A stretch of DNA of 64,000 bases. It comes from a virus. Made by a program: the position numbers and the translations under genes. Under the pieces are notes generated by a model. The model did not search any database, was not told the DNA's origin, and saw only the letters and a list, made by a program, of their open reading frames with translations. The DNA lies in IMG/VR virus record IMGVR_UViG_3300050821_017216, positions 1-64,000 of that record; one strand, given 5' to 3'. Shown here in pieces: positions 1-64,000 of the stretch (its first letter is position 1; the number at the start of each line of letters is the position of its first letter).

Positions 1-76
1 CGAACAGGACGCGAGCGTCGTCACCGAGGTCGGTCTCCGTACGCTTCACGATGTCATCTAGGTAGACCTTCTTCAT
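1..76 (-). CDS. N-terminal fragment of a small protein (copy of 29888-30136)
   Basis: Reads leftward off the window edge, so only the first 25 codons (MKKVYLDDIVKR...) are seen. They match the complete 82-aa gene at 29888-30136 base for base. ATG at 76 follows GGGAGCAAAG, a usable ribosome binding site. No domain is recognised. Whether the rest of the gene lies outside the window cannot be judged. Confidence 0.55.
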   Translation of the reverse strand, partial: MKKVYLDDIVKRTETDLGDDARVLF

Positions 77-98
77 CTTTGCTCCCTTCGCGCGCACG
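1..98. repeat. Exact 98-bp direct repeat, copy 1
   Basis: Bases 1-98 are identical to 30061-30158; identity stops at base 99 (C here, G at 30159). The left end cannot be assessed because it is the window edge. The repeat covers the first 25 codons of a small leftward gene and 22 bases upstream. It is either a recent duplication or an assembly-graph overlap at a contig end. Confidence 0.95.
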
Positions 99-101
99 CG
101 A

Positions 102-368
102 TCAGCGTCCTAACAGGCGACGCACAGCCCCGTGACACGCACAATCGCTCCTGGTGGCTCCGGTTGCTTCCAGGAGCGCCGTTTCACGCACGGTGGCCAG
201 CAGCGCCCGCAGGTCGTCGTACGCCTCGGACGTGTCCACACCGTGCCGGTGCTTGCGCAGCCAATCGGCCGCTAGCGCATCGTGTGTCGGGTCGTCTTGC
301 AAGCGAGTGAACGGGATGCCCATGTCATTGAGCAGGCCCTCTACAACTTCAATCGGTTCCTTCTCCAC
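102..368 (-). CDS. Hypothetical protein, 88 aa
   Basis: GTG start at 368 is preceded by GGAGGAG at good spacing, which favours this start. The protein is acidic in its first half and ends with DCACHG and a basic tail. No family is recognised. It is the last complete gene before the partial duplicate at the window edge. Confidence 0.65.
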   Translation of the reverse strand: MEKEPIEVVEGLLNDMGIPFTRLQDDPTHDALAADWLRKHRHGVDTSEAYDDLRALLATVRETALLEATGATRSDCACHGAVRRLLGR

Positions 369-394
369 CGTCTTCTCCTCCAGCGCGCGCAGAG

Positions 395-607
395 CTACTG
401 CGCGGATTGTTTAGTTGGCCACCACGTCCGCCTCCAGCACATGAGGCATCCCCATATCGTTCCTGCACGTGCGTTCGTGCGGCTGCATCGCGGACACACC
501 CACGAGAGAGCATCCAGCGCCTTACCTTCGGCCTCGCATCTGGGACAGTCTACGGCGAGCACCACACCGTGGTCGCACTCCGCCAGCTTCATCCCGTGAG
601 AGCCCAT
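395..607 (-). CDS. Small zinc-ribbon protein, 70 aa
   Basis: Two CxxC pairs (CPRC near residue 21, CPRC near 37) and a third CLMC near 54 suggest zinc knuckles. I chose ATG at 607 because AAGGA sits just upstream and the preceding gene stops at 628; a longer frame from 676 would overlap that gene. A GCGCGCA element fills the gap. Function unknown. Confidence 0.65.
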   Translation of the reverse strand: MGSHGMKLAECDHGVVLAVDCPRCEAEGKALDALSWVCPRCSRTNARAGTIWGCLMCWRRTWWPTKQSAQ

Positions 608-627
608 CTTGGTGTCCTTCGCGCGCA

Positions 628-882
628 TCATTGGTCGGCATCCTCGCAGAGCCGAAGTAGGGCGGCGTACCAGCATTCGGAACAGAGCGACGGCGGCACG
701 TACAACTCTCCCGGGTGCATGCGGTCGTGCAGCTTTCGCTTCATCTCATCCGCCCCGGCGTCGATGCGACCGAGACACTGGCCGCAGCGCACTCCGGGGA
801 TGGCGAGTGCGCGCACCTGATTCTGCGTGCGCTCCTTCGCCTCCTCGGGGGTGTCGTCGTTGCTTCCGCCGCAGTGTCCCAT
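628..882 (-). CDS. Small Cys-rich protein, 84 aa
   Basis: Contains CGQC near residue 33 and CSEC near residue 67, a plausible split zinc-binding pair. ATG at 882 follows GAGGTAGGC. The gap before the next upstream gene (883-953) carries a GCGCGCA element. No named family. Confidence 0.65.
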   Translation of the reverse strand: MGHCGGSNDDTPEEAKERTQNQVRALAIPGVRCGQCLGRIDAGADEMKRKLHDRMHPGELYVPPSLCSECWYAALLRLCEDADQ

Positions 883-953
883 TGCCTACCTCATATCCAG
901 CTTCTTGCAGTGCATCGCGCGCACGCGCGCACTGGGATCGTCCCCACCGTTCC

Positions 954-1316
954 TCACCTCGCGTTGAGCGCTTTGGCCATCTCGCGGACGGTCGACGTGA
1001 ACAGGTGGTCCTTGCCTTGCTGCGCGACCGGGAGCTGAGCGTACGGCACGAAGCACGGGTGCTCCTTCTTCTCCGGGTCCTTGACCGGCCCATACTTCCA
1101 CCCGGTCGCCGCCTTCTCGGCCAGCCACGACTCGTGCGACTGCTCGGGCGTGTTGCCGGCGAGGGCTCCCGTGACGCCGTTGCGCGCGCTCGACTTCTGC
1201 CAATCGGGGGCGTCCTCCCACGACGGCTGAGAGGTGTCTCCGAGCGCCAGACAGTAGGCCCTGTTCACTTCGTGCGCCGCACGGGCGCATGCTTCTACGA
1301 CGTCGTAATCGCTCAT
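954..1316 (-). CDS. RyR-domain protein
   Basis: 120 aa matching the single-repeat RyR domain (named after ryanodine receptors) that occurs as a free-standing protein in phages and bacteria. Recognisable parts are the N-terminal helix (VVEACARAAHEVNRAYC), the WQKSSARNGV segment, and the HESWLAEKAATGWKYG...HPCFVPY stretch. Its phage role is not established; ligand binding is a guess drawn from the family. ATG at 1316 follows GGAGACAAGCC. Confidence 0.8.
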   Translation of the reverse strand: MSDYDVVEACARAAHEVNRAYCLALGDTSQPSWEDAPDWQKSSARNGVTGALAGNTPEQSHESWLAEKAATGWKYGPVKDPEKKEHPCFVPYAQLPVAQQGKDHLFTSTVREMAKALNAR

Positions 1317-1367
1317 GGCTTGTCTCCTTCGGTTTCGGTTGTCTTGAATCGTCCCGCGCGCACGCGA

Positions 1368-1829
1368 TCAGGCGGAATCCTTCGGATGCTCCACACGCAG
1401 GCAGGCACCGACCCACTTGCGCATGCGTGTCCACCTCTCTGCGGGCGTCTCGGGCGGTGGTCGCTTCCAAGACCCATCCTCGCCCCTTACGTACAGCGGC
1501 ACGAACTCGTCGTTCTCGTAGGCGATCTCACACGCGAGCGCACGTGCGATGCCGAACGTCCCGGCAACCGTGTCCGGGTCTTCGGGGTCCAGGTTGGACA
1601 CGTCGAGCTTGCGCGCCAACGCGACCGCACCCATGGCACACACGTGCTCGCTGTCGCGGACCACCTCGTCGGCGACCAGTTCCTTGACCGGCATCGCGTC
1701 GAGCGCGGCAGCCATCTCGCGAAGGAATGCCTGTCCCCTCTTTCCGCTCAGCGCCCTATCGACGTTCGCCCTGTAGCAATTCAGGGCGCCTTGGTCTTCG
1801 ACGTCGTCCGTGTACCCTGACCGGCTCAT
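1368..1829 (-). CDS. Conserved phage hypothetical, 153 aa
   Basis: Starts with a tyrosine/aspartate-rich segment followed by RALSGKRGQAFLREMAAALDAMP, a pattern I recall from many phage proteins of unknown function. ATG at 1829 is preceded by GGAAAGGGGCAAGC. The C-terminal part (PAERWTRMRKWVGACL) looks helical. No catalytic motif is visible. Confidence 0.7.
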   Translation of the reverse strand: MSRSGYTDDVEDQGALNCYRANVDRALSGKRGQAFLREMAAALDAMPVKELVADEVVRDSEHVCAMGAVALARKLDVSNLDPEDPDTVAGTFGIARALACEIAYENDEFVPLYVRGEDGSWKRPPPETPAERWTRMRKWVGACLRVEHPKDSA

Positions 1830-1880
1830 CGCTTGCCCCTTTCCTGAATCGTCGCGCGCACGCGGGTGCGCTGATCGTGA

Positions 1881-2222
1881 CTACAGCGCCTTGGCTTTCG
1901 CGATAGCGTCGCGCAGCGCATCGTGAAGCCGAAACGACTCGGCCATGAGGCTGTCCGCCTCGCCGACCGTCATGCGGCGCTTGGTTCGCTCACGCATCTC
2001 GTTATCGAAGCGGCCGAGTCGATCTCCGGCCTCGACCAATTCCGCAAGTGCCGTTTGCCGCTCGGTGGCTTCCGCCTGGAGCCTCTCGATAACCTCGTCA
2101 CCCGTCTTGTTCGATTGGATGAGGGGAGCCCGCACCTCGTCGAGCAAGGTGGCCAGATCGTCCACCTCCGTAGTGGCAAGCCGGCAGCGGCGCCGAGCAC
2201 GCGCGGTCCGCGCACGCGCCAT
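1881..2222 (-). CDS. Predicted coiled-coil protein, 113 aa
   Basis: After an Arg-rich first 15 residues the protein is almost entirely charged helix with heptad-like spacing, so a coiled coil is likely. The start is uncertain: ATG at 2222 lacks a clear ribosome binding site, and GTG at 2165 would remove the Arg-rich part and reduce overlap with the frame at 2098-2376. Function unknown. Confidence 0.5.
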   Translation of the reverse strand: MARARTARARRRCRLATTEVDDLATLLDEVRAPLIQSNKTGDEVIERLQAEATERQTALAELVEAGDRLGRFDNEMRERTKRRMTVGEADSLMAESFRLHDALRDAIAKAKAL

Positions 2223-2376
2223 GGGTAACGCTCGAGACGGTGCATCCAGCTGGCGGCGCTGGACAGTACAGCCCGCACCCGACGCCAGCGGGTCGTGTTC
2301 TCTTCACGCAGACCACCGCGGCGAAGGTGAGCAGCGCCGTGACGGCGACTTCGCAGACGAACCATCGGACCTTCAT
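2098..2376 (-). CDS. Possible small membrane protein, 92 aa
   Basis: Residues 1-24 (MKVRWFVCEVAVTALLTFAA...) look like one membrane helix, followed by a Cys/Pro-rich stretch. A promoter-like pair (2397-2425) lies just upstream, which supports a gene start here. Against it, the C-terminal third overlaps the coiled-coil gene in another frame and the ribosome binding site is weak. Confidence 0.4.
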   Translation of the reverse strand: MKVRWFVCEVAVTALLTFAAVVCVKRTRPAGVGCGLYCPAPPAGCTVSSVTHGACADRACSAPLPACHYGGGRSGHLARRGAGSPHPIEQDG

Positions 2377-2396
2377 GTGTACCCATCGTGATATAC

Positions 2397-2425
2397 ACTG
2401 TAGCTCACAATCCGGGTCCGAGCAA
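2397..2425 (-). promoter_or_regulatory. Sigma70-like promoter TTGCTC-17-TACAGT
   Basis: On the minus strand TTGCTC (2425-2420) and TACAGT (2402-2397) are 17 bases apart, 20 bases before the ATG at 2376. The surrounding bases are AT-rich for this genome. Confidence 0.45.
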
Positions 2426-2433
2426 CCGGGTTG

Positions 2434-2811
2434 CTACTTCGCGGGCCCTGGTGTGCCGGGCGCCGCCCGGTTCTCGACGATCTGGACTCTCCGCTCGTCT
2501 TCCGGCAGGTGCAAGAGTCCATCCTGGACGTGCCCGGCGACCTCCACCTTCGCGCCGAGCAGCAGGTCCGCGGACAGGCGCGCGAGCGCCTCCGCCTCGT
2601 CTTGGCCGTAGACGTAGTAGGTGGCCGCCTCGCGCTTCGGCGCGTCCGCGGTCGCCGCCACCTCCACCGTCGTCACCTTGAACCGCACCGACACGGTGGG
2701 CTCATGCGGTTCGCCGTCGAACTCCGCGTCGATCAGCGGTGGGTACGACCGCTCGGCGGCGGGGTAGAGGTGAGCGGTCAGTCTGCGCTTGGCCCAGTCG
2801 ACGATCTTCAT
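2434..2811 (-). CDS. Hypothetical protein, 125 aa
   Basis: Alternating hydrophobic and charged residues (PTVSVRFKVTTVEVAAT, KVEVAGHVQDG) suggest a beta-rich fold. ATG at 2811 lies 13 bases after the stop of the upstream gene, with GAGAGGGAACC before it. No family recognised. Confidence 0.65.
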   Translation of the reverse strand: MKIVDWAKRRLTAHLYPAAERSYPPLIDAEFDGEPHEPTVSVRFKVTTVEVAATADAPKREAATYYVYGQDEAEALARLSADLLLGAKVEVAGHVQDGLLHLPEDERRVQIVENRAAPGTPGPAK

Positions 2812-2824
2812 TCGCGGTTCCCTC

Positions 2825-3160
2825 TCAGGCGCTCCCGCCGGGAGCGTTGAACGTTCGGTCCCAGCCGTCCCTGTACACCTTCGTAGCTACTTGAGGCGGC
2901 CCGCTGCGAGCGGGCGCGTACGCGCTCGTGATCTCGTGCGACCCATCGGGGCGACGACTCGTTGTGACGTACTCCTCGCCAGGCATCATCGGTGAACCGT
3001 CGACGACGGGGCGGATGACCGCCATCGTGGTCGAGTGGTCAGGGTGGTGTCGCGAGACCAGTGTCCGCCCGTCCGGCAACGAGCCGACGGGCGTGATGAC
3101 GTCCTTGTCGTCGCAGCGACCCATCGTCGACGCCTCGGGGTCGATCGGGTCGTTCTCCAT
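2825..3160 (-). CDS. Hypothetical protein, 111 aa
   Basis: First gene of a leftward unit. ATG at 3160 is only 9 bases from the -10 element of a TTGACA-17-TAGCGT promoter, so the mRNA may be leaderless; there is no ribosome binding site. The protein is polar, with a YVTTSRRPDGSHEITSAY segment suggestive of beta strands. Function unknown. Confidence 0.6.
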   Translation of the reverse strand: MENDPIDPEASTMGRCDDKDVITPVGSLPDGRTLVSRHHPDHSTTMAVIRPVVDGSPMMPGEEYVTTSRRPDGSHEITSAYAPARSGPPQVATKVYRDGWDRTFNAPGGSA

Positions 3161-3169
3161 CGCCAGCCA

Positions 3170-3198
3170 ACGCTAGCTATGACGTAGCTCAGTGTCAA
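3170..3198 (-). promoter_or_regulatory. Leftward promoter TTGACA-17-TAGCGT
   Basis: TTGACA at 3198-3193 and TAGCGT at 3175-3170 on the minus strand, spaced 17 bases, read into the ATG at 3160. It shares an 83-bp divergent gap with the rightward promoter at 3206-3235. Confidence 0.6.
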
Positions 3199-3205
3199 TC
3201 ATTCC

Positions 3206-3235
3206 TTGCCACTACCCTACCTCGCGAGCTACGGT
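3206..3235 (+). promoter_or_regulatory. Rightward promoter TTGCCA-18-TACGGT
   Basis: TTGCCA at 3206-3211 and TACGGT at 3230-3235 precede the ATG at 3243 by seven bases, leaving almost no 5' leader. The RHH protein encoded next is a candidate regulator of this divergent region. Confidence 0.5.
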
Positions 3236-3242
3236 GTCAGTC

Positions 3243-3440
3243 ATGGCTCGCACGACAGAGAAACCGTCCACCCGCAAGAAGCAGAACCAGATCCGGATGG
3301 ACGAGGCCCTCAAGACGCGCATACGTAAGTACCAGAAGCAGGAGGGGGAGCGGATCGGGTTCGAGGTCAGCTTCTCCGCCGCCGTGCGCAAGCTCATCGA
3401 CATGGGGCTCGAGTCGGCCCGCATCGTGGTGTCGCAGTGA
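3243..3440 (+). CDS. Ribbon-helix-helix DNA-binding protein, 65 aa
   Basis: A basic N-terminal arm (MARTTEKPSTRKKQNQ) leads into a strand, IRMDEALKTRIRKYQKQEG, and then helices SFSAAVRKLIDMGLE: the size and order of a CopG/Arc-type RHH dimer. The start was chosen next to the promoter; an upstream ATG at 3192 would lie before the -35. Likely autoregulator of the 3243-6595 operon. Its stop overlaps the next GTG. Confidence 0.75.
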   Translation: MARTTEKPSTRKKQNQIRMDEALKTRIRKYQKQEGERIGFEVSFSAAVRKLIDMGLESARIVVSQ

Positions 3441-3625
3441 AGGCGAACCCGCGCTGCGACCACGCCGACGGCGACCGCCGCTGCCCCAACTCGGCCGGCT
3501 ACCGCGTCAAGCAGCCGCCGTTCCAGCTGCGGCCCGGCCGGTTCTGTCTGCGCCACGCGCGCGCTCTGCGGGCCCGCCACGACTACGTCGTGCCGCTCGC
3601 CAAGCTCCACTCCGCTGACCGATGA
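3437..3625 (+). CDS. Small Cys/His protein, 62 aa
   Basis: GTG start overlaps the preceding TGA. Cys residues near 7, 16 and 37 plus HARALRARH suggest a metal-binding knuckle with a basic tail. It overlaps the next gene by an ATGA junction, so translation is probably coupled. No family recognised. Confidence 0.65.
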   Translation: MKANPRCDHADGDRRCPNSAGYRVKQPPFQLRPGRFCLRHARALRARHDYVVPLAKLHSADR

Positions 3626-4965
3626 GCGGTCGCCTCGACCTCGTCCTGCAGCGCTACCCCGAGCACGAGGCTGGGATCCGCACGCTCGCCGCGCGCGACC
3701 CGTCCGGAAACCTCAAGTACCTCGACTGGGGCGCGAAGATGCTAGCGAGCGGCCAGGCGCTCGCGCCCGAGGTCGCGGACGTGCTCGACCTCTTCCACCA
3801 GTTCCGCGGGCGGTCGCTCGGCGGCGACGCGCGGCACTCCCGGCGGCAGGACCCGAGCCTGCGGGTCCACCCCGACGTCCACGCGTACCGCCCGCAGGAC
3901 CTCGCGAACCTGCGCACGCTCCTCACCAAGATCAAGCGAGCGCGCGACAAGAAGCGCCGCGCGCGCGAGCGGCTCTACAAGATCGAGGGCTCCGTCGAGG
4001 CGGAGGTCGTCCACGACTCGCCCGACCTCGTCGTCCGACACGTCAAGAACAAGCAGGCGAGCGCCCACTACGGCCTCGGCACCAAGTGGTGCATCGCGAT
4101 GCTCCGCGAGGGGTACTTCGACGACTACGAGGTGCAGAACGCGGCGTTCTTCTTCTTCGAGCGCAAGGCGCCATTGAAGGACGAGTTCGACAAGGTGTGC
4201 CTCGTCGTTCCGCGCGGCGCCGCGAGCGCGCGCGACTACATCATGGACCTGCAGGCCTTCACGGCGGTCGATTGCCGCGTGGACGTCTTCTCGCTCGCGC
4301 GGGTCTACGGGGCTGGTGTCTTCGACGTCCTCCGGCAGATCCACGCGTGCAGTGAGCGCTACCCAGGGTCGGCCGCGTTCCGAGTGAACGCCGGCACCGC
4401 CACCGCCGCGGAGTGCGAGGCCGTCCTCGCGACCGTCGTCGGTGGCAAGCTCGACCCGTACGAGACCGACCAGCTGATCGTGTCGATCTGCTGCAACGAC
4501 GCGGCGCCGTGGTCGCTCCTCGAGACCGTCCTGCAGCGCGCCGCCGCGCTACCCAAGGCGCCCCGCAAGCGCGGTCGGTTTCGCTACCACGCCAAGCGCG
4601 CCCGAGGGGGCCTCGGGATCGAGGTCGCCGTCGAGGCGGCCCTCACGATCCACCCGCAGGTACCGACCGCCGTCCGTGAGGTCCTCGTCAAGAAGCTCCG
4701 GCGCCGGCACGTCCGAGTGGAGGACATCCGCCGCGATGATCGCGGGCGGATCACCGTGACGTGGCGCGTGGCGGTCCGGACCGTCCGGCAGCGCCGCCAC
4801 CGATTCAACCGCTTCCGCACGGCGAAGCAGATGCGCGATCACGCCGGCGTACTCGCGCGCCGGGCTACTCGTTACCGCGAGTCGGCCAGGAAGCTGGAGA
4901 AGAGGGAGCGCGAGCGCGCTAAGAAGCGCCGCGAGCTAGCGAAGCGCCGGGGGGACGGGCGATGA
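3622..4965 (+). CDS. GTKWC-motif phage protein, 447 aa
   Basis: The largest gene of this operon. An N-terminal KYLDWGAKML segment and a central HYGLGTKWCIAM motif (about residues 150-162) followed by an aromatic strand (NAAFFFFERK) match a group of phage proteins I know only by this motif. The C-terminal 100 residues are extremely basic (RRATRYRESARKLEKRER...), consistent with nucleic-acid binding. No catalytic triad is evident, so the role is open. Confidence 0.7.
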   Translation: MSGRLDLVLQRYPEHEAGIRTLAARDPSGNLKYLDWGAKMLASGQALAPEVADVLDLFHQFRGRSLGGDARHSRRQDPSLRVHPDVHAYRPQDLANLRTLLTKIKRARDKKRRARERLYKIEGSVEAEVVHDSPDLVVRHVKNKQASAHYGLGTKWCIAMLREGYFDDYEVQNAAFFFFERKAPLKDEFDKVCLVVPRGAASARDYIMDLQAFTAVDCRVDVFSLARVYGAGVFDVLRQIHACSERYPGSAAFRVNAGTATAAECEAVLATVVGGKLDPYETDQLIVSICCNDAAPWSLLETVLQRAAALPKAPRKRGRFRYHAKRARGGLGIEVAVEAALTIHPQVPTAVREVLVKKLRRRHVRVEDIRRDDRGRITVTWRVAVRTVRQRRHRFNRFRTAKQMRDHAGVLARRATRYRESARKLEKRERERAKKRRELAKRRGDGR

Positions 4966-5276
4966 CGCTCCCGCTCTTCCCCCAGGCCAAGGCCGAACCC
5001 GCGCACCACTGCCACGCGCGCGGCTGCGCGACGGCGGTCCCGCCCGAGATGCTCATGTGCCGCGCCCACTGGCGCATGGTCCCGCGCGCCGTCCAGCGTG
5101 CCGTCTGGGCCGCGTACCGTCCCGGGCAGTGCGCGGACAAGCGGCCGTCCGAGGCGTGGCACCGCGCCGCCGACGCCGCTATCGGCTACGTCGCGCGTGC
5201 CGAGGGGCGCCCGCTGCGCCTGCAGGAGTCCATCGAGCTCGTCGCGTTCGGGTACCCACCATTCGTGGAGACGTGA
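4962..5276 (+). CDS. Conserved phage zinc-binding protein, 104 aa
   Basis: HHCHARGC near residue 15 and MLMCRAHWRMVP near 30 give a C2H2/C3H-like metal site, followed by VQRAVWAAYRPGQ. This is a widespread small phage protein of unknown function. Start overlaps the preceding stop (ATGA). Confidence 0.75.
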   Translation: MTLPLFPQAKAEPAHHCHARGCATAVPPEMLMCRAHWRMVPRAVQRAVWAAYRPGQCADKRPSEAWHRAADAAIGYVARAEGRPLRLQESIELVAFGYPPFVET

Positions 5277-5279
5277 AGA

Positions 5280-5525
5280 ATGAAGATCGAAGTCAGGAGG
5301 GTCGGAGACGCCGCGCACCTCGTCCTCGCCGGCGAGACCGCCGCGGAGTGGCGCGCGCTCCGTGAGTTCGTCGAGCTGATCAACGGGGGGCCGGTCGACC
5401 CGACCGACGTCGACGTCAACCCGGTCTTCGACCGATCTCTCCGCGTCGAGAGCGTCGGTTTCGACGACGACGGGATCGTCGAGTCCCTCACCGTCGAGGG
5501 TGACACATGGGGACCCAAACGATGA
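5280..5525 (+). CDS. Hypothetical protein, 81 aa
   Basis: Acidic, with a MKIEVRRVGDAAHLVLAG strand pair and a helix, then PTDVDVNPVFDRSLRVESVGFDDDG. ATG follows GGAGACGTGAAGA. No family recognised. Confidence 0.65.
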   Translation: MKIEVRRVGDAAHLVLAGETAAEWRALREFVELINGGPVDPTDVDVNPVFDRSLRVESVGFDDDGIVESLTVEGDTWGPKR

Positions 5526-5809
5526 CCAGCGACGAGGTGAGTGCGATCGTGAACGACGCCAACGCGTCGCTCATGCGGCGGCTGACGGACGGTGGCAAGC
5601 CCGTCGATAGTGTCGTCACCGTGGTGCTTTTCAAGGACGACGGTGAGGCCCACGTCCACATGGCGAGCAGCACGCGCCCCGAGTCCGACGCGGAGGCCGA
5701 CCGGCTAGAGGGGAGCGCGCTGATCGAGGCCGCCGACCTCATCGACACCTACGTCCACGATCACAACCTATGCGTCGACTGTAACGAGAGGAAAGGACCC
5801 GTCCAGTGA
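5522..5809 (+). CDS. Hypothetical protein, 95 aa
   Basis: I start at ATG 5522 because it overlaps the previous stop (ATGA); an ATG 15 bases upstream is possible. The middle has a beta-like VVTVVLFKDDGEAHVHM segment, and the C-terminus carries CVDC. Function unknown. Confidence 0.65.
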   Translation: MTSDEVSAIVNDANASLMRRLTDGGKPVDSVVTVVLFKDDGEAHVHMASSTRPESDAEADRLEGSALIEAADLIDTYVHDHNLCVDCNERKGPVQ

Positions 5810-6075
5810 ACCCCATCGGCCTGACGCGCGCGGAGGAGGAGAAGGAGCAGACCGCCGCGCCCCTAGCGCACCAACCGCCGGCTCCCGCCGGGACGCGGCA
5901 GTGCGTCGCCACGCTCCCGCCCGACGGGACGGTGTGCGGCGCGGAGGCGCGCTGGCTCGTCGTCTGGCGAGACCCGGAGTCCCCGAAGTCCCCCGCGTGC
6001 ACCGACTGCGCGAAGCGGTTCCGGGCGCTCGCGCGGTCGCACGGGTCGGACATCGGCGTGGAGCCGCTGCCGTGA
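5806..6075 (+). CDS. Small zinc-ribbon protein, 89 aa
   Basis: GTG start overlaps the preceding TGA. Four cysteines in two groups (CVATLPPDGTVC near 33-44 and CTDC near 65) frame a WLVVWRDPE core, a pattern like a degenerate treble-clef knuckle. Function unknown. Confidence 0.65.
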   Translation: MNPIGLTRAEEEKEQTAAPLAHQPPAPAGTRQCVATLPPDGTVCGAEARWLVVWRDPESPKSPACTDCAKRFRALARSHGSDIGVEPLP

Positions 6076-6308
6076 CTGAAGAGAATATGGAAAGAGGTGC
6101 TGGAACGATGGGACCGATCGACGAACCGACCTTCACCCTGCGCGGCAGCGACCCCATCGCCCCGGCTGCCGTTCGACTCTGGGCTGCCCAATACTGGCAG
6201 CAGGGCGGCGACCTAGAGAGGGTCGCCGAGGCGCGCGCCATCGCCGACGCGATGGAGGTGTGGCTCGCCGCCGCCCGCCGCTCGGGCTCTGACGGAGTGA
6301 CACCGTGA
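6072..6308 (+). CDS. Hypothetical protein, 78 aa
   Basis: GTG at 6072 overlaps the preceding stop (GTGA). Helical protein with AAVRLWAAQYWQQGGDLERVAEARAI. An internal ATG (MGPIDEP) could also serve. Not recognised. Confidence 0.6.
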   Translation: MTEENMERGAGTMGPIDEPTFTLRGSDPIAPAAVRLWAAQYWQQGGDLERVAEARAIADAMEVWLAAARRSGSDGVTP

Positions 6309-6595
6309 CCCGCGCGGATCTGTCCAAGTGCGACGGTGTCGGTCGCCTCCAGCTCGAGGCGAGAGTCGAGCGGATCGCGCGCGCGCTCACCGCGATCGAG
6401 GCGCGCCTGCAAGCGCGCGCGGACAACGCAGGCCGGCTAGCGACCCACCCCGACCCCGTCGTCCAGCAGTCCGGGGTCGTCCGTGAGAACGCGTACCGGA
6501 CCGCGCTCGCCGACGTCCAGACCCTGCTCGAGGACGCCCTAGGTCACGAGGGGGACGGCGCCGCACTGCCGCACCCACCGTCGGACGTTCCATAG
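6305..6595 (+). CDS. Hypothetical helical protein, 96 aa
   Basis: GTG start overlapping the previous TGA; last gene of the rightward operon. Long charged helix (LEARVERIARALTAIEARLQAR) suggests a coiled coil. Its 3' end overlaps the convergent gene at 6539-6811 by 57 bases. Confidence 0.6.
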   Translation: MTRADLSKCDGVGRLQLEARVERIARALTAIEARLQARADNAGRLATHPDPVVQQSGVVRENAYRTALADVQTLLEDALGHEGDGAALPHPPSDVP

Positions 6596-6811
6596 GACGT
6601 CGCCCGTGCGGTCCGCGAGGGCCGCGTGCTCGATCGCCTCGTGCATGTAGCTATCTGCGTCGAGCAGCCACGTCGTCGCGTCGCTGGGCGCGCGCACGTG
6701 GTTCTCGTAGGCGGCCACCGCGCGCGCGGCCCACTTGTAGGCCGTCTCCTCCTCGATCTGCTCGCGCGTCCGCTCGCTGAGCTCGCGTCGCGCCTCGTCC
6801 AGCCGGTCCAT
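6539..6811 (-). CDS. Hypothetical protein, 90 aa
   Basis: Last gene of the long leftward operon and convergent with 6305-6595. Mostly helical (DEARRELSERTREQIEEETAYKWAARAV). ATG at 6811 lies 13 bases past the upstream stop, with GGGGGCC before it. Unknown function. Confidence 0.6.
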   Translation of the reverse strand: MDRLDEARRELSERTREQIEEETAYKWAARAVAAYENHVRAPSDATTWLLDADSYMHEAIEHAALADRTGDVLWNVRRWVRQCGAVPLVT

Positions 6812-6823
6812 CTGGCGGCCCCC

Positions 6824-7564
6824 TTAGTGGAGCTCGTCGGCGAGCGTGTTCACGTACCGCTCGCGGTCCGGCAGCTCGAGGAAGAGCTTCAACTCCAGGA
6901 GCTCCTCGGCCGCCGGCACGACCCAGTCGTGCACGCAGATGGCCTCGCCACGGTCGAGGTCGAAGACGCTGCGACCGCCCACCCTCGCGAGTCGATCGCG
7001 GGGTGCCTGGCGGCTCGTCAGGACGTAGCGGCGCCCGGTGTCGCCGCCGACGACGAGGAAGCTCTGCGTCCGGTCGAAGTCCTCGAGCTGCCTGGGCGTC
7101 AGGAACGCCCGCAGGACGCGCGTCGCGCGGACGTCGGCGCGCTCGAACTCAGGCACCGGGCAGCCTTGGGTCGGCTCCGCGACGGTGACGGCCGCTTTGG
7201 CCGCGTCCTTGACCGTGTCGACCACCTTCGAGATCGCCGCCTCCCCGTCGCCGTCGCTCGCGCGGTGGAGCTCCTCGATCCGACCGTTCTGGAAGACGAC
7301 CGCGGTCAGGAGCTTGCGCCCGCGCTTCATCGCCTTGGCGAGCAGCGACTCCACCTTGTCGATGGGCTTGTCGACGATCACCTTGCCGGCGTCAGGGGTG
7401 GTGTCGACGCCGTACTTCTTGCCGAGCGCCGTCATCGCCTCGCGCTCACTCGGCGACAGGCTCTCCCACTCCACCTCGGTCAACCTCCCCTGGGCCGTCA
7501 GCTTGACGTCCCCGTACATGCTCGGGAGAAAGAGCGGGATCCCGTTGAGGTCGATCAGGTTCAT
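6824..7564 (-). CDS. Phage hypothetical with C-terminal CHxW domain, 246 aa
   Basis: The first two thirds are mixed, with LSPSEREAMTALGKKYGV helices. The last 95 residues run TPRQLEDFDRTQSFLVVGGDTGRRYVL and then ICVHDWVVPAAEELLELKLFLELPDRE, a module I associate with phage proteins of unknown function. ATG at 7564 lies inside the 3' end of the upstream gene (119-bp overlap). Confidence 0.65.
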   Translation of the reverse strand: MNLIDLNGIPLFLPSMYGDVKLTAQGRLTEVEWESLSPSEREAMTALGKKYGVDTTPDAGKVIVDKPIDKVESLLAKAMKRGRKLLTAVVFQNGRIEELHRASDGDGEAAISKVVDTVKDAAKAAVTVAEPTQGCPVPEFERADVRATRVLRAFLTPRQLEDFDRTQSFLVVGGDTGRRYVLTSRQAPRDRLARVGGRSVFDLDRGEAICVHDWVVPAAEELLELKLFLELPDRERYVNTLADELH

Positions 7565-8093
7565 GGCTTGGCTCTCCGATCCGCTTGAGTAGGTGACTGA
7601 TACGGTAGTTGATCTCGGGTGGGGTGTCTTGGTCCGCGCCGGCCAGCCTCAGACGCAGCGCGTAGAGCTCCGCCAGCTCGCTCACCTCGGCGAGTCGCAC
7701 GTCCGGGTCGGGTCGGTCCGCCTTCCTCTTCTCGGCCTCGGCGTACTGGGTGATGAATGTCTGCGCCATCATGAGGATCTCGCGGCTCACGTCCGCGGCG
7801 TCGTTGAACCCGCCTGCCCGCAGCGCCCCATGCCGGCGGTGCATCACGGGTGGTACCACCATGTCGTCGTCTTCGTAACCGACCTCCTCGACACCCGCGT
7901 CGGGGCGCAATCGCTGCAGCTGCATCGCGATGGCGGTGATCTGTCGAACCTCACCGAACCGGTTCGGCTTGTCGCTACTGAGCAGGTCCCCCGCCAGCGC
8001 GCTGAGCGCGTCGAGCGCGACGTCGACGTGGTGCGGCCTCATGGGCGGTGACGGTTCGGTGTGTGCGGGCGGCAGTTCAAGAATACGGTTCAT
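7446..8093 (-). CDS. Hypothetical protein, 215 aa
   Basis: Residues about 25-65 (DVALDALSALAGDLLSSD...) and 105-165 (REILMMAQTFITQYAEAEKRK) are helical; the last 40 residues are read over the start of the next gene and look like an unselected tail. ATG at 8093 follows GAGAGGTAACC. No family recognised. Confidence 0.6.
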   Translation of the reverse strand: MNRILELPPAHTEPSPPMRPHHVDVALDALSALAGDLLSSDKPNRFGEVRQITAIAMQLQRLRPDAGVEEVGYEDDDMVVPPVMHRRHGALRAGGFNDAADVSREILMMAQTFITQYAEAEKRKADRPDPDVRLAEVSELAELYALRLRLAGADQDTPPEINYRISHLLKRIGEPSHEPDRPQRDPALSPEHVRGRQADGPGEVDRGGVGEPVAE

Positions 8094-8117
8094 CGGTTAC
8101 CTCTCAACGTACCTAGG

Positions 8118-8315
8118 TCACCCAAGCGGCTGCCCGAACCGGTCGCGCGCCGGCAGGCCGTCCCGGTCCCTGTAGACGTGATGGTCGCGGTCGTACTTCA
8201 GGCCGCGCACGCGCGCAGCACGCTGGTTGTGCGGCCCGTCCGGCGGTAGGTCCGGGTCGAAGTTCACGGGCTCGACGAGGTCGCCCGGCCGGAGAGCGTC
8301 TGGCGATCCGCTCAC
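8118..8315 (-). CDS. Hypothetical protein, 65 aa
   Basis: Short polar protein ending in VRGLKYDRDHHVYRDRDGLP. Its start overlaps the upstream stop at 8312 (ATGA). Nothing is recognised. Confidence 0.55.
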   Translation of the reverse strand: MSGSPDALRPGDLVEPVNFDPDLPPDGPHNQRAARVRGLKYDRDHHVYRDRDGLPARDRFGQPLG

Positions 8316-8650
8316 CGCCGCCCACCGTACCGCCGACTCCGACCACCCCCCTTACCCTCGCCGTCCCCGCCGCCCCTCGACAGGCTGTCCGACACCTTCT
8401 TGACGCTGCCGATGAACCGGCCGACGTTGTCGGCGATCTTCTCGGCGCGGCTCGCGACCTCCTCGCCGAAGAGTGGGTTCGTGATCTTCTCGATGATGTT
8501 GGCGGCCACGTCGACGTGCTTCTTGCCGAGCAGCTTGTACTCGCGGATGAGCCGGAGCGCACCGAGGGCGGAGTTGAACCGCTCCTTCTCCGAGGTGCGC
8601 TCGTCGAGCGCCATGTTCGTCAGGTCTTCCACTTTCTTCATCACGTCCAT
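8312..8650 (-). CDS. Hypothetical helical protein, 112 aa
   Basis: I start at ATG 8650 (MDVMKKVEDLTNMAL) because GGAGAGGAGTCC sits just upstream; the longer open frame from 8827 overlaps the sponge-like gene. The body is helical and the last 25 residues are a Gly/Arg tail (GGGDGEGKGGGRSRR), reminiscent of flexible nucleic-acid-contacting tails. Role unknown. Confidence 0.65.
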   Translation of the reverse strand: MDVMKKVEDLTNMALDERTSEKERFNSALGALRLIREYKLLGKKHVDVAANIIEKITNPLFGEEVASRAEKIADNVGRFIGSVKKVSDSLSRGGGDGEGKGGGRSRRYGGRR

Positions 8651-8675
8651 GGCGGACTCCTCTCCTGCGTTTTGC

Positions 8676-8906
8676 CTACCTGCCGGAAATGTTCTCAGTG
8701 TTCTCGGACCTGCTCGCCATCGCCTTCTTCGCGAAGAAGCAGGCCTCCTCCATCTTGGTCCGGCAGATCGACATCTCGCGGGACGGCTCCGGGAGGATTG
8801 CCAACAGGTCGGTGAGGCACGTGTCAAACGCCTGCGCGATGGCCGCAGCCTTCCGCTTACCCTGATCGTTGAGCAGGTGGACCTCGAACTCCTTATTCGC
8901 CGTCAT
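8676..8906 (-). CDS. Acb2/Tad1-type hairpin protein, likely cyclic-nucleotide sponge
   Basis: 76 aa. Residues 26-65 follow the helical-hairpin pattern of the Acb2/Tad1 family: FDTCLTDLLAILPEPSRE, then SICRTKMEEACFFAKKAMA, with the P-x-x-RE turn and KMEEACF as the family hallmarks. Family members bind cyclic di- and trinucleotides or gcADPR and so blunt CBASS or Thoeris immunity. Which ligand this one binds cannot be read from the sequence. ATG at 8906 follows GAGAGGAGCTTTCACC. Confidence 0.65.
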   Translation of the reverse strand: MTANKEFEVHLLNDQGKRKAAAIAQAFDTCLTDLLAILPEPSREMSICRTKMEEACFFAKKAMASRSENTENISGR

Positions 8907-8944
8907 GGTGAAAGCTCCTCTCGTCGTTTACGGGATCTGGCGGA

Positions 8945-9088
8945 TCAGTGACAGGGTACACCGAGCGCGCGCGACAGCTCGGCCACGGCGATCAGCGGGG
9001 ACAGCAGGGCGACCACGCCGATCAGGCGGACCGCGCGCCGGCGATCCGCGGGCGCCTCCCCGAACCACGTCAGCGGGTGAGTGGTCAC
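8945..9088 (-). CDS. Tiny membrane protein, 47 aa
   Basis: GTG at 9088 overlaps the upstream stop (GTGA), so it is probably translated by coupling. The protein has a basic stretch (ADRRRAVR) followed by one hydrophobic helix LIGVVALLSPLIAVAEL and a short tail ending CH. It looks like a single-span membrane protein of unknown role. Confidence 0.55.
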   Translation of the reverse strand: MTTHPLTWFGEAPADRRRAVRLIGVVALLSPLIAVAELSRALGVPCH

Positions 9089-9456
9089 GGTCGTTGGCCG
9101 TCCTTGGCCTGGATGCGGACGAGCAGCCAGTTCACGAGGGCCAACAGCTCGCCCTTGGAGTGCCGGTTACCCACCATCCGCATCGCGACGCCGTACGTGT
9201 CATGCGCCTCGCTACCGTGCGCCGGGTGCGCTGCCCTGATCGCCTCGGTCCACTCGTCCGGCGTGTCACACCACACGGAGGTATCCAACAACGCGACCGT
9301 CGCATCCGTGCACGATACGCAGAGGTGGAGCTTCGGTACGATGTCCGCCTCCATCTCGACCCCGACTAGCTCGCAGGTACCTTTGGGCGGCAGCAGCAGG
9401 ACGCCACCCTTCTCGGTCAGCTCCCTCCTGCAGCGGCAACACTTGGGGTCGATCAT
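9085..9456 (-). CDS. Phage zinc-ribbon protein, 123 aa
   Basis: CCRCRRELTEKGGVLLLPP near the N-terminus and KLHLCVSC near residue 45 form a two-knuckle metal site found in small phage proteins. I start at ATG 9456, which overlaps the preceding stop (ATGA). The C-terminal half is helical (KGELLALVNWLLVRIQ). Function unknown. Confidence 0.65.
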   Translation of the reverse strand: MIDPKCCRCRRELTEKGGVLLLPPKGTCELVGVEMEADIVPKLHLCVSCTDATVALLDTSVWCDTPDEWTEAIRAAHPAHGSEAHDTYGVAMRMVGNRHSKGELLALVNWLLVRIQAKDGQRP

Positions 9457-9665
9457 CGTCGTCTCCGTTCTTTCCACGCTTCCACGTCACTCGGGTCGGG
9501 CAGTGTCACCACCCAACATAGGAAGGCGATGTAACCGACGACGAAGGTGACCGCGAAGAGTCCCGCGACGAAAAACATCCCCCATAGGTGACTGAAGAAC
9601 ACCACGTCGGCCGACACGCACGCGACGAGGATCTTGGTGGCCCACCTGTCCTGGTCCAGGGTCAT
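9453..9665 (-). CDS. Small membrane protein, 70 aa
   Basis: Two hydrophobic segments (KILVACVSADVVFFSHLWGMFF and VAGLFAVTFVVGYIAFLCWVV) separated by a short turn, then a charged tail ending RRRR. The topology is like a small holin or membrane anchor, but the window shows no lysis genes, so no role is assigned. Start overlaps the upstream stop. Confidence 0.65.
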   Translation of the reverse strand: MTLDQDRWATKILVACVSADVVFFSHLWGMFFVAGLFAVTFVVGYIAFLCWVVTLPDPSDVEAWKERRRR

Positions 9666-9949
9666 CACCCACCCACTCCGCTCGGTCGCACCAGGCGGGT
9701 CACTCCGTCGGCGGTCACCTCCGTGAGTAGGCCGTCCGCGATGAACGCGTCCACGTCGCGCTGGGGCGTCCAGACGGTGCCGCCGCCGACCGGCTCGATG
9801 ACGGCGACGCCGCTCACGAAGCCCCTGCAGACCGCGCCGTCGAGACGCGCGAGCAGGTCCTCGCGCGTGTACCGAGACCACCTCTCACCGACGCGCGAGC
9901 TCGCGCGCGCGAGGAAGCCAGACAGGTCAGCGCCTACGGGGTCCGTCAT
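9665..9949 (-). CDS. Hypothetical protein, 94 aa
   Basis: ATG at 9949 overlaps the upstream stop. Helical N-terminus (GFLARASSRVGERW), then RYTREDLLARLDGAV and a C-terminal DAFIADGLLTEVTADGVTRL that resembles a winged-helix end. DNA binding is possible but unproven. Confidence 0.55.
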   Translation of the reverse strand: MTDPVGADLSGFLARASSRVGERWSRYTREDLLARLDGAVCRGFVSGVAVIEPVGGGTVWTPQRDVDAFIADGLLTEVTADGVTRLVRPSGVGG

Positions 9950-10275
9950 GTGCTTGTCCCCCGTAGCTGCGCGCTGTCGAGCGCACCCTCGTACGCGCGC
10001 GCGGCGTCGACAAGCGTGCGCAGTGCGCGCCACCGGTGCTCGTCGATCGACCCGTCCGCGCCACCGTCTGGTTGACCGTTCTGAGCCTCGTCGAGGATTT
10101 GCTCAAGCTCGAGGACGACGTCCATGTTGATGCGACGCCGCTCGACGAGCAGGTAGGAAAGCAGGAGAGCCGCCTGGCCCGCCTGCTTCGGCCTACAATC
10201 GTTGCAGACATTCCTCGTCCTCGGCTGGTGATCCAGCTCGCTCTGGTTGCCGCACGCCTGGCAGAAGAAGCTCAC
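9946..10275 (-). CDS. Zinc-finger hypothetical protein, 109 aa
   Basis: GTG at 10275 overlaps the upstream TGA. FCQACGNQSELDHQPRTRNVCNDC at the N-terminus is a CxxC...CxxC knuckle; the rest is helical (ALLLSYLLVERRR, VVLELEQILDEAQ). Not a named family. Confidence 0.65.
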   Translation of the reverse strand: MSFFCQACGNQSELDHQPRTRNVCNDCRPKQAGQAALLLSYLLVERRRINMDVVLELEQILDEAQNGQPDGGADGSIDEHRWRALRTLVDAARAYEGALDSAQLRGTST

Positions 10276-10640
10276 CCGCGTGGCTCCCTGCACGGTTCGT
10301 TCGGCTTGGCGTCGCACCGCGAGCAGTGCCCGCGCAGGCCGAGTAAGCGCTCGACGTGCGCTACCTTCTCACCGGATCCCTCGTACGCGAACCGCCGGAC
10401 CCGCTGCCCCTCGTACTCGACCCAATCGTCCCACGCGTCGAGGTCGACGAACCGCGACTGACCGCCGACTATCACCTCGTGCATCGGTCGGAGCGGCCGG
10501 ACGGTGAGTGTGCCGGTCGTGTGGCTCACGTAGAGCACCATCGGCTGCCGGGTCTCGTGGTGGGTCACGAGCGCGAGCGCCGTGTACTTACCCCCCTTGT
10601 AGTGCCGGTAGACACCGGTCCGGAACGCCTCCTCGCTCAT
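10272..10640 (-). CDS. DUF1653-like protein, 122 aa
   Basis: The N-terminal 55 residues (FRTGVYRHYKGGKYTALALVTHHETRQPMVLY...) match the DUF1653 pattern of bacteria and phages: a short beta-rich fold of unknown function. The C-terminus carries CSRCDAKPNEPC, a small cysteine pair like those on phage zinc peptides. Start overlaps the preceding stop (ATGA). Confidence 0.7.
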   Translation of the reverse strand: MSEEAFRTGVYRHYKGGKYTALALVTHHETRQPMVLYVSHTTGTLTVRPLRPMHEVIVGGQSRFVDLDAWDDWVEYEGQRVRRFAYEGSGEKVAHVERLLGLRGHCSRCDAKPNEPCREPRG

Positions 10641-11065
10641 CGCGGTCTCGAAGCGTCGGCGACTGCATCGATCTTGGCGTCGAACGCTCGGCACCGGACG
10701 AGGATCCGGTCTATGCAGAGGTCGGTGAGCCTCTCGGCGTATGCGACCAACTGCTCCGGAGCTCGCTGGGCCCCCTCGCTCGAGATCAGCCACTCCAGCC
10801 GCTTCGCGAAGATCTCTACCCACGCCTGCTTCGCGTGCTTCAGATCTCGGAGGTAGACCTCGTCCAGCGGGACGAAGCCCTTGGTCCGAAGCGCCGTCTC
10901 GAGGTCGTCGGAGAAGTCGCGGTCGCGCGGGCGATGCACCTGGGCATACCCAAACAAGAACGGCTGCGCGTCCTTGTCGGTGAGCTTGAGCGCCACGAAG
11001 CCGGGCGGGCACCATTCGTACTTGTCGCTCTTGAACTCGCCTTCGTCGGTCAGATGGTCACCCAT
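10637..11065 (-). CDS. Conserved phage hypothetical, 142 aa
   Basis: Begins MGDHLTDEGEFKSDKYEWCPPGFVALKLTD, a conserved opening I recall from phage proteins, then helices with DFSDDLETALRTKGF. I start at 11065, which has AGGAAAGGACGTTCTTCG upstream. Function unknown. Confidence 0.65.
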   Translation of the reverse strand: MGDHLTDEGEFKSDKYEWCPPGFVALKLTDKDAQPFLFGYAQVHRPRDRDFSDDLETALRTKGFVPLDEVYLRDLKHAKQAWVEIFAKRLEWLISSEGAQRAPEQLVAYAERLTDLCIDRILVRCRAFDAKIDAVADASRPR

Positions 11066-11089
11066 CGAAGAACGTCCTTTCCTCAACAC

Positions 11090-11413
11090 TCACGGTTTGG
11101 TGGGGGCAGCGTGCCACTTCTCGAAGATCACGGCCTTGTCCTGCGTCCGCCCAGCGACCGCGCGCTGCTCCTCGGCGGTGAGGTTGTGGCGCATGAAGAA
11201 CGCGAGCGCGGCGTAGAGGTCCCCGATCTCGTCGACGAGCATCTTGCGCAGGTCGCCGGACCAGTGCTTGGTGTCGCCGGCGGTCGCCACCAGCTTGCCG
11301 AGCACCTGGATGAACTCCCCCTGCTCCTCGATCAGCTTCGAGGTGCCTGGCCAGACGGCGCTGCCGATGGAGAAGTCGCCGCTGCCGGTCGGTCTCACGG
11401 CTGACGATCTCAC
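11090..11413 (-). CDS. MazG-like nucleotide pyrophosphohydrolase, 107 aa
   Basis: Pattern KLIEEQGEFIQVLGKLV followed by LVDEIGDLYAALAFFM gives the ExxE...ExxD metal-binding arrangement of the all-alpha MazG/dUTPase superfamily, which hydrolyses NTPs or dNTPs to NMP and pyrophosphate. GTG at 11413 lies three bases after the upstream TAG, with GGGAGATGG before it. One of four MazG-like genes here. Confidence 0.75.
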   Translation of the reverse strand: MRSSAVRPTGSGDFSIGSAVWPGTSKLIEEQGEFIQVLGKLVATAGDTKHWSGDLRKMLVDEIGDLYAALAFFMRHNLTAEEQRAVAGRTQDKAVIFEKWHAAPTKP

Positions 11414-11415
11414 GG

Positions 11416-11673
11416 CTAGCCATCTCCCGACGCGGGTCGCGCGAACAGCCGGTCGTACTCGACGATCGCGCTGCCGAGTTGAAAGTGGTTCGACCGCGAC
11501 CGCGCGGCGTCGACCACCTTGCGCGCCGCGATCAGCTCCTCGAGCACGAGGTGCTCCTCGATCTCCTCGATGAGGTGACCCACGTCCCCGTAGTCCTGGT
11601 GTGGGTCTGCGTCCGACGCGCGGAACGCGCCAAGGAGCTGCGCCAGATCGGTGTCGGTGAGCCGGCCGCCCAT
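11416..11673 (-). CDS. Hypothetical protein, 85 aa
   Basis: Helical and acidic, with DYGDVGHLIEEIEEHLVLEELIAARKVVDAARSR. Start shares a base with the upstream stop. It might belong to the all-alpha NTPase group of its neighbour, but the ExxD half is missing. Confidence 0.6.
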   Translation of the reverse strand: MGGRLTDTDLAQLLGAFRASDADPHQDYGDVGHLIEEIEEHLVLEELIAARKVVDAARSRSNHFQLGSAIVEYDRLFARPASGDG

Positions 11674-11918
11674 CAGGTCTCCGGTTCCTCACGCTCGCTG
11701 CGTGAGCGCCGCCTGCGCGGGCGATCGGCGCGTTCTGGCTGTAGGTCCTCGAACCGGCCCTCAAACTCCTCGACCATCGCGTCGGCGATGGCCCCGCACG
11801 TGGTGGCCACGTCCTCGACGAGCGACTTGAAACCGTCGACCTCGTCGGGGATCTCGTAGCTATGGATCGCGGCCTTGGCGAACTCGACCCAGAGATCCTT
11901 CTTCTCATCGTCGTTCAT
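11673..11918 (-). CDS. Hypothetical protein, 81 aa
   Basis: Helical N-terminal 60 residues, then a very basic/acidic tail (RADRPRRRRSRSEREEPET). Start at 11918 overlaps the upstream stop at 11915. Not recognised. Confidence 0.6.
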   Translation of the reverse strand: MNDDEKKDLWVEFAKAAIHSYEIPDEVDGFKSLVEDVATTCGAIADAMVEEFEGRFEDLQPERADRPRRRRSRSEREEPET

Positions 11919-12100
11919 GGTTGTGGACTCCTCAGTTCAGTGAGCAGCGTGGCGAACGGTCGGTGCGTGAGCGTGGGCCTACCCTCCGCGATCAGGCGCC
12001 GGATGCGTAGCGCACCTCGCTGCGCGAGGCAGAGGTCACACGGTCGGCGGCGCGCGCGATGGTTGTCGTTGCAGTAGTGGTCGTCCTCCGGGTCGCTCAC
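11915..12100 (-). CDS. Small Cys/His phage protein, 61 aa
   Basis: GTG at 12100 overlaps the preceding TGA. The motif HYCNDNHRARRRPCDLCLAQ contains C-x3-H and C-x2-C, a knuckle seen in short phage proteins. Function unknown. Confidence 0.6.
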   Translation of the reverse strand: MSDPEDDHYCNDNHRARRRPCDLCLAQRGALRIRRLIAEGRPTLTHRPFATLLTELRSPQP

Positions 12101-12384
12101 GAGACCGTCCCCCCGTTCGTATCGCGGACAGTATCGGCTGTCAACCGAGGCGCATCGCACGAGCGACACGCGGGGAGTAGCTCCTTCAGGGAGCCGTTCA
12201 TGACGCCGCAGGACGCGCACGTCCAGCCCGGGAGCACGAGTCCGCCAGGCGCGCGCCAGCTGCCGCTCGGTCGCAGTCGCAGCGACCCGCATAGCGAGCA
12301 CCAAGACGGTAGCTCGACACCATCCTCGTCAGCCGGGAGGGCGATGACGTCGGCATCAGGGTGCGTGCAGCCCGTATCCCTCAC
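12097..12384 (-). CDS. Double zinc-ribbon protein, 95 aa
   Basis: CSLCGSLRLR near residue 29, CASCG near 55 and CRSC near 72 give two or three CxxC pairs, separated by Gly/Pro loops. Start overlaps the upstream stop (GTGA). Possibly an RNA/DNA- or protein-binding ribbon; unassigned. Confidence 0.65.
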   Translation of the reverse strand: MRDTGCTHPDADVIALPADEDGVELPSWCSLCGSLRLRPSGSWRAPGGLVLPGWTCASCGVMNGSLKELLPACRSCDAPRLTADTVRDTNGGTVS

Positions 12385-12935
12385 TCGGTCCCCCCTTCCG
12401 GCACACGCACCGCGATACCGGCGTCCGCCTTCACGTTGTGCCTCGCGCGGAAGTGCGCCGGGTCGATCGCCAGGACGCGCCGGAACTCCCGCACCTCCTC
12501 ACCGTCGGCCGACAGCCCACGCGCCTCGCAATAAGCGAGCAGCGTCACCCCGAGGCCGCCCGCCTCCTGCGCCGGATCACCGGGGGGCTTGCCGTAGACG
12601 TGGTCGACGACGGCGCGCGCGCGCTCGGGAGTCAGACCCTCCGCCTGGCCTAGCTCGACCGCCTCCTCGAGCACGCGCTGCGCGCGCTCGTAGGGCGCGA
12701 GCGCGAGCGGGCCGAACGTGTCGCCGACCCACTGCAGGACCGCTCGCTGGCGCGCGTCGCGCGCCGACTCCAGCGCGGCCGCGCGATCCTGCAGCTGCAG
12801 CGCCTTCTGACCGAAGGCGTCGCGCTGCGCGGTCAGCTCGTCGACCAGGAGAGTGAGGCGGGAGACCCCAGTCTCCGCCGTCTCGCATCTCGCCTCCAAG
12901 ACATCCAGCATCTGCTCCGCGTTCAGCTTGCTCAC
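12381..12935 (-). CDS. MazG-like protein with N-terminal coiled coil, 184 aa
   Basis: Residues 1-75 are coiled coil. Residues 76-165 carry APYERAQRVLEEAVELGQAEGL and, after a VYGKPPGDPAQEAGGLGVTLLAYCEARGL segment, a C-terminal helix: the phage MazG-like fold with the ExxE half well kept and the second metal half altered to QEAGG. Probable nucleotide-pool enzyme, activity uncertain. Next to thyX, which fits. Confidence 0.65.
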   Translation of the reverse strand: MSKLNAEQMLDVLEARCETAETGVSRLTLLVDELTAQRDAFGQKALQLQDRAAALESARDARQRAVLQWVGDTFGPLALAPYERAQRVLEEAVELGQAEGLTPERARAVVDHVYGKPPGDPAQEAGGLGVTLLAYCEARGLSADGEEVREFRRVLAIDPAHFRARHNVKADAGIAVRVPEGGTE

Positions 12936-13813
12936 TGGTCAGTCCCGATCTTCGAGAAGTCGTGCTCGTTCTTGAGCCCTTTACGATACTGTCGCCAGCC
13001 CCACAGGTTGCCCATAGGGACGCGCCGTTCCACCCACCCGGCAGCCAGCTCGGTGCTGTAGACCACCCACTGCTCCTCGGTGAGAGCCTGCGCGACGTGC
13101 TCGAATGGGCTCATGTGCCCGGCCGCCGCGAGCTTGTCGACGCGCGCGAGGTCCGCGGGTGGGTCTCGCTTGTCATGGTTCAGGTAGCTGACGGCCGCGC
13201 ACCGGCCGATACTGATCCGGCAGATGTCGTCCGGACCGTAGCCCAAGATGTGCCCGTCGTAGCCGGTCACGTACGGCAGGTGCCACATCCCGGCAGAGAG
13301 TCGCTGCGGCTCGCTCTTCTGCCAGAGTCGATGGGCCTTGCCAGCGACGTCGGCCAGCTCCGGCTGTGCGGCCGCGTGGTCGCGGAGCGCGAAGAAATTG
13401 TCGAACTCCGTCGCCGTCACGACAACCGTGATGAACATGCCGAGCTCCGCGGCGCGGTTGGCGACCTGCTTGTGCAGGCCTAGGTTCCCTAGCTCGCAAG
13501 CGTACCGCACGCCGCTCATGACGGCCTCGAGCCAGACCCTCCGCGCCTCCCTGAGCGCGAAGTCGGTCAGCTCCTCGCGCGCGGCCATCCCCGACTGGTT
13601 CTTTCCCCACCACACCGGGAACACCGGGTCCTCCTCGATCCGACCGAGCAGCCTCTCGGTCGGGATCGCGCGCGAGGACGCGCTGTTGCGTGACAGGACA
13701 CGGTGCGTGAGCAGCTCGGCATGGACGATGCGCGGATAACTCAACTCGAACGTTGTCAATCGCGCGCCGTTCGGGCCCACACTGTCAAGGATGATCTTCG
13801 CCTCGTACGCCAT
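12932..13813 (-). CDS. thyX: FAD-dependent thymidylate synthase ThyX
   Basis: 293 aa. THRVLSRNSASSRAIP (about 36-51) is the ThyX signature region; the usual RHRxxSxNExSxRY is relaxed, with T for the first R and S for E. AELGMFITVVVTATEFDNFFALRDHAAAQPEL and the C-terminal HMSPFEH are also typical. ThyX makes dTMP from dUMP with methylene-tetrahydrofolate and FAD, replacing ThyA. It is common in phages and clusters here with a MazG-like gene. Confidence 0.88.
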   Translation of the reverse strand: MAYEAKIILDSVGPNGARLTTFELSYPRIVHAELLTHRVLSRNSASSRAIPTERLLGRIEEDPVFPVWWGKNQSGMAAREELTDFALREARRVWLEAVMSGVRYACELGNLGLHKQVANRAAELGMFITVVVTATEFDNFFALRDHAAAQPELADVAGKAHRLWQKSEPQRLSAGMWHLPYVTGYDGHILGYGPDDICRISIGRCAAVSYLNHDKRDPPADLARVDKLAAAGHMSPFEHVAQALTEEQWVVYSTELAAGWVERRVPMGNLWGWRQYRKGLKNEHDFSKIGTDQ

Positions 13814-13814
13814 G

Positions 13815-14066
13815 TCAGGCCCCTTTCTCTGCCTGCGCGCGAGCGCGCATCAACTCAGCCTCTTCAGCTCCCCGCACGAGCAGCGCGGCGAGGTTGCGCG
13901 CGGCGACCGGGTCGAGGCGGCGCATGGCCCCAACCACGCCCGTCCGGAAAGAGCCGTTACACTCAAACAGGTTGAGCGAAACACCTTCCGTGTCGGCCCA
14001 CACTTCACCTGCGTCGTACGGGCTGTTGTGGTTCGGTCCCCTCACGCCACCTATGAATACGCTCAT
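13815..14066 (-). CDS. Hypothetical protein, 83 aa
   Basis: Starts MSVFIGGVRGPNHNSPYDAGEVW, then NLFECNGSFRTG and a helical C-terminus. Upstream of thyX in the same operon with one base between. No family recognised. Confidence 0.6.
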   Translation of the reverse strand: MSVFIGGVRGPNHNSPYDAGEVWADTEGVSLNLFECNGSFRTGVVGAMRRLDPVAARNLAALLVRGAEEAELMRARAQAEKGA

Positions 14067-14072
14067 CGGGCA

Positions 14073-15791
14073 TCAACCTCTCAGCTGCTCGGTCAACATG
14101 ATCTCGCTCCGACCCTCGACGATGCCGAGCGTGCGGAGCCTGGACAGCGCGTTGTTGAACCCACCGCCACCCGCCTCGTACGGCGGGTCACACTTGGCGG
14201 CGACGTCCTCCTTCGACATCGCGCGGTCGCTCTCCCGCAGCACGCGCATGATCTCGCGGTGCGCGCGCCCGAGCTCCGGGTGCCGCAGCCAGTCGTCGAA
14301 GAGCTGGTCGGGGTCCTCGGGCAGCGGGTCGAAGCCACCGAGCGCCGCGAGTCCGTCCCCGGTGATCTCGATCGGGTCGGTCCCGACGACGCGCATGGCC
14401 GTACGCAGCGCGCTCAGGTTGTTGTTGAAGCCGCCACCGTTCGAGGCGTATCGCGCCAGGATCGCGAGCTTGCTCTTGCTGCACGACCCGTAGCGCGCGA
14501 GCGCTAGCAGGATGCGGCGCTGGCCGCCAGGTAGCGAGTCGCCGGCGCCACGTGCTGACTTGATGGCATGCTGCGTAGAGCCGCGGGTAGGCCTTGGCGA
14601 TGCCGGCGGCGGTCGGAGATCCGCGCTGTTCTTCTTGCTCCACTGGAGACCGGGCGCGCTGACTTGCCGCTGACTCGCGTCGAACGCCTTGAGGACTCGC
14701 CCGGTATCCAGCGCCACGTTCGAGAGCTGCGCGCCGAGCAAGTCGAGCTTCGAGGCGACCATCGCGAGGTCCTCTACCTGTTTGTTCGTGAGGACCGGTT
14801 TCTCGATGATCTGCGGCAGCGCCGCCGGCTGCGCCTTGAGTTGCTTCTCGAGCTCCGCGATGCGACGCCGCAGCTCGCGCGGGTCTTCAACCCTCGCCCT
14901 CTCCACGACGTCGGCGAGCGACTTCGAGATCTCGACGATGTCGATGGGCGTGAGCGCCCTCACCTCCACCTTCCGAGCGCCCACCTTCGGGGTGGCCGAT
15001 GCGTCGAATGTCCGCTTCTCGCCGATCGTCGTCGTCAGCGACACGCGGAGCCACGCGGGGCTCCACACGCGCGCCTCACCGACGTGGAGCGACGGGAGTA
15101 GCGCGGCGATGTCCTCGTCGATACCCTTGTCGGCGATCCACGCGTCGATGGCCTTGCGCTCGTGGGTACCGGTCGTCTGGAAGACGAACAGGCACTCGGT
15201 CTGGTTGAGCGCCTTCTTGTTGACCTCCTGCGGGCGCTGGCTGATGAGCGACGCGCCGATGCCGAAGTTGCGACCGAGCTTGACGATCCGCTCGAACGCG
15301 CCGAGCATCCGCCTCTCCTCGCCCTGCGGGTTCTGGGGTATGAACTCCTGACTCTCCTCCACGAAGAGATGGATCGCGCTCGGCGCCGACTTCTTTCTGT
15401 AGAAGAGCCGCGTCGCGAACGCCTCGGCGAAGCGGGCCTTGTCCGTGTTGTGCTCGAACTGGCTGACATCGAGCACCGCCGCGATCTGCCGGTCGACGAT
15501 GAGGTCCGCGATCCTCGCGCCCATGAGCGGCTCGAGCGGCAGGTCGCCGTGCAGCCCCCCGAACACCGGCACATCGAGGCCGGACGGCTTGCCGTCCGCG
15601 CGCAGTCGCAGGCTCCACCACTTGCCCACCGGGTCGAGCGCGACGAACTGCGCGCCCGCCTCGCCGAAGAGCTCCGCGAGCTTGGTCGCCGCGTAGGTCT
15701 TCCCGCTGCCCGTCCGACCGATGAACGCGATCTTCTGCGTGACGGCGTCGAGCGGGAGCGCCAGGTCGCCGGACATCCTGAGCTTGGTCAT
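14073..15791 (-). CDS. HerA-like ATPase (DUF87 type), 572 aa
   Basis: Walker A GRTGSGKT at residues 25-32, Walker B region IHLFVEESQEFIPQN near 140, and ISQRPQEVNKKAL sensor segment are those of HerA/FtsK-type translocases. A coiled-coil linker (RIAELEKQLKAQ) leads to two C-terminal winged-helix-like repeats containing GGGFNNNLSALR and GGGFNNALSRLR. Phage homologues are annotated as DNA-pumping ATPases; the role here could be replication or packaging support. I start at ATG 15791 since the longer frame would cross the upstream gene. Confidence 0.78.
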   Translation of the reverse strand: MTKLRMSGDLALPLDAVTQKIAFIGRTGSGKTYAATKLAELFGEAGAQFVALDPVGKWWSLRLRADGKPSGLDVPVFGGLHGDLPLEPLMGARIADLIVDRQIAAVLDVSQFEHNTDKARFAEAFATRLFYRKKSAPSAIHLFVEESQEFIPQNPQGEERRMLGAFERIVKLGRNFGIGASLISQRPQEVNKKALNQTECLFVFQTTGTHERKAIDAWIADKGIDEDIAALLPSLHVGEARVWSPAWLRVSLTTTIGEKRTFDASATPKVGARKVEVRALTPIDIVEISKSLADVVERARVEDPRELRRRIAELEKQLKAQPAALPQIIEKPVLTNKQVEDLAMVASKLDLLGAQLSNVALDTGRVLKAFDASQRQVSAPGLQWSKKNSADLRPPPASPRPTRGSTQHAIKSARGAGDSLPGGQRRILLALARYGSCSKSKLAILARYASNGGGFNNNLSALRTAMRVVGTDPIEITGDGLAALGGFDPLPEDPDQLFDDWLRHPELGRAHREIMRVLRESDRAMSKEDVAAKCDPPYEAGGGGFNNALSRLRTLGIVEGRSEIMLTEQLRG

Positions 15792-16093
15792 CGGCTCACC
15801 CCACCGGCCGGGCAGCCGCCGCCGAGGTGGATCGATCGCGGGTAGCCGGTGCGGCGCTCGACGTACCCCCCGCACCTCCCGCACACCGCGCGCGTGACGC
15901 CGACCGACTCCACCGCCGGCTTCGGCTGCGCACTCGCCCGTCGGCGCGTCCGTACCGTCGGCCTGCGCACGCGGACGTGGCGCGGCGATCGGCTGACGAC
16001 GCGCCCGTACTCCACGCCGGCTCGCCACGGTACCAGGCGGCCGAGCTGCTGGGCCTCGGCGAACAGCTCCAGCACCTCCTCGCGCAGGCTCAC
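15788..16093 (-). CDS. Hypothetical protein with C-terminal zinc knuckle, 101 aa
   Basis: GTG at 16093 overlaps the upstream stop. N-terminal helix (LREEVLELFAEAQQLGRL), a basic middle rich in Arg, and CGRCGGYVERRTG...HLGGGC at the end as a possible metal site. Unknown function. Confidence 0.6.
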   Translation of the reverse strand: MSLREEVLELFAEAQQLGRLVPWRAGVEYGRVVSRSPRHVRVRRPTVRTRRRASAQPKPAVESVGVTRAVCGRCGGYVERRTGYPRSIHLGGGCPAGGVSR

Positions 16094-16257
16094 GGCCCCC
16101 TCCAGCGGTTGCTCTTGAGGTGCGACTCGATGTCCGGGTGCTCGCGCACGGCCAGGATCTTGGCGCACGCCGGCGAGCAGGTCCGAGCCTTGGGCGACTG
16201 GTACTTCCGCTGGGGGACCGGCTCGCCGCAGACCGCGCAGTCGCAGATCTTGCCCAT
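16090..16257 (-). CDS. Small zinc-finger protein, 55 aa
   Basis: MGKICDCAVCGEPVPQRK and RTCSPACAKIL form a CxxC...CxxxC knuckle like those of MYM/TRASH or treble-clef fingers; the end is basic. ATG at 16257 shares its A with the upstream TGA. Confidence 0.6.
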   Translation of the reverse strand: MGKICDCAVCGEPVPQRKYQSPKARTCSPACAKILAVREHPDIESHLKSNRWRGP

Positions 16258-16496
16258 CACGGATCCCTCGGTTCGCGCGCATACCACGATTTATCCGGTA
16301 CGCCGCAGTGCGAGTTGAACCGGGCCGCCGCCCGGTTGAGTAAAACGATCGCTTGCGCCAACTCCGACACCGCCTCGTCCGAGTGGGAGGACTCCATCAC
16401 GCGAGCCGACGGAATGGCACACCGGGACACTCGAGCCGCTTCCTGCAGCTCACGCGCTACGTCGCCCAACGTCCTGCTGCGCGCGTCGCCGGTCAT
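16257..16496 (-). CDS. Hypothetical protein, 79 aa
   Basis: I start at ATG 16496, which overlaps the ParB-like gene's stop (ATGA); a longer frame is unlikely. Helical, with TLGDVARELQEAARV and EAVSELAQAIVLLNRAAARF. Not recognised. Confidence 0.6.
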   Translation of the reverse strand: MTGDARSRTLGDVARELQEAARVSRCAIPSARVMESSHSDEAVSELAQAIVLLNRAAARFNSHCGVPDKSWYAREPRDP

Positions 16497-17422
16497 CCGG
16501 CCGCTCGCGCTGGTTCGTTGCGCCACTCTCCCGCGCGGATGCGCTCCGGGATGGCGGCCGGCGACCCGTCCCAGTTCTCGTCGCCGTTCCACGTGCGCTC
16601 GATCCACGCGGCGATGGCCTCCGCCGCGCCGTCCTCGACCTTCTTGAGATCTCTCACGGGCAGGGGGGTCGCCGACGGCGGCTCCCCGCCGCCGACGAGC
16701 TTCGGCTCGGGGAGACCCATGACCTCTCGGGCCTTTCTGGCGTTCGGGTTGCGCTTCTTGCCCGGCACCCGTGGCGCCTCGGCGAGCAGCTTCGCGAGCT
16801 TCGTGCGCGCCCCATCCGGCTCCTCACGCGCCAGCCTGTAAGCGTCCGAGACGGAGATCTTGCCCGCGTCGAGCGCGTTCCGTACGACCGCGGGCGCGTC
16901 GAGCAGCTTGAGCAGGCTCTTGACGGTCGACTCGCTCGCGCCGAGCAGGGCCGCCACCTCCTTCTCGTCGTGGCCGAGGTTGATGTACCGCTGAGCTTTG
17001 AGCGCGCGGTGCATCGGCGTGTCCGCCCGGCGGTGCTCGTTGGTGGTGATCATCATCGCCATCCGCTGCGACGCGTTCACCCGCTTGAGGTGTACCGGCA
17101 GCCGGAGCAGGGGCAGCCCCTGCTTCTTGAGGCGCTTGTTCGCCTCGCGACACGCCTTGGTGCGCTGCCTGCCGTCGGTGATCTCGATCTTGCCCGTCTC
17201 GGGGTTACGCGACCCGTTGAGGATCTCAAGGACCCCCTGCGGGGTCGCGCCGTCCGGCGCGTACATCATGCTGGCGACGAGCGCCTCGTCGAAGTCGTAG
17301 TGCACGCGCTCGTCGTAGACCGGCGAGTTCTTGTCCTCGACGAGGACGACGTCGTTCGGGTCGAAGTACCAGACGTCGGTCTTACCCTTCGCCTTGAGTG
17401 CGTCTCTCGATTGCTTCGGCAT
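16493..17422 (-). CDS. ParB-like nuclease-fold DNA-binding protein, 309 aa
   Basis: The N-terminal domain contains ITDGRQRTKACREANKRL, the ParB/Srx-type GxxR box, followed by an HTH near residues 155-180 (HDEKEVAALLGASESTVKSLLKLL) and a long charged C-terminus with PGKKRNPNARKAREVMGLP. Such proteins act in partition, regulation or methylation-linked functions in phages. It lies directly downstream of a dam-like gene, as is frequent. Confidence 0.75.
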   Translation of the reverse strand: MPKQSRDALKAKGKTDVWYFDPNDVVLVEDKNSPVYDERVHYDFDEALVASMMYAPDGATPQGVLEILNGSRNPETGKIEITDGRQRTKACREANKRLKKQGLPLLRLPVHLKRVNASQRMAMMITTNEHRRADTPMHRALKAQRYINLGHDEKEVAALLGASESTVKSLLKLLDAPAVVRNALDAGKISVSDAYRLAREEPDGARTKLAKLLAEAPRVPGKKRNPNARKAREVMGLPEPKLVGGGEPPSATPLPVRDLKKVEDGAAEAIAAWIERTWNGDENWDGSPAAIPERIRAGEWRNEPARAAG

Positions 17423-17461
17423 CTCTCTCTACCTCCCTAACAAGAACCACTCTTCTCGCGA

Positions 17462-18313
17462 TCACCAGATGAGGAGCTCGCCGACCGCCCCGCGCTTACC
17501 GGCCTTGCTGTTGATGTTCCGTCTCGCCTCCACCCGCTGCACGTCGAAGCCCTCATAGAGCCTGCGCACGCTCAGGTGGTCGGCGTTGGAGAGCAGTACG
17601 CGCACGCCTTGCTTCTTGAGTCGGCGCGCGCAGGACGCGAGCCGCTCCTGGTCGGTCCAGTCGAACCCCCCTGACGTGTACCCGGTGAAGCTGCTGCTCG
17701 CGCTCACCGGCACGTACGGACAGTCGAAGTAGACGAAGTCGCCCGCCCGAGCGTGCGCCATCACCGACGCGAAGTCGCCGCGCGCGAGCTCCACGCCCTG
17801 CAGCGCGACCGAGCAGGCGCGCAGGTTCGCCTCGTCGCAGATCGTCGGGTTCGCGTACCGGCCGATCGGGACGTTGAACTTGCCCGCCCGATTGACGCGG
17901 TGGAGGCCGTTGAAACAGGTACGGTTCAGGTAGATCGCCCGCGCCGCGATGGCGAGTCTCGACGTCGGAGACTGCTCGCGCACGGCGTAGTAGTGCTCCA
18001 CCGAGTGCTTGGCGGTGTGAGACATGAGCGCGGCGATGAGGTCATCGACGTCGTCGCGGACGGTCTCGTATGCCATCATCCAGTGGATGTTGGCGTCTCC
18101 CAGATAGCCGTCGCGTCCGTGTACCCGACCGGCTTCGTAGAGGTCGAAGAAGAGGGCACCACCCCCGACGAACGGCTCGAAGTACCGCCTGAACGACGCG
18201 GGCACGTGCTCGCGGATCTCTGGCAAGAGTGAGCGCTTCCCACCTGCTGACTTCAAGAACGGTGCAGCGTGGGTTGGTTGTTCCACGCCGATGGCGGCGG
18301 TCGATCGACTCAT
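17462..18313 (-). CDS. dam: Dam-type DNA adenine N6-methyltransferase
   Basis: 283 aa. SAGGKRSLLPEI (22-33), FEPFVGGGALFFDL (45-58) and DCPY (197-200) are the motif X, I and IV of D12-class adenine methyltransferases; RAIYLNRTCFNGLHRVN is also typical. Target is probably GATC, but the recognition residues cannot settle this. Phage Dam enzymes protect the genome or regulate packaging and replication. Confidence 0.9.
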   Translation of the reverse strand: MSRSTAAIGVEQPTHAAPFLKSAGGKRSLLPEIREHVPASFRRYFEPFVGGGALFFDLYEAGRVHGRDGYLGDANIHWMMAYETVRDDVDDLIAALMSHTAKHSVEHYYAVREQSPTSRLAIAARAIYLNRTCFNGLHRVNRAGKFNVPIGRYANPTICDEANLRACSVALQGVELARGDFASVMAHARAGDFVYFDCPYVPVSASSSFTGYTSGGFDWTDQERLASCARRLKKQGVRVLLSNADHLSVRRLYEGFDVQRVEARRNINSKAGKRGAVGELLIW

Positions 18314-18600
18314 CGTAACCTCAGGTCTCTACCGATGGTCGTCCGGACCACCTCGGCGAACTCCGTCCCGGTCAGCTTCCGCTTCACGCGCGCGAGCGCG
18401 CGCTCGGCCCACTCGCGCTGCCTGTCAGTCAGGCCGTACGCGTCGTCGCCGTACTCCTCGGCGCGCTCGCGCAGCCTGTCGAGCATCTCCGCGAAGACGC
18501 CCGCCTCGTACGGGTCCAAGTCGGTACGCGCGAGCACGCGCTCGAGGAGGTCGACGTCGTCCAGGTCCGCGACGTCGACCTCCCGCCTGCGCCGGGGCAT
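18310..18600 (-). CDS. Hypothetical protein, 96 aa
   Basis: Charged helical protein (DVDLLERVLARTDLDPYEAGVFAEMLDRL) with TDRQREWAERALARVKRK. ATG at 18600 shares a base with the upstream TGA. Sits between a Dam enzyme and the recombination genes; unassigned. Confidence 0.6.
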   Translation of the reverse strand: MPRRRREVDVADLDDVDLLERVLARTDLDPYEAGVFAEMLDRLRERAEEYGDDAYGLTDRQREWAERALARVKRKLTGTEFAEVVRTTIGRDLRLR

Positions 18601-19127
18601 CAGAACGGTGCTTTGGGCACCCCGCTGACGCCGGTGCCGTTGGCGCCAGCCGCCCCGCCGAGGTTGACGGGCCGACCGAGCGTCGCCTGGATGTTCGCGG
18701 CGAACTCCTTGCCTCCGCCCGGCATCGGGTTCGACGTGTGGAAGACGCCGCCGCCCGACAGGATCGACACGCGGATGCGCCACTTGCCGTCGTAGAACTC
18801 CCACTTCAGCTCGACGTCGACCTCATTCGAGTCGATGCCGGCGAGCGTCGTGATGTCCGCGCAGCCGAGCGCGCGCAACCGCTCCTCGGAGTACGGGGCG
18901 GCGTCCGGCGAGAAGTAGAGCGGCGAGACGAACGCGCGCTGCAGGTCCGGCAGGTAGAGGTGGACGAGCAGCTCCGGCGTGTTCTTGGAGCTCTTGCCGA
19001 ACTCGTGCGGGGCGCCGGTCGCGTCGGGCGTAACGGCCTTGGCCTTGTACCGGCCCTCCTTGGGCTCGGTCGGCTTCGCGGTGGGGGACGCTTGGGGCGC
19101 CGGGGGTACGGGGGGTGTGTTGCTCAT
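18600..19127 (-). CDS. Possible ssDNA-binding-associated protein, 175 aa
   Basis: Pro-rich start, then beta-rich stretches (PELLVHLYLPDLQRAFVSPLYF, EVDVELKWEFYDGKWRIRVSIL) and a Gly/Ala-rich tail ending in F. It lies immediately downstream of the Sak4-like ATPase, where phages often place an SSB or DUF669-type protein. The link is by position and composition only; no OB-fold signature is certain. Confidence 0.55.
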   Translation of the reverse strand: MSNTPPVPPAPQASPTAKPTEPKEGRYKAKAVTPDATGAPHEFGKSSKNTPELLVHLYLPDLQRAFVSPLYFSPDAAPYSEERLRALGCADITTLAGIDSNEVDVELKWEFYDGKWRIRVSILSGGGVFHTSNPMPGGGKEFAANIQATLGRPVNLGGAAGANGTGVSGVPKAPF

Positions 19128-19179
19128 GGTCTGCTCTCTCCTTTGGGGTTTTCTCTTCTCTTCACTCAGACACTATGGG

Positions 19180-20112
19180 TCACGCGGCGGCGGGTGCGGG
19201 CTTGTCCGCGTCGGTGGATCCCTGCTTCGAGTTGAGCCGGATCTGCACGCGGTTGAACGCGTCGACCAGGCCGGCGGGGTACTGCTTGATCCAGTCGCGC
19301 ACGACCTTCTCGAACGCCTTGTCGCCGATCTCGGCGAGCATCGCGTCGAGCTCCTTCCTCATCTGGTCGCCGCGCGTGTCGTCCTCCTTGACGGCCCGCG
19401 CGAACTCGTCCCACGACAGCGGGAGCTTGTCCGGGAAGAGAGCCGTGCCGCGCGCCTTCGCGTCGTAGGCCGGCATGCGCTTGGTGTAGATCCACCGCTC
19501 GCCGGTGGTCGAGACCTTGGCGGGCTTGCCCTTCTCCACCACGGCGTGCGTCACGTTCTCGCGCGCGAAGAAGACATAGTCGCTCCAGCCCTTGAGCAGG
19601 GCGGCCACCTGCTTCCTGCACGCCAGCTCGAACCGCTCGTAGCCGGGACCCGTCGGGTCCTCGAACTTCTGCACCTTGGCGTGCGCGATGAAGATGATCC
19701 CCTTGCCGCTCATCCAGACGCGCTCGACCTGCGCGAGCAGGCGCCGCCACTCCATGACGGCGACGTCGTCCCCCTTGCCGTACCCGCCCTCGTACTTGGT
19801 GATCGTGCTGTTCGGGAAGAGCTTCGCGTGGCTCATGATCTCGAAGTCCGAGAGCACGTCGAGCGCGACGTTGTCGCACTTGACTTGCCCGTGCTCGATG
19901 GCCTCGAGCCAGTCGAACGTCTCGTCCCACGAGTCGATCTCGACGCGCTCGACGTCGAGCTTCGAGCTCCCCTTGTTGGCGTCGAGGAAGAACACGTTCG
20001 GTGCCCCCGCCGCCATCGTAGTCTTACCTACACCCTCGAACCCGTAGAGGACCACGCGCGGCGGCCGCGTGACCTTGCCCTTGACGATCCGTTTCAAGTC
20101 GACTGCTGCCAT
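19180..20112 (-). CDS. Sak4-like RecA-fold ATPase (AAA_24 type)
   Basis: 310 aa. Walker A GFEGVGKTT at 24-32 follows the VVLYG strand, and VFFLDANKGSSKLDV is the typical next strand. GKGIIFIAHAKVQKFEDPTGPGYERFELACRK marks the Sak4/AAA_24 phage ATPases, single-strand annealing-type recombinases that work with SSB. The nuclease directly upstream would supply the resection step. Confidence 0.78.
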   Translation of the reverse strand: MAAVDLKRIVKGKVTRPPRVVLYGFEGVGKTTMAAGAPNVFFLDANKGSSKLDVERVEIDSWDETFDWLEAIEHGQVKCDNVALDVLSDFEIMSHAKLFPNSTITKYEGGYGKGDDVAVMEWRRLLAQVERVWMSGKGIIFIAHAKVQKFEDPTGPGYERFELACRKQVAALLKGWSDYVFFARENVTHAVVEKGKPAKVSTTGERWIYTKRMPAYDAKARGTALFPDKLPLSWDEFARAVKEDDTRGDQMRKELDAMLAEIGDKAFEKVVRDWIKQYPAGLVDAFNRVQIRLNSKQGSTDADKPAPAAA

Positions 20113-20114
20113 CT

Positions 20115-21167
20115 CTACACCTCCGCCCCGGTCGCGGGAGTCGAACCCGCCGCAGGCTGCCTGTCAGCACCGGGCGCGCCGAGCCACTCGCGCGGGTCAC
20201 CCTCGTAGATCGCGTCCATCTTGCCGGCCAGCCGGAACGTGCGCGACGTCGCCCCCGTCTCCGGGTTGACCAGGTCTACCTCGAACTGCGACTCCACCGC
20301 GACGATGCCGCGCGTGGCGTCGCCCCAGCGCGCCACGTAGCCGACGATCATCGCCCGCTCGCGCTGGTAGTCGTACGGGTCCTCGCGGTCGAGCGCGAGT
20401 AGGGCCTCGTCGAGCGACTTGCCCCTGCGAAGGGCCTCGACGGCCCGGTGCACGCTCGACCCGGTCCGCAGCGCCTCGGACCGAAGCACCGGTCGCATGT
20501 GCAGGATGTATCGGATCTGGTAGCGGCGCGGGCACGCGCGGAACGTGCGCATGCTCGACTGCGTGAGCACCACGCGGTCGGTCTCGAAGACGTCCTCGAG
20601 CTCCTCGTGCTCCTTGTCCTCGCGTCGGAATAGGAGCGGGTCGTCGAGCGGCACGTCCCCGCAGCACGCGGGCAGGAAGTCGCACGCGCGGCTCCACTGG
20701 AAGCACGAGTCGGGGTTGCGGGGATAGACGTTCAGGCGGCGCGCCTCGCGCATCGTCTGCGCCGTCTGCCAGACGTCGACCGCGCCGTCGTGCTGCTCCT
20801 GGAACAGGCGCACGGGGAGCGCCCGCTGGTAGTACGCGTCCGGCTCCGCGGCGATGGCTGCCAGGCAGCGCGCGCCGTACTCCTCAGGCGTCTCGTCGCG
20901 CTCGCGCTGGTTGGCGTAGAGGCGCGGCGTCGGTTCCTTCTTGGTTGGCTGGGTGTACTTGCGCGACTCGAGCGGCGTAGCCTTCAGCGGCCGCAGGGCG
21001 ACCTTGCCCAGGACGTCATAGCCTATGCCGGCGGGGTCAAGACCCTTCTGCACCGCGGCGCGCAGGTAGACGCCGATCTGGGGATCCATCCGGATTCGAC
21101 GCCAGTAATTCGACCCAGGCATGATGTCCTCGCCGGAGGTCTTCGTCTCGAGGATGAGGAGCGACAT
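20115..21167 (-). CDS. Circularly permuted PD-(D/E)XK (RecB/Cas4-like) nuclease, 350 aa
   Basis: The halves of the fold are swapped. Residues 1-180 hold what is normally the C-terminal half: ETK (E7, K9), YWRRIRMDPQI (QxxxY box), RPLKATP, and cysteines C155, C162 and C168/C169. Residues 198-320 hold the normal N-terminal half: SSMRTFRACPRRYQIRY (C212), SSVHRAVEALRRG, AVESQFEV, and GKMDAI (D318). All catalytic and Fe-S-type residues are present, so the fold could still close. The last 25 residues after GDPREW look unselected and overlap a tRNA-like T-arm. Confidence 0.78.
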   Translation of the reverse strand: MSLLILETKTSGEDIMPGSNYWRRIRMDPQIGVYLRAAVQKGLDPAGIGYDVLGKVALRPLKATPLESRKYTQPTKKEPTPRLYANQRERDETPEEYGARCLAAIAAEPDAYYQRALPVRLFQEQHDGAVDVWQTAQTMREARRLNVYPRNPDSCFQWSRACDFLPACCGDVPLDDPLLFRREDKEHEELEDVFETDRVVLTQSSMRTFRACPRRYQIRYILHMRPVLRSEALRTGSSVHRAVEALRRGKSLDEALLALDREDPYDYQRERAMIVGYVARWGDATRGIVAVESQFEVDLVNPETGATSRTFRLAGKMDAIYEGDPREWLGAPGADRQPAAGSTPATGAEV

Positions 21168-21367
21168 CAGACTTTAGCCTCACGCTCGAAGCGTCCAAGA
21201 ATGTACGCCACGTACGTCTTCCTTCTACGAGCCTGCCGATTCAAACGGTCGGCCCGACGCTGGGCTGATTGGAATGGGTACTTGCACACCACACCTTTAT
21301 TGTCCTTCAAAAACTCGAGGGATGTGTCGGTTTCCTTGATGATGCCATACAGGTCATCTGCCATCAT
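21167..21367 (-). CDS. Hypothetical protein, 66 aa
   Basis: Begins MMADDLYGIIKETDTSLEFL and ends in a basic helix (RRADRLNRQARRRK). Start overlaps the upstream stop (ATGA). Base composition is a little less GC-rich than neighbours. Not recognised. Confidence 0.6.
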   Translation of the reverse strand: MMADDLYGIIKETDTSLEFLKDNKGVVCKYPFQSAQRRADRLNRQARRRKTYVAYILGRFEREAKV

Positions 21368-21732
21368 CGACTCCTCAACTTCCGCAGCACCACCATCGCC
21401 TGGCTAACTGGATCGCCCAACTCTACGGCCTTGACCAGCTCCGCTACGTCGCCAGCCATCACGAGGTGGTGCGTCTCTCCCTGACCGATCGCTTCACGGA
21501 TATTGTCGAGGGACTCAGCGAACGACTTCGCGGCACGCGCGCGACCCTGCAGCCACTGGACCAGCAGGTCGACGCAGTTGCGTCCGGGGTTCTCTGTTAC
21601 GGCCTTCCGGAGGTCGAGTCCCGACTCCTCGGCCCACTTGAAGCACGCGCGCACGTACTCCCGCAAAGTGCACTCGGCGCGTTCGGCGCGGTCGATCAGC
21701 TCGGACAAGGTGGGCACGTCGGTCGGGGTCAT
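21364..21732 (-). CDS. Hypothetical protein, 122 aa
   Basis: All-helical prediction with LSELIDRAERAECTLREYVRACFKWAEESG and a C-terminal AGDVAELVKAVELGDPVSQAMVVLRKL. Overlaps both neighbours by four bases. No family recognised. Confidence 0.6.
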   Translation of the reverse strand: MTPTDVPTLSELIDRAERAECTLREYVRACFKWAEESGLDLRKAVTENPGRNCVDLLVQWLQGRARAAKSFAESLDNIREAIGQGETHHLVMAGDVAELVKAVELGDPVSQAMVVLRKLRSR

Positions 21733-21968
21733 TCGCCGTACTCCGACCGCACACGAGCGAGCGCGTCACCGACACGTTCCTCCGACTGCCGGATCGTGTC
21801 CCTGATGTCCCCATCTCGCATGGCGAGCGCGGACACGATCGCTACGCACTTCGCCAGGTTCACCTGATCGACTTCGTCGGTCGTCCTCGGAAGTAGATGG
21901 CTCAAGTAACGCTCGACGTCATCGAGCGACTCGATCGTCATCCCCTTACACGCCTTAGACGTTGCCAT
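21729..21968 (-). CDS. Hypothetical protein, 79 aa
   Basis: I start at ATG 21968 (MATSKACKGM), inside the 3' end of the upstream gene; a later ATG at 21941 is possible. Helical, with LAKCVAIVSALAMRDGDIRDTIRQSEERV. Unknown function. Confidence 0.55.
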   Translation of the reverse strand: MATSKACKGMTIESLDDVERYLSHLLPRTTDEVDQVNLAKCVAIVSALAMRDGDIRDTIRQSEERVGDALARVRSEYGE

Positions 21969-22314
21969 CGTCCGGCCTCGACTTCGTGGGATCGTAAAAT
22001 TCGATGTGACCACCGATGCCGTCGTGGTTCCTCTCGATGTACGCCACGTAAGCTCCGGGACCCGCGATGAGGCGTTCGGAGTTGAACTGGGAGTCCGTGA
22101 CCTGGATCTCACCGACAATCGTGTCTAGATACGCGGCTTCGATGCAGTCGACCCTGTCCGCGAACTCGTCCTTCTCATAACGGACAGTGACCCACGCGAT
22201 GACGGGGTAGTGCGTCAGGAAAGCCTTCACCGCGTCGTGGCTCATGTGGATCTCGACCACTTGAAAGCCAGGCTCGGCTGGTACAGTTCCTAGGATCCGG
22301 CTGTACGTCTTCAC
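21955..22314 (-). CDS. Hypothetical protein, 119 aa
   Basis: GTG at 22314 overlaps the exonuclease stop. Beta-rich protein (FQVVEIHMSHDAV, PVIAWVTVRYEKDEF, TIVGEIQVTDSQF, YVAYIERNHDGIGGHIEFYD). No family recognised. Confidence 0.6.
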   Translation of the reverse strand: MKTYSRILGTVPAEPGFQVVEIHMSHDAVKAFLTHYPVIAWVTVRYEKDEFADRVDCIEAAYLDTIVGEIQVTDSQFNSERLIAGPGAYVAYIERNHDGIGGHIEFYDPTKSRPDDGNV

Positions 22315-23000
22315 GCGTCCCTCTGGACGATCTGGAACGGGAACCCCATCGCCGTGACGTCCTCCGGCACCAACATCTTCCACCACTCCCGTCGCGGTTC
22401 GTCCCACCGGAAGTGCGCCTCCTTGGCGAGGTGCTTCATCTCGAAGCTGACGCGCGCCACGTACCGCCTCTTCGGTCGCGCAGCGCGCCGGAAGAGTGCC
22501 GGCAGGTCAGCGCCCATCTCCTTCACGCGCGTGAAGAGACGCGCCATCGTGTCGACGTCGGCGAGCGCGCGGTGCGCGCTCGCGACGCCCAGCCCGTAAC
22601 CGAGCGCGATCTCGACGAGCTTGAGGCTGCCGCTACCGTCCCACTCGAAGTCATCCATGGTGCACACCCAATGGCGGTCCGCGACGCTCGCGATCCCTGC
22701 TGCCCGGACGAACGACCGATCGAACTGCGCGTTGTGCGCGGCCACTACGTCGGAGGCCGCCGCCATCTCCGCCACCCTCCGCCACACGGCGATGCCGTGC
22801 GGCGCGCCGTTGATGGCGGCGGTGGGGATCCGATTGATCCGCTCGATGGGGTTACCCGACGCGCTGAAGATGAGCGAGGCGTAGCTCTCGATCGGGCAGC
22901 CGATCTCGAGGTCGTACAGGCAGGCGGCCACTTCGATGACCTGATCCTGCGACGGATCGAAGCCCGTCGTCTCCGTGTCCAGCAGGAGCGCGCGCCTCAC
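22311..23000 (-). CDS. DnaQ-like 3'-5' exonuclease (DEDDh)
   Basis: 229 aa. Exo I LLDTETTGFDP (D8, E10), Exo II HNAQFDRSFV (near 94) and Exo III HRALADVDTM (near 145, His-Asp) give the full DEDDh set. The last 60 residues have a FEMKHLAKEAHFRWDEPRREWW extension seen in phage exonucleases. Likely proofreading or recombination nuclease. First gene of the long leftward operon; GTG start at 23000. Confidence 0.85.
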   Translation of the reverse strand: MRRALLLDTETTGFDPSQDQVIEVAACLYDLEIGCPIESYASLIFSASGNPIERINRIPTAAINGAPHGIAVWRRVAEMAAASDVVAAHNAQFDRSFVRAAGIASVADRHWVCTMDDFEWDGSGSLKLVEIALGYGLGVASAHRALADVDTMARLFTRVKEMGADLPALFRRAARPKRRYVARVSFEMKHLAKEAHFRWDEPRREWWKMLVPEDVTAMGFPFQIVQRDA

Positions 23001-23133
23001 TTCGACACCATCCAGTCACGCGGTGCGGATCGCTTCGTCCGCACGGCCTGATCGCCGTCCACCATCGCTCACCTCCACCTGTCAAAAAAAACCTCAGACC
23101 AACACCAACAGCGACCCACCGTAAACCCGATGG

Positions 23134-23162
23134 TTGAGTCGGTCAAGGACTTCGTGTAACGT
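23134..23162 (+). promoter_or_regulatory. Rightward promoter TTGAGT-17-TAACGT
   Basis: TTGAGT (23134-23139) and TAACGT (23157-23162), 17 bases apart, end nine bases before the ATG at 23172. The transcript would be nearly leaderless. On the opposite strand a TTTTTTTTGACA stretch (about 23080-23091) may be the -35 for the leftward operon, though no clear -10 follows. Confidence 0.55.
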
Positions 23163-23171
23163 CATCGGACG

Positions 23172-23348
23172 ATGGCAAACAAGACCACCACCAAGAAGAA
23201 AGAGCCGATGATCATCCTCGGGCTGCGCGTCCCACGCAGCCTGTTCGAGCGCCTGGAAAAACGCGCCATCAAGGAGAGCGCACGGTCCGGGACCGGGAAC
23301 GCCAACGTGAGCGCCGTCGCTCGGGCCCTGCTCCACGAGCACGCGTGA
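23172..23348 (+). CDS. Ribbon-helix-helix DNA-binding protein, 58 aa
   Basis: MANKTTTKKKEP arm, strand IILGLRVPRSLFERLEKRA, then helices NVSAVARALLHEH: a CopG-type RHH. It opens the 23-29 kb rightward operon, directly after a promoter and with no ribosome binding site, and its stop overlaps the next gene (GTGA). Likely repressor of this divergent region. Confidence 0.75.
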   Translation: MANKTTTKKKEPMIILGLRVPRSLFERLEKRAIKESARSGTGNANVSAVARALLHEHA

Positions 23349-23584
23349 TCCTCCTCTGCGACGCTACCGGCTGCGTGCGCGGGCTCGTGCACCGCGCCGG
23401 TGGCTGGGCCGACCCGTGCAAGGTGTGTGGCGGCGCCGGTGGGGTCCCGCTTGGGACGCTCTGCAGGCGGATCGGCGAGCACGAGTCGACGGTGAGGAAG
23501 CTCCTCAAGCCGGGCCGTCGGATGCGACCGAAGGTGACTGCGCGCATCATGGGCAAGTTATTAGAGATGGTACGTTCATCATGA
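23345..23584 (+). CDS. Zinc-knuckle plus HTH protein, 79 aa
   Basis: CKVCGGAGG near residues 25-33 is half of a DnaJ-type CxxCxGxG finger, with another CxxxxC near residue 5. A helix-turn-helix follows (GTLCRRIGEHESTVRKLLKPGRRM). Possible DNA-binding regulator. GTG start overlaps the RHH stop; its own stop overlaps the homing endonuclease. Confidence 0.6.
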   Translation: MILLCDATGCVRGLVHRAGGWADPCKVCGGAGGVPLGTLCRRIGEHESTVRKLLKPGRRMRPKVTARIMGKLLEMVRSS

Positions 23585-24075
23585 GCCGGCACGGAAGCGA
23601 TAATCCGAACTATCGTCACGGCCACGGAGCCAACGGCAACCCGTCACCTACGTACCGTGTATGGGTCAAGATGCTGGCCCGCGTGAGAGGTACAGCCGAC
23701 AGACGCTTAGAAAAGAGACGAAATTACGACCTACGCGGCATCACCGTATGTGCTCGTTGGCTAAAGTTCGAGAACTTTCTAGCGGACATGGGTGAGAGAC
23801 CATCCCTCAAGCATTCCATCGACCGCAAGAACAACAACAATGGATATTCGAAGTCGAACTGCCGCTGGGCCACGATGAAAGAGCAATTACGCAACAAAAG
23901 AAACAACCATCGCGTATGTGCTTTTGGAAAAAATCTTACAATCTCTGAGTGGGTTGAGATTACAGGAATACAATACGCTACAATTAGAGGCCGCGTTAGA
24001 TCTGGCTGGCATCCAGAGAGGGCCCTAACTGAAAGTGTAAAACCTTGGCACGGGCATAGACGGAGGAGCGCGTGA
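23581..24075 (+). CDS. HNH-type homing endonuclease, 164 aa
   Basis: SIDRKNNNNGYSKSNCRWATMKEQLRNKRNN (about 79-109) is the core of the HNH/AP2-associated phage endonucleases, with the N-x2-CRWAT signature; the C-terminus has an HTH-like segment (TISEWVEITGIQYATIRGRV). Clearly less GC-rich than its neighbours (many AAT, AAA, ACA codons), a sign of transfer. It is inserted just before the SF2 helicase gene, a plausible homing target. Confidence 0.82.
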   Translation: MSRHGSDNPNYRHGHGANGNPSPTYRVWVKMLARVRGTADRRLEKRRNYDLRGITVCARWLKFENFLADMGERPSLKHSIDRKNNNNGYSKSNCRWATMKEQLRNKRNNHRVCAFGKNLTISEWVEITGIQYATIRGRVRSGWHPERALTESVKPWHGHRRRSA

Positions 24076-25826
24076 GCCTCCCACTCTTCGGCTCAACCGC
24101 GCTCATGCAGGACAAGCCGCCCAAGAAGCTGCGCCCGTACCAGTCGCGCGCGCTCGTGGAGGTTCGCACGCGGGTGCTGCTTGGCAAGAAACGGATCCTC
24201 TGCGTGTCTCCGACCGGTTCCGGGAAAACCGTCCTGCTCGCGGCCATCATCAAGTCAGCGACGCTGCCGGTACTCTTCGTGGCCCACCGCAAGGAGATCT
24301 TGGACCAGTGCGTGCGGCAGCTGGCCAACCAGGGGATCACCCACGTGGGCGTCATCCGCGGGAACGACGCGCGCTACGACCCTTCGGCGTCCGTGCAGGT
24401 CGGGAGCATCGCCACACTCACGCGCCGAGACAAGCCGTTTTTAGGCAAGCAAGTTATTGTAATCATTGATGAATGTCACAGATCTGCGAGTGACTCGTAT
24501 GTCGAGCTTCTGTCCCACTACCCGGACGCCATCGTCCTCGGCTTCACCGCGACACCCATCCGACTCGACGGGCGCCCGCTCGGCGGCGACCTATTCGAGG
24601 AGATCGTGCAGGTCGCGACGTACGCGGAGCTGCTCAAGCACCCGGAGTGGCTCGTCGCGCCCGACGTCTTCGCCGGCAGCGAGGTGGCTGACCTGTCGCG
24701 CGTGCGCAAGAGCGGGTCCGACTTCGACGAGGACCAGCTCGCGCAGGTGATGCGCGCCGACCGGCTCGAGGGTAACGTCGTCGAGACCTGGCTGAAGCGA
24801 GCGCACCTGCACCCCGTCTTCAACAAGGGGGTCCGCGTGCCGGGGAAGTTCACCGAGGGTGAGAGGCGACGCACGATCGTGTTCGCGGTCAACATCGAGC
24901 ACTCGCTGTCGCTCGCGGAGCGGTTCGGGCGCGCGGGTGTTCGTGTCGCGCACCTCGATGGCAACACACCCGAGCCAGAGCGCGATCGGATACTCAGCGA
25001 CCTCGCCTCGGGGCGGCTCGAGGTCGTCACCAACTGCTTGGTAGCCGTCGAGGGGATCGACATCCAGGAGATCAAGTGCGTCGTGAGCGCTCGTCCGACG
25101 ATGAGCATGACCGCGTGGAGGCAGCAGTGCGGGCGCGAGATGCGCCCGTGGTGCGGCGTCGTCCCGCTCCTGCTCGACCACGCCGGGAACTTCGACCGCC
25201 TGGGCTGCCCGTTCGAGGACGTCGTCTGGTCCCTCAAAGATCGCCCGAAGCGTGTGGGTGGTCAGGAGATGCAGCGCAAGTGCCCGGCGTGCGGCGGCTA
25301 CGTCGGCGTGTCACGCACGGTCTGCCCGCACTGCGGCGCGGAGATCCCCCGCCAGGAGCGGCCGCTCAGCGAGAGCGACGGGGAGCTCCGCGAGCGGCAG
25401 ACCGAGCCCGAGGCGCTCAAGTGGGCGTTCTTCTGGCGGCAGGTCGTCATGGCCAAGAGCAAGGGGTTCAAACCGGGTTTCGCGAGCGCGATCTACAAGG
25501 ATCGCTACGGCAGCTGGCCTCCCAGGCACTGGTCGGAGAAGATCAAGGTGGACTTCGCGACCGACGGTCTCTGGCAGAGCCTCCTCGAGCGGCGCCTGCA
25601 GCGCAAGGCGCAGCGCGAGGCGCAGGAGGCCCGCGAGGAGCGGGCACTGAGTGAGACGGCGGCCTCGGAGGAGGTGTCCGAGGTAGAGCTCGCGATGGAG
25701 CGCACCGTGGAAGCGTTTGACATGCCGATCGACGACGTACCGGTCGTGGAGCAGGATCGCGGCGAGTCACCGTTCAGCGACTGGCTCGAGGGCGAGGGCG
25801 TAGCCTCTGGAGAGGAACCGTTCTGA
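24072..25826 (+). CDS. SF2 DNA/RNA helicase with zinc finger, 584 aa
   Basis: Walker A PTGSGKT (47-53), DECH (133-136), GFTATP, and a second RecA domain ending with SMTAWRQQCGRE (motif VI-like Q/R-rich) mark a RecQ/RadD-like SF2 helicase. CPACGGYVGVSRTVCPHCG near 400 is a zinc ribbon as in RadD/YejH. The last 130 residues are charged. A short AT-rich patch (24440-24505) covers motif II. GTG start overlaps the upstream stop. Likely unwinding of recombination or repair intermediates. Confidence 0.82.
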   Translation: MSLPLFGSTALMQDKPPKKLRPYQSRALVEVRTRVLLGKKRILCVSPTGSGKTVLLAAIIKSATLPVLFVAHRKEILDQCVRQLANQGITHVGVIRGNDARYDPSASVQVGSIATLTRRDKPFLGKQVIVIIDECHRSASDSYVELLSHYPDAIVLGFTATPIRLDGRPLGGDLFEEIVQVATYAELLKHPEWLVAPDVFAGSEVADLSRVRKSGSDFDEDQLAQVMRADRLEGNVVETWLKRAHLHPVFNKGVRVPGKFTEGERRRTIVFAVNIEHSLSLAERFGRAGVRVAHLDGNTPEPERDRILSDLASGRLEVVTNCLVAVEGIDIQEIKCVVSARPTMSMTAWRQQCGREMRPWCGVVPLLLDHAGNFDRLGCPFEDVVWSLKDRPKRVGGQEMQRKCPACGGYVGVSRTVCPHCGAEIPRQERPLSESDGELRERQTEPEALKWAFFWRQVVMAKSKGFKPGFASAIYKDRYGSWPPRHWSEKIKVDFATDGLWQSLLERRLQRKAQREAQEAREERALSETAASEEVSEVELAMERTVEAFDMPIDDVPVVEQDRGESPFSDWLEGEGVASGEEPF

Positions 25827-26037
25827 ATGATGGATCATTGACGACAACTACGTCTGCGAGCAGTGTGGTCAGACGGTGGCTGTCCGGCCCGACCGATCCG
25901 GCATCGTGGCGCACCGCTGTCCGCACGGTGTCGAGTGCATCCTCGAGTCGGGTGACCCTCGCATCGGCAAGTCAGACTGGGCGTGCAAGTTGTGTATGCC
26001 TGGCGACCCGATCCGCGTTCGCAGGGTACACGGTTGA
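25827..26037 (+). pseudogene. Zinc-ribbon gene with broken start frame
   Basis: Frame IDDNYVCEQCGQTVAVRPDRSG...CPHGVEC...WACKLCMP has two good CxxC pairs and ends at TGA 26035-26037, but no ATG, GTG or TTG opens it: TGA lies just upstream in frame. ATGATGGAT at 25827-25835 is a good start in the other frame and stops after four codons. One base too many near 25836 would explain this, so it is a frameshift, a sequencing error or an unusual ATT start. Confidence 0.5.
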
Positions 26038-26519
26038 CTTGCGAGCGGTGGCTCCCCACCCGCCTCGACCCTCGCTACGAGGTGTCGAGCTAGGGTCGCG
26101 TGCGCCGAAGTGGGCGCGTGCTCAAGCAGTCGCTGAGCGACAGCGGGTACGCGCGCGTCCGGACCCCGCGCGTCCTGCTCGTCCACAAGGCGGTACTCGA
26201 GGCGTTCGTCGGCCCGGCGCCGTCGGCGCGCCACGAGGCAGCGCACAAGGACGGCCGCAAGGGGAACAACCGGCTCGACAACCTCGAGTGGAAGCTCAAG
26301 GAGCACAACGAGGCGGACAAGAAAGTGCACGGCACGGCGCCCAGTCGGTTCACCGGGCACCGCCGCACCGACCACGTGGCGCGCGTGCTGGCTCTGGCCG
26401 GCACGATGAGTTTCACGCGCATCGCGCGCGAGACCGGGCTGCACCGCTCGAGCGTGAGCCGGATCGTGCGCGGGTTACGGAGGAAGGACTGGAGGAGAGA
26501 GGACGAAAGTACCCTATGA
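26034..26519 (+). pseudogene. NUMOD4-HNH homing endonuclease with in-frame TAG
   Basis: Read from TTG 26034, the frame gives ERWLPTRLDPRYEVSS, TAG (26091-26093), then GRVRRSGRVLKQ. NUMOD4 domains normally read YEVSxxGRVR, so TAG replaces one residue (TTG to TAG is one change). Then come the HNH part (HEAAHKDGRKGNNRLDNLEW) and a C-terminal HTH (SFTRIARETGLHRSSVSRIVRG). GTG at 26100 could express the HNH part alone. Confidence 0.65.
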
Positions 26520-26827
26520 GCATAGAGATAACGTTCGACGAGATCGTTGCGCTGGAACCAGAGCTCCAGCGACTGCGTAATGAGGCTAGAGCGATCCGCG
26601 ACGATGGATCCAAGAGTGGTTTCTGCGCAAACGCCATCTGGTACGGACACGGAGAGTATGAAGGTCTCGGATTCAAACCGAGGTTGAAGTGTCTCGTCGG
26701 ATGGAAACGGCGCGAAGGTCCAGAAGTTCTGAAGTCGTCGGAGGCTTACTACGTCGCGTACCGTACGATCTACAAGGAGCTTCCAGACTGTCGGCCAGGT
26801 CCTCGCTGCGGATGTGCCGCGCTTTGA
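26516..26827 (+). CDS. Conserved phage hypothetical, 103 aa
   Basis: FCANAIWYGHGEYEGLGFKPRLKCLVGWKRR in the middle is a pattern I recall from phage proteins of unknown function; C-terminal RPGPRCGCAAL. Lower GC than most of the window. GGAGGAGAGAGGACG lies upstream. No activity assigned. Confidence 0.65.
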   Translation: MSIEITFDEIVALEPELQRLRNEARAIRDDGSKSGFCANAIWYGHGEYEGLGFKPRLKCLVGWKRREGPEVLKSSEAYYVAYRTIYKELPDCRPGPRCGCAAL

Positions 26828-26841
26828 AAGGAAACGAATCT

Positions 26842-27198
26842 ATGCCCAGCTACACCATCAAGGTCCCGAACAATGCCGATGGTGAACACCTCGGCGAGTA
26901 CGAGTCGGATTACCTGCCGCGCGTCGGCGATTCGTTCGTGCTCTGGCATTCGCGTCTCTCTCCCGACAAAGACAAGCCGTTCTGCGGGATCGTGTCGGAG
27001 GTGACGCACGAGGCTGTAGCGAAGGACCACCCGTACTACAACACCGGGATCGGTAGCGCGTTCGTCGAGACCGTCGTGTGGCTAGCCGGGGAGCACGCCG
27101 CGCCGACGCTCTACTGCGACTGCCCCGAGGAGGAGCGCGCGCGGTACCAGGTGGTCGACGGTGAGTGTGGTGGTTGTGGACAAGCGAGGCGCGCGTGA
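26842..27198 (+). CDS. Hypothetical protein with C-terminal zinc site, 118 aa
   Basis: ATG at 26842 follows AAAGGAAACG. Beta-rich start (PSYTIKVPNNADGEHLGEY), then FVLWHSRLSPDKDKPFCGIVSEVTHEAV and, near the end, YCDCPEEERARY...CGGCG. Unknown function. Confidence 0.65.
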   Translation: MPSYTIKVPNNADGEHLGEYESDYLPRVGDSFVLWHSRLSPDKDKPFCGIVSEVTHEAVAKDHPYYNTGIGSAFVETVVWLAGEHAAPTLYCDCPEEERARYQVVDGECGGCGQARRA

Positions 27199-27635
27199 GC
27201 TACTCCGTCCTCACCCTCCTCCAGGAGGAGGGGATGCAGCTCGAGTACGTCCAAGCCGTCGTCACCGCCGAGCAGCTCGCCAGCGGCGTCGACCTGCTGC
27301 GCACCCTCGGTAACGAGGTCACGCTCATCGGGGGTTGCACCGTCGAGGATCAGGTCTGGCAGAGCGCGCGCGTCAGCTGCGACGACCCCGCTGCGATCGT
27401 CTCGCTGTCGGCGGGTGCGCGCGTCGTGGGCGCGTTCTCCGTCGGCGACCGGCAGCGCCTCGCGAAGATGCTGCTCATCCCCCACGGGTCGGTCGTGCGC
27501 GCCGTGGCGCGCGGCCCAGCGCGGTTTGGTGGGCTGATGACCACCCGGTTCACGCTGGAGATCTTCGGGTGGGCCGTCCTCCAAGAGTTGTTCCCCGCCG
27601 TCGAGGCCGCCCTGGCGCTCCTGGAGTCATCGTGA
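27195..27635 (+). CDS. Hypothetical protein, 146 aa
   Basis: GTG start overlaps the preceding stop. Alternating hydrophobic pattern with EVTLIGGCTVEDQVW and VVRAVARGPARFGGLMTTRFTLEIFG, perhaps a beta-sandwich. No family recognised. Confidence 0.55.
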   Translation: MSYSVLTLLQEEGMQLEYVQAVVTAEQLASGVDLLRTLGNEVTLIGGCTVEDQVWQSARVSCDDPAAIVSLSAGARVVGAFSVGDRQRLAKMLLIPHGSVVRAVARGPARFGGLMTTRFTLEIFGWAVLQELFPAVEAALALLESS

Positions 27636-28081
27636 GGCCGCTCCTGGTCGGCGAGGCGAATCCGTACGGCGGCGACCCGTACTACGCGCTCTACCCGGAC
27701 CCACCCAACTGCGCCGGCGACCGGCTCTGCCGGAAGGTGATGGGGCTCGACCCGGACGACTACCTCGAGCGGTTCGACCGCGTGAACCTCTGTCCGCGGC
27801 GGTGGTCCGCTCGTGAAGCTCGAGAAAGAGCCGATGCTATGCGTATCGAACGCAAGGGCGGCACGCTCGTCCTGCTCGGCGCTAGGGTGACCCGCGCGTT
27901 TGGGATGTTCTTCGCGCCCTTCCTGGTCGAGCGGCGCGGCCCCGTGTGGCCCGCTGACGGCGCCAGCACCGCGTACGTCGTCCTCCCGCACCCGAGCGGC
28001 CTGTCGCGCGCGTGGAACGCGCCGGGCGCCTACGACCGCGCACGAGCCGTGCTGCGCGAGGTCGGGGTCCTGCCCGCGTGA
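27632..28081 (+). CDS. Uracil-DNA glycosylase-superfamily-like protein, 149 aa
   Basis: LLVGEANPYGGDPYYALYP at the N-terminus resembles motif 1 of small UDG-fold proteins (GE-x-P-G), the middle has VLLGARVTRAFG, and the end has LPHPSGLSRAWN, like the UDG motif 2 HPS loop. The usual catalytic Asp/Asn is not obvious, so a binding role is possible. Phage versions may guard against uracil or read modified bases. Confidence 0.6.
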   Translation: MRPLLVGEANPYGGDPYYALYPDPPNCAGDRLCRKVMGLDPDDYLERFDRVNLCPRRWSAREARERADAMRIERKGGTLVLLGARVTRAFGMFFAPFLVERRGPVWPADGASTAYVVLPHPSGLSRAWNAPGAYDRARAVLREVGVLPA

Positions 28082-28818
28082 CCCCGCTCGCAGCCGCCAT
28101 GGCCGCGTTCCACCTGACGGCGGCGCTGCCCGCAGCCGCCCTGGCGCTAGCGCGCTGGCGACCGGAGCTCCAGCCGGAGCCACCAGCGACCGCACCCGAC
28201 CCGAGGGCGGTGGCGCACGAGGCCGGGCACGCGCTCGTGGCCTGGCACTGCACGTCGGTGACCCGCGTGCTGCGCGTGGACGTCACGCGGTCCTCCGACG
28301 GCCAGCCGGGTGGGCACGTCCTACTCAATCGCCTCGCGTGGAGGGCGCCCGACGCGCTCTGGTGCGAATTGGCCGTGACGCTCGCCGGGATGGCCGGCGA
28401 GCTTGTGGTGTTCGGTCGAGTGCGGAGCCTGAACTCCGCCGACGACCTCGCCCAGGGGCTGTCACTCGCCCGATCGCTCGCTGAGATCGGGACCCCACCG
28501 CCGTGGTCCGACGTGCCCGCGTCGACCCTCGCGTTCGGTGACATGTTCGCGGATCCGATCGACGGGGCGGTCATCGGCGTGATGCGCGCCGGCTACGCGA
28601 TGGCCCGCCACGTCATCATGGAGCGGAGCCTGCCGTTCTGCAGACTCATGGCCGCGCTGTCGCTAGGGTCCGCTCTCGGGGAGGGCGAGCTCGCGGCCGC
28701 GCTCGGCCCGCGGCCGTTCTCCCAAGTCATCGTCGCCGTCTTGGCGGCGACCGGAAGGTACGTGCCGGCGCGGTTCGTCCTGGAGCCTCAGACGAACCGA
28801 GTCTCATACGCCAAGTGA
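28078..28818 (+). CDS. Stand-alone FtsH-type (M41) metallopeptidase, 246 aa
   Basis: HEAGH at 47-51 is the zinc-binding helix; GMAGELVVFGRVRSLNSADDLAQGL carries the third-ligand Asp in the M41 pattern (GxxAEExxxG...DL). A hydrophobic N-terminal helix (residues 3-26) would anchor it in the membrane. The AAA unfoldase part of FtsH is absent. Could cleave a host membrane or regulatory protein. Last gene of the rightward operon. Confidence 0.72.
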   Translation: MTPLAAAMAAFHLTAALPAAALALARWRPELQPEPPATAPDPRAVAHEAGHALVAWHCTSVTRVLRVDVTRSSDGQPGGHVLLNRLAWRAPDALWCELAVTLAGMAGELVVFGRVRSLNSADDLAQGLSLARSLAEIGTPPPWSDVPASTLAFGDMFADPIDGAVIGVMRAGYAMARHVIMERSLPFCRLMAALSLGSALGEGELAAALGPRPFSQVIVAVLAATGRYVPARFVLEPQTNRVSYAK

Positions 28819-28842
28819 GATCTCGTTGGTCGCGCACGCGGG

Positions 28843-29061
28843 TCATTCGATCCTCGGCAGAAACGCACCACACCCGCACCCTTGCGAGCAGTGCGTCGGC
28901 TCCGGTGTTCCAACCGGATGCGCGTGGCCATGGTGTAGCTCGTGGGAGTGCCCGCACCGAGCGCAAGGTTGCATGAGCGGGCACGTCGGCGCGTGCGGCC
29001 CCTGGATCATGTTCACCGAGATGAACAGCGCTCCACATCCCCTGCACGGGTAGATCCCCAT
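28843..29061 (-). CDS. Cys/His-rich zinc protein, 72 aa
   Basis: Eleven Cys and several His residues: CRGCG near 6, TCPLMQPCARCGHSHELHHGH in the middle, and CSQGCGCG near the end. It could bind two or three zinc ions. GAGGAGCTGTTAG precedes ATG 29061, with a GCGCGCA element behind it. Confidence 0.65.
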   Translation of the reverse strand: MGIYPCRGCGALFISVNMIQGPHAPTCPLMQPCARCGHSHELHHGHAHPVGTPEPTHCSQGCGCGAFLPRIE

Positions 29062-29081
29062 CTAACAGCTCCTCGCGCGCA

Positions 29082-29366
29082 TCATGGCGCCGGTTGCGAC
29101 GCTTCAAATAGGCCCGTGGCTACGTGCAACACGCACACGAACCCCGGCACGACCGACTCGGCGCCCGGGACGCATCGGGCGCACGCGTGGTCCTTCTCGA
29201 ATGGGCGATGGGCGTGGTGCTCTACGATCCACTTCGCCATGTGCAGCGAGAGTGTGCGGGAGTCGTCAAGAGCCGTGAGCAACTTCCTGTACTCGTCGAT
29301 GGCGGCTCCCTGCGAGCAGCCGGCCGACGTGCTGTAGAGCAGCTTGGCAAACTCCTTGTCGGTCAC
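29082..29366 (-). CDS. Hypothetical protein, 94 aa
   Basis: GTG start overlaps the upstream stop. Helical first half (EFAKLLYSTSAGCSQGAAIDEYRKLLTALDD), then MAKWIVEHHAHRPFEKDHACARC. No family recognised. Confidence 0.6.
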   Translation of the reverse strand: MTDKEFAKLLYSTSAGCSQGAAIDEYRKLLTALDDSRTLSLHMAKWIVEHHAHRPFEKDHACARCVPGAESVVPGFVCVLHVATGLFEASQPAP

Positions 29367-29632
29367 CTCTTCGTCTCCTCATCCCCCAGCCCATTACGCA
29401 ACCGCCTACCAAGCTTCCACGCCCTACGATGCAGCGACCCGGGGGCGCCCTCGGGAATTGTCGCTGGGTTCTCCACGGTGTCGAGAAGGTTGGCCATGCG
29501 TCGTTCCCAAACCGCATTAGTGCTCCTCTCGGTGCGCTCTCCGCACCCGGCGAGCTTGTCCGCCATGACGTCCGCTTGGTAGTCGGCGTGGTCCACTATG
29601 GCCATGCGTTCCTCATCTCCCGGCTTGCCCAT
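29363..29632 (-). CDS. Hypothetical protein, 89 aa
   Basis: Start ATG 29632 is chosen because AAAGGGAAG sits right before it and the element TGATGTGCGCA overlaps the upstream stop; ATG 29647 is an alternative. Contains MAIVDHADYQADVMADKLAGCGERT and a basic C-terminus. Unknown. Confidence 0.6.
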   Translation of the reverse strand: MGKPGDEERMAIVDHADYQADVMADKLAGCGERTERSTNAVWERRMANLLDTVENPATIPEGAPGSLHRRAWKLGRRLRNGLGDEETKR

Positions 29633-29655
29633 AATCTTCCCTTTCATTGCGCACA

Positions 29656-29838
29656 TCACTTCGCGGATGCCACCGACACGCACGCCGGTGTGCTCTCGGG
29701 GTCTGTCGACAGACGGGCGCGTGTTCCGTCTGGGCACGTGTCCCGTCGAGATGGTCCGCACCGCAACATCGGGTTGCGTGTGCAGTCGCATGCGGCGAGC
29801 GATGCCGCTGCAAGGATGATCGCTACGATTCGCTTCAT
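29656..29838 (-). CDS. Small lipoprotein, 60 aa
   Basis: MKRIVAIILAAASLAAC is a signal peptide with a LAAC lipobox, so the mature chain would be anchored via Cys17. The rest holds four more cysteines (CDC, LRC, TC, AC). Secreted or periplasmic role, perhaps superinfection exclusion; that is a guess. GAAAGGAAAAGG precedes the ATG. Confidence 0.7.
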   Translation of the reverse strand: MKRIVAIILAAASLAACDCTRNPMLRCGPSRRDTCPDGTRARLSTDPESTPACVSVASAK

Positions 29839-29887
29839 CGCCTTTTCCTTTCAGTCCCTCGCGCGCACGCGGGTGCGGCGATCGTCC

Positions 29888-30136
29888 TCACGTCTCCGTC
29901 CCGGGCCGCACATTGGTGGCGTCGGTGACCTCGATGCACACGACGTTACTCGCGACGGGACGCACGCGCATCGACCCGTTCTTGACTCGGATCGAGAGCG
30001 TCCCCTCGCTCTCCTGCCGACCTGCATGGGAGCACAACACCTCAGCTCCGTTCGGAAGCACGAACAGGACGCGAGCGTCGTCACCGAGGTCGGTCTCCGT
30101 ACGCTTCACGATGTCATCTAGGTAGACCTTCTTCAT
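29888..30136 (-). CDS. Hypothetical protein, 82 aa (intact copy of the window-start fragment)
   Basis: Small beta-rich protein (DARVLFVLPNGAEVLCSH, EGTLSIRVKNGSMRVRPVASNVVCIEVT). ATG 30136 follows GGGAGCAAAG. Its first 25 codons and upstream element are repeated exactly at 1-98. Function unknown. Confidence 0.65.
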   Translation of the reverse strand: MKKVYLDDIVKRTETDLGDDARVLFVLPNGAEVLCSHAGRQESEGTLSIRVKNGSMRVRPVASNVVCIEVTDATNVRPGTET

Positions 30137-30158
30137 CTTTGCTCCCTTCGCGCGCACG
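30061..30158. repeat. Exact 98-bp direct repeat, copy 2
   Basis: Identical to 1-98. Here it lies inside a continuous, complete gene. Confidence 0.95.
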
Positions 30159-30177
30159 GTGGGTGCGCAGTTGTTCC

Positions 30178-30387
30178 CTACGCCTGGCACCTGTCCAACC
30201 ACCATTCCCGCCAGCAGAGCGTACACGCCGTGGGGCAGTGACAGGAGCCGGTGTTGTGGTCCGCCTCGTCTTGAGCCGACGCGCCCAGCTTCCCACACTC
30301 GGTACAAGGTACCCCGGTCCGGCTCAGCTCCGGACCTGCAACGTTCGCCTCCGAATTCTGAGAGGCGCGCAGATGGGTGAGTTTCAT
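30178..30387 (-). CDS. Small zinc-ribbon protein, 69 aa
   Basis: CTECGKLG near residue 28 and CHCPTACTLC near 49-58, plus a His, form a likely zinc ribbon; the tail is WREWWLDRC. ATG at 30387 overlaps the upstream TAA and follows GAAAGG. Its first codons (MKLTHLRAS) are written by the extended GCGCGCAGATGGGTGAG element, so the true start might lie further in. Confidence 0.55.
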   Translation of the reverse strand: MKLTHLRASQNSEANVAGPELSRTGVPCTECGKLGASAQDEADHNTGSCHCPTACTLCWREWWLDRCQA

Positions 30388-30770
30388 TACGACCTTTCGT
30401 TGGGTGCGTAGGCTGTCCTTCCGCCCACACCTCGCCACGGCTCCACGTCCAAAGTGCGACCGTCGCGATGCTTGACAGCCCATCGATTCGACCGCCGACC
30501 GTGAACGAAGATGCTCCAGACGGGACCGCGCGGAAGAGTCACCCGGTGGAACCGTTCCGCTCGCAAGACATTGAAGAACCATCGAATCCTCGGCGATTCG
30601 CCGAATCTCTCTTCAAGGTACCGCCCGAGGATAAGGCTCACACCGCTCCAAGGGTGCGAGTGAAAGACGTCAGCATCTTCGTCGTGGTGGATGTGGTGAA
30701 CGAACAGACCGAACCCGAATGCCTGTAGGACGTAGAAGCGGTCCAGGTTGTCTCGACGGGACACTTTCAT
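30387..30770 (-). CDS. Cupin-fold protein, 127 aa
   Basis: HHIHHDEDADVFHSHPWSGVSLILGRYLEE carries the cupin 1 pattern with several His, and ERFHRVTLPRGPVWSIFVHG is the cupin 2 part (H-x-V-x-L...G-P-V-W). Small cupins of this type are common in phages and bacteria with unknown substrate. CGGAGCCGACC precedes ATG 30770. Confidence 0.7.
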   Translation of the reverse strand: MKVSRRDNLDRFYVLQAFGFGLFVHHIHHDEDADVFHSHPWSGVSLILGRYLEERFGESPRIRWFFNVLRAERFHRVTLPRGPVWSIFVHGRRSNRWAVKHRDGRTLDVEPWRGVGGRTAYAPNERS

Positions 30771-30798
30771 GGTCGGCTCCGAGACGCGCGCAGATGGT

Positions 30799-31131
30799 CT
30801 ACCGCGGCGCCCGCAGTTTTTCGACGCGGTCTCGATTGAGTACATCGTGCGTGTCGGCGACCATCATGGCGAAGTTGGCCACGTCTGCGCACTCGCCGAG
30901 GAGCTTGGCGCAAGCGTCGTCGTGCGCCCGCTGGTCTCGCTCCGACCAATCCACCTTGGCCTCGATGCGCGTCAGCGTGTCCAGGATTGCGAACAATTCG
31001 CGTAGTTCGGTCCGGAGGCGACGGCGCAGGTAACCGCGTCCGCAGTCCGCCCACCCGCCCTTGTGGTCATTGCGCCGGAGCTTGGCATCCATCGCCTCGG
31101 CGAACCGCCTCACCTCGACTCGTTCACTCAT
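30799..31131 (-). CDS. MazG-like protein, 110 aa
   Basis: MDAKLRRNDHKGGW followed by LRTELRELFAIL and a C-terminal GECADVANFAMMVADTH: the ExxE...ExxD-like pattern of the all-alpha NTP pyrophosphohydrolases found in phages. GGAGAAAACG lies before ATG 31131. Probably cleans the dNTP or ppGpp pool. Confidence 0.7.
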   Translation of the reverse strand: MSERVEVRRFAEAMDAKLRRNDHKGGWADCGRGYLRRRLRTELRELFAILDTLTRIEAKVDWSERDQRAHDDACAKLLGECADVANFAMMVADTHDVLNRDRVEKLRAPR

Positions 31132-31193
31132 CGTTTTCTCCAGTTTGGGCAAGGCGCGCATTTTAGACAGTCTGTCGTCCGATCCGCCGCGTC

Positions 31194-32042
31194 TCATTCG
31201 GCAGCCTGCTGCGTTCGAGTCAAGGCCCCAAGACGCCGCCTGGCAGTGAGTACGTAGGCGTCAGACTGCTCCACACCGACCACGTCATCCCACCCAGCGC
31301 CGAGTGCTCCGAGCATTTCCGATCCGGAGCCGGCGAACGGGACTAGCAGGCGTCCAACGCCAGAACTAGGTAGAATCAACTTGGCGAGCGCGGAGCACAA
31401 CAGGATCGGCTTTGGCGTCGGATGGCCCGAGTCGGACCGCTCTGCCTTCGTTGGCTTCGGGTGACGCACCACGTTCTCTGGATGTGACGTCCCCTCAGTC
31501 CGAAGGTCCCCTACACCCCAACAAACCACGTTGAGCGGTACGGTGCTCTCTGTCAGCGGACGACGCGCCAGCACGATCGGTTCGTAGGTTGGGCGCAATT
31601 CGGTTGTCCTGCTCTTAGGAACGCCGTGACCGTGCTCCCACGCGATACTGTCGCGCACCTCCCACCCGGCATCCTCGATTCCGGCAGTCAGTCGGTGGAC
31701 CGTGCGCGGCGACCCGAACGCAAAGAGCCATGCTCCAGGTTTTACAACTCGGAGTAGCATTGCAGCCCACTCGACCGTCCAGACATGAAAAGCTGTGTTC
31801 GTGCGGCTGCGAAAGGCTACTCGATCCTGCGGATTGCCCCCTCGCCCGTAGCCCTTCATGCGGCCCTTGTTCCCGTATCCGGCTTCCGAGCGAGCCTTGT
31901 ATTCCCGCTGCCTGCCAGGGTCGTCCCATCGTTGGGATGAGAGTGCGTATGGCGGGTCGCAGAGAACCCCATCGAACGTCATCGGCGTCATGCTGGGCAA
32001 GATGTCCTCGACGCGCCCGTGAATGACCTCAAAACGTCTCAA
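31194..32042 (-). CDS. N6/N4 DNA methyltransferase (DPPY type), 282 aa
   Basis: DPPY at 29-32 (motif IV) near the N-terminus and FAGSGSEMLGALGAGW (motif I) near residue 245, after HPTPKPILLCSALAKLILP, give the beta-group order seen in many phage adenine/cytosine N-methylases. TTG at 32042 is the start: GGAGG sits eight bases upstream. Next to the PAPS-reductase-like and cytosine-MTase-like genes. Confidence 0.82.
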   Translation of the reverse strand: MRRFEVIHGRVEDILPSMTPMTFDGVLCDPPYALSSQRWDDPGRQREYKARSEAGYGNKGRMKGYGRGGNPQDRVAFRSRTNTAFHVWTVEWAAMLLRVVKPGAWLFAFGSPRTVHRLTAGIEDAGWEVRDSIAWEHGHGVPKSRTTELRPTYEPIVLARRPLTESTVPLNVVCWGVGDLRTEGTSHPENVVRHPKPTKAERSDSGHPTPKPILLCSALAKLILPSSGVGRLLVPFAGSGSEMLGALGAGWDDVVGVEQSDAYVLTARRRLGALTRTQQAAE

Positions 32043-32081
32043 TTCGATCCTCCGCCTCGGGTTGCGCGCAACCGGATGACT

Positions 32082-32384
32082 CTAACGCTCGGCAGAAACC
32101 GGGAACTTCTCGGCGAGGCGAGCGGTCACCGCGGCGTCCAGATCGATGTCCGCGCCCGAGAACCGCGACGCGCAGATGACGAGGTCTGCCAGGTACGGCG
32201 CGACCTCGGAATGCTTGAGCGCTCGCCCCTCGTGCTGCGAATCGTTCAACGCCGACGCGACCTTACCGAGCGCCTTCGTCATGTGAACGAGCGCATGCCC
32301 AGCGTCCGCCGAGGCGTGGCACGGGTTGTTGAGTTGCTGCTCCCACCTGATGTTCACTTCCGCTTGCAGTCTTGAGAGGTCCAT
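32082..32384 (-). CDS. MazG-like protein, 100 aa
   Basis: HALVHMTKALGKVASALND followed by VAPYLADLVICASRFSGADIDLDAAVTARLAEKF resembles the short MazG-like proteins of phages, with the ADLVICA segment as hallmark. The metal-binding glutamates are weaker than in the other copies, so activity is uncertain. GAAAGGAAACGGG precedes ATG 32384. Confidence 0.6.
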   Translation of the reverse strand: MDLSRLQAEVNIRWEQQLNNPCHASADAGHALVHMTKALGKVASALNDSQHEGRALKHSEVAPYLADLVICASRFSGADIDLDAAVTARLAEKFPVSAER

Positions 32385-32441
32385 TCCCGTTTCCTTTCGT
32401 CGGTTTGGGTCGCGCGCAGATGGGTGAGTCTGGCGCTCGCA

Positions 32442-33380
32442 TTAGTCATGGCAGAAGCAGTCCCCCAAGTCGTCCTCTGTCCCACACGTTTTGGGGTCGT
32501 CGACCCGCCTCGCGAGTACCCGGAGCTGGCGGTAGGCGGGGCGGTCCTGGCGGAACAGGGAGCCCGCGTCGCGCTCGACGTCCTGCCACCACTTGAGCCG
32601 TCCGGGCTCCTCCTGCTCGATGCGCAGGAGCTTCGACGTCGCCTTGAGGATGCACCCGTCGCAGTTGCCGCGATAGGTCCCGAGCACATCGTCGATGGGC
32701 AGTCCTAGGTCGAAGTCCTGCGTCTTCCAAAACGCGATGACGCGAGCCTCGTCGACCTTGGCCTCCGCGAGAGGCATCACGTGCTCCCACCGTTCGGGCG
32801 GGGAGCGCTTCAACTTGGCCACGCGCGAAGGTTCGTCGGCGCGGATGCCCATGACCATGTCCCACTTCTCGTAGCGACGCTCAAGCATCCACCGCTTCAT
32901 CACGCGGACCTTCATCTCCGTTGTACACGTGCGAAAGGCTGGATTCGGCAGGCCGCTCATGGCGACGAAGTTCTCGTACGGCTCGCCCTCGCGCGATGCG
33001 GTCTCGAAGGTCACCTCTCGGAAACCGCGCTCGCGCGAATCGTCGAGTCCTGCGTTCGCCCACTGACGTGGTCGCGACATCCAAGCCGCCTTCGGGCGCT
33101 TCGACCTGAAGCGTTCAGCGATGGCGCGAACCTCGTCGCTCTTGTACTTCGGTAGCTCTTGGCGCTCGTACTCCAGCCAATGCACGTCGACACCCCAGTA
33201 GCGAGCGATCTGGTCAACGAACGTGAGCGTCTCTCGGTACTCCTTGCCGGTGTTGCAAAAGAGCACGTGGACGTCCGGCTGTAGCCCCTCGTCAAGGATG
33301 CGACGCAGCATGTAGGCGCTCGTGCGCCCTCCGGAGAGGGAGATGACGGCGGGACCTTCGACGAGGAACGGGGACTTCAT
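32442..33380 (-). CDS. PAPS-reductase-family PP-loop protein, 312 aa
   Basis: ISLSGGRTSAYM (13-24) is the PP-loop, followed by VLFCNTGKEYRETLTFVDQI and VHWLEYERQ. C-terminal cysteines (RTCTTEMK, GNCDGC, CFCHD) may hold an Fe-S cluster or thiols. The superfamily includes PAPS reductase and DndC/SspD-type DNA sulfur-modifying enzymes. Its place between two methyltransferase-like genes makes a DNA-modification job plausible but unproven. Confidence 0.75.
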   Translation of the reverse strand: MKSPFLVEGPAVISLSGGRTSAYMLRRILDEGLQPDVHVLFCNTGKEYRETLTFVDQIARYWGVDVHWLEYERQELPKYKSDEVRAIAERFRSKRPKAAWMSRPRQWANAGLDDSRERGFREVTFETASREGEPYENFVAMSGLPNPAFRTCTTEMKVRVMKRWMLERRYEKWDMVMGIRADEPSRVAKLKRSPPERWEHVMPLAEAKVDEARVIAFWKTQDFDLGLPIDDVLGTYRGNCDGCILKATSKLLRIEQEEPGRLKWWQDVERDAGSLFRQDRPAYRQLRVLARRVDDPKTCGTEDDLGDCFCHD

Positions 33381-33414
33381 GGCAGCTCCGGGCTTGCGCG
33401 CAGATGGGTGAGTC

Positions 33415-34056
33415 TCATTCCGCAGCTTTCGCGGTCCCGCTCGACCTGCGCGCGAGGTCGATCAGGAGGTCTCGAAACGGCAACGGCGTTGCCGCACGCT
33501 GTTGGTGGGAGAGCCGTTGGCAGATGCCGGTCTTGCGCAAACGGGCCCGCTCTTCCTTCGAGTGGTAAACGTCCTCAAGCTTGATTTGCATCTTCGGGAT
33601 GCTCCAGTCGAGCGCGGGCGGCAGACCACGACCGGCGTAGTAGAGCCAGGTCAGCTTGCGAGCTCGGTGCCCGTAGTTGCCTTGGGCGACGCAGCACACG
33701 TAGCCATCCCACTGGTCGACGCATTCGAGCCAACCCTTGCGCCAGGACGGGCAAGGTAGGCCGTGCGCGCGGAAGGCGAGGCTCGCCTCGGGGTGCTCTA
33801 GGACGCCACCGAACCGTCGCACCGACTCCAGCGCCGACGCGAAGCATCCGCCGTCGTCGCCGAGCGTCTTCTGTCGCGGCGTGCCGTGCAGCATCGGGCC
33901 GCCTCCCCAGTACCGCCCCCAGCGCTCGCACGGCGGATGCGCCACGACCGGCCAAGGGCCGGCGTACTTGCGCGCGTCCCTCGTTACGTCCCACGGGTCG
34001 ACGCCATCGACACCAAAGTAGGCGCCTCCGGTTGCTACGAAAAGTGCGGCAATCAT
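33415..34056 (-). CDS. C5-methyltransferase-like phage protein, 213 aa
   Basis: FVATGGAYFGVDGVDPWDVTRDARKYAGPWPVVAHPPCERWGRY is the conserved start of a common phage family; VVAHPPC resembles the PC-loop of cytosine-C5 methylases and VLEHPEAS the ENV-like motif. The target-recognition part is short, so it may be a degenerate or accessory methylase. Confidence 0.65.
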   Translation of the reverse strand: MIAALFVATGGAYFGVDGVDPWDVTRDARKYAGPWPVVAHPPCERWGRYWGGGPMLHGTPRQKTLGDDGGCFASALESVRRFGGVLEHPEASLAFRAHGLPCPSWRKGWLECVDQWDGYVCCVAQGNYGHRARKLTWLYYAGRGLPPALDWSIPKMQIKLEDVYHSKEERARLRKTGICQRLSHQQRAATPLPFRDLLIDLARRSSGTAKAAE

Positions 34057-34089
34057 GGGTCCTCCGAGGTAGCGCGCAGATGGGTGAGA

Positions 34090-34272
34090 CTACTTCTTGC
34101 CGCTTTTGGAGCTTCCGCCCTTGAGCGACGCAGCCTTCTCTGACCGGCTTTGACGGTCGCGGAGGTACTCCGCTGCCTTGGTGTCGCCTCGTCGCTCTGC
34201 GTCTTGCCGCAAATTCAATGCTTCCTTGGCGTCCTGCTCGTACATCTCTGACTCCGACTTCGGTGTGCTCAT
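34090..34272 (-). CDS. Hypothetical protein, 60 aa
   Basis: Highly charged helical protein (ESEMYEQDAKEALNLRQDAERRGDTKAAEYLRDRQ) with a Lys/Ser tail. AAAGGAGCAAAC precedes ATG 34272, and upstream there is a GCGCGCA element plus a GCGCCG/CGGCGC hairpin. Function unknown. Confidence 0.6.
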   Translation of the reverse strand: MSTPKSESEMYEQDAKEALNLRQDAERRGDTKAAEYLRDRQSRSEKAASLKGGSSKSGKK

Positions 34273-34316
34273 GTTTGCTCCTTTCAATGCGCCGAGGCGC
34301 GGCGCGCGCATATGAT

Positions 34317-34508
34317 TCACTCTAGCTCTCCCGAAATCGCGATCTGGTACGCCATGTGCAACGAGTAGTCGTCTGACGGTCTACGCCTCCGGTCCTTTGG
34401 GAAGAAGGTCCACCTTCCCACGGAAAGCTCCCTCCAACCGGCGCTAACGCCAGACACGTACGGGCGCTCGCGTAGGTAGGCGAGCATCTCGTCATCCGTT
34501 GGCTGCAT
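34317..34508 (-). CDS. Hypothetical protein, 63 aa
   Basis: MQPTDDEMLAYLRERPYVSGVSAGWRELSVGRWTFF. Start at ATG 34508 is preferred over 34523 on spacing only. No family recognised. Confidence 0.5.
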   Translation of the reverse strand: MQPTDDEMLAYLRERPYVSGVSAGWRELSVGRWTFFPKDRRRRPSDDYSLHMAYQIAISGELE

Positions 34509-34528
34509 GAGGGATGCGTGCATGGCGG

Positions 34529-34813
34529 CTAGTTCGGCGCTCGCAACTCTCGTTCGAGCTCCTCAACTCGTTTTTGCAGCTCCGCCTCACGCTCTCGCGC
34601 TGCCTTTCGCTTTTTCTGGAGATGGCCGCACACGTAGGTGGCACCTCCGAAGAGGCCGAACAGTGGAGCCGCCATCGGCCAAAACAGCGAGCATAGAAAC
34701 GGGAAGGGCGTGTTCCACGGACTGTCAAGTTCGTCGATGCACCAAGCCACCCCAACGAAGGTGCAAAAGGCGACGAGCCCGTACCCGATGATGATTACGA
34801 TCGTTGTAAACAT
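34529..34813 (-). CDS. Membrane protein with coiled-coil tail, 94 aa
   Basis: Two hydrophobic segments (about 2-24 and 36-64) followed by a charged helix (KKRKAAREREAELQKRVEELEREL). The layout resembles a small inner-membrane protein with a cytoplasmic coil. CCGGAGAAGACC precedes ATG 34813. Confidence 0.65.
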   Translation of the reverse strand: MFTTIVIIIGYGLVAFCTFVGVAWCIDELDSPWNTPFPFLCSLFWPMAAPLFGLFGGATYVCGHLQKKRKAAREREAELQKRVEELERELRAPN

Positions 34814-34841
34814 GGTCTTCTCCGGTGCGCGCGCATGAGGA

Positions 34842-35114
34842 TTAGCCTCCGACGCGCGGTTTCATGTTGCTCATCACGCTCTCGATTCGCTGACGCACCT
34901 CGGCCACTCCGGCGTTGTGGCCCCGTCTGTAGCTCTCTCGCATGTCGGGGCAGGCTTCACACTTGATGCACGTGTCGCACTCTGGACGGTAGTGCCCATA
35001 GCCAGGTTTGAAGTTTTTGCGAGCGTCCTCTGTCTCGACGTTGAAGCCGCACCCTTGGCACTTGACCATCGGTCGCGGCTGGTCGGCAAAACCCTCTGAC
35101 GTGTCTTCGCTCAT
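34842..35114 (-). CDS. Zinc-ribbon protein, 90 aa
   Basis: CQGCGFNVE near 19, CDTCIKCEACPDM near 46: three CxxC-like pairs typical of a rubredoxin-like or ribbon fold, then a helix. CCGGAGGGACC precedes ATG 35114. Confidence 0.65.
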   Translation of the reverse strand: MSEDTSEGFADQPRPMVKCQGCGFNVETEDARKNFKPGYGHYRPECDTCIKCEACPDMRESYRRGHNAGVAEVRQRIESVMSNMKPRVGG

Positions 35115-35175
35115 GGTCCCTCCGGTGAAGCGCGCATATCGACCAGCGCGCCTTCCGTTGCTTCTTGCATGCCCA

Positions 35176-35388
35176 TCAGCTCTTGTGTCTCCCGTCTACG
35201 ACAGCCCGCACGAAGTCGTCGCCGCTCATCCGGTCGAACGCCCCGCACGTCGGCTGCGCGTGCAGGAGGTGCCCTGGGTCGTCAGGCGGGTCGCCCCACC
35301 GGACCGAGACCGCGCGCCCGCAGTACGGGCACCGACCGTCCACGTCCGACCTGACCACCTCGCCCCCCGACCGGTCTCCGTCAGCCAC
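35176..35388 (-). CDS. Small zinc-finger protein, 70 aa
   Basis: GTG at 35388 overlaps the 3' end of the primase-helicase gene by eight bases. CPYCGRAVSVRWGDPPDDPGHLLHAQPTC gives a CxxC...H...C metal site. Unknown function. Confidence 0.6.
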   Translation of the reverse strand: MADGDRSGGEVVRSDVDGRCPYCGRAVSVRWGDPPDDPGHLLHAQPTCGAFDRMSGDDFVRAVVDGRHKS

Positions 35389-38300
35389 TCGCGCCTCCCT
35401 TCCCTCGTACGAACCGCATCGCGTCCCGGATCCGCTCGTCGGGCCAGCCCCACTCGGTCGCGACGGCCCGCGGGTCCCCGGCACCGCTCAGCGTGGCCTG
35501 GTGGAGCGCCTGGCCGTCCGCGCGCGCCTTGGACTGGCGGTGCTTCGCCAGCGCCCGGGCCCGCCCAGCGCGTGCCTCTGGCCAGCCCAGGGTCTTCGTG
35601 GTGGCCCGCCACTCGGACTCGTCTAGGTCGAAAAGCACGGACGAGTCCGCCTCCGTCTGCTCGTCCGCCGTGGGCTGGCGAGGTGTGGCGGGTGTGGCGG
35701 AGTGTTTTTCGAGGTGTGGCGGAGGCTCCGCCACACCTCCGTCTCTATAGTTACCGTCAGTTAGACCACGTGTGGCGGGTGTGGCGGGTGTGGCGGAGCT
35801 ATTTCCGCCACTCCCCCCCGGTGTGGCGCGTGTGGCGCCATCACTAGGGGGTATGGGGGATTTTTTTGGACCGCCCATCACACACCGATCGGTAGGTAAG
35901 TCACCACCGTCTGAGTCTGGTTGCGGGGCGTACTGCCCCGACGGGTAGTGCTTCAGGTCCTTCGGGTTGCTCCTGTCTACGGTGATGGTGTGTGACACGC
36001 TCTCACAATAGGAGATCGCGGCGTCAGCCCGGTCCTTTCCACACTCGCCCATCGCGGCGGCCATCGACGCCCGGAGCTGACGCGAACCGATCCCTGGCGA
36101 CCGTGAGACGACCCTCAGGCACGCGTCCCGGTCCCGGGCGCGCTGCTGCTCCTTCGAGTCCGCGGCGGCGGCTCGCCGCTGGGCGACCTCCTCCTCGGCC
36201 TGCCGCCTCTCCTCCTCCTTCTGCTGCCTCTTCTGCTCCTTCGACCGGTCGGCCTTGCTGAGGGCCTCGACGACGGCATCCCCACCGTCCCTGGCGGGCT
36301 CGTACCGGAAGCCCGTGAAGTGCATCGGGGTCCACCGCGCCCCCGTCGCGCGCCCCTTGGCGGTGACGAAGACGACGCTCTCGCCCTGGCCGTCCACGTA
36401 GGTGTCCGGGACGCGCGACAGGACACTGACGCTGTCGGCGCCGTACTCGATCTCGCCGCTCTCCTTGCCGAGGCCGACGAGGACGTCCGGGATCGTGACG
36501 CGCCGGTTGACCAGGCGGTCCTTGTCGTAGTCCCAGCTCAGGTCGGCGCTCATCACCATCGGCCAGAGCCCGTACTTGTCGCGCGCGACGGACGCGACGA
36601 CGAGGATCGCGATGTTGTGGTGCGTCGCCACCTCGCGCAGCGCGTAGGCGGCGCGCCCGATGCGCTCGCGCAGGTCGAGCGTCTTGTACTTACCGTCCTC
36701 GTCCTCCTCCGGGCCGACGATCTGGAGGTAGTCGAGGACGATCAGGATCGGCCTCGACCCGGGTCCGCCGGAGTTCAGCGTCTCGGACGGGGGCGGCTCC
36801 GGGTACTTCTGGCGGAGCGCGGCGGCGAGCGCGTGCACCTTGCTCGCGGGCCAGCCCATCGGGTTGCGGTTGACCGGGTGCAGCGGGAGTTTCCCAGCCT
36901 TCGCTTTCTCTGCGAGTTCGATCGCGACCGTGGCCGCGCGCTCGAGTGCGTCCTGGCTGGTCTGACCGGTGTAGAGGTCGCTCCACCGGAGCTTCGCCTC
37001 CTCGCCGACCACGCGCAGGTCGAACTGGAGATCGTCCATCTCGAGGCCCACGTAGGCCGTCGGGACGCCCTGCTCGGCGGAGTGCTTGCAGATCTGCAGG
37101 ACCGCGGCGGTCTTGCCGACCCCGGTGCCCGAGCAGAGGATGTGCAGCCCCGGCCACAACCCCCCGCCGAAGTGCTCCTTGAGATCGCCCCACGGCAGCG
37201 GCACCGGCTTCTCGATCCCGACCGATCGCCGTACGGCGCGCGCGACGGATGTCTTGAGGTGCTCGCCGATGGTGGGCGCCCACTTGTCGAGGTCGTCTTG
37301 CTCGGGCCCGGCCGGCGCGGCGGGGAGGGGCGGCTCGGCGGCCTGCGAGTGGGTCGGGGCGCCGACGACGAGTTCCAACCCGAACCGGTCGCTGATCGCG
37401 ACGACCGCCTCGCGCGCGGCGACGTGGTGGACCTCCATGACGAGGTCGATGTTCGTTCTGAACCCGGCGCGCCCCTTGTCCTTGCAGCGGTTGTGGTGGC
37501 ACTTCAAGCCGTGGTTGAGGATCGAGACGCCGCTCGTCTCGCCGCAGCCCGGGCACGTGACCTCGCCGCTCGCGTTGTATAGGCCCAGCCACTCGGCGAC
37601 GGCCTGCGGGTCGACGGAGTTCGCGAGCGAGTACGGCGAGTCCGGGTTGTCGCGCATCGGCGACACGACGCTCGGCGCCGCTGCCGGCTGCAGGCGCGAC
37701 CCGAGGACGCCGAACGCCTTCTCCATGGCGGCCCGGCCGTCGGGGTTCAACCCGTCCCAGACGGTGCGCGCGAGCTCGACGATCCGCGCCAGCGAGAGGC
37801 GCGTGACCGCCTCGGGCGTCACGATGGCGGTGCGCCGGTGCGGGCGGTCCTCGACGCCCGCCGCGCCCTTCTTCTTCAGGGTCCCGCACGCGGGCAGGAT
37901 GCGCTTGGCATCGAAGAGCTTCTCGTCGACCGACACCTCTGGCGTGTTGAAGAGGTGAGCCAAGCCCGTGAGCAGCCCCGCTATCGCGTTCTTCGACTCA
38001 TCAGTCACCGGCACCGCGTCGAGCGCGACGTGGATCTGCCGGCCGTTGCCCGAGTGCAGGTACGCGAGCGAGCTCTCTCCGTCGAGGTGGTGCGCGAGGA
38101 AGTTCCACGCGCTCTGCGCGACGCGCACCGACCGCTGCACCTCCTCGTCGGTCGCCGAGATGCCCGACGGGCGCTTGACGTCGAAGTCGATCGCCAGGAT
38201 GAGTCGCGCCTCGACGTCCGAGTCGGTCGTGCCGGCGCCCTTCTGGATGTCAAACCAATGACCCGGCGCGGCGTTGCGCGACTCGACGCCGGCGCGCAGG

Positions 38301-38674
38301 CGCGCGGGCAGGAGGTAGGTGCCGTGCGCGATCCACGTGTCTGCGGCCGCGCAGAGCAGGACGGCCTCCTCGGGGCTCCGAGCGTGCGAGGCGCGCGTGC
38401 GCTCGAACGAGTCGGTCGGGTAGCGCCTGAATCCCAGCACCTGGAACTCGAACACCCTCTCACCACCACCCACGAACGCGAGCTGGCGGCGCAGGTTCGC
38501 CTCGAGCCCCTCCGCCTGCGCGCGGAGAAGGCGATCCTCGAGCGGGGCGCTCTCGGTCCCGGACGGCCCGTCGCCAGACCCACCCCCACCGGACCCGGAT
38601 CCAGTCTTCTGCTCCGCTACGAGTTTCCAGAAATCTCCCGAGGAGATCCGCTCGTAGCCGTCGTCCGACATCAC
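35381..38674 (-). CDS. AEP primase fused to DnaB/RepA-like helicase, 1097 aa
   Basis: N-terminal archaeo-eukaryotic primase: AIDFDVKRPSG (D163, D165) and SGNGRQIHVALD (208-219). A zinc finger follows (C374, C377, C392, C397). The helicase part has Walker A SGTGVGKT (515-522) and LIVLDYLQIVG (Walker B D648), the RecA-fold of DnaB/RepA. The last 220 residues are charged, then low-complexity with ATPATPATR repeats, whose DNA holds GTGTGGCGG iteron-like repeats. Main replication protein. Confidence 0.85.
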   Translation of the reverse strand: MMSDDGYERISSGDFWKLVAEQKTGSGSGGGGSGDGPSGTESAPLEDRLLRAQAEGLEANLRRQLAFVGGGERVFEFQVLGFRRYPTDSFERTRASHARSPEEAVLLCAAADTWIAHGTYLLPARLRAGVESRNAAPGHWFDIQKGAGTTDSDVEARLILAIDFDVKRPSGISATDEEVQRSVRVAQSAWNFLAHHLDGESSLAYLHSGNGRQIHVALDAVPVTDESKNAIAGLLTGLAHLFNTPEVSVDEKLFDAKRILPACGTLKKKGAAGVEDRPHRRTAIVTPEAVTRLSLARIVELARTVWDGLNPDGRAAMEKAFGVLGSRLQPAAAPSVVSPMRDNPDSPYSLANSVDPQAVAEWLGLYNASGEVTCPGCGETSGVSILNHGLKCHHNRCKDKGRAGFRTNIDLVMEVHHVAAREAVVAISDRFGLELVVGAPTHSQAAEPPLPAAPAGPEQDDLDKWAPTIGEHLKTSVARAVRRSVGIEKPVPLPWGDLKEHFGGGLWPGLHILCSGTGVGKTAAVLQICKHSAEQGVPTAYVGLEMDDLQFDLRVVGEEAKLRWSDLYTGQTSQDALERAATVAIELAEKAKAGKLPLHPVNRNPMGWPASKVHALAAALRQKYPEPPPSETLNSGGPGSRPILIVLDYLQIVGPEEDEDGKYKTLDLRERIGRAAYALREVATHHNIAILVVASVARDKYGLWPMVMSADLSWDYDKDRLVNRRVTIPDVLVGLGKESGEIEYGADSVSVLSRVPDTYVDGQGESVVFVTAKGRATGARWTPMHFTGFRYEPARDGGDAVVEALSKADRSKEQKRQQKEEERRQAEEEVAQRRAAAADSKEQQRARDRDACLRVVSRSPGIGSRQLRASMAAAMGECGKDRADAAISYCESVSHTITVDRSNPKDLKHYPSGQYAPQPDSDGGDLPTDRCVMGGPKKSPIPPSDGATRATPGGSGGNSSATPATPATRGLTDGNYRDGGVAEPPPHLEKHSATPATPRQPTADEQTEADSSVLFDLDESEWRATTKTLGWPEARAGRARALAKHRQSKARADGQALHQATLSGAGDPRAVATEWGWPDERIRDAMRFVRGKGGASG
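35681..35838. repeat. GTGTGGCG iteron-like repeats with palindrome
   Basis: Eight direct copies of GTGTGGCG (six continue as GTGTGGCGG) at about 35682-35838, and one inverted copy forming a palindrome with GTGTGGCGGAG and CTCCGCCACAC near 35714-35739. The stretch codes for a low-complexity tail of the primase-helicase. It could be an origin or only a coding repeat. Confidence 0.7.
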
Positions 38675-39008
38675 CAGCCGAGACCTAGGCGTGCGGGTCG
38701 ATTATAAACTTTGGCGCGCGCTCGGCCGTCGGCCGAGGGATCGGTCGTCATCGTGATCTCCCTTTTCCGTTGGGAAACGCCACCCCGCGAGAGACCGCGC
38801 GCGGACCCGCGCGGTAGCAATCGCGGGAGGGGAAGAACCCGCCCGACGAGTACCATCGCGCGATCCCTCGCGGGGGAGCGGAACCGCCGGGTTGCTAGAC
38901 CACGCGGCTCGACGGGGGACCTTACGAAGACCAGACCGCTTCGGTCAAGGAAAGTTTGGTCATTTGCTAACGAAGGTGCGGCACCTTGCCAAAAACCACC
39001 CCGTCGCT
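38675..39008. other. Noncoding region upstream of the primase-helicase
   Basis: No convincing gene in 334 bases. It holds a TATAAT on the minus strand (38706-38701), a perfect 8-bp inverted repeat CTCGGCCG/CGGCCGAG with one base between (38721-38737), and AAGGTG-CGG-CACCTT around 38970. A regulatory region or replication start is possible; no -35 is clear. Confidence 0.55.
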
Positions 39009-39209
39009 TTACGTGAACTCGACGATCAGGATCAGGTCCGCCGAGCACTCCGGGCATGTGAGGTAGAAGGTGATCGTGTCGTTCACGGACGCGCGGTCCG
39101 CGCGCACCTCGACGGGGAGCTTCCAGCCGCAGCCCGGGCAGCGCTCGGGTTCCCGCTCCGCGGGAGGTGTACTCTCTCCCCCGGGTCGGCGGAAGGGTAG
39201 GACCGTCAC
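39009..39209 (-). CDS. Small zinc-ribbon protein, 66 aa
   Basis: CPGCGWKLP near 24 and CPECSADLI near 52: a clean two-knuckle ribbon, with TITFYLTC between. GTG at 39209 overlaps the upstream stop (GTGA). Similar to ribbons of transcription- or replication-linked proteins; role unknown. Confidence 0.65.
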   Translation of the reverse strand: MTVLPFRRPGGESTPPAEREPERCPGCGWKLPVEVRADRASVNDTITFYLTCPECSADLILIVEFT

Positions 39210-39322
39210 CTGGACGCTGGCCGCCGCGACGATCCGCGGGCGAGCGGCCGCCTCGGCGTCAGGAGCAGGTACCCGATCGTGACGATCAGGGCCGTTAGGA
39301 ACACCCAGTCGTAGAGGTTCAC
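39206..39322 (-). CDS. Tiny membrane protein, 38 aa
   Basis: GTG at 39322 overlaps the upstream stop. One membrane helix (WVFLTALIVTIGYLLL) then a basic tail (TPRRPLARGSSRRPASR). Translation appears coupled on both sides. Unknown function. Confidence 0.55.
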   Translation of the reverse strand: MNLYDWVFLTALIVTIGYLLLTPRRPLARGSSRRPASR

Positions 39323-39525
39323 CGCGCCCCGAGCGGTTGGAGGTAGTAGAGGTACGTCCCGGCGACGCTGAAGACGATCGCCGCGAGGCACACGAGGGCG
39401 AGCACCCCGAGACCAGGCCCCTCGCGCGCGAGGTCCGCGCGCGCGTCCCCCACCGTGGGCTCGACTGAACCCTCGCCCTCGTTCGCATCGAAACCACCGT
39501 CGTCGCGGCCGTCGTTCGCTCTCAT
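39319..39525 (-). CDS. Small membrane protein, 68 aa
   Basis: Polar, acidic first 40 residues, then a single membrane helix (LGVLALVCLAAIVFSVAGTYLYYL). ATG 39525 preferred over 39546. First gene of the leftward 39.5-28.8 kb unit. Confidence 0.6.
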   Translation of the reverse strand: MRANDGRDDGGFDANEGEGSVEPTVGDARADLAREGPGLGVLALVCLAAIVFSVAGTYLYYLQPLGAR

Positions 39526-39549
39526 GGTCCTCGACTCTAGGATCATCAG

Positions 39550-39578
39550 TTGCGCTCGGCAACTGCATTCGCTACATT
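39550..39578 (+). promoter_or_regulatory. Rightward promoter TTGCGC-17-TACATT
   Basis: TTGCGC (39550-39555) and TACATT (39573-39578), 17 bases apart, ten bases before the ATG at 39589; again almost no leader. It overlaps a small repeat of TTGCGCTCGGCAA and lies in the divergent gap with the 39319-39525 gene. Confidence 0.55.
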
Positions 39579-39588
39579 GCGTAGCGAC

Positions 39589-39774
39589 ATGACGGAAGAG
39601 ACCTACGACATCGTGCTGGGGGCGCGCGTCTCCAAGCGCATCAACGACAGGATCCTCGCCGAGCAGGATCGCATCGCGAAGCTGAGCGGGATCAAGCCGA
39701 GCATCAACGAGGTCGTGCGCCTGCTCCTGGAGAAGGGTCTCGATGTCGTGGGGAAGCGGGCAGTCCGTGGCTGA
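39589..39774 (+). CDS. Ribbon-helix-helix-like protein, 61 aa
   Basis: TYDIVLGARVSKRINDRILAEQDRIAKLSG and then SINEVVRLLLEKGLDVV: strand, helix, helix, as in RHH regulators. First gene of the 39.6-45.5 kb rightward operon, right behind its promoter. Likely autoregulator. Confidence 0.7.
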   Translation: MTEETYDIVLGARVSKRINDRILAEQDRIAKLSGIKPSINEVVRLLLEKGLDVVGKRAVRG

Positions 39775-40036
39775 ACTCGCCCGATTCTACGGGATCGTCG
39801 TCGCGATCTTTTTCGAGCGTAGCGCCCGTCACCACCGACCTCACGTCCACGCGCGCTACGCCGGGGACGTGGTGTCCGTCGCCATCGACGACGGTGAGGT
39901 GCTGGCCGGCTCGATGCATCCAACCGGTCTGCGACTGGTTCGCCAGTGGGTCAGGTTGCATCAACCGGAACTCTCACGAGCGTGGCGAGATGCAGTAGCT
40001 GGGCGGACACCAGCAAGGATCGAACCGCTGCGATGA
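39767..40036 (+). CDS. DUF4160 protein, 89 aa
   Basis: AELARFYGIVVAIFFERSARHHRPHVHARYAGDVVSVAIDDGEVLAGSM...LRLVRQWVRLHQPEL fits DUF4160 along its full length, including the HxPHxHxRY segment. GTG 39767 overlaps the RHH stop and gives the typical family start. In bacteria DUF4160 is usually paired with DUF2442, as here. Confidence 0.78.
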   Translation: MAELARFYGIVVAIFFERSARHHRPHVHARYAGDVVSVAIDDGEVLAGSMHPTGLRLVRQWVRLHQPELSRAWRDAVAGRTPARIEPLR

Positions 40037-40281
40037 AGAGTCTCGGTTACATCGTCCTCTGCGAGCCACTCAAGGGTGGGCGCGCGCGGATCTTTTTTTC
40101 AGACGGCGTCGTTATCGAGCGCGCGCTGCCCACTCGATCCGTGAGTAGAGTCCAGGTCATCGACGTCGGTCTCGGTTTACGACTGCCCGGCGGCGAGGAG
40201 ATTGGCGTCTCCGAATTGCGCCGGAAGAAGCGCGGCTGCAACAGGTACGACCTCTCAACCGACGTGCTCGGGTGGTCCTGA
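40033..40281 (+). CDS. DUF2442-like partner protein, 82 aa
   Basis: ATGA overlap with the DUF4160 stop. CEPLKGGRARIFFSDGVVIERALP and LRLPGGEEIGVSELRR follow the DUF2442 strand pattern. The pair is often listed as a putative toxin-antitoxin unit; no activity is shown. Confidence 0.6.
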   Translation: MKSLGYIVLCEPLKGGRARIFFSDGVVIERALPTRSVSRVQVIDVGLGLRLPGGEEIGVSELRRKKRGCNRYDLSTDVLGWS

Positions 40282-40850
40282 TGGTGCGGCGCGAGATCCG
40301 GGGGCTACGACGTCGTGAGACTGGGAGCGACCTGCGAGGGGTGCTCGACCACCTCGATCCGAGGTTCCGTCAGGCGCTGCACGCCGCCGCGGGCGCGTAC
40401 CGCAGACTCGGCGTCCGCTACGCGCTCATCGGGGGCGTGGCGGCCGGCGCGTACGGTCGGCCGCGCGCGACTAAGGACATCGACTTCCTCGTCGGCGACG
40501 AGGCGTTCGACTCGGTCGGCTCCGTCATCAGCTTCAAGGCCGGTGTCCCGCAGGAGGCGTGCGAGGTGCCGATCGACAACATCCCGCCGCACGTCCGCTA
40601 CCGCGACGTCTACGAGCGCGCGCTCGACGGGGCGGTCGAGAGCGACGAGCCTGGCGTCCTCATCGCGACGCCTGAGATGGTGGGCTTCACGAAGCTGGTC
40701 GGCGGTCGCATGCGCGACGTCGCGGCGGTCGCCGAGATGCTTGAGTCTGGCACGGTGGATCCCGACGTCCTCGAGAGGCTGTTGATGGACTACCCAGAGC
40801 TGCACGAGAGGTTCGGGCGCGCGGTGATCGAATGGAGAGGTCAACGATGA
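40281..40850 (+). CDS. Nucleotidyltransferase (AbiEii/MNT type), 189 aa
   Basis: YALIGGVAAGAYGRPRATKDIDFLVG contains the GG (51-52) and DxD (66-68) of the polymerase-beta nucleotidyltransferase fold, as in AbiEii toxins and MNT antitoxins. ATG 40281 shares a base with the upstream TGA. May AMPylate or pyrimidylylate a partner, or act against host tRNA; context suggests a three-gene module with the two preceding genes. Confidence 0.7.
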   Translation: MVRREIRGLRRRETGSDLRGVLDHLDPRFRQALHAAAGAYRRLGVRYALIGGVAAGAYGRPRATKDIDFLVGDEAFDSVGSVISFKAGVPQEACEVPIDNIPPHVRYRDVYERALDGAVESDEPGVLIATPEMVGFTKLVGGRMRDVAAVAEMLESGTVDPDVLERLLMDYPELHERFGRAVIEWRGQR

Positions 40851-41503
40851 GACTCGTAGTCGTGGAGAGCCCGTACGCGGGCGACGTGGAGCGAAACCTG
40901 CGGTACCTGGACGCCGCGCTCGCCGACTGCTTCGCTCGCGGCGAAGCGCCGTTCGCGTCGCACGGCTTGTACACGAGGAAGGGTGTCCTCGACGACACGG
41001 TCCCCGACGAGCGCGCGCGCGGGATCCGCGCCGGCTTCGCGTGGGGCGAGCAGGCGGACGCCGTGGTCGTCTACGAGGACCTCGGCCTGTCGCCGGGGAT
41101 GCTCGCGGGCATCGAGCGTGCGCACAAGCGTGGGCAGGTGGTCGAGCGGCGGCGCCTTCCTGGCTGGGACCGACAGCGACTGGCGCAGGTGGCGCAGCGC
41201 GCGGAGCGCACTCAGTGGATGTGGCAGCGCGTCGAGAACGGTCTGCACGGATACGACGTGGTGATCTTTGGGACTCGATACGGGGGAGCGTACGAGGGTG
41301 GTGAGTGGGTCGCGTGGGTCGGCGATCCCGAGTGGCTGGATCACCACCAGTCGGGCGACGTCGCGTGCGAGGAGTTCTGGAGCGACTACCGGGATGCGCC
41401 GATCGGGCGCGGCGACTCGCCGCACGCCGCGTACGAGCATCTGGTTCGGGTAGCCGGGACCGCCAAGGGTCGTGTCGCGCCACCGGTCGACGGGGGTGGC
41501 TGA
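40847..41503 (+). CDS. DUF7768-type protein, deoxyribosyltransferase-like fold, 218 aa
   Basis: MRLVVVESPYAGDVERNLRYLDAALADCFARGEAPFASHGLYTRKGVLDD is the conserved opening of a phage family distantly like nucleoside 2-deoxyribosyltransferases (DUF4406-related), with VVVYEDLGLSPGMLAGI completing it. C-terminal half (from about 120) is unknown. Could handle nucleosides or nucleotide second messengers. Confidence 0.68.
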   Translation: MRLVVVESPYAGDVERNLRYLDAALADCFARGEAPFASHGLYTRKGVLDDTVPDERARGIRAGFAWGEQADAVVVYEDLGLSPGMLAGIERAHKRGQVVERRRLPGWDRQRLAQVAQRAERTQWMWQRVENGLHGYDVVIFGTRYGGAYEGGEWVAWVGDPEWLDHHQSGDVACEEFWSDYRDAPIGRGDSPHAAYEHLVRVAGTAKGRVAPPVDGGG

Positions 41504-41506
41504 GTC

Positions 41507-41962
41507 GTGAAGCACCTGACCCACCACTTCTGGCTCACCGACGACGGTGCCACGCTCTGCGAGCCGTGCGGGGCGACGTACCGCGCCTCCGTATCCGAGG
41601 TGATCGCGTTTTCCATGTTCATAGAGCGCCACCGCGTGTGCGGGCAGCGCACTCAGAAGGTCGCGATCCCGTACAGGGTAATCCCGAACAAGCCCGAGCG
41701 TACTGCCGCTCCCGCCGTCGACGTGCAGTCGATCGTCGATCATGCTGACCTGGCGGAGCACTACGCGCGCGCGTGTCGTGGCGACAAGACGCGGGCCCTG
41801 CTCATGGCGCTCGACGCCGGGTTCGACTTCACGCGCGTCGTGGGGGCGTTCGGCAACGAGGGGGTCGCGATCTCGTTCCAGTGCCTGCTCAACGGGTGGA
41901 TCGATCGGGGGCGGATCACCGACGCGGGTAGGGTCAAACTTCAGATGGGAGCGGACGCGTGA
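41507..41962 (+). CDS. Hypothetical protein with zinc knuckle, 151 aa
   Basis: GTG 41507. HFWLTDDGATLCEPCGATYRAS with HRVCGQR near 42 gives a CxxC...C site; the C-terminal half is helical (LAEHYARACRGDKTRALLMALDAGFDF). Not recognised. Confidence 0.62.
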   Translation: MKHLTHHFWLTDDGATLCEPCGATYRASVSEVIAFSMFIERHRVCGQRTQKVAIPYRVIPNKPERTAAPAVDVQSIVDHADLAEHYARACRGDKTRALLMALDAGFDFTRVVGAFGNEGVAISFQCLLNGWIDRGRITDAGRVKLQMGADA

Positions 41963-42222
41963 TCATCGCCAAGACAGTTGAACCACCGCCAGGCAAGCGC
42001 GTCGGGCAGGGCGGTCAAGTCGAGTGCGACCACCCGAAGCGGCGCGGCCCGCTCACTCCCAAGTGGGACCTGTACCAGCGAGAGGGTGACGTCTGCGACG
42101 CGTGTGGGTGGAGGGAGGCCCTGCCGATGCGGGTGTTCAGTGAGGACGGCAGCTCGGAAGAGGTCAACGCCGTCGACTTCTTTCGCTCGGTGATCGCCAA
42201 GGAGCGAGGTGACGGGTCGTGA
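41959..42222 (+). CDS. Small zinc-binding protein, 87 aa
   Basis: GTG overlaps the preceding stop. ECDHPKRRG and VCDACGWREALP form the likely metal site; the end is helical. Unknown function. Confidence 0.6.
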   Translation: MIIAKTVEPPPGKRVGQGGQVECDHPKRRGPLTPKWDLYQREGDVCDACGWREALPMRVFSEDGSSEEVNAVDFFRSVIAKERGDGS

Positions 42223-42473
42223 CCAACGTCGACAAGGCGCTCTTGTTGTCCGAATGGGCTGGCGTCCACGGTGTGGACGCCGACGCGTGCTGCCCGTGCT
42301 GCGAGGCGTACGTGTGCACCGGCAAGCGCCACGAGCCGAACTGCCCGATGGATCTCGCGTTGTCCGAGCGCGGGTACTGCGTGCAGGAGGAGCGGGAACG
42401 TGCGCGCGACCACATCTTTCGCGGCGAGGCCGCTACCGCGCCGACGCTGCCGCCGAGCGGGGAGGACCGATGA
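42219..42473 (+). CDS. Cys-rich protein, 84 aa
   Basis: GTG overlaps the preceding stop. CCPCCEAYVCTGKRHEPNCPMDLAL holds six cysteines and a His within 20 residues; a further Cys lies in RGYCVQEE. Probable zinc-binding domain, function unknown. Confidence 0.62.
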   Translation: MTNVDKALLLSEWAGVHGVDADACCPCCEAYVCTGKRHEPNCPMDLALSERGYCVQEERERARDHIFRGEAATAPTLPPSGEDR

Positions 42474-42787
42474 CGCGCGAGGTGTCGAGCGAGGCGGTCG
42501 TTGGTGATGTCGGCACCGTCGATCGGTTCATGGAGCGCTTAGCGGGGCAAGCTACGGAGCTCGACGGGATGCTCGGGAGCCTGTCGGGGATCCTCGCGGA
42601 GATCGGCGGTATCAAGGACGCGATCGTGTCGGTGGATCACCGGCAGGCGCGCGTGTCGGGGTACCTCAGGCAGACCGCAGATCGGATGCGGTACATCGCG
42701 CGTAAGGAGCGCGGCGTGCGCAAGCGCGACCTGGTGCTCGGGATCCGGCGACTCACTGAGTTGGCCGATCGTTTGGAGCGCGAGTGA
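42470..42787 (+). CDS. Hypothetical coiled-coil protein, 105 aa
   Basis: ATGA overlap. Helical throughout: VDRFMERLAGQATELDGMLGSLSGILAEIGGIKDAI and a basic C-terminus (ADRMRYIARKERGVRKRDLVLGIRRLTEL). Not recognised. Confidence 0.6.
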   Translation: MTREVSSEAVVGDVGTVDRFMERLAGQATELDGMLGSLSGILAEIGGIKDAIVSVDHRQARVSGYLRQTADRMRYIARKERGVRKRDLVLGIRRLTELADRLERE

Positions 42788-43002
42788 GGCGCCGCCGAAC
42801 TTCGCTCGAGGAGCGGCTGGCGTGGGACCAGTACGCCGCCGCGTGGGCGGTCGCGCTGGGGTTCACCCACCAGCACCGCGAGGACGGCGAGGAGGACCCG
42901 CTGACGGCCGCCGAGTACGCCGACGACATGCTCGCCGAGCGCAGGAAGCGGTTCGGGCGCGCGCGCAAGGCGGCGCGGCGCACCGCGGCGAGGCTGCACT
43001 GA
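42784..43002 (+). CDS. Hypothetical protein, 72 aa
   Basis: GTG overlaps the preceding stop. Basic ends with an acidic middle (TSLEERLAWDQYAAAWAVALGFTHQHREDGEEDPL). No family recognised. Confidence 0.58.
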   Translation: MRRRRTSLEERLAWDQYAAAWAVALGFTHQHREDGEEDPLTAAEYADDMLAERRKRFGRARKAARRTAARLH

Positions 43003-43022
43003 AAGGGTTAGAGGTCAATACC

Positions 43023-43532
43023 GTGGCGAAGTTCAGACTGAAACCGACGCCGGTCGATGCCGTCCAGCTCCGCTGGGACACCTGGGGCGACGTGTGCGAA
43101 CTCATCGGCGCACCGGGAGGCCTCAAGGAGGGTCACCCCGAGGGCTGCTATGTCGATCAGGACGGCGAGGAGACCGACGACACGAACGGTCGCATCGGGC
43201 TCAAGATCCCGCGCTCCATCCACGGCGTGGACGGTCATGAGATCGCCGTGCAGGATGACTGGATCGTCCGGATGAGCGGCGAACTGGTGGTCCATAGCCA
43301 CGCGAGCTTCACGTCGCTGTTCGAGTCGCCCGCCGACTACGCGGTCGCCTACGAGCCGGACTGGGTCAAGTACCCGAAGCTCGCCGCCGCGCTCGCAAAC
43401 CGCCCGCCCGAGTACGGGCAGGAGCTCCGCGCGCTGCTCGTCGACGCGCGCGCCGACGCCGTGCAGTACGTCCGCGACGTGCGGGCCGACGAGCTGGCCC
43501 GAGCGAGAGAGAGCGGGAGGGGCGAGCGATGA
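43023..43532 (+). CDS. Conserved phage hypothetical, 169 aa
   Basis: Opens MAKFRLKPTPVDAVQLRWDTWGDV and contains HEIAVQDDWIVRMSGELVVHSHASFTSLFE, the GDWIIxxxxGEFxxCxPxxFxxxYE-like frame of a widespread phage family of unknown function. GTG 43023 follows AAAGGGTTAGAGG. Confidence 0.68.
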   Translation: MAKFRLKPTPVDAVQLRWDTWGDVCELIGAPGGLKEGHPEGCYVDQDGEETDDTNGRIGLKIPRSIHGVDGHEIAVQDDWIVRMSGELVVHSHASFTSLFESPADYAVAYEPDWVKYPKLAAALANRPPEYGQELRALLVDARADAVQYVRDVRADELARARESGRGER

Positions 43533-43951
43533 CCGCGCGGGTCGCCGGGCTCCCGGTGGGGGCTCTCGTGAGGCGCGACGCGATCCACCCCGCGATGCGC
43601 GAGGCGCTCGGCGCCTTCGAGGTGCTCCGCCGGTTCGGCTTCGAGTCCGACGACATCTTCTTCCACCAGAACGCGGAGGAGGTCCCCGGGCGCGAGCCGA
43701 AGGGGATGATGTTCGTGGTGCTCAAGACGCAGGGCAAGGACTTCTCGATCCGCGTGGGCGTCGTCGACCTGCCCTACGAGGTGTGGATCGAGGAGTGGAC
43801 AGCCGTCGCGACCGCCGCCGCCGAGAAGCGGATCGTCGGGGTCGATCGGATCGTAGATGAGAGCTTGGCGCGCAGCGAGATGGTGGGGCTGCTTCTGGCG
43901 ATCCATGGAAAGGGGATCCGTGTCCCCGTCGCCCAGCTGGGTCTCTCTTGA
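43529..43951 (+). CDS. Hypothetical protein, 140 aa
   Basis: ATGA overlap. FEVLRRFGFESDDIFFHQNAEEVPGREPKGMMFVVLKTQGKDFSIRVGVVD suggests an alpha/beta fold. Nothing recognised. Confidence 0.6.
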   Translation: MTARVAGLPVGALVRRDAIHPAMREALGAFEVLRRFGFESDDIFFHQNAEEVPGREPKGMMFVVLKTQGKDFSIRVGVVDLPYEVWIEEWTAVATAAAEKRIVGVDRIVDESLARSEMVGLLLAIHGKGIRVPVAQLGLS

Positions 43952-44331
43952 GCCAGCTCTCGTTCTTCGGCGCACCGCCACCCAAGCCACCGGCGGATCT
44001 ACCGCCTGCGGCAGTCGCGATCCTGGCCGCCGCCAGGTCGCTGGCTTTCACGACGCGGGTCACTCGCGGCTGCTGGGGCGTGGCTGTCGGCGTCAAGCGC
44101 CGGTGGACGCTGCGTTGGGACCGCTGCTGCGCGCTCGGGGCCTACCTCGTCGCCGTCGAGGCGGTCGCCGGACCGAGCGAGCAGTCGCCGCGCGCGACCG
44201 TCACCCGACTGCTCGGGTTGACCCACGATCAGGTCACCGCGTTCACGCGCGGGTTCGACGGGTTGCCGGGCGACGGTTCGGAGTGGTACCGGTACGGCGC
44301 GCGGGTCGCGGAGGAGGTCATTACCCCATGA
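43948..44331 (+). CDS. Hypothetical protein, 127 aa
   Basis: TTG start overlapping the previous stop. SFFGAPPPKPPADLPPAAVAIL, then VKRRWTLRWDRCCALGAYLVAVEAVAG and a helical end. Not recognised. Confidence 0.58.
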   Translation: MSQLSFFGAPPPKPPADLPPAAVAILAAARSLAFTTRVTRGCWGVAVGVKRRWTLRWDRCCALGAYLVAVEAVAGPSEQSPRATVTRLLGLTHDQVTAFTRGFDGLPGDGSEWYRYGARVAEEVITP

Positions 44332-44771
44332 GCGATGATGAGAGGTCCGCTATCGAGACGGTCGTGCGAGCGCCAGACCCGTATGTGACCGTGAGCCTGC
44401 CGGGCGTGCTGCTGGTCAGGGAGACCGAGATCGGGGCGAAGGTGCTGCGGTCGGCGCTCAACGGGCTGTTCGAGCGGCTCGGTGACCGAAAGGTGTCGAT
44501 CGCTTTGACGACGCTCGATCCGCCAACGTACGCCGAGGGTGCCAAGATCGACGACGGTGTCACGCTGCTGCGATCGGCGTTCGGTGCTGACGGCAACGAA
44601 CCGATGGAGGAGGCCGCGCGGCGCGTCGTGCGCGCCTACGTCAACCGGGACAGCCGAATACCTACCGCGCGAGACGCCGTCATCGAGGCGGCCATGATCG
44701 TCTGCCGCCCGGGACCCAGCTGGAACGTCGAGGAGGCGTGCGCGGTCCTGCGTCGCACGGGTGTTCCGTGA
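44328..44771 (+). CDS. Hypothetical protein, 147 aa
   Basis: ATGA overlap. VTVSLPGVLLVRETEIGAKVLRSALNGLFERLGDRKVSIALTTLDPPT and later helices. Slightly lower GC than neighbours. Unknown. Confidence 0.6.
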   Translation: MSDDERSAIETVVRAPDPYVTVSLPGVLLVRETEIGAKVLRSALNGLFERLGDRKVSIALTTLDPPTYAEGAKIDDGVTLLRSAFGADGNEPMEEAARRVVRAYVNRDSRIPTARDAVIEAAMIVCRPGPSWNVEEACAVLRRTGVP

Positions 44772-45076
44772 CGGGGGTCGAGATCATCGCCGTAGCGTGC
44801 GGCGCGAGCGTCGTCGGTGTCGCGGTCATCGTGAAGTCGACGCTCGACTTCGCCCGGTGGACCCTCACCGAGGACCGCCTGAGCGACCCGGTCGAGCGTA
44901 GACGCGCGGAACTCAAGCGCAGGTGCGTGGAACTCGAGCGCCGACGCAAGGAGCTCGTGACCAGGAGCGCGCACGAGGTGGCTGGGGCAGATACCTGGAA
45001 CAAACTCAACGAGTACATCAACCAAGTCGACCGGCAGATCGACGAGTTGGACAAGGCGGCCCAGGACACACCATGA
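44768..45076 (+). CDS. Small membrane-anchored coiled-coil protein, 102 aa
   Basis: GTG overlaps the preceding stop. One membrane helix (GVEIIAVACGASVVGVAVIV), then a long charged helix (VERRRAELKRRCVELERRRKELV). Topology like an Rz-type spanin or anchor, but no partner is seen. Confidence 0.6.
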   Translation: MTGVEIIAVACGASVVGVAVIVKSTLDFARWTLTEDRLSDPVERRRAELKRRCVELERRRKELVTRSAHEVAGADTWNKLNEYINQVDRQIDELDKAAQDTP

Positions 45077-45264
45077 CTCCCGCTCGCGCCATGCACCAAG
45101 ATCTATGGTCGGCCCTGCGCAGGGTGCGGGACGGTGAACTCCCAGGGAGTCCTGGGTTGCGGGACCTGCTCATCGAGCGCGGGCTCATCGAGTGGGTCCC
45201 CGGTGAGTCTGGACTCCGCCTAACGGCCAGTGGTGTTCGCGTGATACAGAAAGAGGGCCGGTGA
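45073..45264 (+). CDS. Possible winged-helix protein, 63 aa
   Basis: ATG overlaps the preceding stop. LRDLLIERGLIEWVPGESGLRLTASGVRVIQKE resembles a winged-helix end (helix, strand, wing, strand). DNA binding is possible. Confidence 0.5.
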   Translation: MTPARAMHQDLWSALRRVRDGELPGSPGLRDLLIERGLIEWVPGESGLRLTASGVRVIQKEGR

Positions 45265-45327
45265 CCGCGAGTGGACCGAAGTATCCTCTACGCCGTCCGC
45301 GACCGTACGTCGACCGGAGGAACCCAC

Positions 45328-45510
45328 ATGCTCAAGACCGCAATCGCCACGATTCTCGCCATCGTCGCTGTCGCGAACTGCCAACCGCCGCGCGCGACTT
45401 ACATCGAGTGCGGAAGCGGCCTGCGCTGTCCGATCAACACCGTGTGCGGTGGCGGTCCGTACGCGATCTGCGGGCCGGGCGCGTGCTGTCCGGTGAGTGG
45501 AAGTCCGTGA
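45328..45510 (+). CDS. Small lipoprotein, 60 aa
   Basis: ATG 45328 has CGGAGGAACCCAC upstream, favouring it over 45271. MLKTAIATILAIVAVANC is a signal peptide with an ANC lipobox-like site. The mature part has eight cysteines (ECGSGLRCP, CGGG, CGPGACCP), a disulfide-rich fold. Last gene before the CRISPR array, pointing towards it. Confidence 0.68.
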   Translation: MLKTAIATILAIVAVANCQPPRATYIECGSGLRCPINTVCGGGPYAICGPGACCPVSGSP

Positions 45511-45559
45511 CGGCTGGCGACGATCACTCCATGGCGAGACCGGTCCCTCGATCCCTCAA

Positions 45560-45995
45560 GGCGAGGTCGTCGAACGAGCCTCGCGGATGCTCACTCGCGA
45601 GCTGCGAGTCGCGGCGAACGGTCGTGTAAGTCCTGGTTCATCGAGTCGAGGTTGAAGAACGACCTCGCTGGACTCGTATCGTTTACCGTCCGCTTGCCAG
45701 GTCGAGGTCGTCGATCGACCTCGTCGTACCGACAGCCATCGCTCTTCTTCCAGAAGGCGAACCGCTACTAGTCGAGGCCGCCGATCGGTCTCGCTGTCGT
45801 ATCGACTGCCCCAGAATTGCAGCTCCATCTCAGGTCGAGATCGACGATCGACCTCGCTGTCATTCCGACTCGTGCCGCAGCGGCAATCTACCTCTCTGGC
45901 GTGGAGTGTCGAGGTCGTCGATCAACCTCGCTGGCGTTACAACGGCGCAGGTGCTGCACGTCAAGGTCGTCGGTCGACCTCGCTGTCCCCGCGCC
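45560..45995 (-). repeat. Degenerate trailer-end repeats
   Basis: Copies at about 45560, 45645, 45701 (3-base deletion), 45771, 45834, 45908 and 45960 keep the first-family stem core but differ from the consensus at several to many sites. Gaps between them are 16-48 bases. Typical of old, unused array ends. Confidence 0.8.
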
Positions 45996-46015
45996 TACCT
46001 GCCGGCCCCGCTTGT

Positions 46016-46811
46016 GTCGAAGTCGTCGATCGACTCCGCTGTCGTCGCGACACACCGCCGACGTACGCGATACGTCGGAGTCCTCGATCGGCTCCGCTGT
46101 CGTCGCGACGGCACGGCGGGCGCTGTTGCGCGCCCTGGTGGGAGTCGGAGTCTTCGATCGACTCCGCTGCCGTCGCGACCGCGCGGTGGTCGTCGAGCGC
46201 AGCTTACGGTGGGACGTCGCGACATGGTTGCGGTGTCTACGCAACTGACTCCGGCGGAGACGTCGGAGTCTTCGATCGACTCCGCTGCCGTCGCGACCCT
46301 CTGGACGGTCTGCATACCCGTAAGGGGACCCGTCACGACCCAATCGCGGCGCCGCCTAGCGCGCCACTGGCTGCGGTCGGAGTCTTCGATCGACTCCGCT
46401 ACCGTCGCGACGCGCCACGTGGTGCCGGGCCACTGGCACGACATCCCGTCGGAGTCTTCGATCGACCCCGCTGTCGTCATAACCTCTAGCTTCTTCGAGT
46501 GCGCGTTCGTCAGCCGCGTGTCGGAGTCTTCGATCGACCCCGCTGCCGTCGCGACGGGCCGGCAAAATCCACGGCGTCGGAGTCTTCGATCGACTCCGCT
46601 GCCGTCGCGACCGATGCCCAATCGGCCTCGCTGGGGAAGCCGTAGTTCGCGTCGGAGTCTTCGATCGACCCCGCTGCCGTCGCGACTTCCGAACGCTAGG
46701 TTGATGCCAACGCCGACTACAGCGAGTCGGAGTCTTCGATCGACTCCGCTGTCGATGTCGACTGCGCTGAGCTGCATCGGAGTCTTCGATCGACTCCGCT
46801 ACCGTCGTGAC
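46016..46811 (-). repeat. Second-family repeats (GGAGTC stem)
   Basis: Copies start at 46016, 46074, 46144, 46262, 46376, 46448, 46520, 46576, 46651, 46726 (one extra base) and 46776. Consensus begins GTCGGAGTCTTCGATCGACT and ends CCGCTGCCGTCGCGAC. Stem changes A to G and G to A are matched by T to C and C to T on the other arm. Two ghost repeats ending near 46223 and 46339 retain only the tail. Confidence 0.85.
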
Positions 46812-46836
46812 AAGGCGCATCGCCATGGAACCCCGA

Positions 46837-47898
46837 GTCGAGGTCGTCGATCGACCTCGCAGTCGTTCCGACTTACGCGGCGATCCCGCGAAGGTTCCAA
46901 TCGTAGTCGTCGAGGTCGTCGATCGACCTCGCAGTCGTTCCGACCGCGGCCGCGCGCGCAGTATGAGCGGGGCTCGCCGTGTCGAGGTCGTCGATCGACC
47001 TCGCTGTCGTTCCGACTCGAGGTCACAGTCGAGGAGTTCGAGGGAAGAACTCGTCGAGGTCGTCGATCGACCTCGCTGTCGTTCCGACCCGCGTCTGGCA
47101 CCGCCAGCTCGGCGTTGCACTCCACCGGTCGAGGTCGTCGATCGACCTCGCTGTCGTTCCGACATGCGCATCGTCCGGTTGCCCTTGAGCAACGTGTACG
47201 TGTCGAGGTTGTCGATCGACCTCGCTGTCGTTCCGACAGTACGCCTGCGGCGGCGGAGGAGGCGGGGCGAACTGGTCGAGGTCGTCGATCGACCTCGCTG
47301 TCGTTCCGACCTGCGTCGGCAGCGCCAGCACGTCGACGTCGTCGTGGTCGAGGTCGTCGATCGACCTCGCTGTCGTTCCGACGTCGCGCCGAATGCGCTT
47401 CGCAACGGAGCCCTTGTATCGAGGTCGTCGATCGACCTCGCTGTCGTTCCGACCCTGGAAGAGTTTTCGCGCAAGTTTCGCAGGAAGGGTGTCGAGGTCG
47501 TCGATCGACCTCGCTGTCGTTCCGACGGTGCTCTTGAGCGGGCCCAGTTTCTGCTCGACCTGCTGTCGAGGTCGTCGATCGACCTCGCTGTCGTTCCGAC
47601 CTTGCGAAGTCGCCAACGCTTTTGCGCTCGCACACGGCGTCGAGGTCGTCGATCGACCTCGCTGTCGTTCCGACAGCGCGTGGACGCGAAGATGAGCGAG
47701 CGCGAGCGCCAGTCGAGGTCGTCGATCGACCTCGCTGTCGTTCCGACGATGTGAGCGAGTGAGGGGAGACGGGAACTGACGGTCCGGGGTCGAGGTCGTC
47801 GATCGACCTCGCTGTCGTTCCGACGTCGCCGCCGTGACAACGGGGGCCTCCGTCCCGCTCTTGTCGAGGTCGTCGATCGACCTCGCTGTCGTTCCGAC
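46837..47898 (-). repeat. Leader-proximal uniform repeats (GAGGTCG stem)
   Basis: Starts at 46837, 46909, 46981, 47053, 47128, 47202, 47275, 47347, 47418, 47491, 47565, 47639, 47712, 47789 and 47863. They are identical except 46837 and 46909 (CAGTCG for CTGTCG), 47202 (one C to T) and 47418 (first G to A). Spacers are 35-41 bases, all different. Confidence 0.95.
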
Positions 47899-47939
47899 AG
47901 GTAACGTTATGTTGTCAATGATCTTGTAGGCTTACCGAC
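47899..47939 (-). promoter_or_regulatory. CRISPR leader-like gap
   Basis: Only 41 bases separate the cas12 stop from the first repeat. It is AT-rich for this genome and has TTGACA on the minus strand (about 47919-47914), but no matching -10 before the repeat. Array transcription may come from read-through of the cas12 operon. Confidence 0.5.
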
Positions 47940-50012
47940 CTATTTTCGAGCGCTCTCGATCCTGGCCTTCTTCGCCGCGCCCATCCGTTTCGCGCGCGCC
48001 CACTTCTCGCTCTTTTTCTTGTTTGCTTCCGCATCTTTCTCTGGATCGCGAGCGCCTGCCAGGATCTCGGCGTCGCCGGGCCGCTCGCACCACCGCTGGA
48101 GCAGTAGCGGGGCCGCACCCTCCCGGTCTTGGTCCCACTCGTGACCACACGTGCAGCGCAGGCGCACCCGAAGGGCTGGCTCCCGGTCGGCCACGAGCCC
48201 ACACGCCGGGCACGTGCTGGTCGTGCGCGCGGCGTCTACGGCCACGATCTGGGTGCCGCGACGCGGAGCAGTCGACAGCAGGCAGTCGCGCAGTTCGCTC
48301 ACGGCGGCGAGCTGGCGGTTGCTGCGCGCGACCTCGTTCTCGGCGTCGTCCGCCCCGGTCGCTTTCCGGGTGGCGATTACCCGCAGGTCGAACTGCTCGA
48401 TCACGATCGTGCTGTACGCGCGCGTGAGCTCTGCGGCGAAGCACCGGTACTTGTCGCGCCGGCGACGCAGCCCGCGCGTGCGACACGCTTCCTCGGTGGC
48501 CCATCGCGCCCAGTCGCCCGTCGCCCACGCCCGGACGGCCTGGAGTGCGGCGTCCTCGGCGGCGTCTCGTTCCGGCCGCTCACTCTCCCAGCGACGGAGC
48601 AGGCGGACCATCTTGGCCGGTCGGCGCCACGCGTGCATCGCGCGCGCGGCGTCCCGCATCCACTCCGGCGCGACCGGAGAGACGCCGATCCACTGCTTGA
48701 CCTGCACCTTGCAGATGTCGAACGCGCGGTCGCGCTCGCTGCGCACGTCCGCGTGCATGCGGAGCGCGTGGACGTCGGCGACGGTCAGCCGGAGCTCGCC
48801 GCTTTTCCCGTTCGAGTCGTGCCAAGCTGCGACGCGGATCGCCCCGTCCATCAACCGCCAGCCCACGTCGACGGCGACGGTCGGGCGGTCCGGGACCGGA
48901 ACGGTCGCGGTGTCGGGCGTGTTGACCGTCAGGCAGAGGCTCCACTCGCTATGCGGCCCGCGCATGCGCCGGTGGACGGCAGCCCAGGTGATGAACGCAC
49001 CGGCCGGCAGCGGCCGGTGGTAGTCGAGCCGGAATGTCGCCCAGATCGGCCGGCGATGCTCGTCGGTGTCCACGCACAACCGGAGCTCGCCGTGCCGCGC
49101 CGCACGGTCACGCACCCAGCGCGCCGGCGTGCCGTCGGGTCGCGTCGCCGGTGCAGGCTGGTCCGGCTCGCCTTTACGACCGGGCAGGGTCCCCGGTGGC
49201 CGGCGGCCGCGACCGCTCCCCACGATGCTGTCTTCTCGACGCGGGGAGCGAGCGGTGAGCGTCGCGCTCGCGAGCCACTCTTCGGGCCACGGGGGGGCAC
49301 CGATCCGCAGCCTGGAGTCCTTCTGCGCGAGCGCCCCCTCGACCGTCAGCGGTCGGGTCGACTGGATCTGCACGCCCACGGTCCCCGAGCCGTCCCACGG
49401 GGGCGGCAAGTCCGGGTCGTGCGGCGTGACGCCGTCCCTCTCGTAGAGCGGCGCCTCGCAGCTCGCGCGGTGCGCGCGGTCTACCAGAAGGTACGTCCCC
49501 CACCACACGCCCGAGTGGTGGCGGGCGTTCTTGACGATCTCGTTGGCCATCGCGTCGATGGTGTCGATCGCGTCGCGCAGCGCGCGCGCCTCCGCCGAGG
49601 CGTGCGGGCACGGGTTCTGCTCGCTCTTGAGCTTGCGACACTCCTTGCACTGCGACGCGTAGCGCGCCCGCACCGCGTAGAGTTGCTCGCGCGCCTGCTT
49701 TCCCGCGGCGCGCGCGGCGGCGATCTGCAGGCGCGCGGACGCCGTCTCGCTGCGCGACCGGGTGACCTTGCGCCCGACCCGGATCTCGGCGGCGAGCCAC
49801 TCGCACGCCGCCGCGATCCCGGCGACCTTGGCCTCGGCCGCCTCCATCTCCGCGCTGCAGGTCGACCGCGCCAGCCGCTCGGCCCACCGTCGACCGCGCT
49901 CGATGAGCGTTAGGTTTTTGCGGTACGCGTGCGCGCGCCACATCTGATCGTGGACGACGTCCGCGCCCTCGCGGGGCGCGGTGATTCCGTTGCGAAACAC
50001 AAGTGTCGTCAT
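47940..50012 (-). CDS. cas12: Cas12 effector, Cas12m/V-U1-like, 690 aa
   Basis: RuvC-I VAVDVGWR (D382), RuvC-II TIVIEQFDL (E539), zinc ribbon CPAC (601-604) and RCTCG (620-623), RuvC-III WDQDREGA (D629): a full TnpB/Cas12 nuclease triad. The N-terminus (DQMWRAHAYRKNLTLIERG), the WWGTYLLVDRAH segment near 170 and WDGSGTVGVQIQ near 206 resemble, from memory, Cas12m proteins of actinobacteria. Those are about 600 aa, lack a full triad and bind without cutting. Residues 255-300 are a Pro/Arg-rich insert; the tail is Lys-rich. AAAGGAAG precedes ATG 50012, 15 bases after the upstream stop. Confidence 0.88.
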   Translation of the reverse strand: MTTLVFRNGITAPREGADVVHDQMWRAHAYRKNLTLIERGRRWAERLARSTCSAEMEAAEAKVAGIAAACEWLAAEIRVGRKVTRSRSETASARLQIAAARAAGKQAREQLYAVRARYASQCKECRKLKSEQNPCPHASAEARALRDAIDTIDAMANEIVKNARHHSGVWWGTYLLVDRAHRASCEAPLYERDGVTPHDPDLPPPWDGSGTVGVQIQSTRPLTVEGALAQKDSRLRIGAPPWPEEWLASATLTARSPRREDSIVGSGRGRRPPGTLPGRKGEPDQPAPATRPDGTPARWVRDRAARHGELRLCVDTDEHRRPIWATFRLDYHRPLPAGAFITWAAVHRRMRGPHSEWSLCLTVNTPDTATVPVPDRPTVAVDVGWRLMDGAIRVAAWHDSNGKSGELRLTVADVHALRMHADVRSERDRAFDICKVQVKQWIGVSPVAPEWMRDAARAMHAWRRPAKMVRLLRRWESERPERDAAEDAALQAVRAWATGDWARWATEEACRTRGLRRRRDKYRCFAAELTRAYSTIVIEQFDLRVIATRKATGADDAENEVARSNRQLAAVSELRDCLLSTAPRRGTQIVAVDAARTTSTCPACGLVADREPALRVRLRCTCGHEWDQDREGAAPLLLQRWCERPGDAEILAGARDPEKDAEANKKKSEKWARAKRMGAAKKARIESARK

Positions 50013-50027
50013 GGCTCTATCTTCCTT

Positions 50028-50240
50028 TCAGAGTTTTTGTGGGTCGTGTGGCCAGCCCGCATCGGCTGCACGTTGGTGGCTGCGACGAACGGCGTCCGTG
50101 TTGTCTGGGTTTGACTCCCACGCGTCCGCGCACCCCATCGAGCAGAAGTCGCGACCGTGCGCTCCGATCCTCGCTGTACCGACCTCTCTCATGTCGATCG
50201 GTAGATGGCATTCGTGGCAGACGGTCAGGTGAGCGGTCAT
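50028..50240 (-). CDS. Small zinc-finger protein, 70 aa
   Basis: CHECHLPIDMRE at the start and DFCSMGCADAW form a CxxC...CxxxC site. Start overlaps the pyrE-like stop (ATGA); its stop lies 15 bases before cas12. A link with the CRISPR effector is possible by position only. Confidence 0.65.
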   Translation of the reverse strand: MTAHLTVCHECHLPIDMREVGTARIGAHGRDFCSMGCADAWESNPDNTDAVRRSHQRAADAGWPHDPQKL

Positions 50241-50884
50241 CGGCCGGTACCTCGTACCGACTCATGGGTCGGTGACAGGATCGCGGCCACGTCGGGATCG
50301 ATCCCCAGATCTTCGAGACCGAACAGGTGCCGGATCCCGACGCCGTCGACGCTGCTGGTTCGGCTGGCCGGCGGTCGGCGGTCGATCACCGTCACGATCC
50401 CACGCACGTCGAAGCCGTCGGAGCGCAGCGCCTGGACCGCGAGTGCGGAGGACTGGCCGGTCGACACGACGTCCTCGAGCAGCACCACCCACTCGCCGAA
50501 CCGGCACCACGCGTGCTCGACGAGGTTCTTCGTGCCGTGGTCCTTGGGGACCTTCCTGACGTAGATCACGTTGTAGTTGCCGCCGCCGGCGTGTGCGGCC
50601 ACGATGCTCGCGAGGTGGCAGCCGCCGAGCGCCACGCCGGCCACGGCTTCCGCGTGCCCGAATTGCTGCACCTCGCGATGGATGAGGGCGGCGAGCGGCC
50701 GGTGCATGTCGCGGTGGAAGTAGGTGCGCTTGGCGTCGACGTAGAGCCGCGACTTGCCGCCCGAGGCCAGGTCGAACTCGCGCCCGGGCTGAGCGACCTT
50801 GACCGAGTAGGCCTTGATGTGCGCGAGGACTGCCTGCCTGTCGATGGTGGCGTCGGTGTCGGTCATCTCTCCGATGTCGGTCAT
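50237..50884 (-). CDS. pyrE: Orotate phosphoribosyltransferase-like protein
   Basis: 215 aa. REFDLASGGKSRLYVDAKRT is the PyrE N-terminal segment, GVALGGCHLASIVAAH the following helix, YVRKVPKDHGTKNLVE the catalytic loop, and VVLLEDVVSTGQSSALAVQAL the PRPP-binding motif. PyrE joins orotate and PRPP in UMP synthesis. The start overlaps the upstream stop (ATGA). Phage copies support pyrimidine supply. Confidence 0.85.
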   Translation of the reverse strand: MTDIGEMTDTDATIDRQAVLAHIKAYSVKVAQPGREFDLASGGKSRLYVDAKRTYFHRDMHRPLAALIHREVQQFGHAEAVAGVALGGCHLASIVAAHAGGGNYNVIYVRKVPKDHGTKNLVEHAWCRFGEWVVLLEDVVSTGQSSALAVQALRSDGFDVRGIVTVIDRRPPASRTSSVDGVGIRHLFGLEDLGIDPDVAAILSPTHESVRGTGR

Positions 50885-51216
50885 TTCTCTGATCCTTTCC
50901 TTTGGCGTGTCGGGTCGGTGGGTGACGGTGACTCCACGCTGGGACCCTCCTCCAGGAGGATCTCCATCGGTCGGGTCTCCTCCTCCGGGTCGGCGCGCGC
51001 GTACTCCGTCGGCGGATCCCGGCACTCCGCGCGCAGGATGCGCACGCGGTCGGAGAGCGCGCAGAGCGATCGCGCGTCCTCTCGCGCGCGGCGCGCGCGA
51101 CGCTCGCGCAGCGAGAAGCGGATCTCACTGACGACCAGCAGGACGACGACCGTGCCGAAGGCGCCCGCGATGATGCCGGCCAAGAGACCACGGTGGAACA
51201 TGTCGGCGGGGATCAT
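50881..51216 (-). CDS. Single-span membrane protein, 111 aa
   Basis: MIPADMFHRG then membrane helix LLAGIIAGAFGTVVVLLVV, a basic stretch (RFSLRERRARRARED) and an acidic tail. ATG 51216 overlaps the upstream stop. Unknown function. Confidence 0.62.
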   Translation of the reverse strand: MIPADMFHRGLLAGIIAGAFGTVVVLLVVSEIRFSLRERRARRAREDARSLCALSDRVRILRAECRDPPTEYARADPEEETRPMEILLEEGPSVESPSPTDPTRQRKGSEK

Positions 51217-51398
51217 CGCTCGGCCAGCTCCAGACCAGCCAGGAGCTCGTCGACGGTCGGCGGGTCGTCCGGCTCGGTGTACGCGCTGACCTCGAGCCCG
51301 CGCGCCCGCCACACCTCGGTGACCCCGTCGACGTCGTTCACGTGGATGCGCAGCCGGACCATCCCGTGTTTGCCCGCGTCGTACCCGAATAGGATCAC
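51213..51398 (-). CDS. Hypothetical protein, 61 aa
   Basis: GTG 51398 overlaps the upstream stop. Beta-rich: MVRLRIHVNDVDGVTEVWRARGLEVSAY, then a helix (TVDELLAGLELAER). Not recognised. Confidence 0.58.
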   Translation of the reverse strand: MILFGYDAGKHGMVRLRIHVNDVDGVTEVWRARGLEVSAYTEPDDPPTVDELLAGLELAER

Positions 51399-51793
51399 GA
51401 CATCACCAGCGCGAGGCCGACGTGACAGCGCTCGAGGCGCTTGATCCGGTTGATCTCGTCGATGTTGACGATCGAGCCGAACTGCGCGCGCACGCGCGCC
51501 TCGAACCGGCGGGCGACCTCGGGCCAGACCGCGTCGCGGTGGTGCCAGTTGCCAGCGTGGGCGACGAGCTCGCGCGCCATCGGCCAGGCGACCTCCTGGC
51601 AGCAGTCGAGCAGCGCGGCCACGGCGTCGACGGCGGCGCGCTGCCCGGCAGAGTCGCCCCTCGCCCAGAGCTGCCAGCAGTGCGCGACGGCGAGCAGGGC
51701 GTGGACGTCGGGCGGGGTGAGCGGCGTCAGGTCCCAGCCGCGACCCTTGAGCCAGTGCAGGGCGTCCTGGCAGTGGGGAGTGTGGCGGATCAC
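51395..51793 (-). CDS. Hypothetical protein, 132 aa
   Basis: GTG 51793 overlaps the upstream stop. Helical, with Trp- and Cys-rich LLAVAHCWQLWARG and ALLDCCQEVAWPMARELVAHAGNWHHRD. No family recognised. Confidence 0.58.
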   Translation of the reverse strand: MIRHTPHCQDALHWLKGRGWDLTPLTPPDVHALLAVAHCWQLWARGDSAGQRAAVDAVAALLDCCQEVAWPMARELVAHAGNWHHRDAVWPEVARRFEARVRAQFGSIVNIDEINRIKRLERCHVGLALVMS

Positions 51794-52176
51794 GAGTCAC
51801 CCGACTCGATCCGCTCGTCGATGAGGTTGGTGATAGCCATCACGATCCCTCGCGCGCGCGCCACCTGCTCCGCCTCACCGCGCTGAGTGAAGGCGGCAAC
51901 CAGTACGCTCCGCACGATCGGCACGAGCGCCTCGGCTGCGCTGCCCCACCCGGGGGGTCTACTCGCCGAGGAGACACCATGTGTTCGCTCTTTCCCAGGA
52001 TCATCGAGCTCGCGGCACGGGAGGTCCATGTACCAGCCGACCACGAACTCGCCGGCCATGTTGAACACCATCGGGTCGCCATCGCGGGGCGGATCGTGGT
52101 TGTACTCCGACTTGAACAGCGTCTGGCCGCTGTCGAGGCGGAGCAGTCCGGGACGGGCCGTGCGGACGGTCTTCAT
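51790..52176 (-). CDS. Hypothetical protein, 128 aa
   Basis: ATG 52176 overlaps the upstream stop. First half is beta-like (GQTLFKSEYNHDPPRDGDPMVFNMAGEFVVGWYMDLPC), second half helical. Unknown. Confidence 0.58.
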   Translation of the reverse strand: MKTVRTARPGLLRLDSGQTLFKSEYNHDPPRDGDPMVFNMAGEFVVGWYMDLPCRELDDPGKERTHGVSSASRPPGWGSAAEALVPIVRSVLVAAFTQRGEAEQVARARGIVMAITNLIDERIESGDS

Positions 52177-52427
52177 CGCGTGCCCCGCAGACTCGCCTGG
52201 ACCCTCGGGTCTGACGCCACGAGCCGGGTGAGGGTGGGTGGGGCGTAGCGGAGGCGGCGCGGCAGCTCGACCGACAGCGTGGACCCGCAGCGGCAGTTGC
52301 GGAGCTCGAGGGTCGTCGGCGCCGGGTGATCGGCGTCGACGCCGTCGTCGTCGTAGTAGCCGACGAGCGGCAGCGCGCGCCAGCCGGCGAGTTCGTGGAT
52401 CGCACCGCAGCACGTACAGGTCTTCAC
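52173..52427 (-). CDS. Zinc-ribbon protein, 84 aa
   Basis: GTG 52427 overlaps the nucleotidyltransferase stop. CTCCGAIHELAGWRALPL at the start and LRNCRCGSTLSVEL form CxxC and CxC knuckles typical of small phage ribbons. Confidence 0.62.
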   Translation of the reverse strand: MKTCTCCGAIHELAGWRALPLVGYYDDDGVDADHPAPTTLELRNCRCGSTLSVELPRRLRYAPPTLTRLVASDPRVQASLRGTR

Positions 52428-52981
52428 GACTCCTCCCCGCGCGATCGGCGCCACTCTGCCTCCGCGAGGATCGCGCGGAGCTCCTTGACGGCGTACGCGC
52501 CCAGGTGCCTCCTCACGACAGCCTCCGCCCTCGCCATGTCTAAGTCCTCGCTCAGAACGAGGTACCGGACGTCCCCGTCGTCCTTCGGACGACCGGCGAT
52601 CATCTTCATCGCGACGAGGAACTCCGGCGTGACGATCGGCGGCGTGATGCCGTCGACCACCACGGCCGCCGCGAGCGCCCCCGCGTACAGATCCTTCCAC
52701 TCGTCGTCGCGCACGATGACGTCGAGCGGCACGTCGCCCTCGCGGGTCCGCACTCCGCCGAAGACGAGCGGCTCGCCGGAGTAGCCAAGCCGGTCAGTGG
52801 CGACGACGTCGAGGTCGCCCGTCAGTCGCGGCGAACCCCACACCTGCATCGCCAGTCCGCCGGCAACGGCGATCTCGCTGTCCGTGGCGCGACGCTCGCG
52901 CGCCCGCGCCGACACCTTCTCGGCCGCAGCGACCAGCTCGTCGTAGGACGGGAGACGTTTCCCTCTGCGCGGTTTCGTCAC
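52424..52981 (-). CDS. Nucleotidyltransferase, AbiEii-like, 185 aa
   Basis: EIAVAGGLAMQVWGSPRLTGDLDVVATD has the GG and the DxD of the polymerase-beta-like fold, as in AbiEii/MNT proteins. Unlike the copy at 40281-40850 it lacks a DUF4160/DUF2442 neighbour; the upstream 104-aa protein may be its partner. Substrate unknown. Confidence 0.65.
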   Translation of the reverse strand: MTKPRRGKRLPSYDELVAAAEKVSARARERRATDSEIAVAGGLAMQVWGSPRLTGDLDVVATDRLGYSGEPLVFGGVRTREGDVPLDVIVRDDEWKDLYAGALAAAVVVDGITPPIVTPEFLVAMKMIAGRPKDDGDVRYLVLSEDLDMARAEAVVRRHLGAYAVKELRAILAEAEWRRSRGEES

Positions 52982-53292
52982 GGTCGACCCCTCTTCTTTG
53001 ACTGGACGCCCCCGAGGGGCCTCGTCAGTAGATCGCGGACGGCGTCCGCCGCCTCGAGCATGTCAGTGGCGGTGGTCTCGACGATGACGCCCTCGTCGTT
53101 CGACAGGTAGACCACGGTCGGAACGTCCGTCTGCTCGACCACGACGAGGTCGAGCTGGCCGAACCTGCGGTGGGTGCGCCGGCGGGCGTATGGGTGCCCG
53201 GCGCGCGCAGCTTCTACGCGCGTAGACGGGTCCACACGGTCCACCCAGGCGAGCATCCGGTCGACCGCGGTGATGGGGCGTGGTTTTTTCAC
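52978..53292 (-). CDS. Hypothetical protein, 104 aa
   Basis: GTG 53292 and a four-base overlap at each end. Basic N-terminus, then LDLVVVEQTDVPTVVYLSNDEGVIVETTATDMLEAADAV. Possibly the partner of the nucleotidyltransferase that follows; no family recognised. Confidence 0.55.
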   Translation of the reverse strand: MKKPRPITAVDRMLAWVDRVDPSTRVEAARAGHPYARRRTHRRFGQLDLVVVEQTDVPTVVYLSNDEGVIVETTATDMLEAADAVRDLLTRPLGGVQSKKRGRP

Positions 53293-53609
53293 GGCGTCTC
53301 TCGCGCTTTTCGGTTCTTCTCGACGACCAGGTGGATCGGACTCGCGCTGCCAGGCGCGCGCGCGTGCTGCGCCTCATTCTCCGCGAGCGCGGCAGCGATG
53401 TCCGATTCAGTCGTGCCAGGCCGGAACGCCCACTGCTCGTCGCGCGGACCGTCCGGCCGGAAGTGTTGGCAACCAGTGAACGCGCAAGCCCCTGGCAATG
53501 CGCCGTGCACGCACGGGGTGGTACCGCACGGCGGCGGGGCAGGCGGTTTGTGCGCAGACTCGGCAGCCCGACGCTGCTGGAACTGGCGAAGACGTAGAGC
53601 TCGACTCAT
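53289..53609 (-). CDS. Hypothetical protein, 106 aa
   Basis: ATG 53609 overlaps the upstream stop. Contains CGTTPCVHGALPGACAFTGCQHF, a possible metal site with four Cys and two His, and a basic start. Unknown function. Confidence 0.6.
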   Translation of the reverse strand: MSRALRLRQFQQRRAAESAHKPPAPPPCGTTPCVHGALPGACAFTGCQHFRPDGPRDEQWAFRPGTTESDIAAALAENEAQHARAPGSASPIHLVVEKNRKARETP

Positions 53610-53989
53610 CGCTCGACCTCCGGCGCCCGCTGCGTCTCGATAGCCGCCTCCATGCACGCGTCGACCGCGCGGCGCGCCAGTGCCATCCCCACCGCGAGGT
53701 GCGTGCGGTGCACCGGCCCGCCAGGAAGACCGGAGCACTCCGGGTCGACCGCGAGCGTGACCTCGCGGGTGGAGGAGCCGGTGTCGACTACGCAGACGAC
53801 ACCGACGTAGGGCGCGTGGGCCACGATCCGCCGCACGTACGCCTCGACCTCGTCGAGGTTCGAGCAGTGGAAGTGGACGGAATGTCCACTACCGCCCCCG
53901 CCGTAGTTTCGACCGTCCACCCGCATCGCGGGCGCGGGACCCTCGGCCGCGAACGCCGCGCGGATGGTCGTCTCGAGGTGCTTGTTCAC
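53606..53989 (-). CDS. Hypothetical protein, 127 aa
   Basis: GTG 53989 overlaps the upstream stop. SGHSVHFHCSNLDEVEAYVRRIVAHAPYVGVVCVVDTGSSTREVTLAVD suggests an alpha/beta fold. Not recognised. Confidence 0.58.
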   Translation of the reverse strand: MNKHLETTIRAAFAAEGPAPAMRVDGRNYGGGGSGHSVHFHCSNLDEVEAYVRRIVAHAPYVGVVCVVDTGSSTREVTLAVDPECSGLPGGPVHRTHLAVGMALARRAVDACMEAAIETQRAPEVER

Positions 53990-54444
53990 GCGGGCTCCGC
54001 GCCGGCCTGCTCGCGGGCGGCGGCGAGGCACGCCTGCCGCATCGTGTCGGCTACGTGGCGGATCGCCGCGTACTGGACGGACTTGATCTGGTCCTCCGTG
54101 TCTTCAGGCAGCCCCACGTCCATCGCCTCCTGTTTGGCGGCAGCGAAGATGTCGGTGAGGCAGTGGTCGGCGGCCCACTGGTAGAGCGCCTGGGTGTAGA
54201 CCTCGACGCGCGAGTCCGCGTGGTCGTGCACGCAGTCGTCGTCCTCGTCCGAACCGGCGAAAGTACCCTCGTCGAACGCCTCGACGGCCGCCTTGCACTC
54301 GGCGTAGATCCAGTCGTTCGGTAGGGCGCCGTGGTGGGCTTCGCGCACCGCGTCCTTGAGCCACGCGGGTGCGTCGTCGGTGAGCGTGACGTAGGTCACG
54401 TAGTCGCTCCGGGTCCGGGTCACGAAGTGAGAGGCGAGGTTCAC
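53986..54444 (-). CDS. Conserved phage hypothetical, 152 aa
   Basis: GTG start. TLTDDAPAWLKDAVREAHHGALPNDWIYAECKAAVEAFDEG, then CVHDHADSRVEVYTQALYQWAADH: a pattern I recall from phage proteins annotated as hypothetical. Mostly helical. Confidence 0.65.
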   Translation of the reverse strand: MNLASHFVTRTRSDYVTYVTLTDDAPAWLKDAVREAHHGALPNDWIYAECKAAVEAFDEGTFAGSDEDDDCVHDHADSRVEVYTQALYQWAADHCLTDIFAAAKQEAMDVGLPEDTEDQIKSVQYAAIRHVADTMRQACLAAAREQAGAEPA

Positions 54445-54602
54445 GGGTTGGTTCTCCTATGGGTTGTGAGTGTCGGCAGGACGGTCACTGCCCATCCGGC
54501 TCGGCGGTAGAATCGGGTCGCGACGGCGGCGGCCTGCGCCGAGGCGCAGGTGTGGCGGTGGACGAGGCCGCGCCGGGCGGCCATGACGAGGTAGGTCTTC
54601 AC
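54441..54602 (-). CDS. Hypothetical protein, 53 aa
   Basis: GTG 54602 overlaps the upstream stop. TYLVMAARRGLVHRHTCASAQAAAVATRFYRRAGWAVTVLPTL: basic, short; possibly a small nucleic-acid-binding peptide. Unknown. Confidence 0.52.
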   Translation of the reverse strand: MKTYLVMAARRGLVHRHTCASAQAAAVATRFYRRAGWAVTVLPTLTTHRRTNP

Positions 54603-54796
54603 GACGGCTCCCTCTCGTGGAGCTTCGCGCACTCGGGGCAGAGACCGCCGCCGCTCGCGAGAAACTTCTTGAGCCACCGCTGCCCCTCGGCGTTCAGTCG
54701 GACGAACCCGCCAGAGGTCGCGCCGCAGAGTCGGCTGACGCGCGATCGGGCGCCCATGACGTGGATGTTTTGGGGTTGTGCGTGACGGCGAGTCAT
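54599..54796 (-). CDS. Hypothetical protein with CxxC, 65 aa
   Basis: Overlaps both neighbours by four bases. SRVSRLCGATSGGFVRLNAEGQRWLKKFLASGGGLCPECAKLHE resembles the end of a regulator with a small zinc knuckle. Not assigned. Confidence 0.58.
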   Translation of the reverse strand: MTRRHAQPQNIHVMGARSRVSRLCGATSGGFVRLNAEGQRWLKKFLASGGGLCPECAKLHEREPS

Positions 54797-54996
54797 GACG
54801 GGGACGCCTCGTTCATCAGTGAGAATACCGTGTAGTTGTACTGCCCGACCTTCACGATGCGGGCCCAGCAGCCGCGCGCGCGCAGGCGCGCCGCCTCGTC
54901 GGCAGCCTCTCTGCGCGCGTCCAATCCCGTGAATCGGCCTGACAGTAGGAGCTGACGACCGTCGTAGTAGCGTGCACCGTTTCGCCCGCGAGCCAT
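54793..54996 (-). CDS. Hypothetical protein, 67 aa
   Basis: GRFTGLDARREAADEAARLRARGCWARIVKVGQYNYTVFSLM has a helix and two strands. Start at ATG 54996, seven bases after the upstream stop, within a GAGGACCAA context. Confidence 0.57.
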   Translation of the reverse strand: MARGRNGARYYDGRQLLLSGRFTGLDARREAADEAARLRARGCWARIVKVGQYNYTVFSLMNEASPS

Positions 54997-55003
54997 TTGG
55001 TCC

Positions 55004-55360
55004 TCAGGCCGCCAGCTTGGCGAGCCCCTCCTTGATGAGCGCGTCGATCGGCTCGCGGTCCGCGCGGTCGCCGAGCCCGGCGACGAACGCGCGGACGGCC
55101 GGCGCGTGGAACCCCATGCCGACGAGCGCGAACGTGATGCGCGCGTGCGCGTCGACCGGTGTTCGACGGCCAGGCTGCGGGACGACCCGCAGGACCACTG
55201 GCGTGGCCGTAGATCGTTCCGCGCGCGCCCGGACGGCGCGGGCTACCCGACCGAGCAGGGCGGCGGCGAGCCGCACGACGGTCGCCACGAGCTCGAGGAG
55301 CGCGGCGGCCAGTGAGACGACGGCGACGTACAGGCGGACGGTGGCGGTCTTCGCGCTCAT
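55004..55360 (-). CDS. Membrane-associated protein with RuvA-C-like end, 118 aa
   Basis: One or two hydrophobic helices in residues 8-38, a basic linker, then ARITFALVGMGFHAPAVRAFVAGLGDRADREPIDALIKEGLAKL, which resembles a RuvA domain III or UBA-like three-helix unit (ALxxMGF). Such small helical units bind proteins. Function unknown. Confidence 0.58.
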   Translation of the reverse strand: MSAKTATVRLYVAVVSLAAALLELVATVVRLAAALLGRVARAVRARAERSTATPVVLRVVPQPGRRTPVDAHARITFALVGMGFHAPAVRAFVAGLGDRADREPIDALIKEGLAKLAA

Positions 55361-55372
55361 CGGGATTCTCCT

Positions 55373-56200
55373 TCAGTAGAGGACGCGCCCGCTCTGCGGG
55401 TCACGCCGGGTGAGGCCGAGCGCCAGCGTCGGCCCCTCGGCGCCCTGCTTCAGCAGCTCGTGGAGCCAGAGCCACTGGTACTTCTTGCTGTACTTGACCG
55501 ACTCCCAGATCTCACGGGCGGCGGCGTCGCGCTCTGGGCTCGCCGGTTGGTCCGCCAGGGCCTGCAGGGAGGCCACCAGCCCCTCGACCACCGCTTGCCG
55601 GCGAGCGGCCAGGGCGGCCTGTTTGGCCACAGTGGCGGCCTTCTTGGCGGCGCGCGCGGCCTTGGCGGCGTCCCGCTCGGCGCGCTTGGCGGCCAGGTCG
55701 AGCTCGGCCGCGCGTCGCACCTCCTCAATCGTCCGGACTGGCTGCGGGCGCCAGGCAGAGATTCTGGCGGTGAACCTGGCGATCGTGGCCTCGGTCTGCC
55801 GGATGCTGCCCTCGACGTCCCACTTGTAGCTCTCGAGGCCGCGGGCGAACCGGTAGGGCTCGGTGACCCCCACGGCGTACCCGTTGAGTACCCGGCCGGT
55901 GCGGTCACCTCGGAAGAACCAGCTGACGCGGCAGGCCTGGATGTCCGCGAGACGCGCGCGCAGGTGCACGAGCCGGACCTGCAGCGCCGCACGGTGGGTC
56001 TCGATGAGCGCGCAGGAGACCTCGTAGGGAGCCGCATCGACCCCGGGGCAGTCGCCATGGATCGCGCCGTCTCCGGGGCGTTGGTAGCCGTGGTGGACCA
56101 TCCGCAGGCCCGCGTGGAGCTTCTGGTCGCTCTCGCAGATCTGGCAGTTGCCGACGTGGCGGGTGGCCGTCTCGGGGGTGGCGATGGACCGGGCGTTCAT
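55373..56200 (-). CDS. Conserved phage protein, 275 aa
   Basis: CQICESDQKLHAG, VHHGYQRPGDGAIHGDCPGV and PYEVSC mark a family seen in phages and bacteria, with a CxxC plus His-rich start and a long Ala/Lys helix (AKRAERDAAKAARAAKKAATVAKQ) near residues 165-205. ATG 56200 lies 13 bases from the -10 of the operon promoter, so the mRNA has almost no leader. First gene of the operon that ends with cas12. Confidence 0.68.
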   Translation of the reverse strand: MNARSIATPETATRHVGNCQICESDQKLHAGLRMVHHGYQRPGDGAIHGDCPGVDAAPYEVSCALIETHRAALQVRLVHLRARLADIQACRVSWFFRGDRTGRVLNGYAVGVTEPYRFARGLESYKWDVEGSIRQTEATIARFTARISAWRPQPVRTIEEVRRAAELDLAAKRAERDAAKAARAAKKAATVAKQAALAARRQAVVEGLVASLQALADQPASPERDAAAREIWESVKYSKKYQWLWLHELLKQGAEGPTLALGLTRRDPQSGRVLY

Positions 56201-56213
56201 CGGGGGTAGACAC

Positions 56214-56241
56214 AATCTAGCAGCTCGGTGTTCGGTGTCAA
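56214..56241 (-). promoter_or_regulatory. Leftward promoter TTGACA-16-TAGATT
   Basis: TTGACA (56241-56236) and TAGATT (56219-56214) on the minus strand with 16 bases between; the best promoter-like pair in the window. It would drive 56200 down to cas12 and possibly the array. Confidence 0.68.
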
Positions 56242-56258
56242 CTAACGAATCTTTTTTC

Positions 56259-56286
56259 TTGACCGTGAATACCGACGGGGTACAGT
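56259..56286 (+). promoter_or_regulatory. Rightward promoter TTGACC-16-TACAGT
   Basis: TTGACC (56259-56264) and TACAGT (56281-56286), 16 bases apart, 47 bases before the helicase ATG, leaving a normal leader with GGAGAT. Confidence 0.6.
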
Positions 56287-56333
56287 GAGGTCTGTCAGGC
56301 CACTCAACCCGGGAAAAGGAGATCCCCACCACC

Positions 56334-58802
56334 ATGCGCACCTGGAGCACCTACCAACTCGCTGTCTTCAAGAACGTCGCTGAAGGCACCGGTCACACCG
56401 TCGTCAACGCGGTCGCCGGCAGTGGGAAGAGCACAACCCTTGAAGAGGCCGTCAACCACATTCCGAAGGGTCTACGGACCCTGTCGGTGGCTTTCAACAA
56501 GGACATCGCCACGGCTATGGCCAAGCGCCTCGCCGGCAAGCCGGTCGAGGTCTCGACGCTGCACTCCTACGGTCTCAAGTGCATCACGGCTTCGCTCGGG
56601 CGGCTCACGATCGACGAGTACCGCGTGCACGGTTTCGTCGAGGACCTGTACAGCGCCGAGATCGCTCGCCTAGAGAAGGCGATCACCGAATCGAAGAGCG
56701 AGGCAGAGGCGTTCGAGTTTCAGGAACAGTTGGAGGCCATCGACGACCGCTGCCGCATGCTCATCAAGACCGTGTCGCTATCAAAGAACACGCTCGCGCT
56801 GACGCCGGTCGCGATCGACGAGGTCATGTACCGGTTCGGCATCGAGCTACCGACCACGGAAGAGGACGAGGAGGGCGCGTTCGGGGACGAGGCGGGCGAT
56901 GACGCCGCTGAGGCTGACCGCCAGAAGTTCGTCCAGGAGGTACTGGGACTGCTCCGCCGCTGCTACAGCACCGAGGACGGCAAGATTGACTTCGACGACA
57001 TGGTCTGGTTGCCGGTCGTCAGGAAGCTCCGCCAGCGCAAGTTCGACCGCGTCTTCGTGGATGAATGCCTGCCGGGGCCTACTCCGGTGCTTCTCGCGGA
57101 CGGGTCGTCGCGGACGATTCAGGATCTGGTCGAGAGTCGATACTCGGGCGACGTGCTCGCCTACGACACGGCGACCGGCAAACAGCGTCCCTGCCGCGTA
57201 ACGGGTTGGCAGACGATCCTGAACCAGAAACCGCTCGTGAAGATCAAGGCTCGCTGGAGCCAGCGGAAGGGAACGAACCGGCCGACGAACTTCATCATCT
57301 GCACGGAGGACCACAAGGTGTGGGCGAACGGAGCGTGGGTGCCGGCCGGAGATGTGAAGCCTGGGATGGTTCTCCAGGTAGAGACTTCTGCGGAGAAGTC
57401 CCAGGTCGGCAAGATCACGAAACGTGGACGCGCCACGCTAGCCGAAGAGATCCGGAGGAAGAACAAGGCCGGGATGATGGGCGGTGTGGCACCTACCGTG
57501 TTCAATGGTGTGCGAGGCGGCAACGGCAAGGGCCCAACGGTGCCAGAGCAGGCGCTCATGGACGCATTGGGGGAGGGTTGGGTCTGGCAGTACGCGATCC
57601 CGACGAAGAAATCGCGTGGGTATGGCTATCCGACCGCGTACAAGGTCGACATCGCGAAGCCGGGATGCAAGATCGCGATCGAAGTAGATGGGCACTCGCA
57701 CGGCCTGCGAAGGGCTCATGACGAGAAGAAGGACAGACTCCTGGAGTCGCTCGGGTGGACGGTCATACGGGTACCGAACCGGCGAGCCGTTCAGAACGCG
57801 AAGGAGGAGGCAGAACGCATCCTCGCAATGACCAACTGCCCGATCGATGCTGTCGTGGAGTCAGTGGAGCCGGTGACCATCCCGAGCTTCCACGTCTACG
57901 ATCTGACGGTCGAGGACTTGCACTGCTTCTACGCGAACGGGATTCTCGTTCACAACTGCCAAGATCTAAACGCAGCGCAGATTGAACTGACTCTGCGATC
58001 GGTCAAGTCTGACGGCCGTATCCTTGCGTGCGGTGACCCCCGGCAGGCGATCTACCAGTTCCGTGGCGCTGACGAGCGCGCGTTCGAGAACGTCAAGGAA
58101 GGTCTCGGCGCGACCGAGCTACCGCTGTCGATCTGCTACCGCTGCTCGAAGGCGGTTATCCGTAAGGCCCAGGAGCTCGTCCCAAGCATACAGGCGTCAC
58201 CGGACGCCCCCGATGGTACCGTTCTCCCAGCATCGCGCGAGCAGATGGAGAGGGAGGCGCAGCCGGGCGACTTCATCCTGAGCCGCACGAACGCCCCGCT
58301 GATCGGGCTCTGCATGTTCTTCCTAAAGAACGGCCGACGAGCCAACATCCAGGGGCGCGACGTGGGCAAGACCCTCGCCTCGTTCGTCAAGAAGAGCAAG
58401 GCAGCGGACATCCCCGCGTTCCGTGCCCACGTCGAGGAGTGGGCGAAGAAGGAGATCGCGAGGCTCGCCGCCAAGAAGCGCGACACGCAGGCGGTCGAGG
58501 ATCGTGCGGCGTGCCTCATCGCGCTCAGCGACGGCGCCGTCCGCGTCGCGGACGTCCTCGCCAGGATCGAGGAGCTGTTCTCCGACAAGAGTGACGGCGC
58601 CTGCATCATGCTCTCGACCACCCACAAGGCGAAGGGTCTGGAGCGCGATCGGGTCTGGCTGCTCATCGACACCTACCGGCCGAGTATCTCGATGGAAGAG
58701 GCCAACTGCCTATACGTCGCTCAGACACGCGCGAAGCACACGCTCGTCCTGGTCGGCGGCTTCGCGAAGAAGTCCAAGAGCGACGGCGCGGAGGGCGCGT
58801 GA
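56334..58802 (+). CDS. UvrD/PcrA-like helicase interrupted by an intein, 822 aa
   Basis: Walker A GSGKST (29-34) after NAVA; Walker B VFVDE splits at 244 and resumes after residue 541 as CQDLN. Then CGDPRQAIYQFRGAD, STTHKAKGLE and NCLYVAQTRAK, the motifs III to VI of SF1A helicases. Without the intein (297 aa) the helicase is 525 aa, short for PcrA, as in phage forms. ATG 56334 follows GGAGATCCCCACCACC. Unwinds DNA in replication or recombination. Confidence 0.88.
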   Translation: MRTWSTYQLAVFKNVAEGTGHTVVNAVAGSGKSTTLEEAVNHIPKGLRTLSVAFNKDIATAMAKRLAGKPVEVSTLHSYGLKCITASLGRLTIDEYRVHGFVEDLYSAEIARLEKAITESKSEAEAFEFQEQLEAIDDRCRMLIKTVSLSKNTLALTPVAIDEVMYRFGIELPTTEEDEEGAFGDEAGDDAAEADRQKFVQEVLGLLRRCYSTEDGKIDFDDMVWLPVVRKLRQRKFDRVFVDECLPGPTPVLLADGSSRTIQDLVESRYSGDVLAYDTATGKQRPCRVTGWQTILNQKPLVKIKARWSQRKGTNRPTNFIICTEDHKVWANGAWVPAGDVKPGMVLQVETSAEKSQVGKITKRGRATLAEEIRRKNKAGMMGGVAPTVFNGVRGGNGKGPTVPEQALMDALGEGWVWQYAIPTKKSRGYGYPTAYKVDIAKPGCKIAIEVDGHSHGLRRAHDEKKDRLLESLGWTVIRVPNRRAVQNAKEEAERILAMTNCPIDAVVESVEPVTIPSFHVYDLTVEDLHCFYANGILVHNCQDLNAAQIELTLRSVKSDGRILACGDPRQAIYQFRGADERAFENVKEGLGATELPLSICYRCSKAVIRKAQELVPSIQASPDAPDGTVLPASREQMEREAQPGDFILSRTNAPLIGLCMFFLKNGRRANIQGRDVGKTLASFVKKSKAADIPAFRAHVEEWAKKEIARLAAKKRDTQAVEDRAACLIALSDGAVRVADVLARIEELFSDKSDGACIMLSTTHKAKGLERDRVWLLIDTYRPSISMEEANCLYVAQTRAKHTLVLVGGFAKKSKSDGAEGA
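57066..57956 (+). mobile_element. Intein with Vsr/DUF559-like endonuclease, 297 aa
   Basis: Starts CLPGPTPVLLADGSSRTIQDL (block A, Cys1 = C245), has ICTEDHKVWANGAWVPAGDV (block B), and ends FHVYDLTVEDLHCFYANGILVHN (blocks F and G) before Cys+1. The middle (about residues 400-500) is EQALMDALGEGW...KVDIAKPGCKIAIEVDGHSHG...LGWTVIRVPN, a Vsr/DUF559-type nuclease, not LAGLIDADG. Insertion in Walker B is a classic intein site. Confidence 0.9.
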
Positions 58803-59200
58803 GCGCCCGCTTCGTCGCCGTACCCGCTTCCGCCATCCGAGAACGGTTGGCGGCGGCGGGGTTTCACCTCATCCCCTCCCCCTCCGGGGAGGAGGTCTAC
58901 GAGCGCTCGCACGATCGCGATGCGCGGTACACCGTGAAGGTTTACTCGTCGATCCATCGCGGCGCCGCCGAGGTCCGAGAGTGTGGGTCGGACGCGATCC
59001 GGGTTGTGGCCATCTTCGCCGACAGCAAGTTCCACTGGCCGGCGCGGGTGGTCCCGATCTTCAAGGCCACGCGCGTGCACCGCGCTGGCACCGTCGACGC
59101 GGTGCTCGACCGGATGATCGAGCGGGCGCGGGAGGCGTACGCGGCCTGCAACGACCACCGGAGCGGCAAGGTGCGAGCTCCTGACGGAGCGCGGGGATGA
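58799..59200 (+). CDS. Hypothetical protein, 133 aa
   Basis: GTG overlaps the helicase stop. AIRERLAAAGFHLIPSPSGEEVYERSHDRDARYTVKVYSSIHRGAAEVRECGSDAIRVVAIFA forms a beta-rich core. No family recognised. Confidence 0.62.
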   Translation: MSARFVAVPASAIRERLAAAGFHLIPSPSGEEVYERSHDRDARYTVKVYSSIHRGAAEVRECGSDAIRVVAIFADSKFHWPARVVPIFKATRVHRAGTVDAVLDRMIERAREAYAACNDHRSGKVRAPDGARG

Positions 59201-59334
59201 GTCACCTAGCCTGGCTACCCATCCTCGCCGTGGCCCTGCTGATCGTCCCGGCGGTGCTGGGTCTCGACGGGGGGTCGGACGAGTTCACGCAGTTCAAGAG
59301 CTTCCGCGACCGGATGCGGAAGAGGGGGAAGTGA
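59197..59334 (+). CDS. Tiny membrane protein, 45 aa
   Basis: ATGA overlap with the preceding stop and GTGA overlap with the next gene. One membrane helix (LAWLPILAVALLIVPAVLGL), then DEFTQFKSFRDRMRKRGK. Coupled translation supports it. Confidence 0.6.
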   Translation: MSHLAWLPILAVALLIVPAVLGLDGGSDEFTQFKSFRDRMRKRGK

Positions 59335-59750
59335 TGCAGAGGGTGATGTTCAAAGGCGGCACGATCCGGGTGATTGGCACGGTCCGCGGGTGCGAGCCGG
59401 AGGTCGCGGAGGCGTGCGGCTGGCCGTACCCGCGTCCGTGGATGTTCGAGGTGCGCGACGCGGACCGGAATGTCATCGCCGTCTGCTTCGATCACGAGAC
59501 GGCGAACCAGGTGCTGTCCGACATGATGGGGGTGGCGGTGATGTCCGGCGCCAGCGAGAGGACGCTCCACGTCCGCGCGCGATACTACCCCGGCGGTAAG
59601 AAGGGTCGGTCTGCCGCTCGCCGGCTGCGGGCGATGGGGCTGACGCCGGGGTACACGCGCGACGGGTGGCGCGTGCTGCGCAGACCGGTCGTGATCGAGT
59701 CGGGTGAGCCGATCGGGATCTTGGAGAGGGAGTACGACGATGGCGGTTGA
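59331..59750 (+). CDS. Hypothetical protein, 139 aa
   Basis: GTG 59331 overlaps the upstream stop; ATG 59334 also fits. FKGGTIRVIGTVRGCEPEVAEACGWPYPRPWMFEVRDADRNVIAVCF is beta-rich; the end is basic. Unknown. Confidence 0.6.
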   Translation: MMQRVMFKGGTIRVIGTVRGCEPEVAEACGWPYPRPWMFEVRDADRNVIAVCFDHETANQVLSDMMGVAVMSGASERTLHVRARYYPGGKKGRSAARRLRAMGLTPGYTRDGWRVLRRPVVIESGEPIGILEREYDDGG

Positions 59751-60588
59751 AGCAAAAAGAGGTTGCGGCTGGAGAAAGGTTGGCGGTTTATATTTAGTGG
59801 GCGGCGGCCTCTCCGCTCCGTGCGACCGGATGCCGTTCCACCTCGAGCGCTGCCGGACTTGCGGTGGGGGGATCAAGTTCACGCGCGGGCCGCAGTGGCT
59901 GCAGCCGGACTTCTTCCCGGTGCACGATCCGATCGGCGACACGAATCGGCTCGCATCTCTCGTGCCATTTTGGGAAAAGCAAATTCGAGAAGTAGCTACA
60001 AGTATAGGAGAAGATCGTTCGTGTTGTGACGAGGCTCCGTGCCCGGTCTGCCGCAACCGCGACGACTTCGGCCCGCACCTGATGCTCTGGATCGGCCGCA
60101 AGCACTACACGCCGGAGGGTTACCTCAGGGAGTCGCGCGAGCTTGGTGTCAGTCGGCGCCTGTCGGCGCTGCCGAAGGGCCTAGTGCTCGGTGAGACATG
60201 GGTGCTGCTGGCGCACCTCGACGCTGTGCCGCCGAAGGATCCGACCATCTGCACGCGGTGTGAGATGGGTTCCATCATGCACAAAGGCCACCACGACTAC
60301 GCCTTCAAGGGCAGCGGGCCTGCGTCGTTGTCCGTCAACAGCGTGGTTCGTGTGGCGTGCGACGAGTTTCAGACGCCCAAGCCGACTCCAGGCATCTTCT
60401 GCGCGTTCGTCCCGCGCGCCGTCGAGTTGATCCTCAAGCAGTCCGACGCGACGCCCGAGCGCGTCGAGAAGGAGGCGAAGCGCGGGGTGACGGTGGTCGC
60501 GGTCCCCGACGACGACAAGGACCACCAGGGGAGCGTCTGGGACAAGGACGACGACTCGCAGCCTGAACTGCCCGGGGTGGCACTGTGA
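59740..60588 (+). CDS. Conserved phage protein with zinc-ribbon features, 282 aa
   Basis: RGCGWRKVGGLYLVGG, CRTCGGGIKFTRG, a CDEAPCPVCRN pair, HLMLWIGRKHYTPEGYLRESRELGVSRRLSALP, and ICTRCEMG near 185 match a large phage family of unknown function with several cysteine knuckles. Two AT-rich patches (59751-59805 and 59965-60030) stand out in the GC-rich gene. Confidence 0.7.
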   Translation: MAVEAKRGCGWRKVGGLYLVGGGLSAPCDRMPFHLERCRTCGGGIKFTRGPQWLQPDFFPVHDPIGDTNRLASLVPFWEKQIREVATSIGEDRSCCDEAPCPVCRNRDDFGPHLMLWIGRKHYTPEGYLRESRELGVSRRLSALPKGLVLGETWVLLAHLDAVPPKDPTICTRCEMGSIMHKGHHDYAFKGSGPASLSVNSVVRVACDEFQTPKPTPGIFCAFVPRAVELILKQSDATPERVEKEAKRGVTVVAVPDDDKDHQGSVWDKDDDSQPELPGVAL

Positions 60589-60875
60589 AGCTGAAACCTA
60601 AGTCGGAGCGCCGCGAGGCCATTCGACGCGGGGAGTGTCTCGTCGACGGGTGCGCGCGACCGATCTTCGGGTTCGGGTTCTGCCGCGAGTGCCTGTCCGA
60701 TCTGAACTCCAAAATGGAGTCGGGTGTGATCGGAGTGGCGCGCGCGCCAGAGTTGTGCTGCGCACGATGCGGGGTGGCTGAGGGCGTGCATGGTGGCCCG
60801 TTCGTCGCCGGCAATCGCCTGATCGAACCGTGCGGTGAGTTCCAGCGCCGGGAGGTGTCCCGTGGATCTGCCTAG
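60585..60875 (+). CDS. Cys-rich hypothetical protein, 96 aa
   Basis: GTG overlaps the preceding stop. CLVDGCARPIFGFGFCREC and LCCARCGV give two metal-binding groups. Its 3' end nears the next start. Unknown. Confidence 0.6.
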   Translation: MKLKPKSERREAIRRGECLVDGCARPIFGFGFCRECLSDLNSKMESGVIGVARAPELCCARCGVAEGVHGGPFVAGNRLIEPCGEFQRREVSRGSA

Positions 60876-60888
60876 GGTAGAGACGCGC

Positions 60889-61212
60889 ATGAGCGTCATG
60901 CAGATTGCTGCGCCCGCAGAGGGTGAACTCGTCGCCTACCTCAAGGCATTGAGCTACGAGGTCGATTGGGACTTCAGAGTCAGCCTCGGCCGATGGCTCG
61001 AGGTCTATGACGGCGACCGCATGGTCTTACAGATCGACGAATGGGCACCTCTCGACGATTTTCTCGAGTGCCTCCCCGGTCTCGTTGAACTAGGTCGCCA
61101 TTCGACGGAAAAAGAACGTGCAGCCTCCGACTGGGAGATGCGCTGTCCGAACTTGAAGGACGCCGAGGAGCTTCTGCGGCGCGTCCAGCGCCGGGAGATG
61201 TCCCATGGTTGA
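60889..61212 (+). CDS. Hypothetical protein, 107 aa
   Basis: Start is ATG 60889; the frame also opens at 60835 with no better ribosome binding site. LVAYLKALSYEVDWDFRVSLGRWLEVYDGDRMVLQIDEW, then helices. Not recognised. Confidence 0.55.
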   Translation: MSVMQIAAPAEGELVAYLKALSYEVDWDFRVSLGRWLEVYDGDRMVLQIDEWAPLDDFLECLPGLVELGRHSTEKERAASDWEMRCPNLKDAEELLRRVQRREMSHG

Positions 61213-61438
61213 ACGTCCGGACCGCGAACCAGGCGAGTACAGTGTACCGTGCCAGCGCTGCGACGGGCGCAACGCGACGCAGAAGAAGATCAACAACGAG
61301 CGCGCGTGTTGGGTGTTTGCTGCCGCGACCGGGCGCACGAGTGATGTTGTTCGACTTTGCGTGTCGTGCTTGCGGACCGTGAACAGTCTCGCGGTCGCTG
61401 TCGCTAGGGTGAAGCCAAGGAAGTCGAAGACGTGGTGA
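61205..61438 (+). CDS. Zinc-knuckle protein, 77 aa
   Basis: YSVPCQRCDGRNATQKKINNERACWVF with RLCVSCLR gives CxxC and CxxC. Overlaps the preceding gene by eight bases. Unknown. Confidence 0.6.
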   Translation: MVERPDREPGEYSVPCQRCDGRNATQKKINNERACWVFAAATGRTSDVVRLCVSCLRTVNSLAVAVARVKPRKSKTW

Positions 61439-61464
61439 TTGACAACGGTATGCGACGATATACA
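61439..61464 (+). promoter_or_regulatory. Weak promoter candidate TTGACA-14-TATACA
   Basis: TTGACA (61439-61444) and TATACA (61459-61464) flank only 14 bases, so it may need an activator. It precedes the RHH-like gene at 61479, which has GGAAGGTACCTC before its ATG. Confidence 0.35.
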
Positions 61465-61478
61465 CTGGAAGGTACCTC

Positions 61479-61664
61479 ATGACGGACAAGCAAGAGCAGC
61501 AGGTTCAGACCGCGATCCGACTCGGCGAGTCGGTACTGAAGCTCGCGGACGACATCGCGGACCGGATGTCGCGACCCGGACTGCGGCTGACGCGCGCGGA
61601 CCTCCTCCGGTTGGCCATCCACGAGGGGCTGGCCAAACTCAACGCGGAGAACAAGAAGCGATGA
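61479..61664 (+). CDS. Ribbon-helix-helix-like protein, 61 aa
   Basis: GESVLKLADDIADRMSRPGLRLTRADLLRLAIHEGLAKL: strand/helix/helix typical of RHH (MobC-like size). It starts a new unit and overlaps the next gene (ATGA). Confidence 0.62.
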   Translation: MTDKQEQQVQTAIRLGESVLKLADDIADRMSRPGLRLTRADLLRLAIHEGLAKLNAENKKR

Positions 61665-61873
61665 GCCGCAACCCACTCACCTCCGCCGATCGTGCCGCGA
61701 TGCGGCGGTTCGTGTCCGCGGTCGAGACGCTGATGCTCGAGCTCACCCCCAAGCAGGTCGGCAGGATCGCCGACTACGTCGCCGAGCACGGTACCGACGG
61801 GGACGGTGGGGATCGCGAGGACGCGGTGGTGCTCGAGTGCCTGCGGCTCGTCGTCGACGCGGTGAACCGGTGA
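61661..61873 (+). CDS. Hypothetical protein, 70 aa
   Basis: Helical: ADRAAMRRFVSAVETLMLELTPKQVGRIADYVAEHG and a C-terminal VLECLRLVVDAVNR. Overlaps its neighbours by four bases. Unknown. Confidence 0.58.
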   Translation: MSRNPLTSADRAAMRRFVSAVETLMLELTPKQVGRIADYVAEHGTDGDGGDREDAVVLECLRLVVDAVNR

Positions 61874-64000
61874 GCGCGGCCGAGCACATCGTCCCGGTCG
61901 AGCGACCACCGCCCGAGCCGCGCACCGAGGAGATCTGTGAAGAACACCCCGACACCCCGGCAGTTGGGCGCTGGTACTACGTCCGCGGCCGGGACAGTGA
62001 GACCGGCGCGCTCTCGGCTAAGCGGTGGCTCGGGTGCGTCGTCCGGCTGGGCTCGAACTACGTCAAGCTGGAGGACCCTACAAGCGGCAACACGGAGCGC
62101 GTCCACGACGAGTTCTGGGAGCGGTGCGAGTTCGTCGCGGAGCCAGAGCGGCTCCTTCGCGGCAACGCCGAGCGCTGCCGGCGCGAGCTCGACGGCCTGA
62201 TGGAGGAGGTCAAGCTCCTGACGACGAAACTCGGCGTCGCGCCCAGCCTCGCGTTCGGCAGCGGCGCCGAGGCGCACGCGACGGCGCTGGCGCTCGGGAC
62301 CGCGGCGCCGGCTGCCGAGTACAAGACCGCCCTGGTCAGGGCCAAGGAGGAGACGCTGCCGGCGCTCTTCGAGCAGATCAAGGAGAAGAGCGCGGAGTAC
62401 GCGAAGTGGCTGTCGGCCGGACTCGTGCCGATGCGGGCCGAGGCGGCGGCGCTCGAGCCCGCCATCGAGCGAGTCGAGGACCGCATCTTCTCGGTCGAGC
62501 TCTACGCGGGGCTCTGCGAGGAGGTCGAGCAGGTCAAGGACGGCGAGCCAGCTGCGCTCACCGAGCCGGTGCACCTCTTCCAGCGACGCCTCTACATGGA
62601 CGAGGAGTGCCTCGCGAACTTCGACGCGGGCGGGATGGACTTCCGGACCCTACGCAAGTTCGAGCGCTGGCTCTGCCGCAGGGACAACCTCGATCGCATC
62701 TTCCCGTTCCCGCGCACCGTCGTGGCCTTCCAGGTCCGCCACCACGAGAAGGCGCGTGAGGTCACTGGTTTTCGCTCATTCATCTGGATGTTGGAGGAAA
62801 AGCGACTCGACAAGCTGACGTTCCTCTACATCCGAAACGGCGATCGGGTCTACAGACTGAGCACCGAGATCGACTTCGGCCCGAAGCTGTTTCCCGACAT
62901 CGACCACCCCGCGCTGTCGGCCGGAGAGGGTCGCCTCTACGCGAACCTCAAGTGGTCCGACAAGAAGATCATCACCGAGGCCGCCTACCAGGCGAAGGTC
63001 GCAGAGGAGGAGGCGAAGCGGGCGGAATACGAGCGCTGCGTCGCGGAGGAGAAGAAGAAGCCGAAGAAGGACCGCGAGTGGGTGCGTCTGGACGTCGACA
63101 GCTTCGACAGCTCCCCGAACTACGAGCCGTTCACGCGCGAGAGCGTCCAGTACGACGACATCGCGAAGCACCTCCGCGGCGAGATGGAGCGGCACAACCG
63201 GATCGTGTTCGTGCTCCAGGGGCTACTCGACCGCTCGCCGGCCCTGCACCCGCACCCGCCGTGGCGGCTCTTTGACGCGAATGGGTTCGAGCAGGCGATC
63301 GTGCTGCACAGCGACTCCGACCGAGTGCTCGTGGCCGGCGACAAGCCGGACTTCGAGGCGTACCGTGCGCGGCTCAACGCCAGCATCACGGTCGGTAGCG
63401 TCACCGTCGGTCAGCAGGAGGCTTGGCTGCGCTACGAGGCCCGAAAGGAGACCGACCGGCGCGACCGTGACCGGGCCTGGGTGAACGTGGACTACCGACC
63501 GGAGAAGTGGCAACCGCCCGGCGATCCGGGTCCCGGACGGTTCGCGCGCGTCGCACGCGTCGACGGCTCCGGGCACGTGCACTACCGGTGGACCAAGGAG
63601 CGCGCGCGAACCGACGGTCCGCCGGTTGCTCGCAAGTACGGTTGCAAGGCCAGCCGGGTGCTCAACGTCGACGCCTACCAGCCCGGCGACTACAAGATCT
63701 TCTTTGCCGACCCTCGCACGCGCGAGGAGTACCTGAAGTGGGCGCCGTTCCTCCTCGCGGCCGAGAAGTTCAAGGCCGGCAAGTACGAGACGGTCCCGCC
63801 GCTCGCCGATCTGCCGAAGCCTGCGCCGAGGTCACGGTCGGTCGGTCAGTCCGACTACGCGCACCGCAAGGTGCTCCGTGGCTTCCTCGGGCAGGCTGTC
63901 CGGCTGCGATCCGCCATCACGACCAAGGGCGGTAGGGAGTACGCGAAGGGCTCGCTCTGGCGCGTCACGCACCTCGAGCGCGGCGAGTTCACCATCACCG
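61870..64000 (+). CDS. Very large unknown protein, 710+ aa, runs off the window
   Basis: GTG 61870 overlaps the previous stop and no stop follows up to the end. Alternating helical (RCRRELDGLMEEVKLL, EIKEKS-like coils) and beta parts, FPFPRTVVAFQVRHHEKAREV, and VEEEAKRAEYERC. I recall proteins of this kind in phage genomes near helicase genes, all unassigned. No catalytic motif was found in the visible part. Confidence 0.72.
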   Translation, partial: MSAAEHIVPVERPPPEPRTEEICEEHPDTPAVGRWYYVRGRDSETGALSAKRWLGCVVRLGSNYVKLEDPTSGNTERVHDEFWERCEFVAEPERLLRGNAERCRRELDGLMEEVKLLTTKLGVAPSLAFGSGAEAHATALALGTAAPAAEYKTALVRAKEETLPALFEQIKEKSAEYAKWLSAGLVPMRAEAAALEPAIERVEDRIFSVELYAGLCEEVEQVKDGEPAALTEPVHLFQRRLYMDEECLANFDAGGMDFRTLRKFERWLCRRDNLDRIFPFPRTVVAFQVRHHEKAREVTGFRSFIWMLEEKRLDKLTFLYIRNGDRVYRLSTEIDFGPKLFPDIDHPALSAGEGRLYANLKWSDKKIITEAAYQAKVAEEEAKRAEYERCVAEEKKKPKKDREWVRLDVDSFDSSPNYEPFTRESVQYDDIAKHLRGEMERHNRIVFVLQGLLDRSPALHPHPPWRLFDANGFEQAIVLHSDSDRVLVAGDKPDFEAYRARLNASITVGSVTVGQQEAWLRYEARKETDRRDRDRAWVNVDYRPEKWQPPGDPGPGRFARVARVDGSGHVHYRWTKERARTDGPPVARKYGCKASRVLNVDAYQPGDYKIFFADPRTREEYLKWAPFLLAAEKFKAGKYETVPPLADLPKPAPRSRSVGQSDYAHRKVLRGFLGQAVRLRSAITTKGGREYAKGSLWRVTHLERGEFTIT

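Follow-up and report, generated by a model that had tools for sequence, protein, structure and literature searches.

The order of motifs in one predicted soil-phage nuclease raises the question whether the two halves of its chain have been exchanged by a natural circular permutation, and if so, how often and by what route such an exchange has taken place. The gene lies in the 64,000-nucleotide stretch of viral DNA analysed here (the window), which is taken from a 119,899-base IMG/VR virus record. On the minus strand, positions 20115–21167 form an open frame which translates as 350 amino acids without stop or frameshift. The start codon and the stop of a small ORF upstream overlap (TGATG, 21165–21169); at the other end, two bases separate the stop codon from the ATG of the Sak4-like ATPase gene that follows. 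Along the chain, E7 and K9 (ETK), Q30–Y34 (QxxxY), C155, C162 and C168 are followed by C212, H240, the VESQFEV segment and D318. An earlier note, made from the letters of the window, had described the frame and its translation in the same way and had read the product as a circularly permuted PD-(D/E)XK nuclease.

BLASTP comparisons were carried out between the window protein and relatives of canonical order. Residues 3–193 correspond to residues 177–361 of the canonical relative L028 (52%, E=2.8e-63), and residues 200–320 to residues 43–168 of the same protein (45%, E=3.1e-27). Two segments in one chain are thus homologous to a relative in swapped positions, as in a natural circular permutation. 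The same swapped pattern was obtained with canonical L042, L156 and the Archangium MAG L021. Pfam recognizes half of the protein alone, positions 2–134 of the 247 in PDDEXK_1 aligning with residues 201–323. When the two halves were re-set in canonical order, the search retrieved exonucleases of the phages FF47, Lebethron, PMBT14 and others, which are missed with the native order; in the three named phages, the exonuclease gene immediately precedes one annotated as Sak4. The swap in the window protein is far beyond chance. The standard linear order in PF12705 is H, D, ExK, QxxxY and Cys triad, and the window protein does not follow it. As its order is rotated, the protein is to be viewed as a permuted derivative of the Cas4/RecB-like PF12705 exonucleases and not as a standard member.

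Structure prediction, proposed in the earlier note as a check, revealed the same elements as in a canonical protein, in rotated order. The AlphaFold model of the window protein, built from 12 permuted homologues, is of medium confidence only (pLDDT 80, pTM 0.75), with a low-confidence stretch at residues 192–196 and pLDDT below 50 at 332–350; the model of canonical L042 reached pLDDT 93 and pTM 0.87. In these models, the helices and strands of the window protein run in canonical order when followed from its ExK strand, with the elements of the old N-terminal part coming last. The new ends lie in the loop of the hairpin formed by the D-strand and the ExK strand, beside the active site. The models and the canonical homologues support the cut site given in the earlier note, which separates the Asp strand from the ExK strand. 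Against the PDB, the L042 model matched the Cas4-family ACE1 and AddB (E about 3e-7). With the window model, an order-bound Foldseek search of the PDB gave nothing below E=0.2, as expected for a rotated chain in a search of this kind, and its sequence had no match among PDB entries. In a chain-order search, the window model matched viral PD-(D/E)XK models (E=2e-12). Order-bound tools thus misread rotated proteins, Pfam seeing one half and Foldseek finding nothing in the PDB, and more permuted nucleases may be hidden in viral data.

Features of the permuted exonuclease and its neighbours in the window
Feature	Position	Strand	Basis
Circularly permuted Cas4/RecB-like PD-(D/E)XK exonuclease, 350 aa, order C1-C2-N1-N2	20115..21167	-	
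Former C-terminal half, residues 1–193: ExK strand, QxxxY helix, Cys cluster, HEEL end	20589..21167	-	BLASTP vs L028
ExK motif, E7-T-K9	21141..21149	-	Conservation in aligned homologues
QxxxY motif, Q30–Y34	21066..21080	-	Invariant, 99 aligned homologues
Cys triad C155-x6-C162-x5-C168, putative Fe-S ligands	20664..20705	-	Invariant in all permuted rows
New linker, old C-terminus to old N-terminus, residues 194–199	20571..20588	-	Low-confidence model stretch 192–196
Former N-terminal half, residues 200–322: fourth Cys, GxxxH, VESQFEV, GKMDAI	20202..20570	-	BLASTP vs L028; Pfam PF12705
C212 (ACPRRYQ), putative fourth Fe-S ligand	20532..20534	-	C in 99/99 rows
H240 (GxxxH motif)	20448..20450	-	H in 98/99 rows
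D318, predicted catalytic Asp of GKMDAI	20214..20216	-	D in 98/99 rows, other row a gap
Added C-terminal tail, residues 323–350, mostly disordered, window-clade specific	20118..20201	-	pLDDT; varies among relatives
Sak4-like recombinase/annealing ATPase, next downstream	19180..20112	-	phrog_124 E=4.5e-39; Pfam AAA_24
Putative single-stranded DNA binding protein (SSB)	18600..19127	-	Position; Tunturi_1 gene at same place annotated SSB
Small ORF upstream, 66 aa	21167..21367	-	Stop overlaps exonuclease start

To follow the rotation through the family, four segment HMMs were used: N1 (Cys and GxxxH), N2 (helix to GKxD), C1 (ExK to QxxxY) and C2 (Cys triad). Every open frame in the retrieved loci was searched with them, and distinct complete ORFs were counted. 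The total of 149 comprises 84 ORFs of canonical order N1-N2-C1-C2, 44 of order N2-C1-C2-N1 and 21 of the window type, C1-C2-N1-N2; the remaining HMM matches are in frames truncated at a contig end or in sequences that have diverged too far for at least one of the HMMs. Relatives with the unpermuted order, which the earlier note had suggested looking for, are thus found among these 84 ORFs as well as in FF47, Lebethron and PMBT14. Three of the four cyclic rotations occur, and no further segment order was present among the 149 complete ORFs. The N2-first members include the isolated phages Tunturi_1 and Tunturi_2 and the Anaeromyxobacter oryzisoli contig L020; a viral scan using the Tunturi protein alone found nothing. 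The 94-kb contig IMGVR_UViG_3300020229_000001 carries two N2-first exonuclease loci (L122 and L129), separated by about 60 kb. Members of different rotation can be close relatives: N2-first L020 and canonical L042 are 68% identical overall (67–69% per segment), and L068 and L156 share 67% identity. With relatives in three rotated versions, the swap is real and has occurred more than once in phages.

Of the 149 family ORFs, 146 are followed by a Sak4 gene on the same strand; for the other three, no Sak4 match lay within the stretch of sequence examined. The window gene fits this module in that it precedes Sak4 in the same orientation, and its immediate neighbours are Sak4 and replication/recombination genes, as judged by Pfam and PHROG searches. 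The product of 18600–19127(-) has no Pfam or PHROG match. Distant canonical phage exonucleases likewise adjoin Sak4-like genes, and the canonical order is therefore taken as ancestral.

Several other features were seen around the locus. A D12 class N6-adenine DNA methyltransferase (17462–18313, -) and a ParB-like gene (16493–17422, -) are found near the recombination module, and Tunturi_1 also carries a DNA methyltransferase some genes downstream. The Sak4 and DEAD-helicase genes of the 92%-identical relative L003 (7047–9068 and 1096–3930) look intein-interrupted, with inserts ending in ...HN-T and ...HN-S, unlike the window copies of Sak4 (19180–20112) and DEAD-helicase (24072–25826), which are uninterrupted. 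Within the tail of the exonuclease gene, just ahead of the Sak4 ribosome site, is a T-arm-like hairpin, GCGGG-TTCGACT-CCCGC (20134–20150, -). Four relatives preserve its stem, one G-C pair being replaced by A-T in L005. A tRNA or tmRNA at the 3′ end of the exonuclease gene was discarded, ARAGORN and Rfam being negative; the region is not unusually stable, and T-arm-like motifs occur in the loci at background rate. The hairpin may be due to chance or may be a translational signal.

To estimate the number of rotations, the main tree was computed from 99 rows with the segments set in canonical order. In this tree, the rotations require five changes of order, C1-first members form one group (support 91/61), and N2-first members require four changes in the bootstrap trees. 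Trees from the C-half only and the N-half only gave six changes each; a larger quick tree also gave six, with C1-first members in one or two groups. One origin for all permuted forms is rejected by the AU test (p=0.0002), and the two cut sites imply two events. The scattered N2-first forms could instead go back to one old permutation per cut site, followed by recombinational spread and not by repeated rotation. With the C-half alone, one N2-first origin is not rejected (AU p=0.10), and the N1 segments of L020, L106 and L068 resemble one another, so that recombination may have carried rotated ends between lineages. With the whole alignment, however, a single N2-first origin is rejected (AU p=0.016); the four N2-first changes in the bootstrap trees and the similarity of L020 to canonical L042, even in every segment, also speak against spread from one permutation, which we consider rather unlikely. 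The most likely number of independent rotations is two as a minimum and probably about five, a count that recombination could lower.

The joints of the permuted chains bear on how the rotation arose. In all permuted forms listed, the gap between C2 and N1 is 8–16 residues, and new ends are found at two places only; comparison at the DNA level indicated that the N2-first starts of L020, L106 and L068 begin at the same point. General models for the origin of circular permutations have been reviewed (PMC3320104). As the likely route we infer tandem duplication of the whole gene, in-frame fusion of the copies and trimming of the outer parts, steps which would leave the former C-terminus joined in this way to the former N-terminus. 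The earlier note had offered the same origin; the clean joint fits and keeps it plausible, whereas its traces did not come to light. No fused dimer or half-trimmed form, as expected of duplication intermediates, was present among the 149 complete ORFs, an absence compatible with duplication, and a search for leftover second copies in the flanks of the loci gave chance-level matches only. Lack of both intermediates and relics would also suit a direct move of N1 (or N1-N2), either by cut-and-paste or by gene fission and fusion in the other order. Halves encoded as separate genes were likewise not found, bar frames cut by contig ends, and the clean joint and exclusively cyclic orders fit duplication equally well; direct relocation is a possible but doubtful course. 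We lean, by a little more than an even chance, towards recurrent natural permutation of a single-domain phage nuclease: independent lineages would have opened the chain again and again at one or the other of two surface loops, all three rotations would be functional today, and the phages' own Sak4/exonuclease recombination may have helped by producing tandem duplications of the locus.

Conservation and selection were analysed for the predicted active site. In the 99-row alignment, catalytic H, D, ExK and QxxxY are near invariant and the four cysteines are kept. Both E and K of ExK are present in 11/11 C1-first rows covering that point, one further row being cut before it; in N2-first rows, E is found in 28/29 (one D) and K in 29/29. 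The window protein has the four-Cys pattern of Cas4/RecB-like PF12705 proteins, with a single cysteine in the N-half and the other three in the C-half. These data agree with the view that active-site and Fe-S-type residues are retained; of the pair C168/C169 in the earlier note, C168 is conserved and C169 is not. Four window-clade genes gave dN/dS of 0.11–0.27. The window gene very probably encodes a functional, naturally circularly permuted Cas4/RecB-like (pfam12705) phage exonuclease working with the Sak4 annealing protein. Canonical homologues, structure models and conservation back the probable function that had been suggested before; from residues and neighbours, the protein is predicted to act as a nuclease, to bind an Fe-S cluster and to have Sak4 as its partner. 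The permuted chain would fold into the same RecB-type nuclease, with the metal placed by H240, D318, E7 and K9 and an Fe-S cluster held by C155, C162, C168 and C212. The enzyme would resect the ends of phage DNA and in this way supply Sak4 and the putative SSB with single strands. We propose that the family tolerates rotation because the old C-terminal and N-terminal regions would be held together by the cluster, so that joining these ends and opening another loop would cost little.

A real but decayed fusion, or a pseudogene lacking enzyme function, might be suspected from the tail, which is predicted to be disordered after about residue 331. It is very improbable given that catalytic residues and four cysteines are kept across permuted forms, that the frame has low dN/dS and no stop or frameshift, and that the gene is kept within the exonuclease-Sak4 operon. 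Re-ordering at the RNA or intein level was dropped, since a single open frame encodes both halves and the window gene has no intein. The same gene was found in other metagenome assemblies, with protein identities of 93% (L003/L004), 86% (L016–L018) and 81% (L005, its start cut by the contig end). More distant contigs (44–51% identity) have the same cut site as the window, and in every C1-first member with a readable start, the start codon precedes the ExK strand by a few codons. That two partial nuclease genes were joined artificially by misassembly, which the earlier note had named as its refutation and which might be feared as the window comes from one metagenomic virus contig, deserves next to no credence in view of these copies at 81–93% identity, the cut site shared by distant relatives, the tight packing with neighbouring genes at both ends, the purifying selection, and the second rotation in the isolates Tunturi_1/2.

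The window protein can thus be set beside known systems. Phage Cas4-like exonucleases of PF12705/PHROG 1218 (FF47, Lebethron, PMBT14) share its motifs and lie beside Sak4, but they are of canonical order while it is rotated, and homology is detectable once its halves are set in canonical order. Canonical L042, L028 and the uncultured Archangium MAG L021 have 37–52% identity to it in both halves and the same synteny, but the order N1-N2-C1-C2. The Tunturiibacter phages Tunturi_1 and Tunturi_2 and A. oryzisoli L020 carry permuted members of the same family (gp59 in Tunturi_1) with the same C-to-N joint, but in these, unlike the window protein, the chain is opened behind the GxxxH helix, giving N2-C1-C2-N1. 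In the main text of the Tunturi paper (PMC11924767), the word exonuclease does not occur and 'permut' is found only in statistical permutation tests; 'permut' is absent from a Cas4 phylogenomics paper (PMC5704561), and no earlier report of a permuted PD-(D/E)XK nuclease was found in the open literature searched. The AddB nuclease domain and Cas4-family ACE1 (PDB 4cei, 9iab, 9iac), the fold matched by the canonical relative, are not permuted, and their sequence similarity is very low. Circular permutation itself is already known; saposin/swaposin and DNA methyltransferases (PMC3320104) represent the same kind of evolutionary change. Unlike those cases, three rotations occur here in one single-domain phage nuclease family, some about 68% identical and probably of repeated origin. 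Such close natural relatives amount to a natural experiment on fold tolerance and on the origin of the swap, and the cross-rotation pairs at 68% identity are near enough for studying the rotation step itself.
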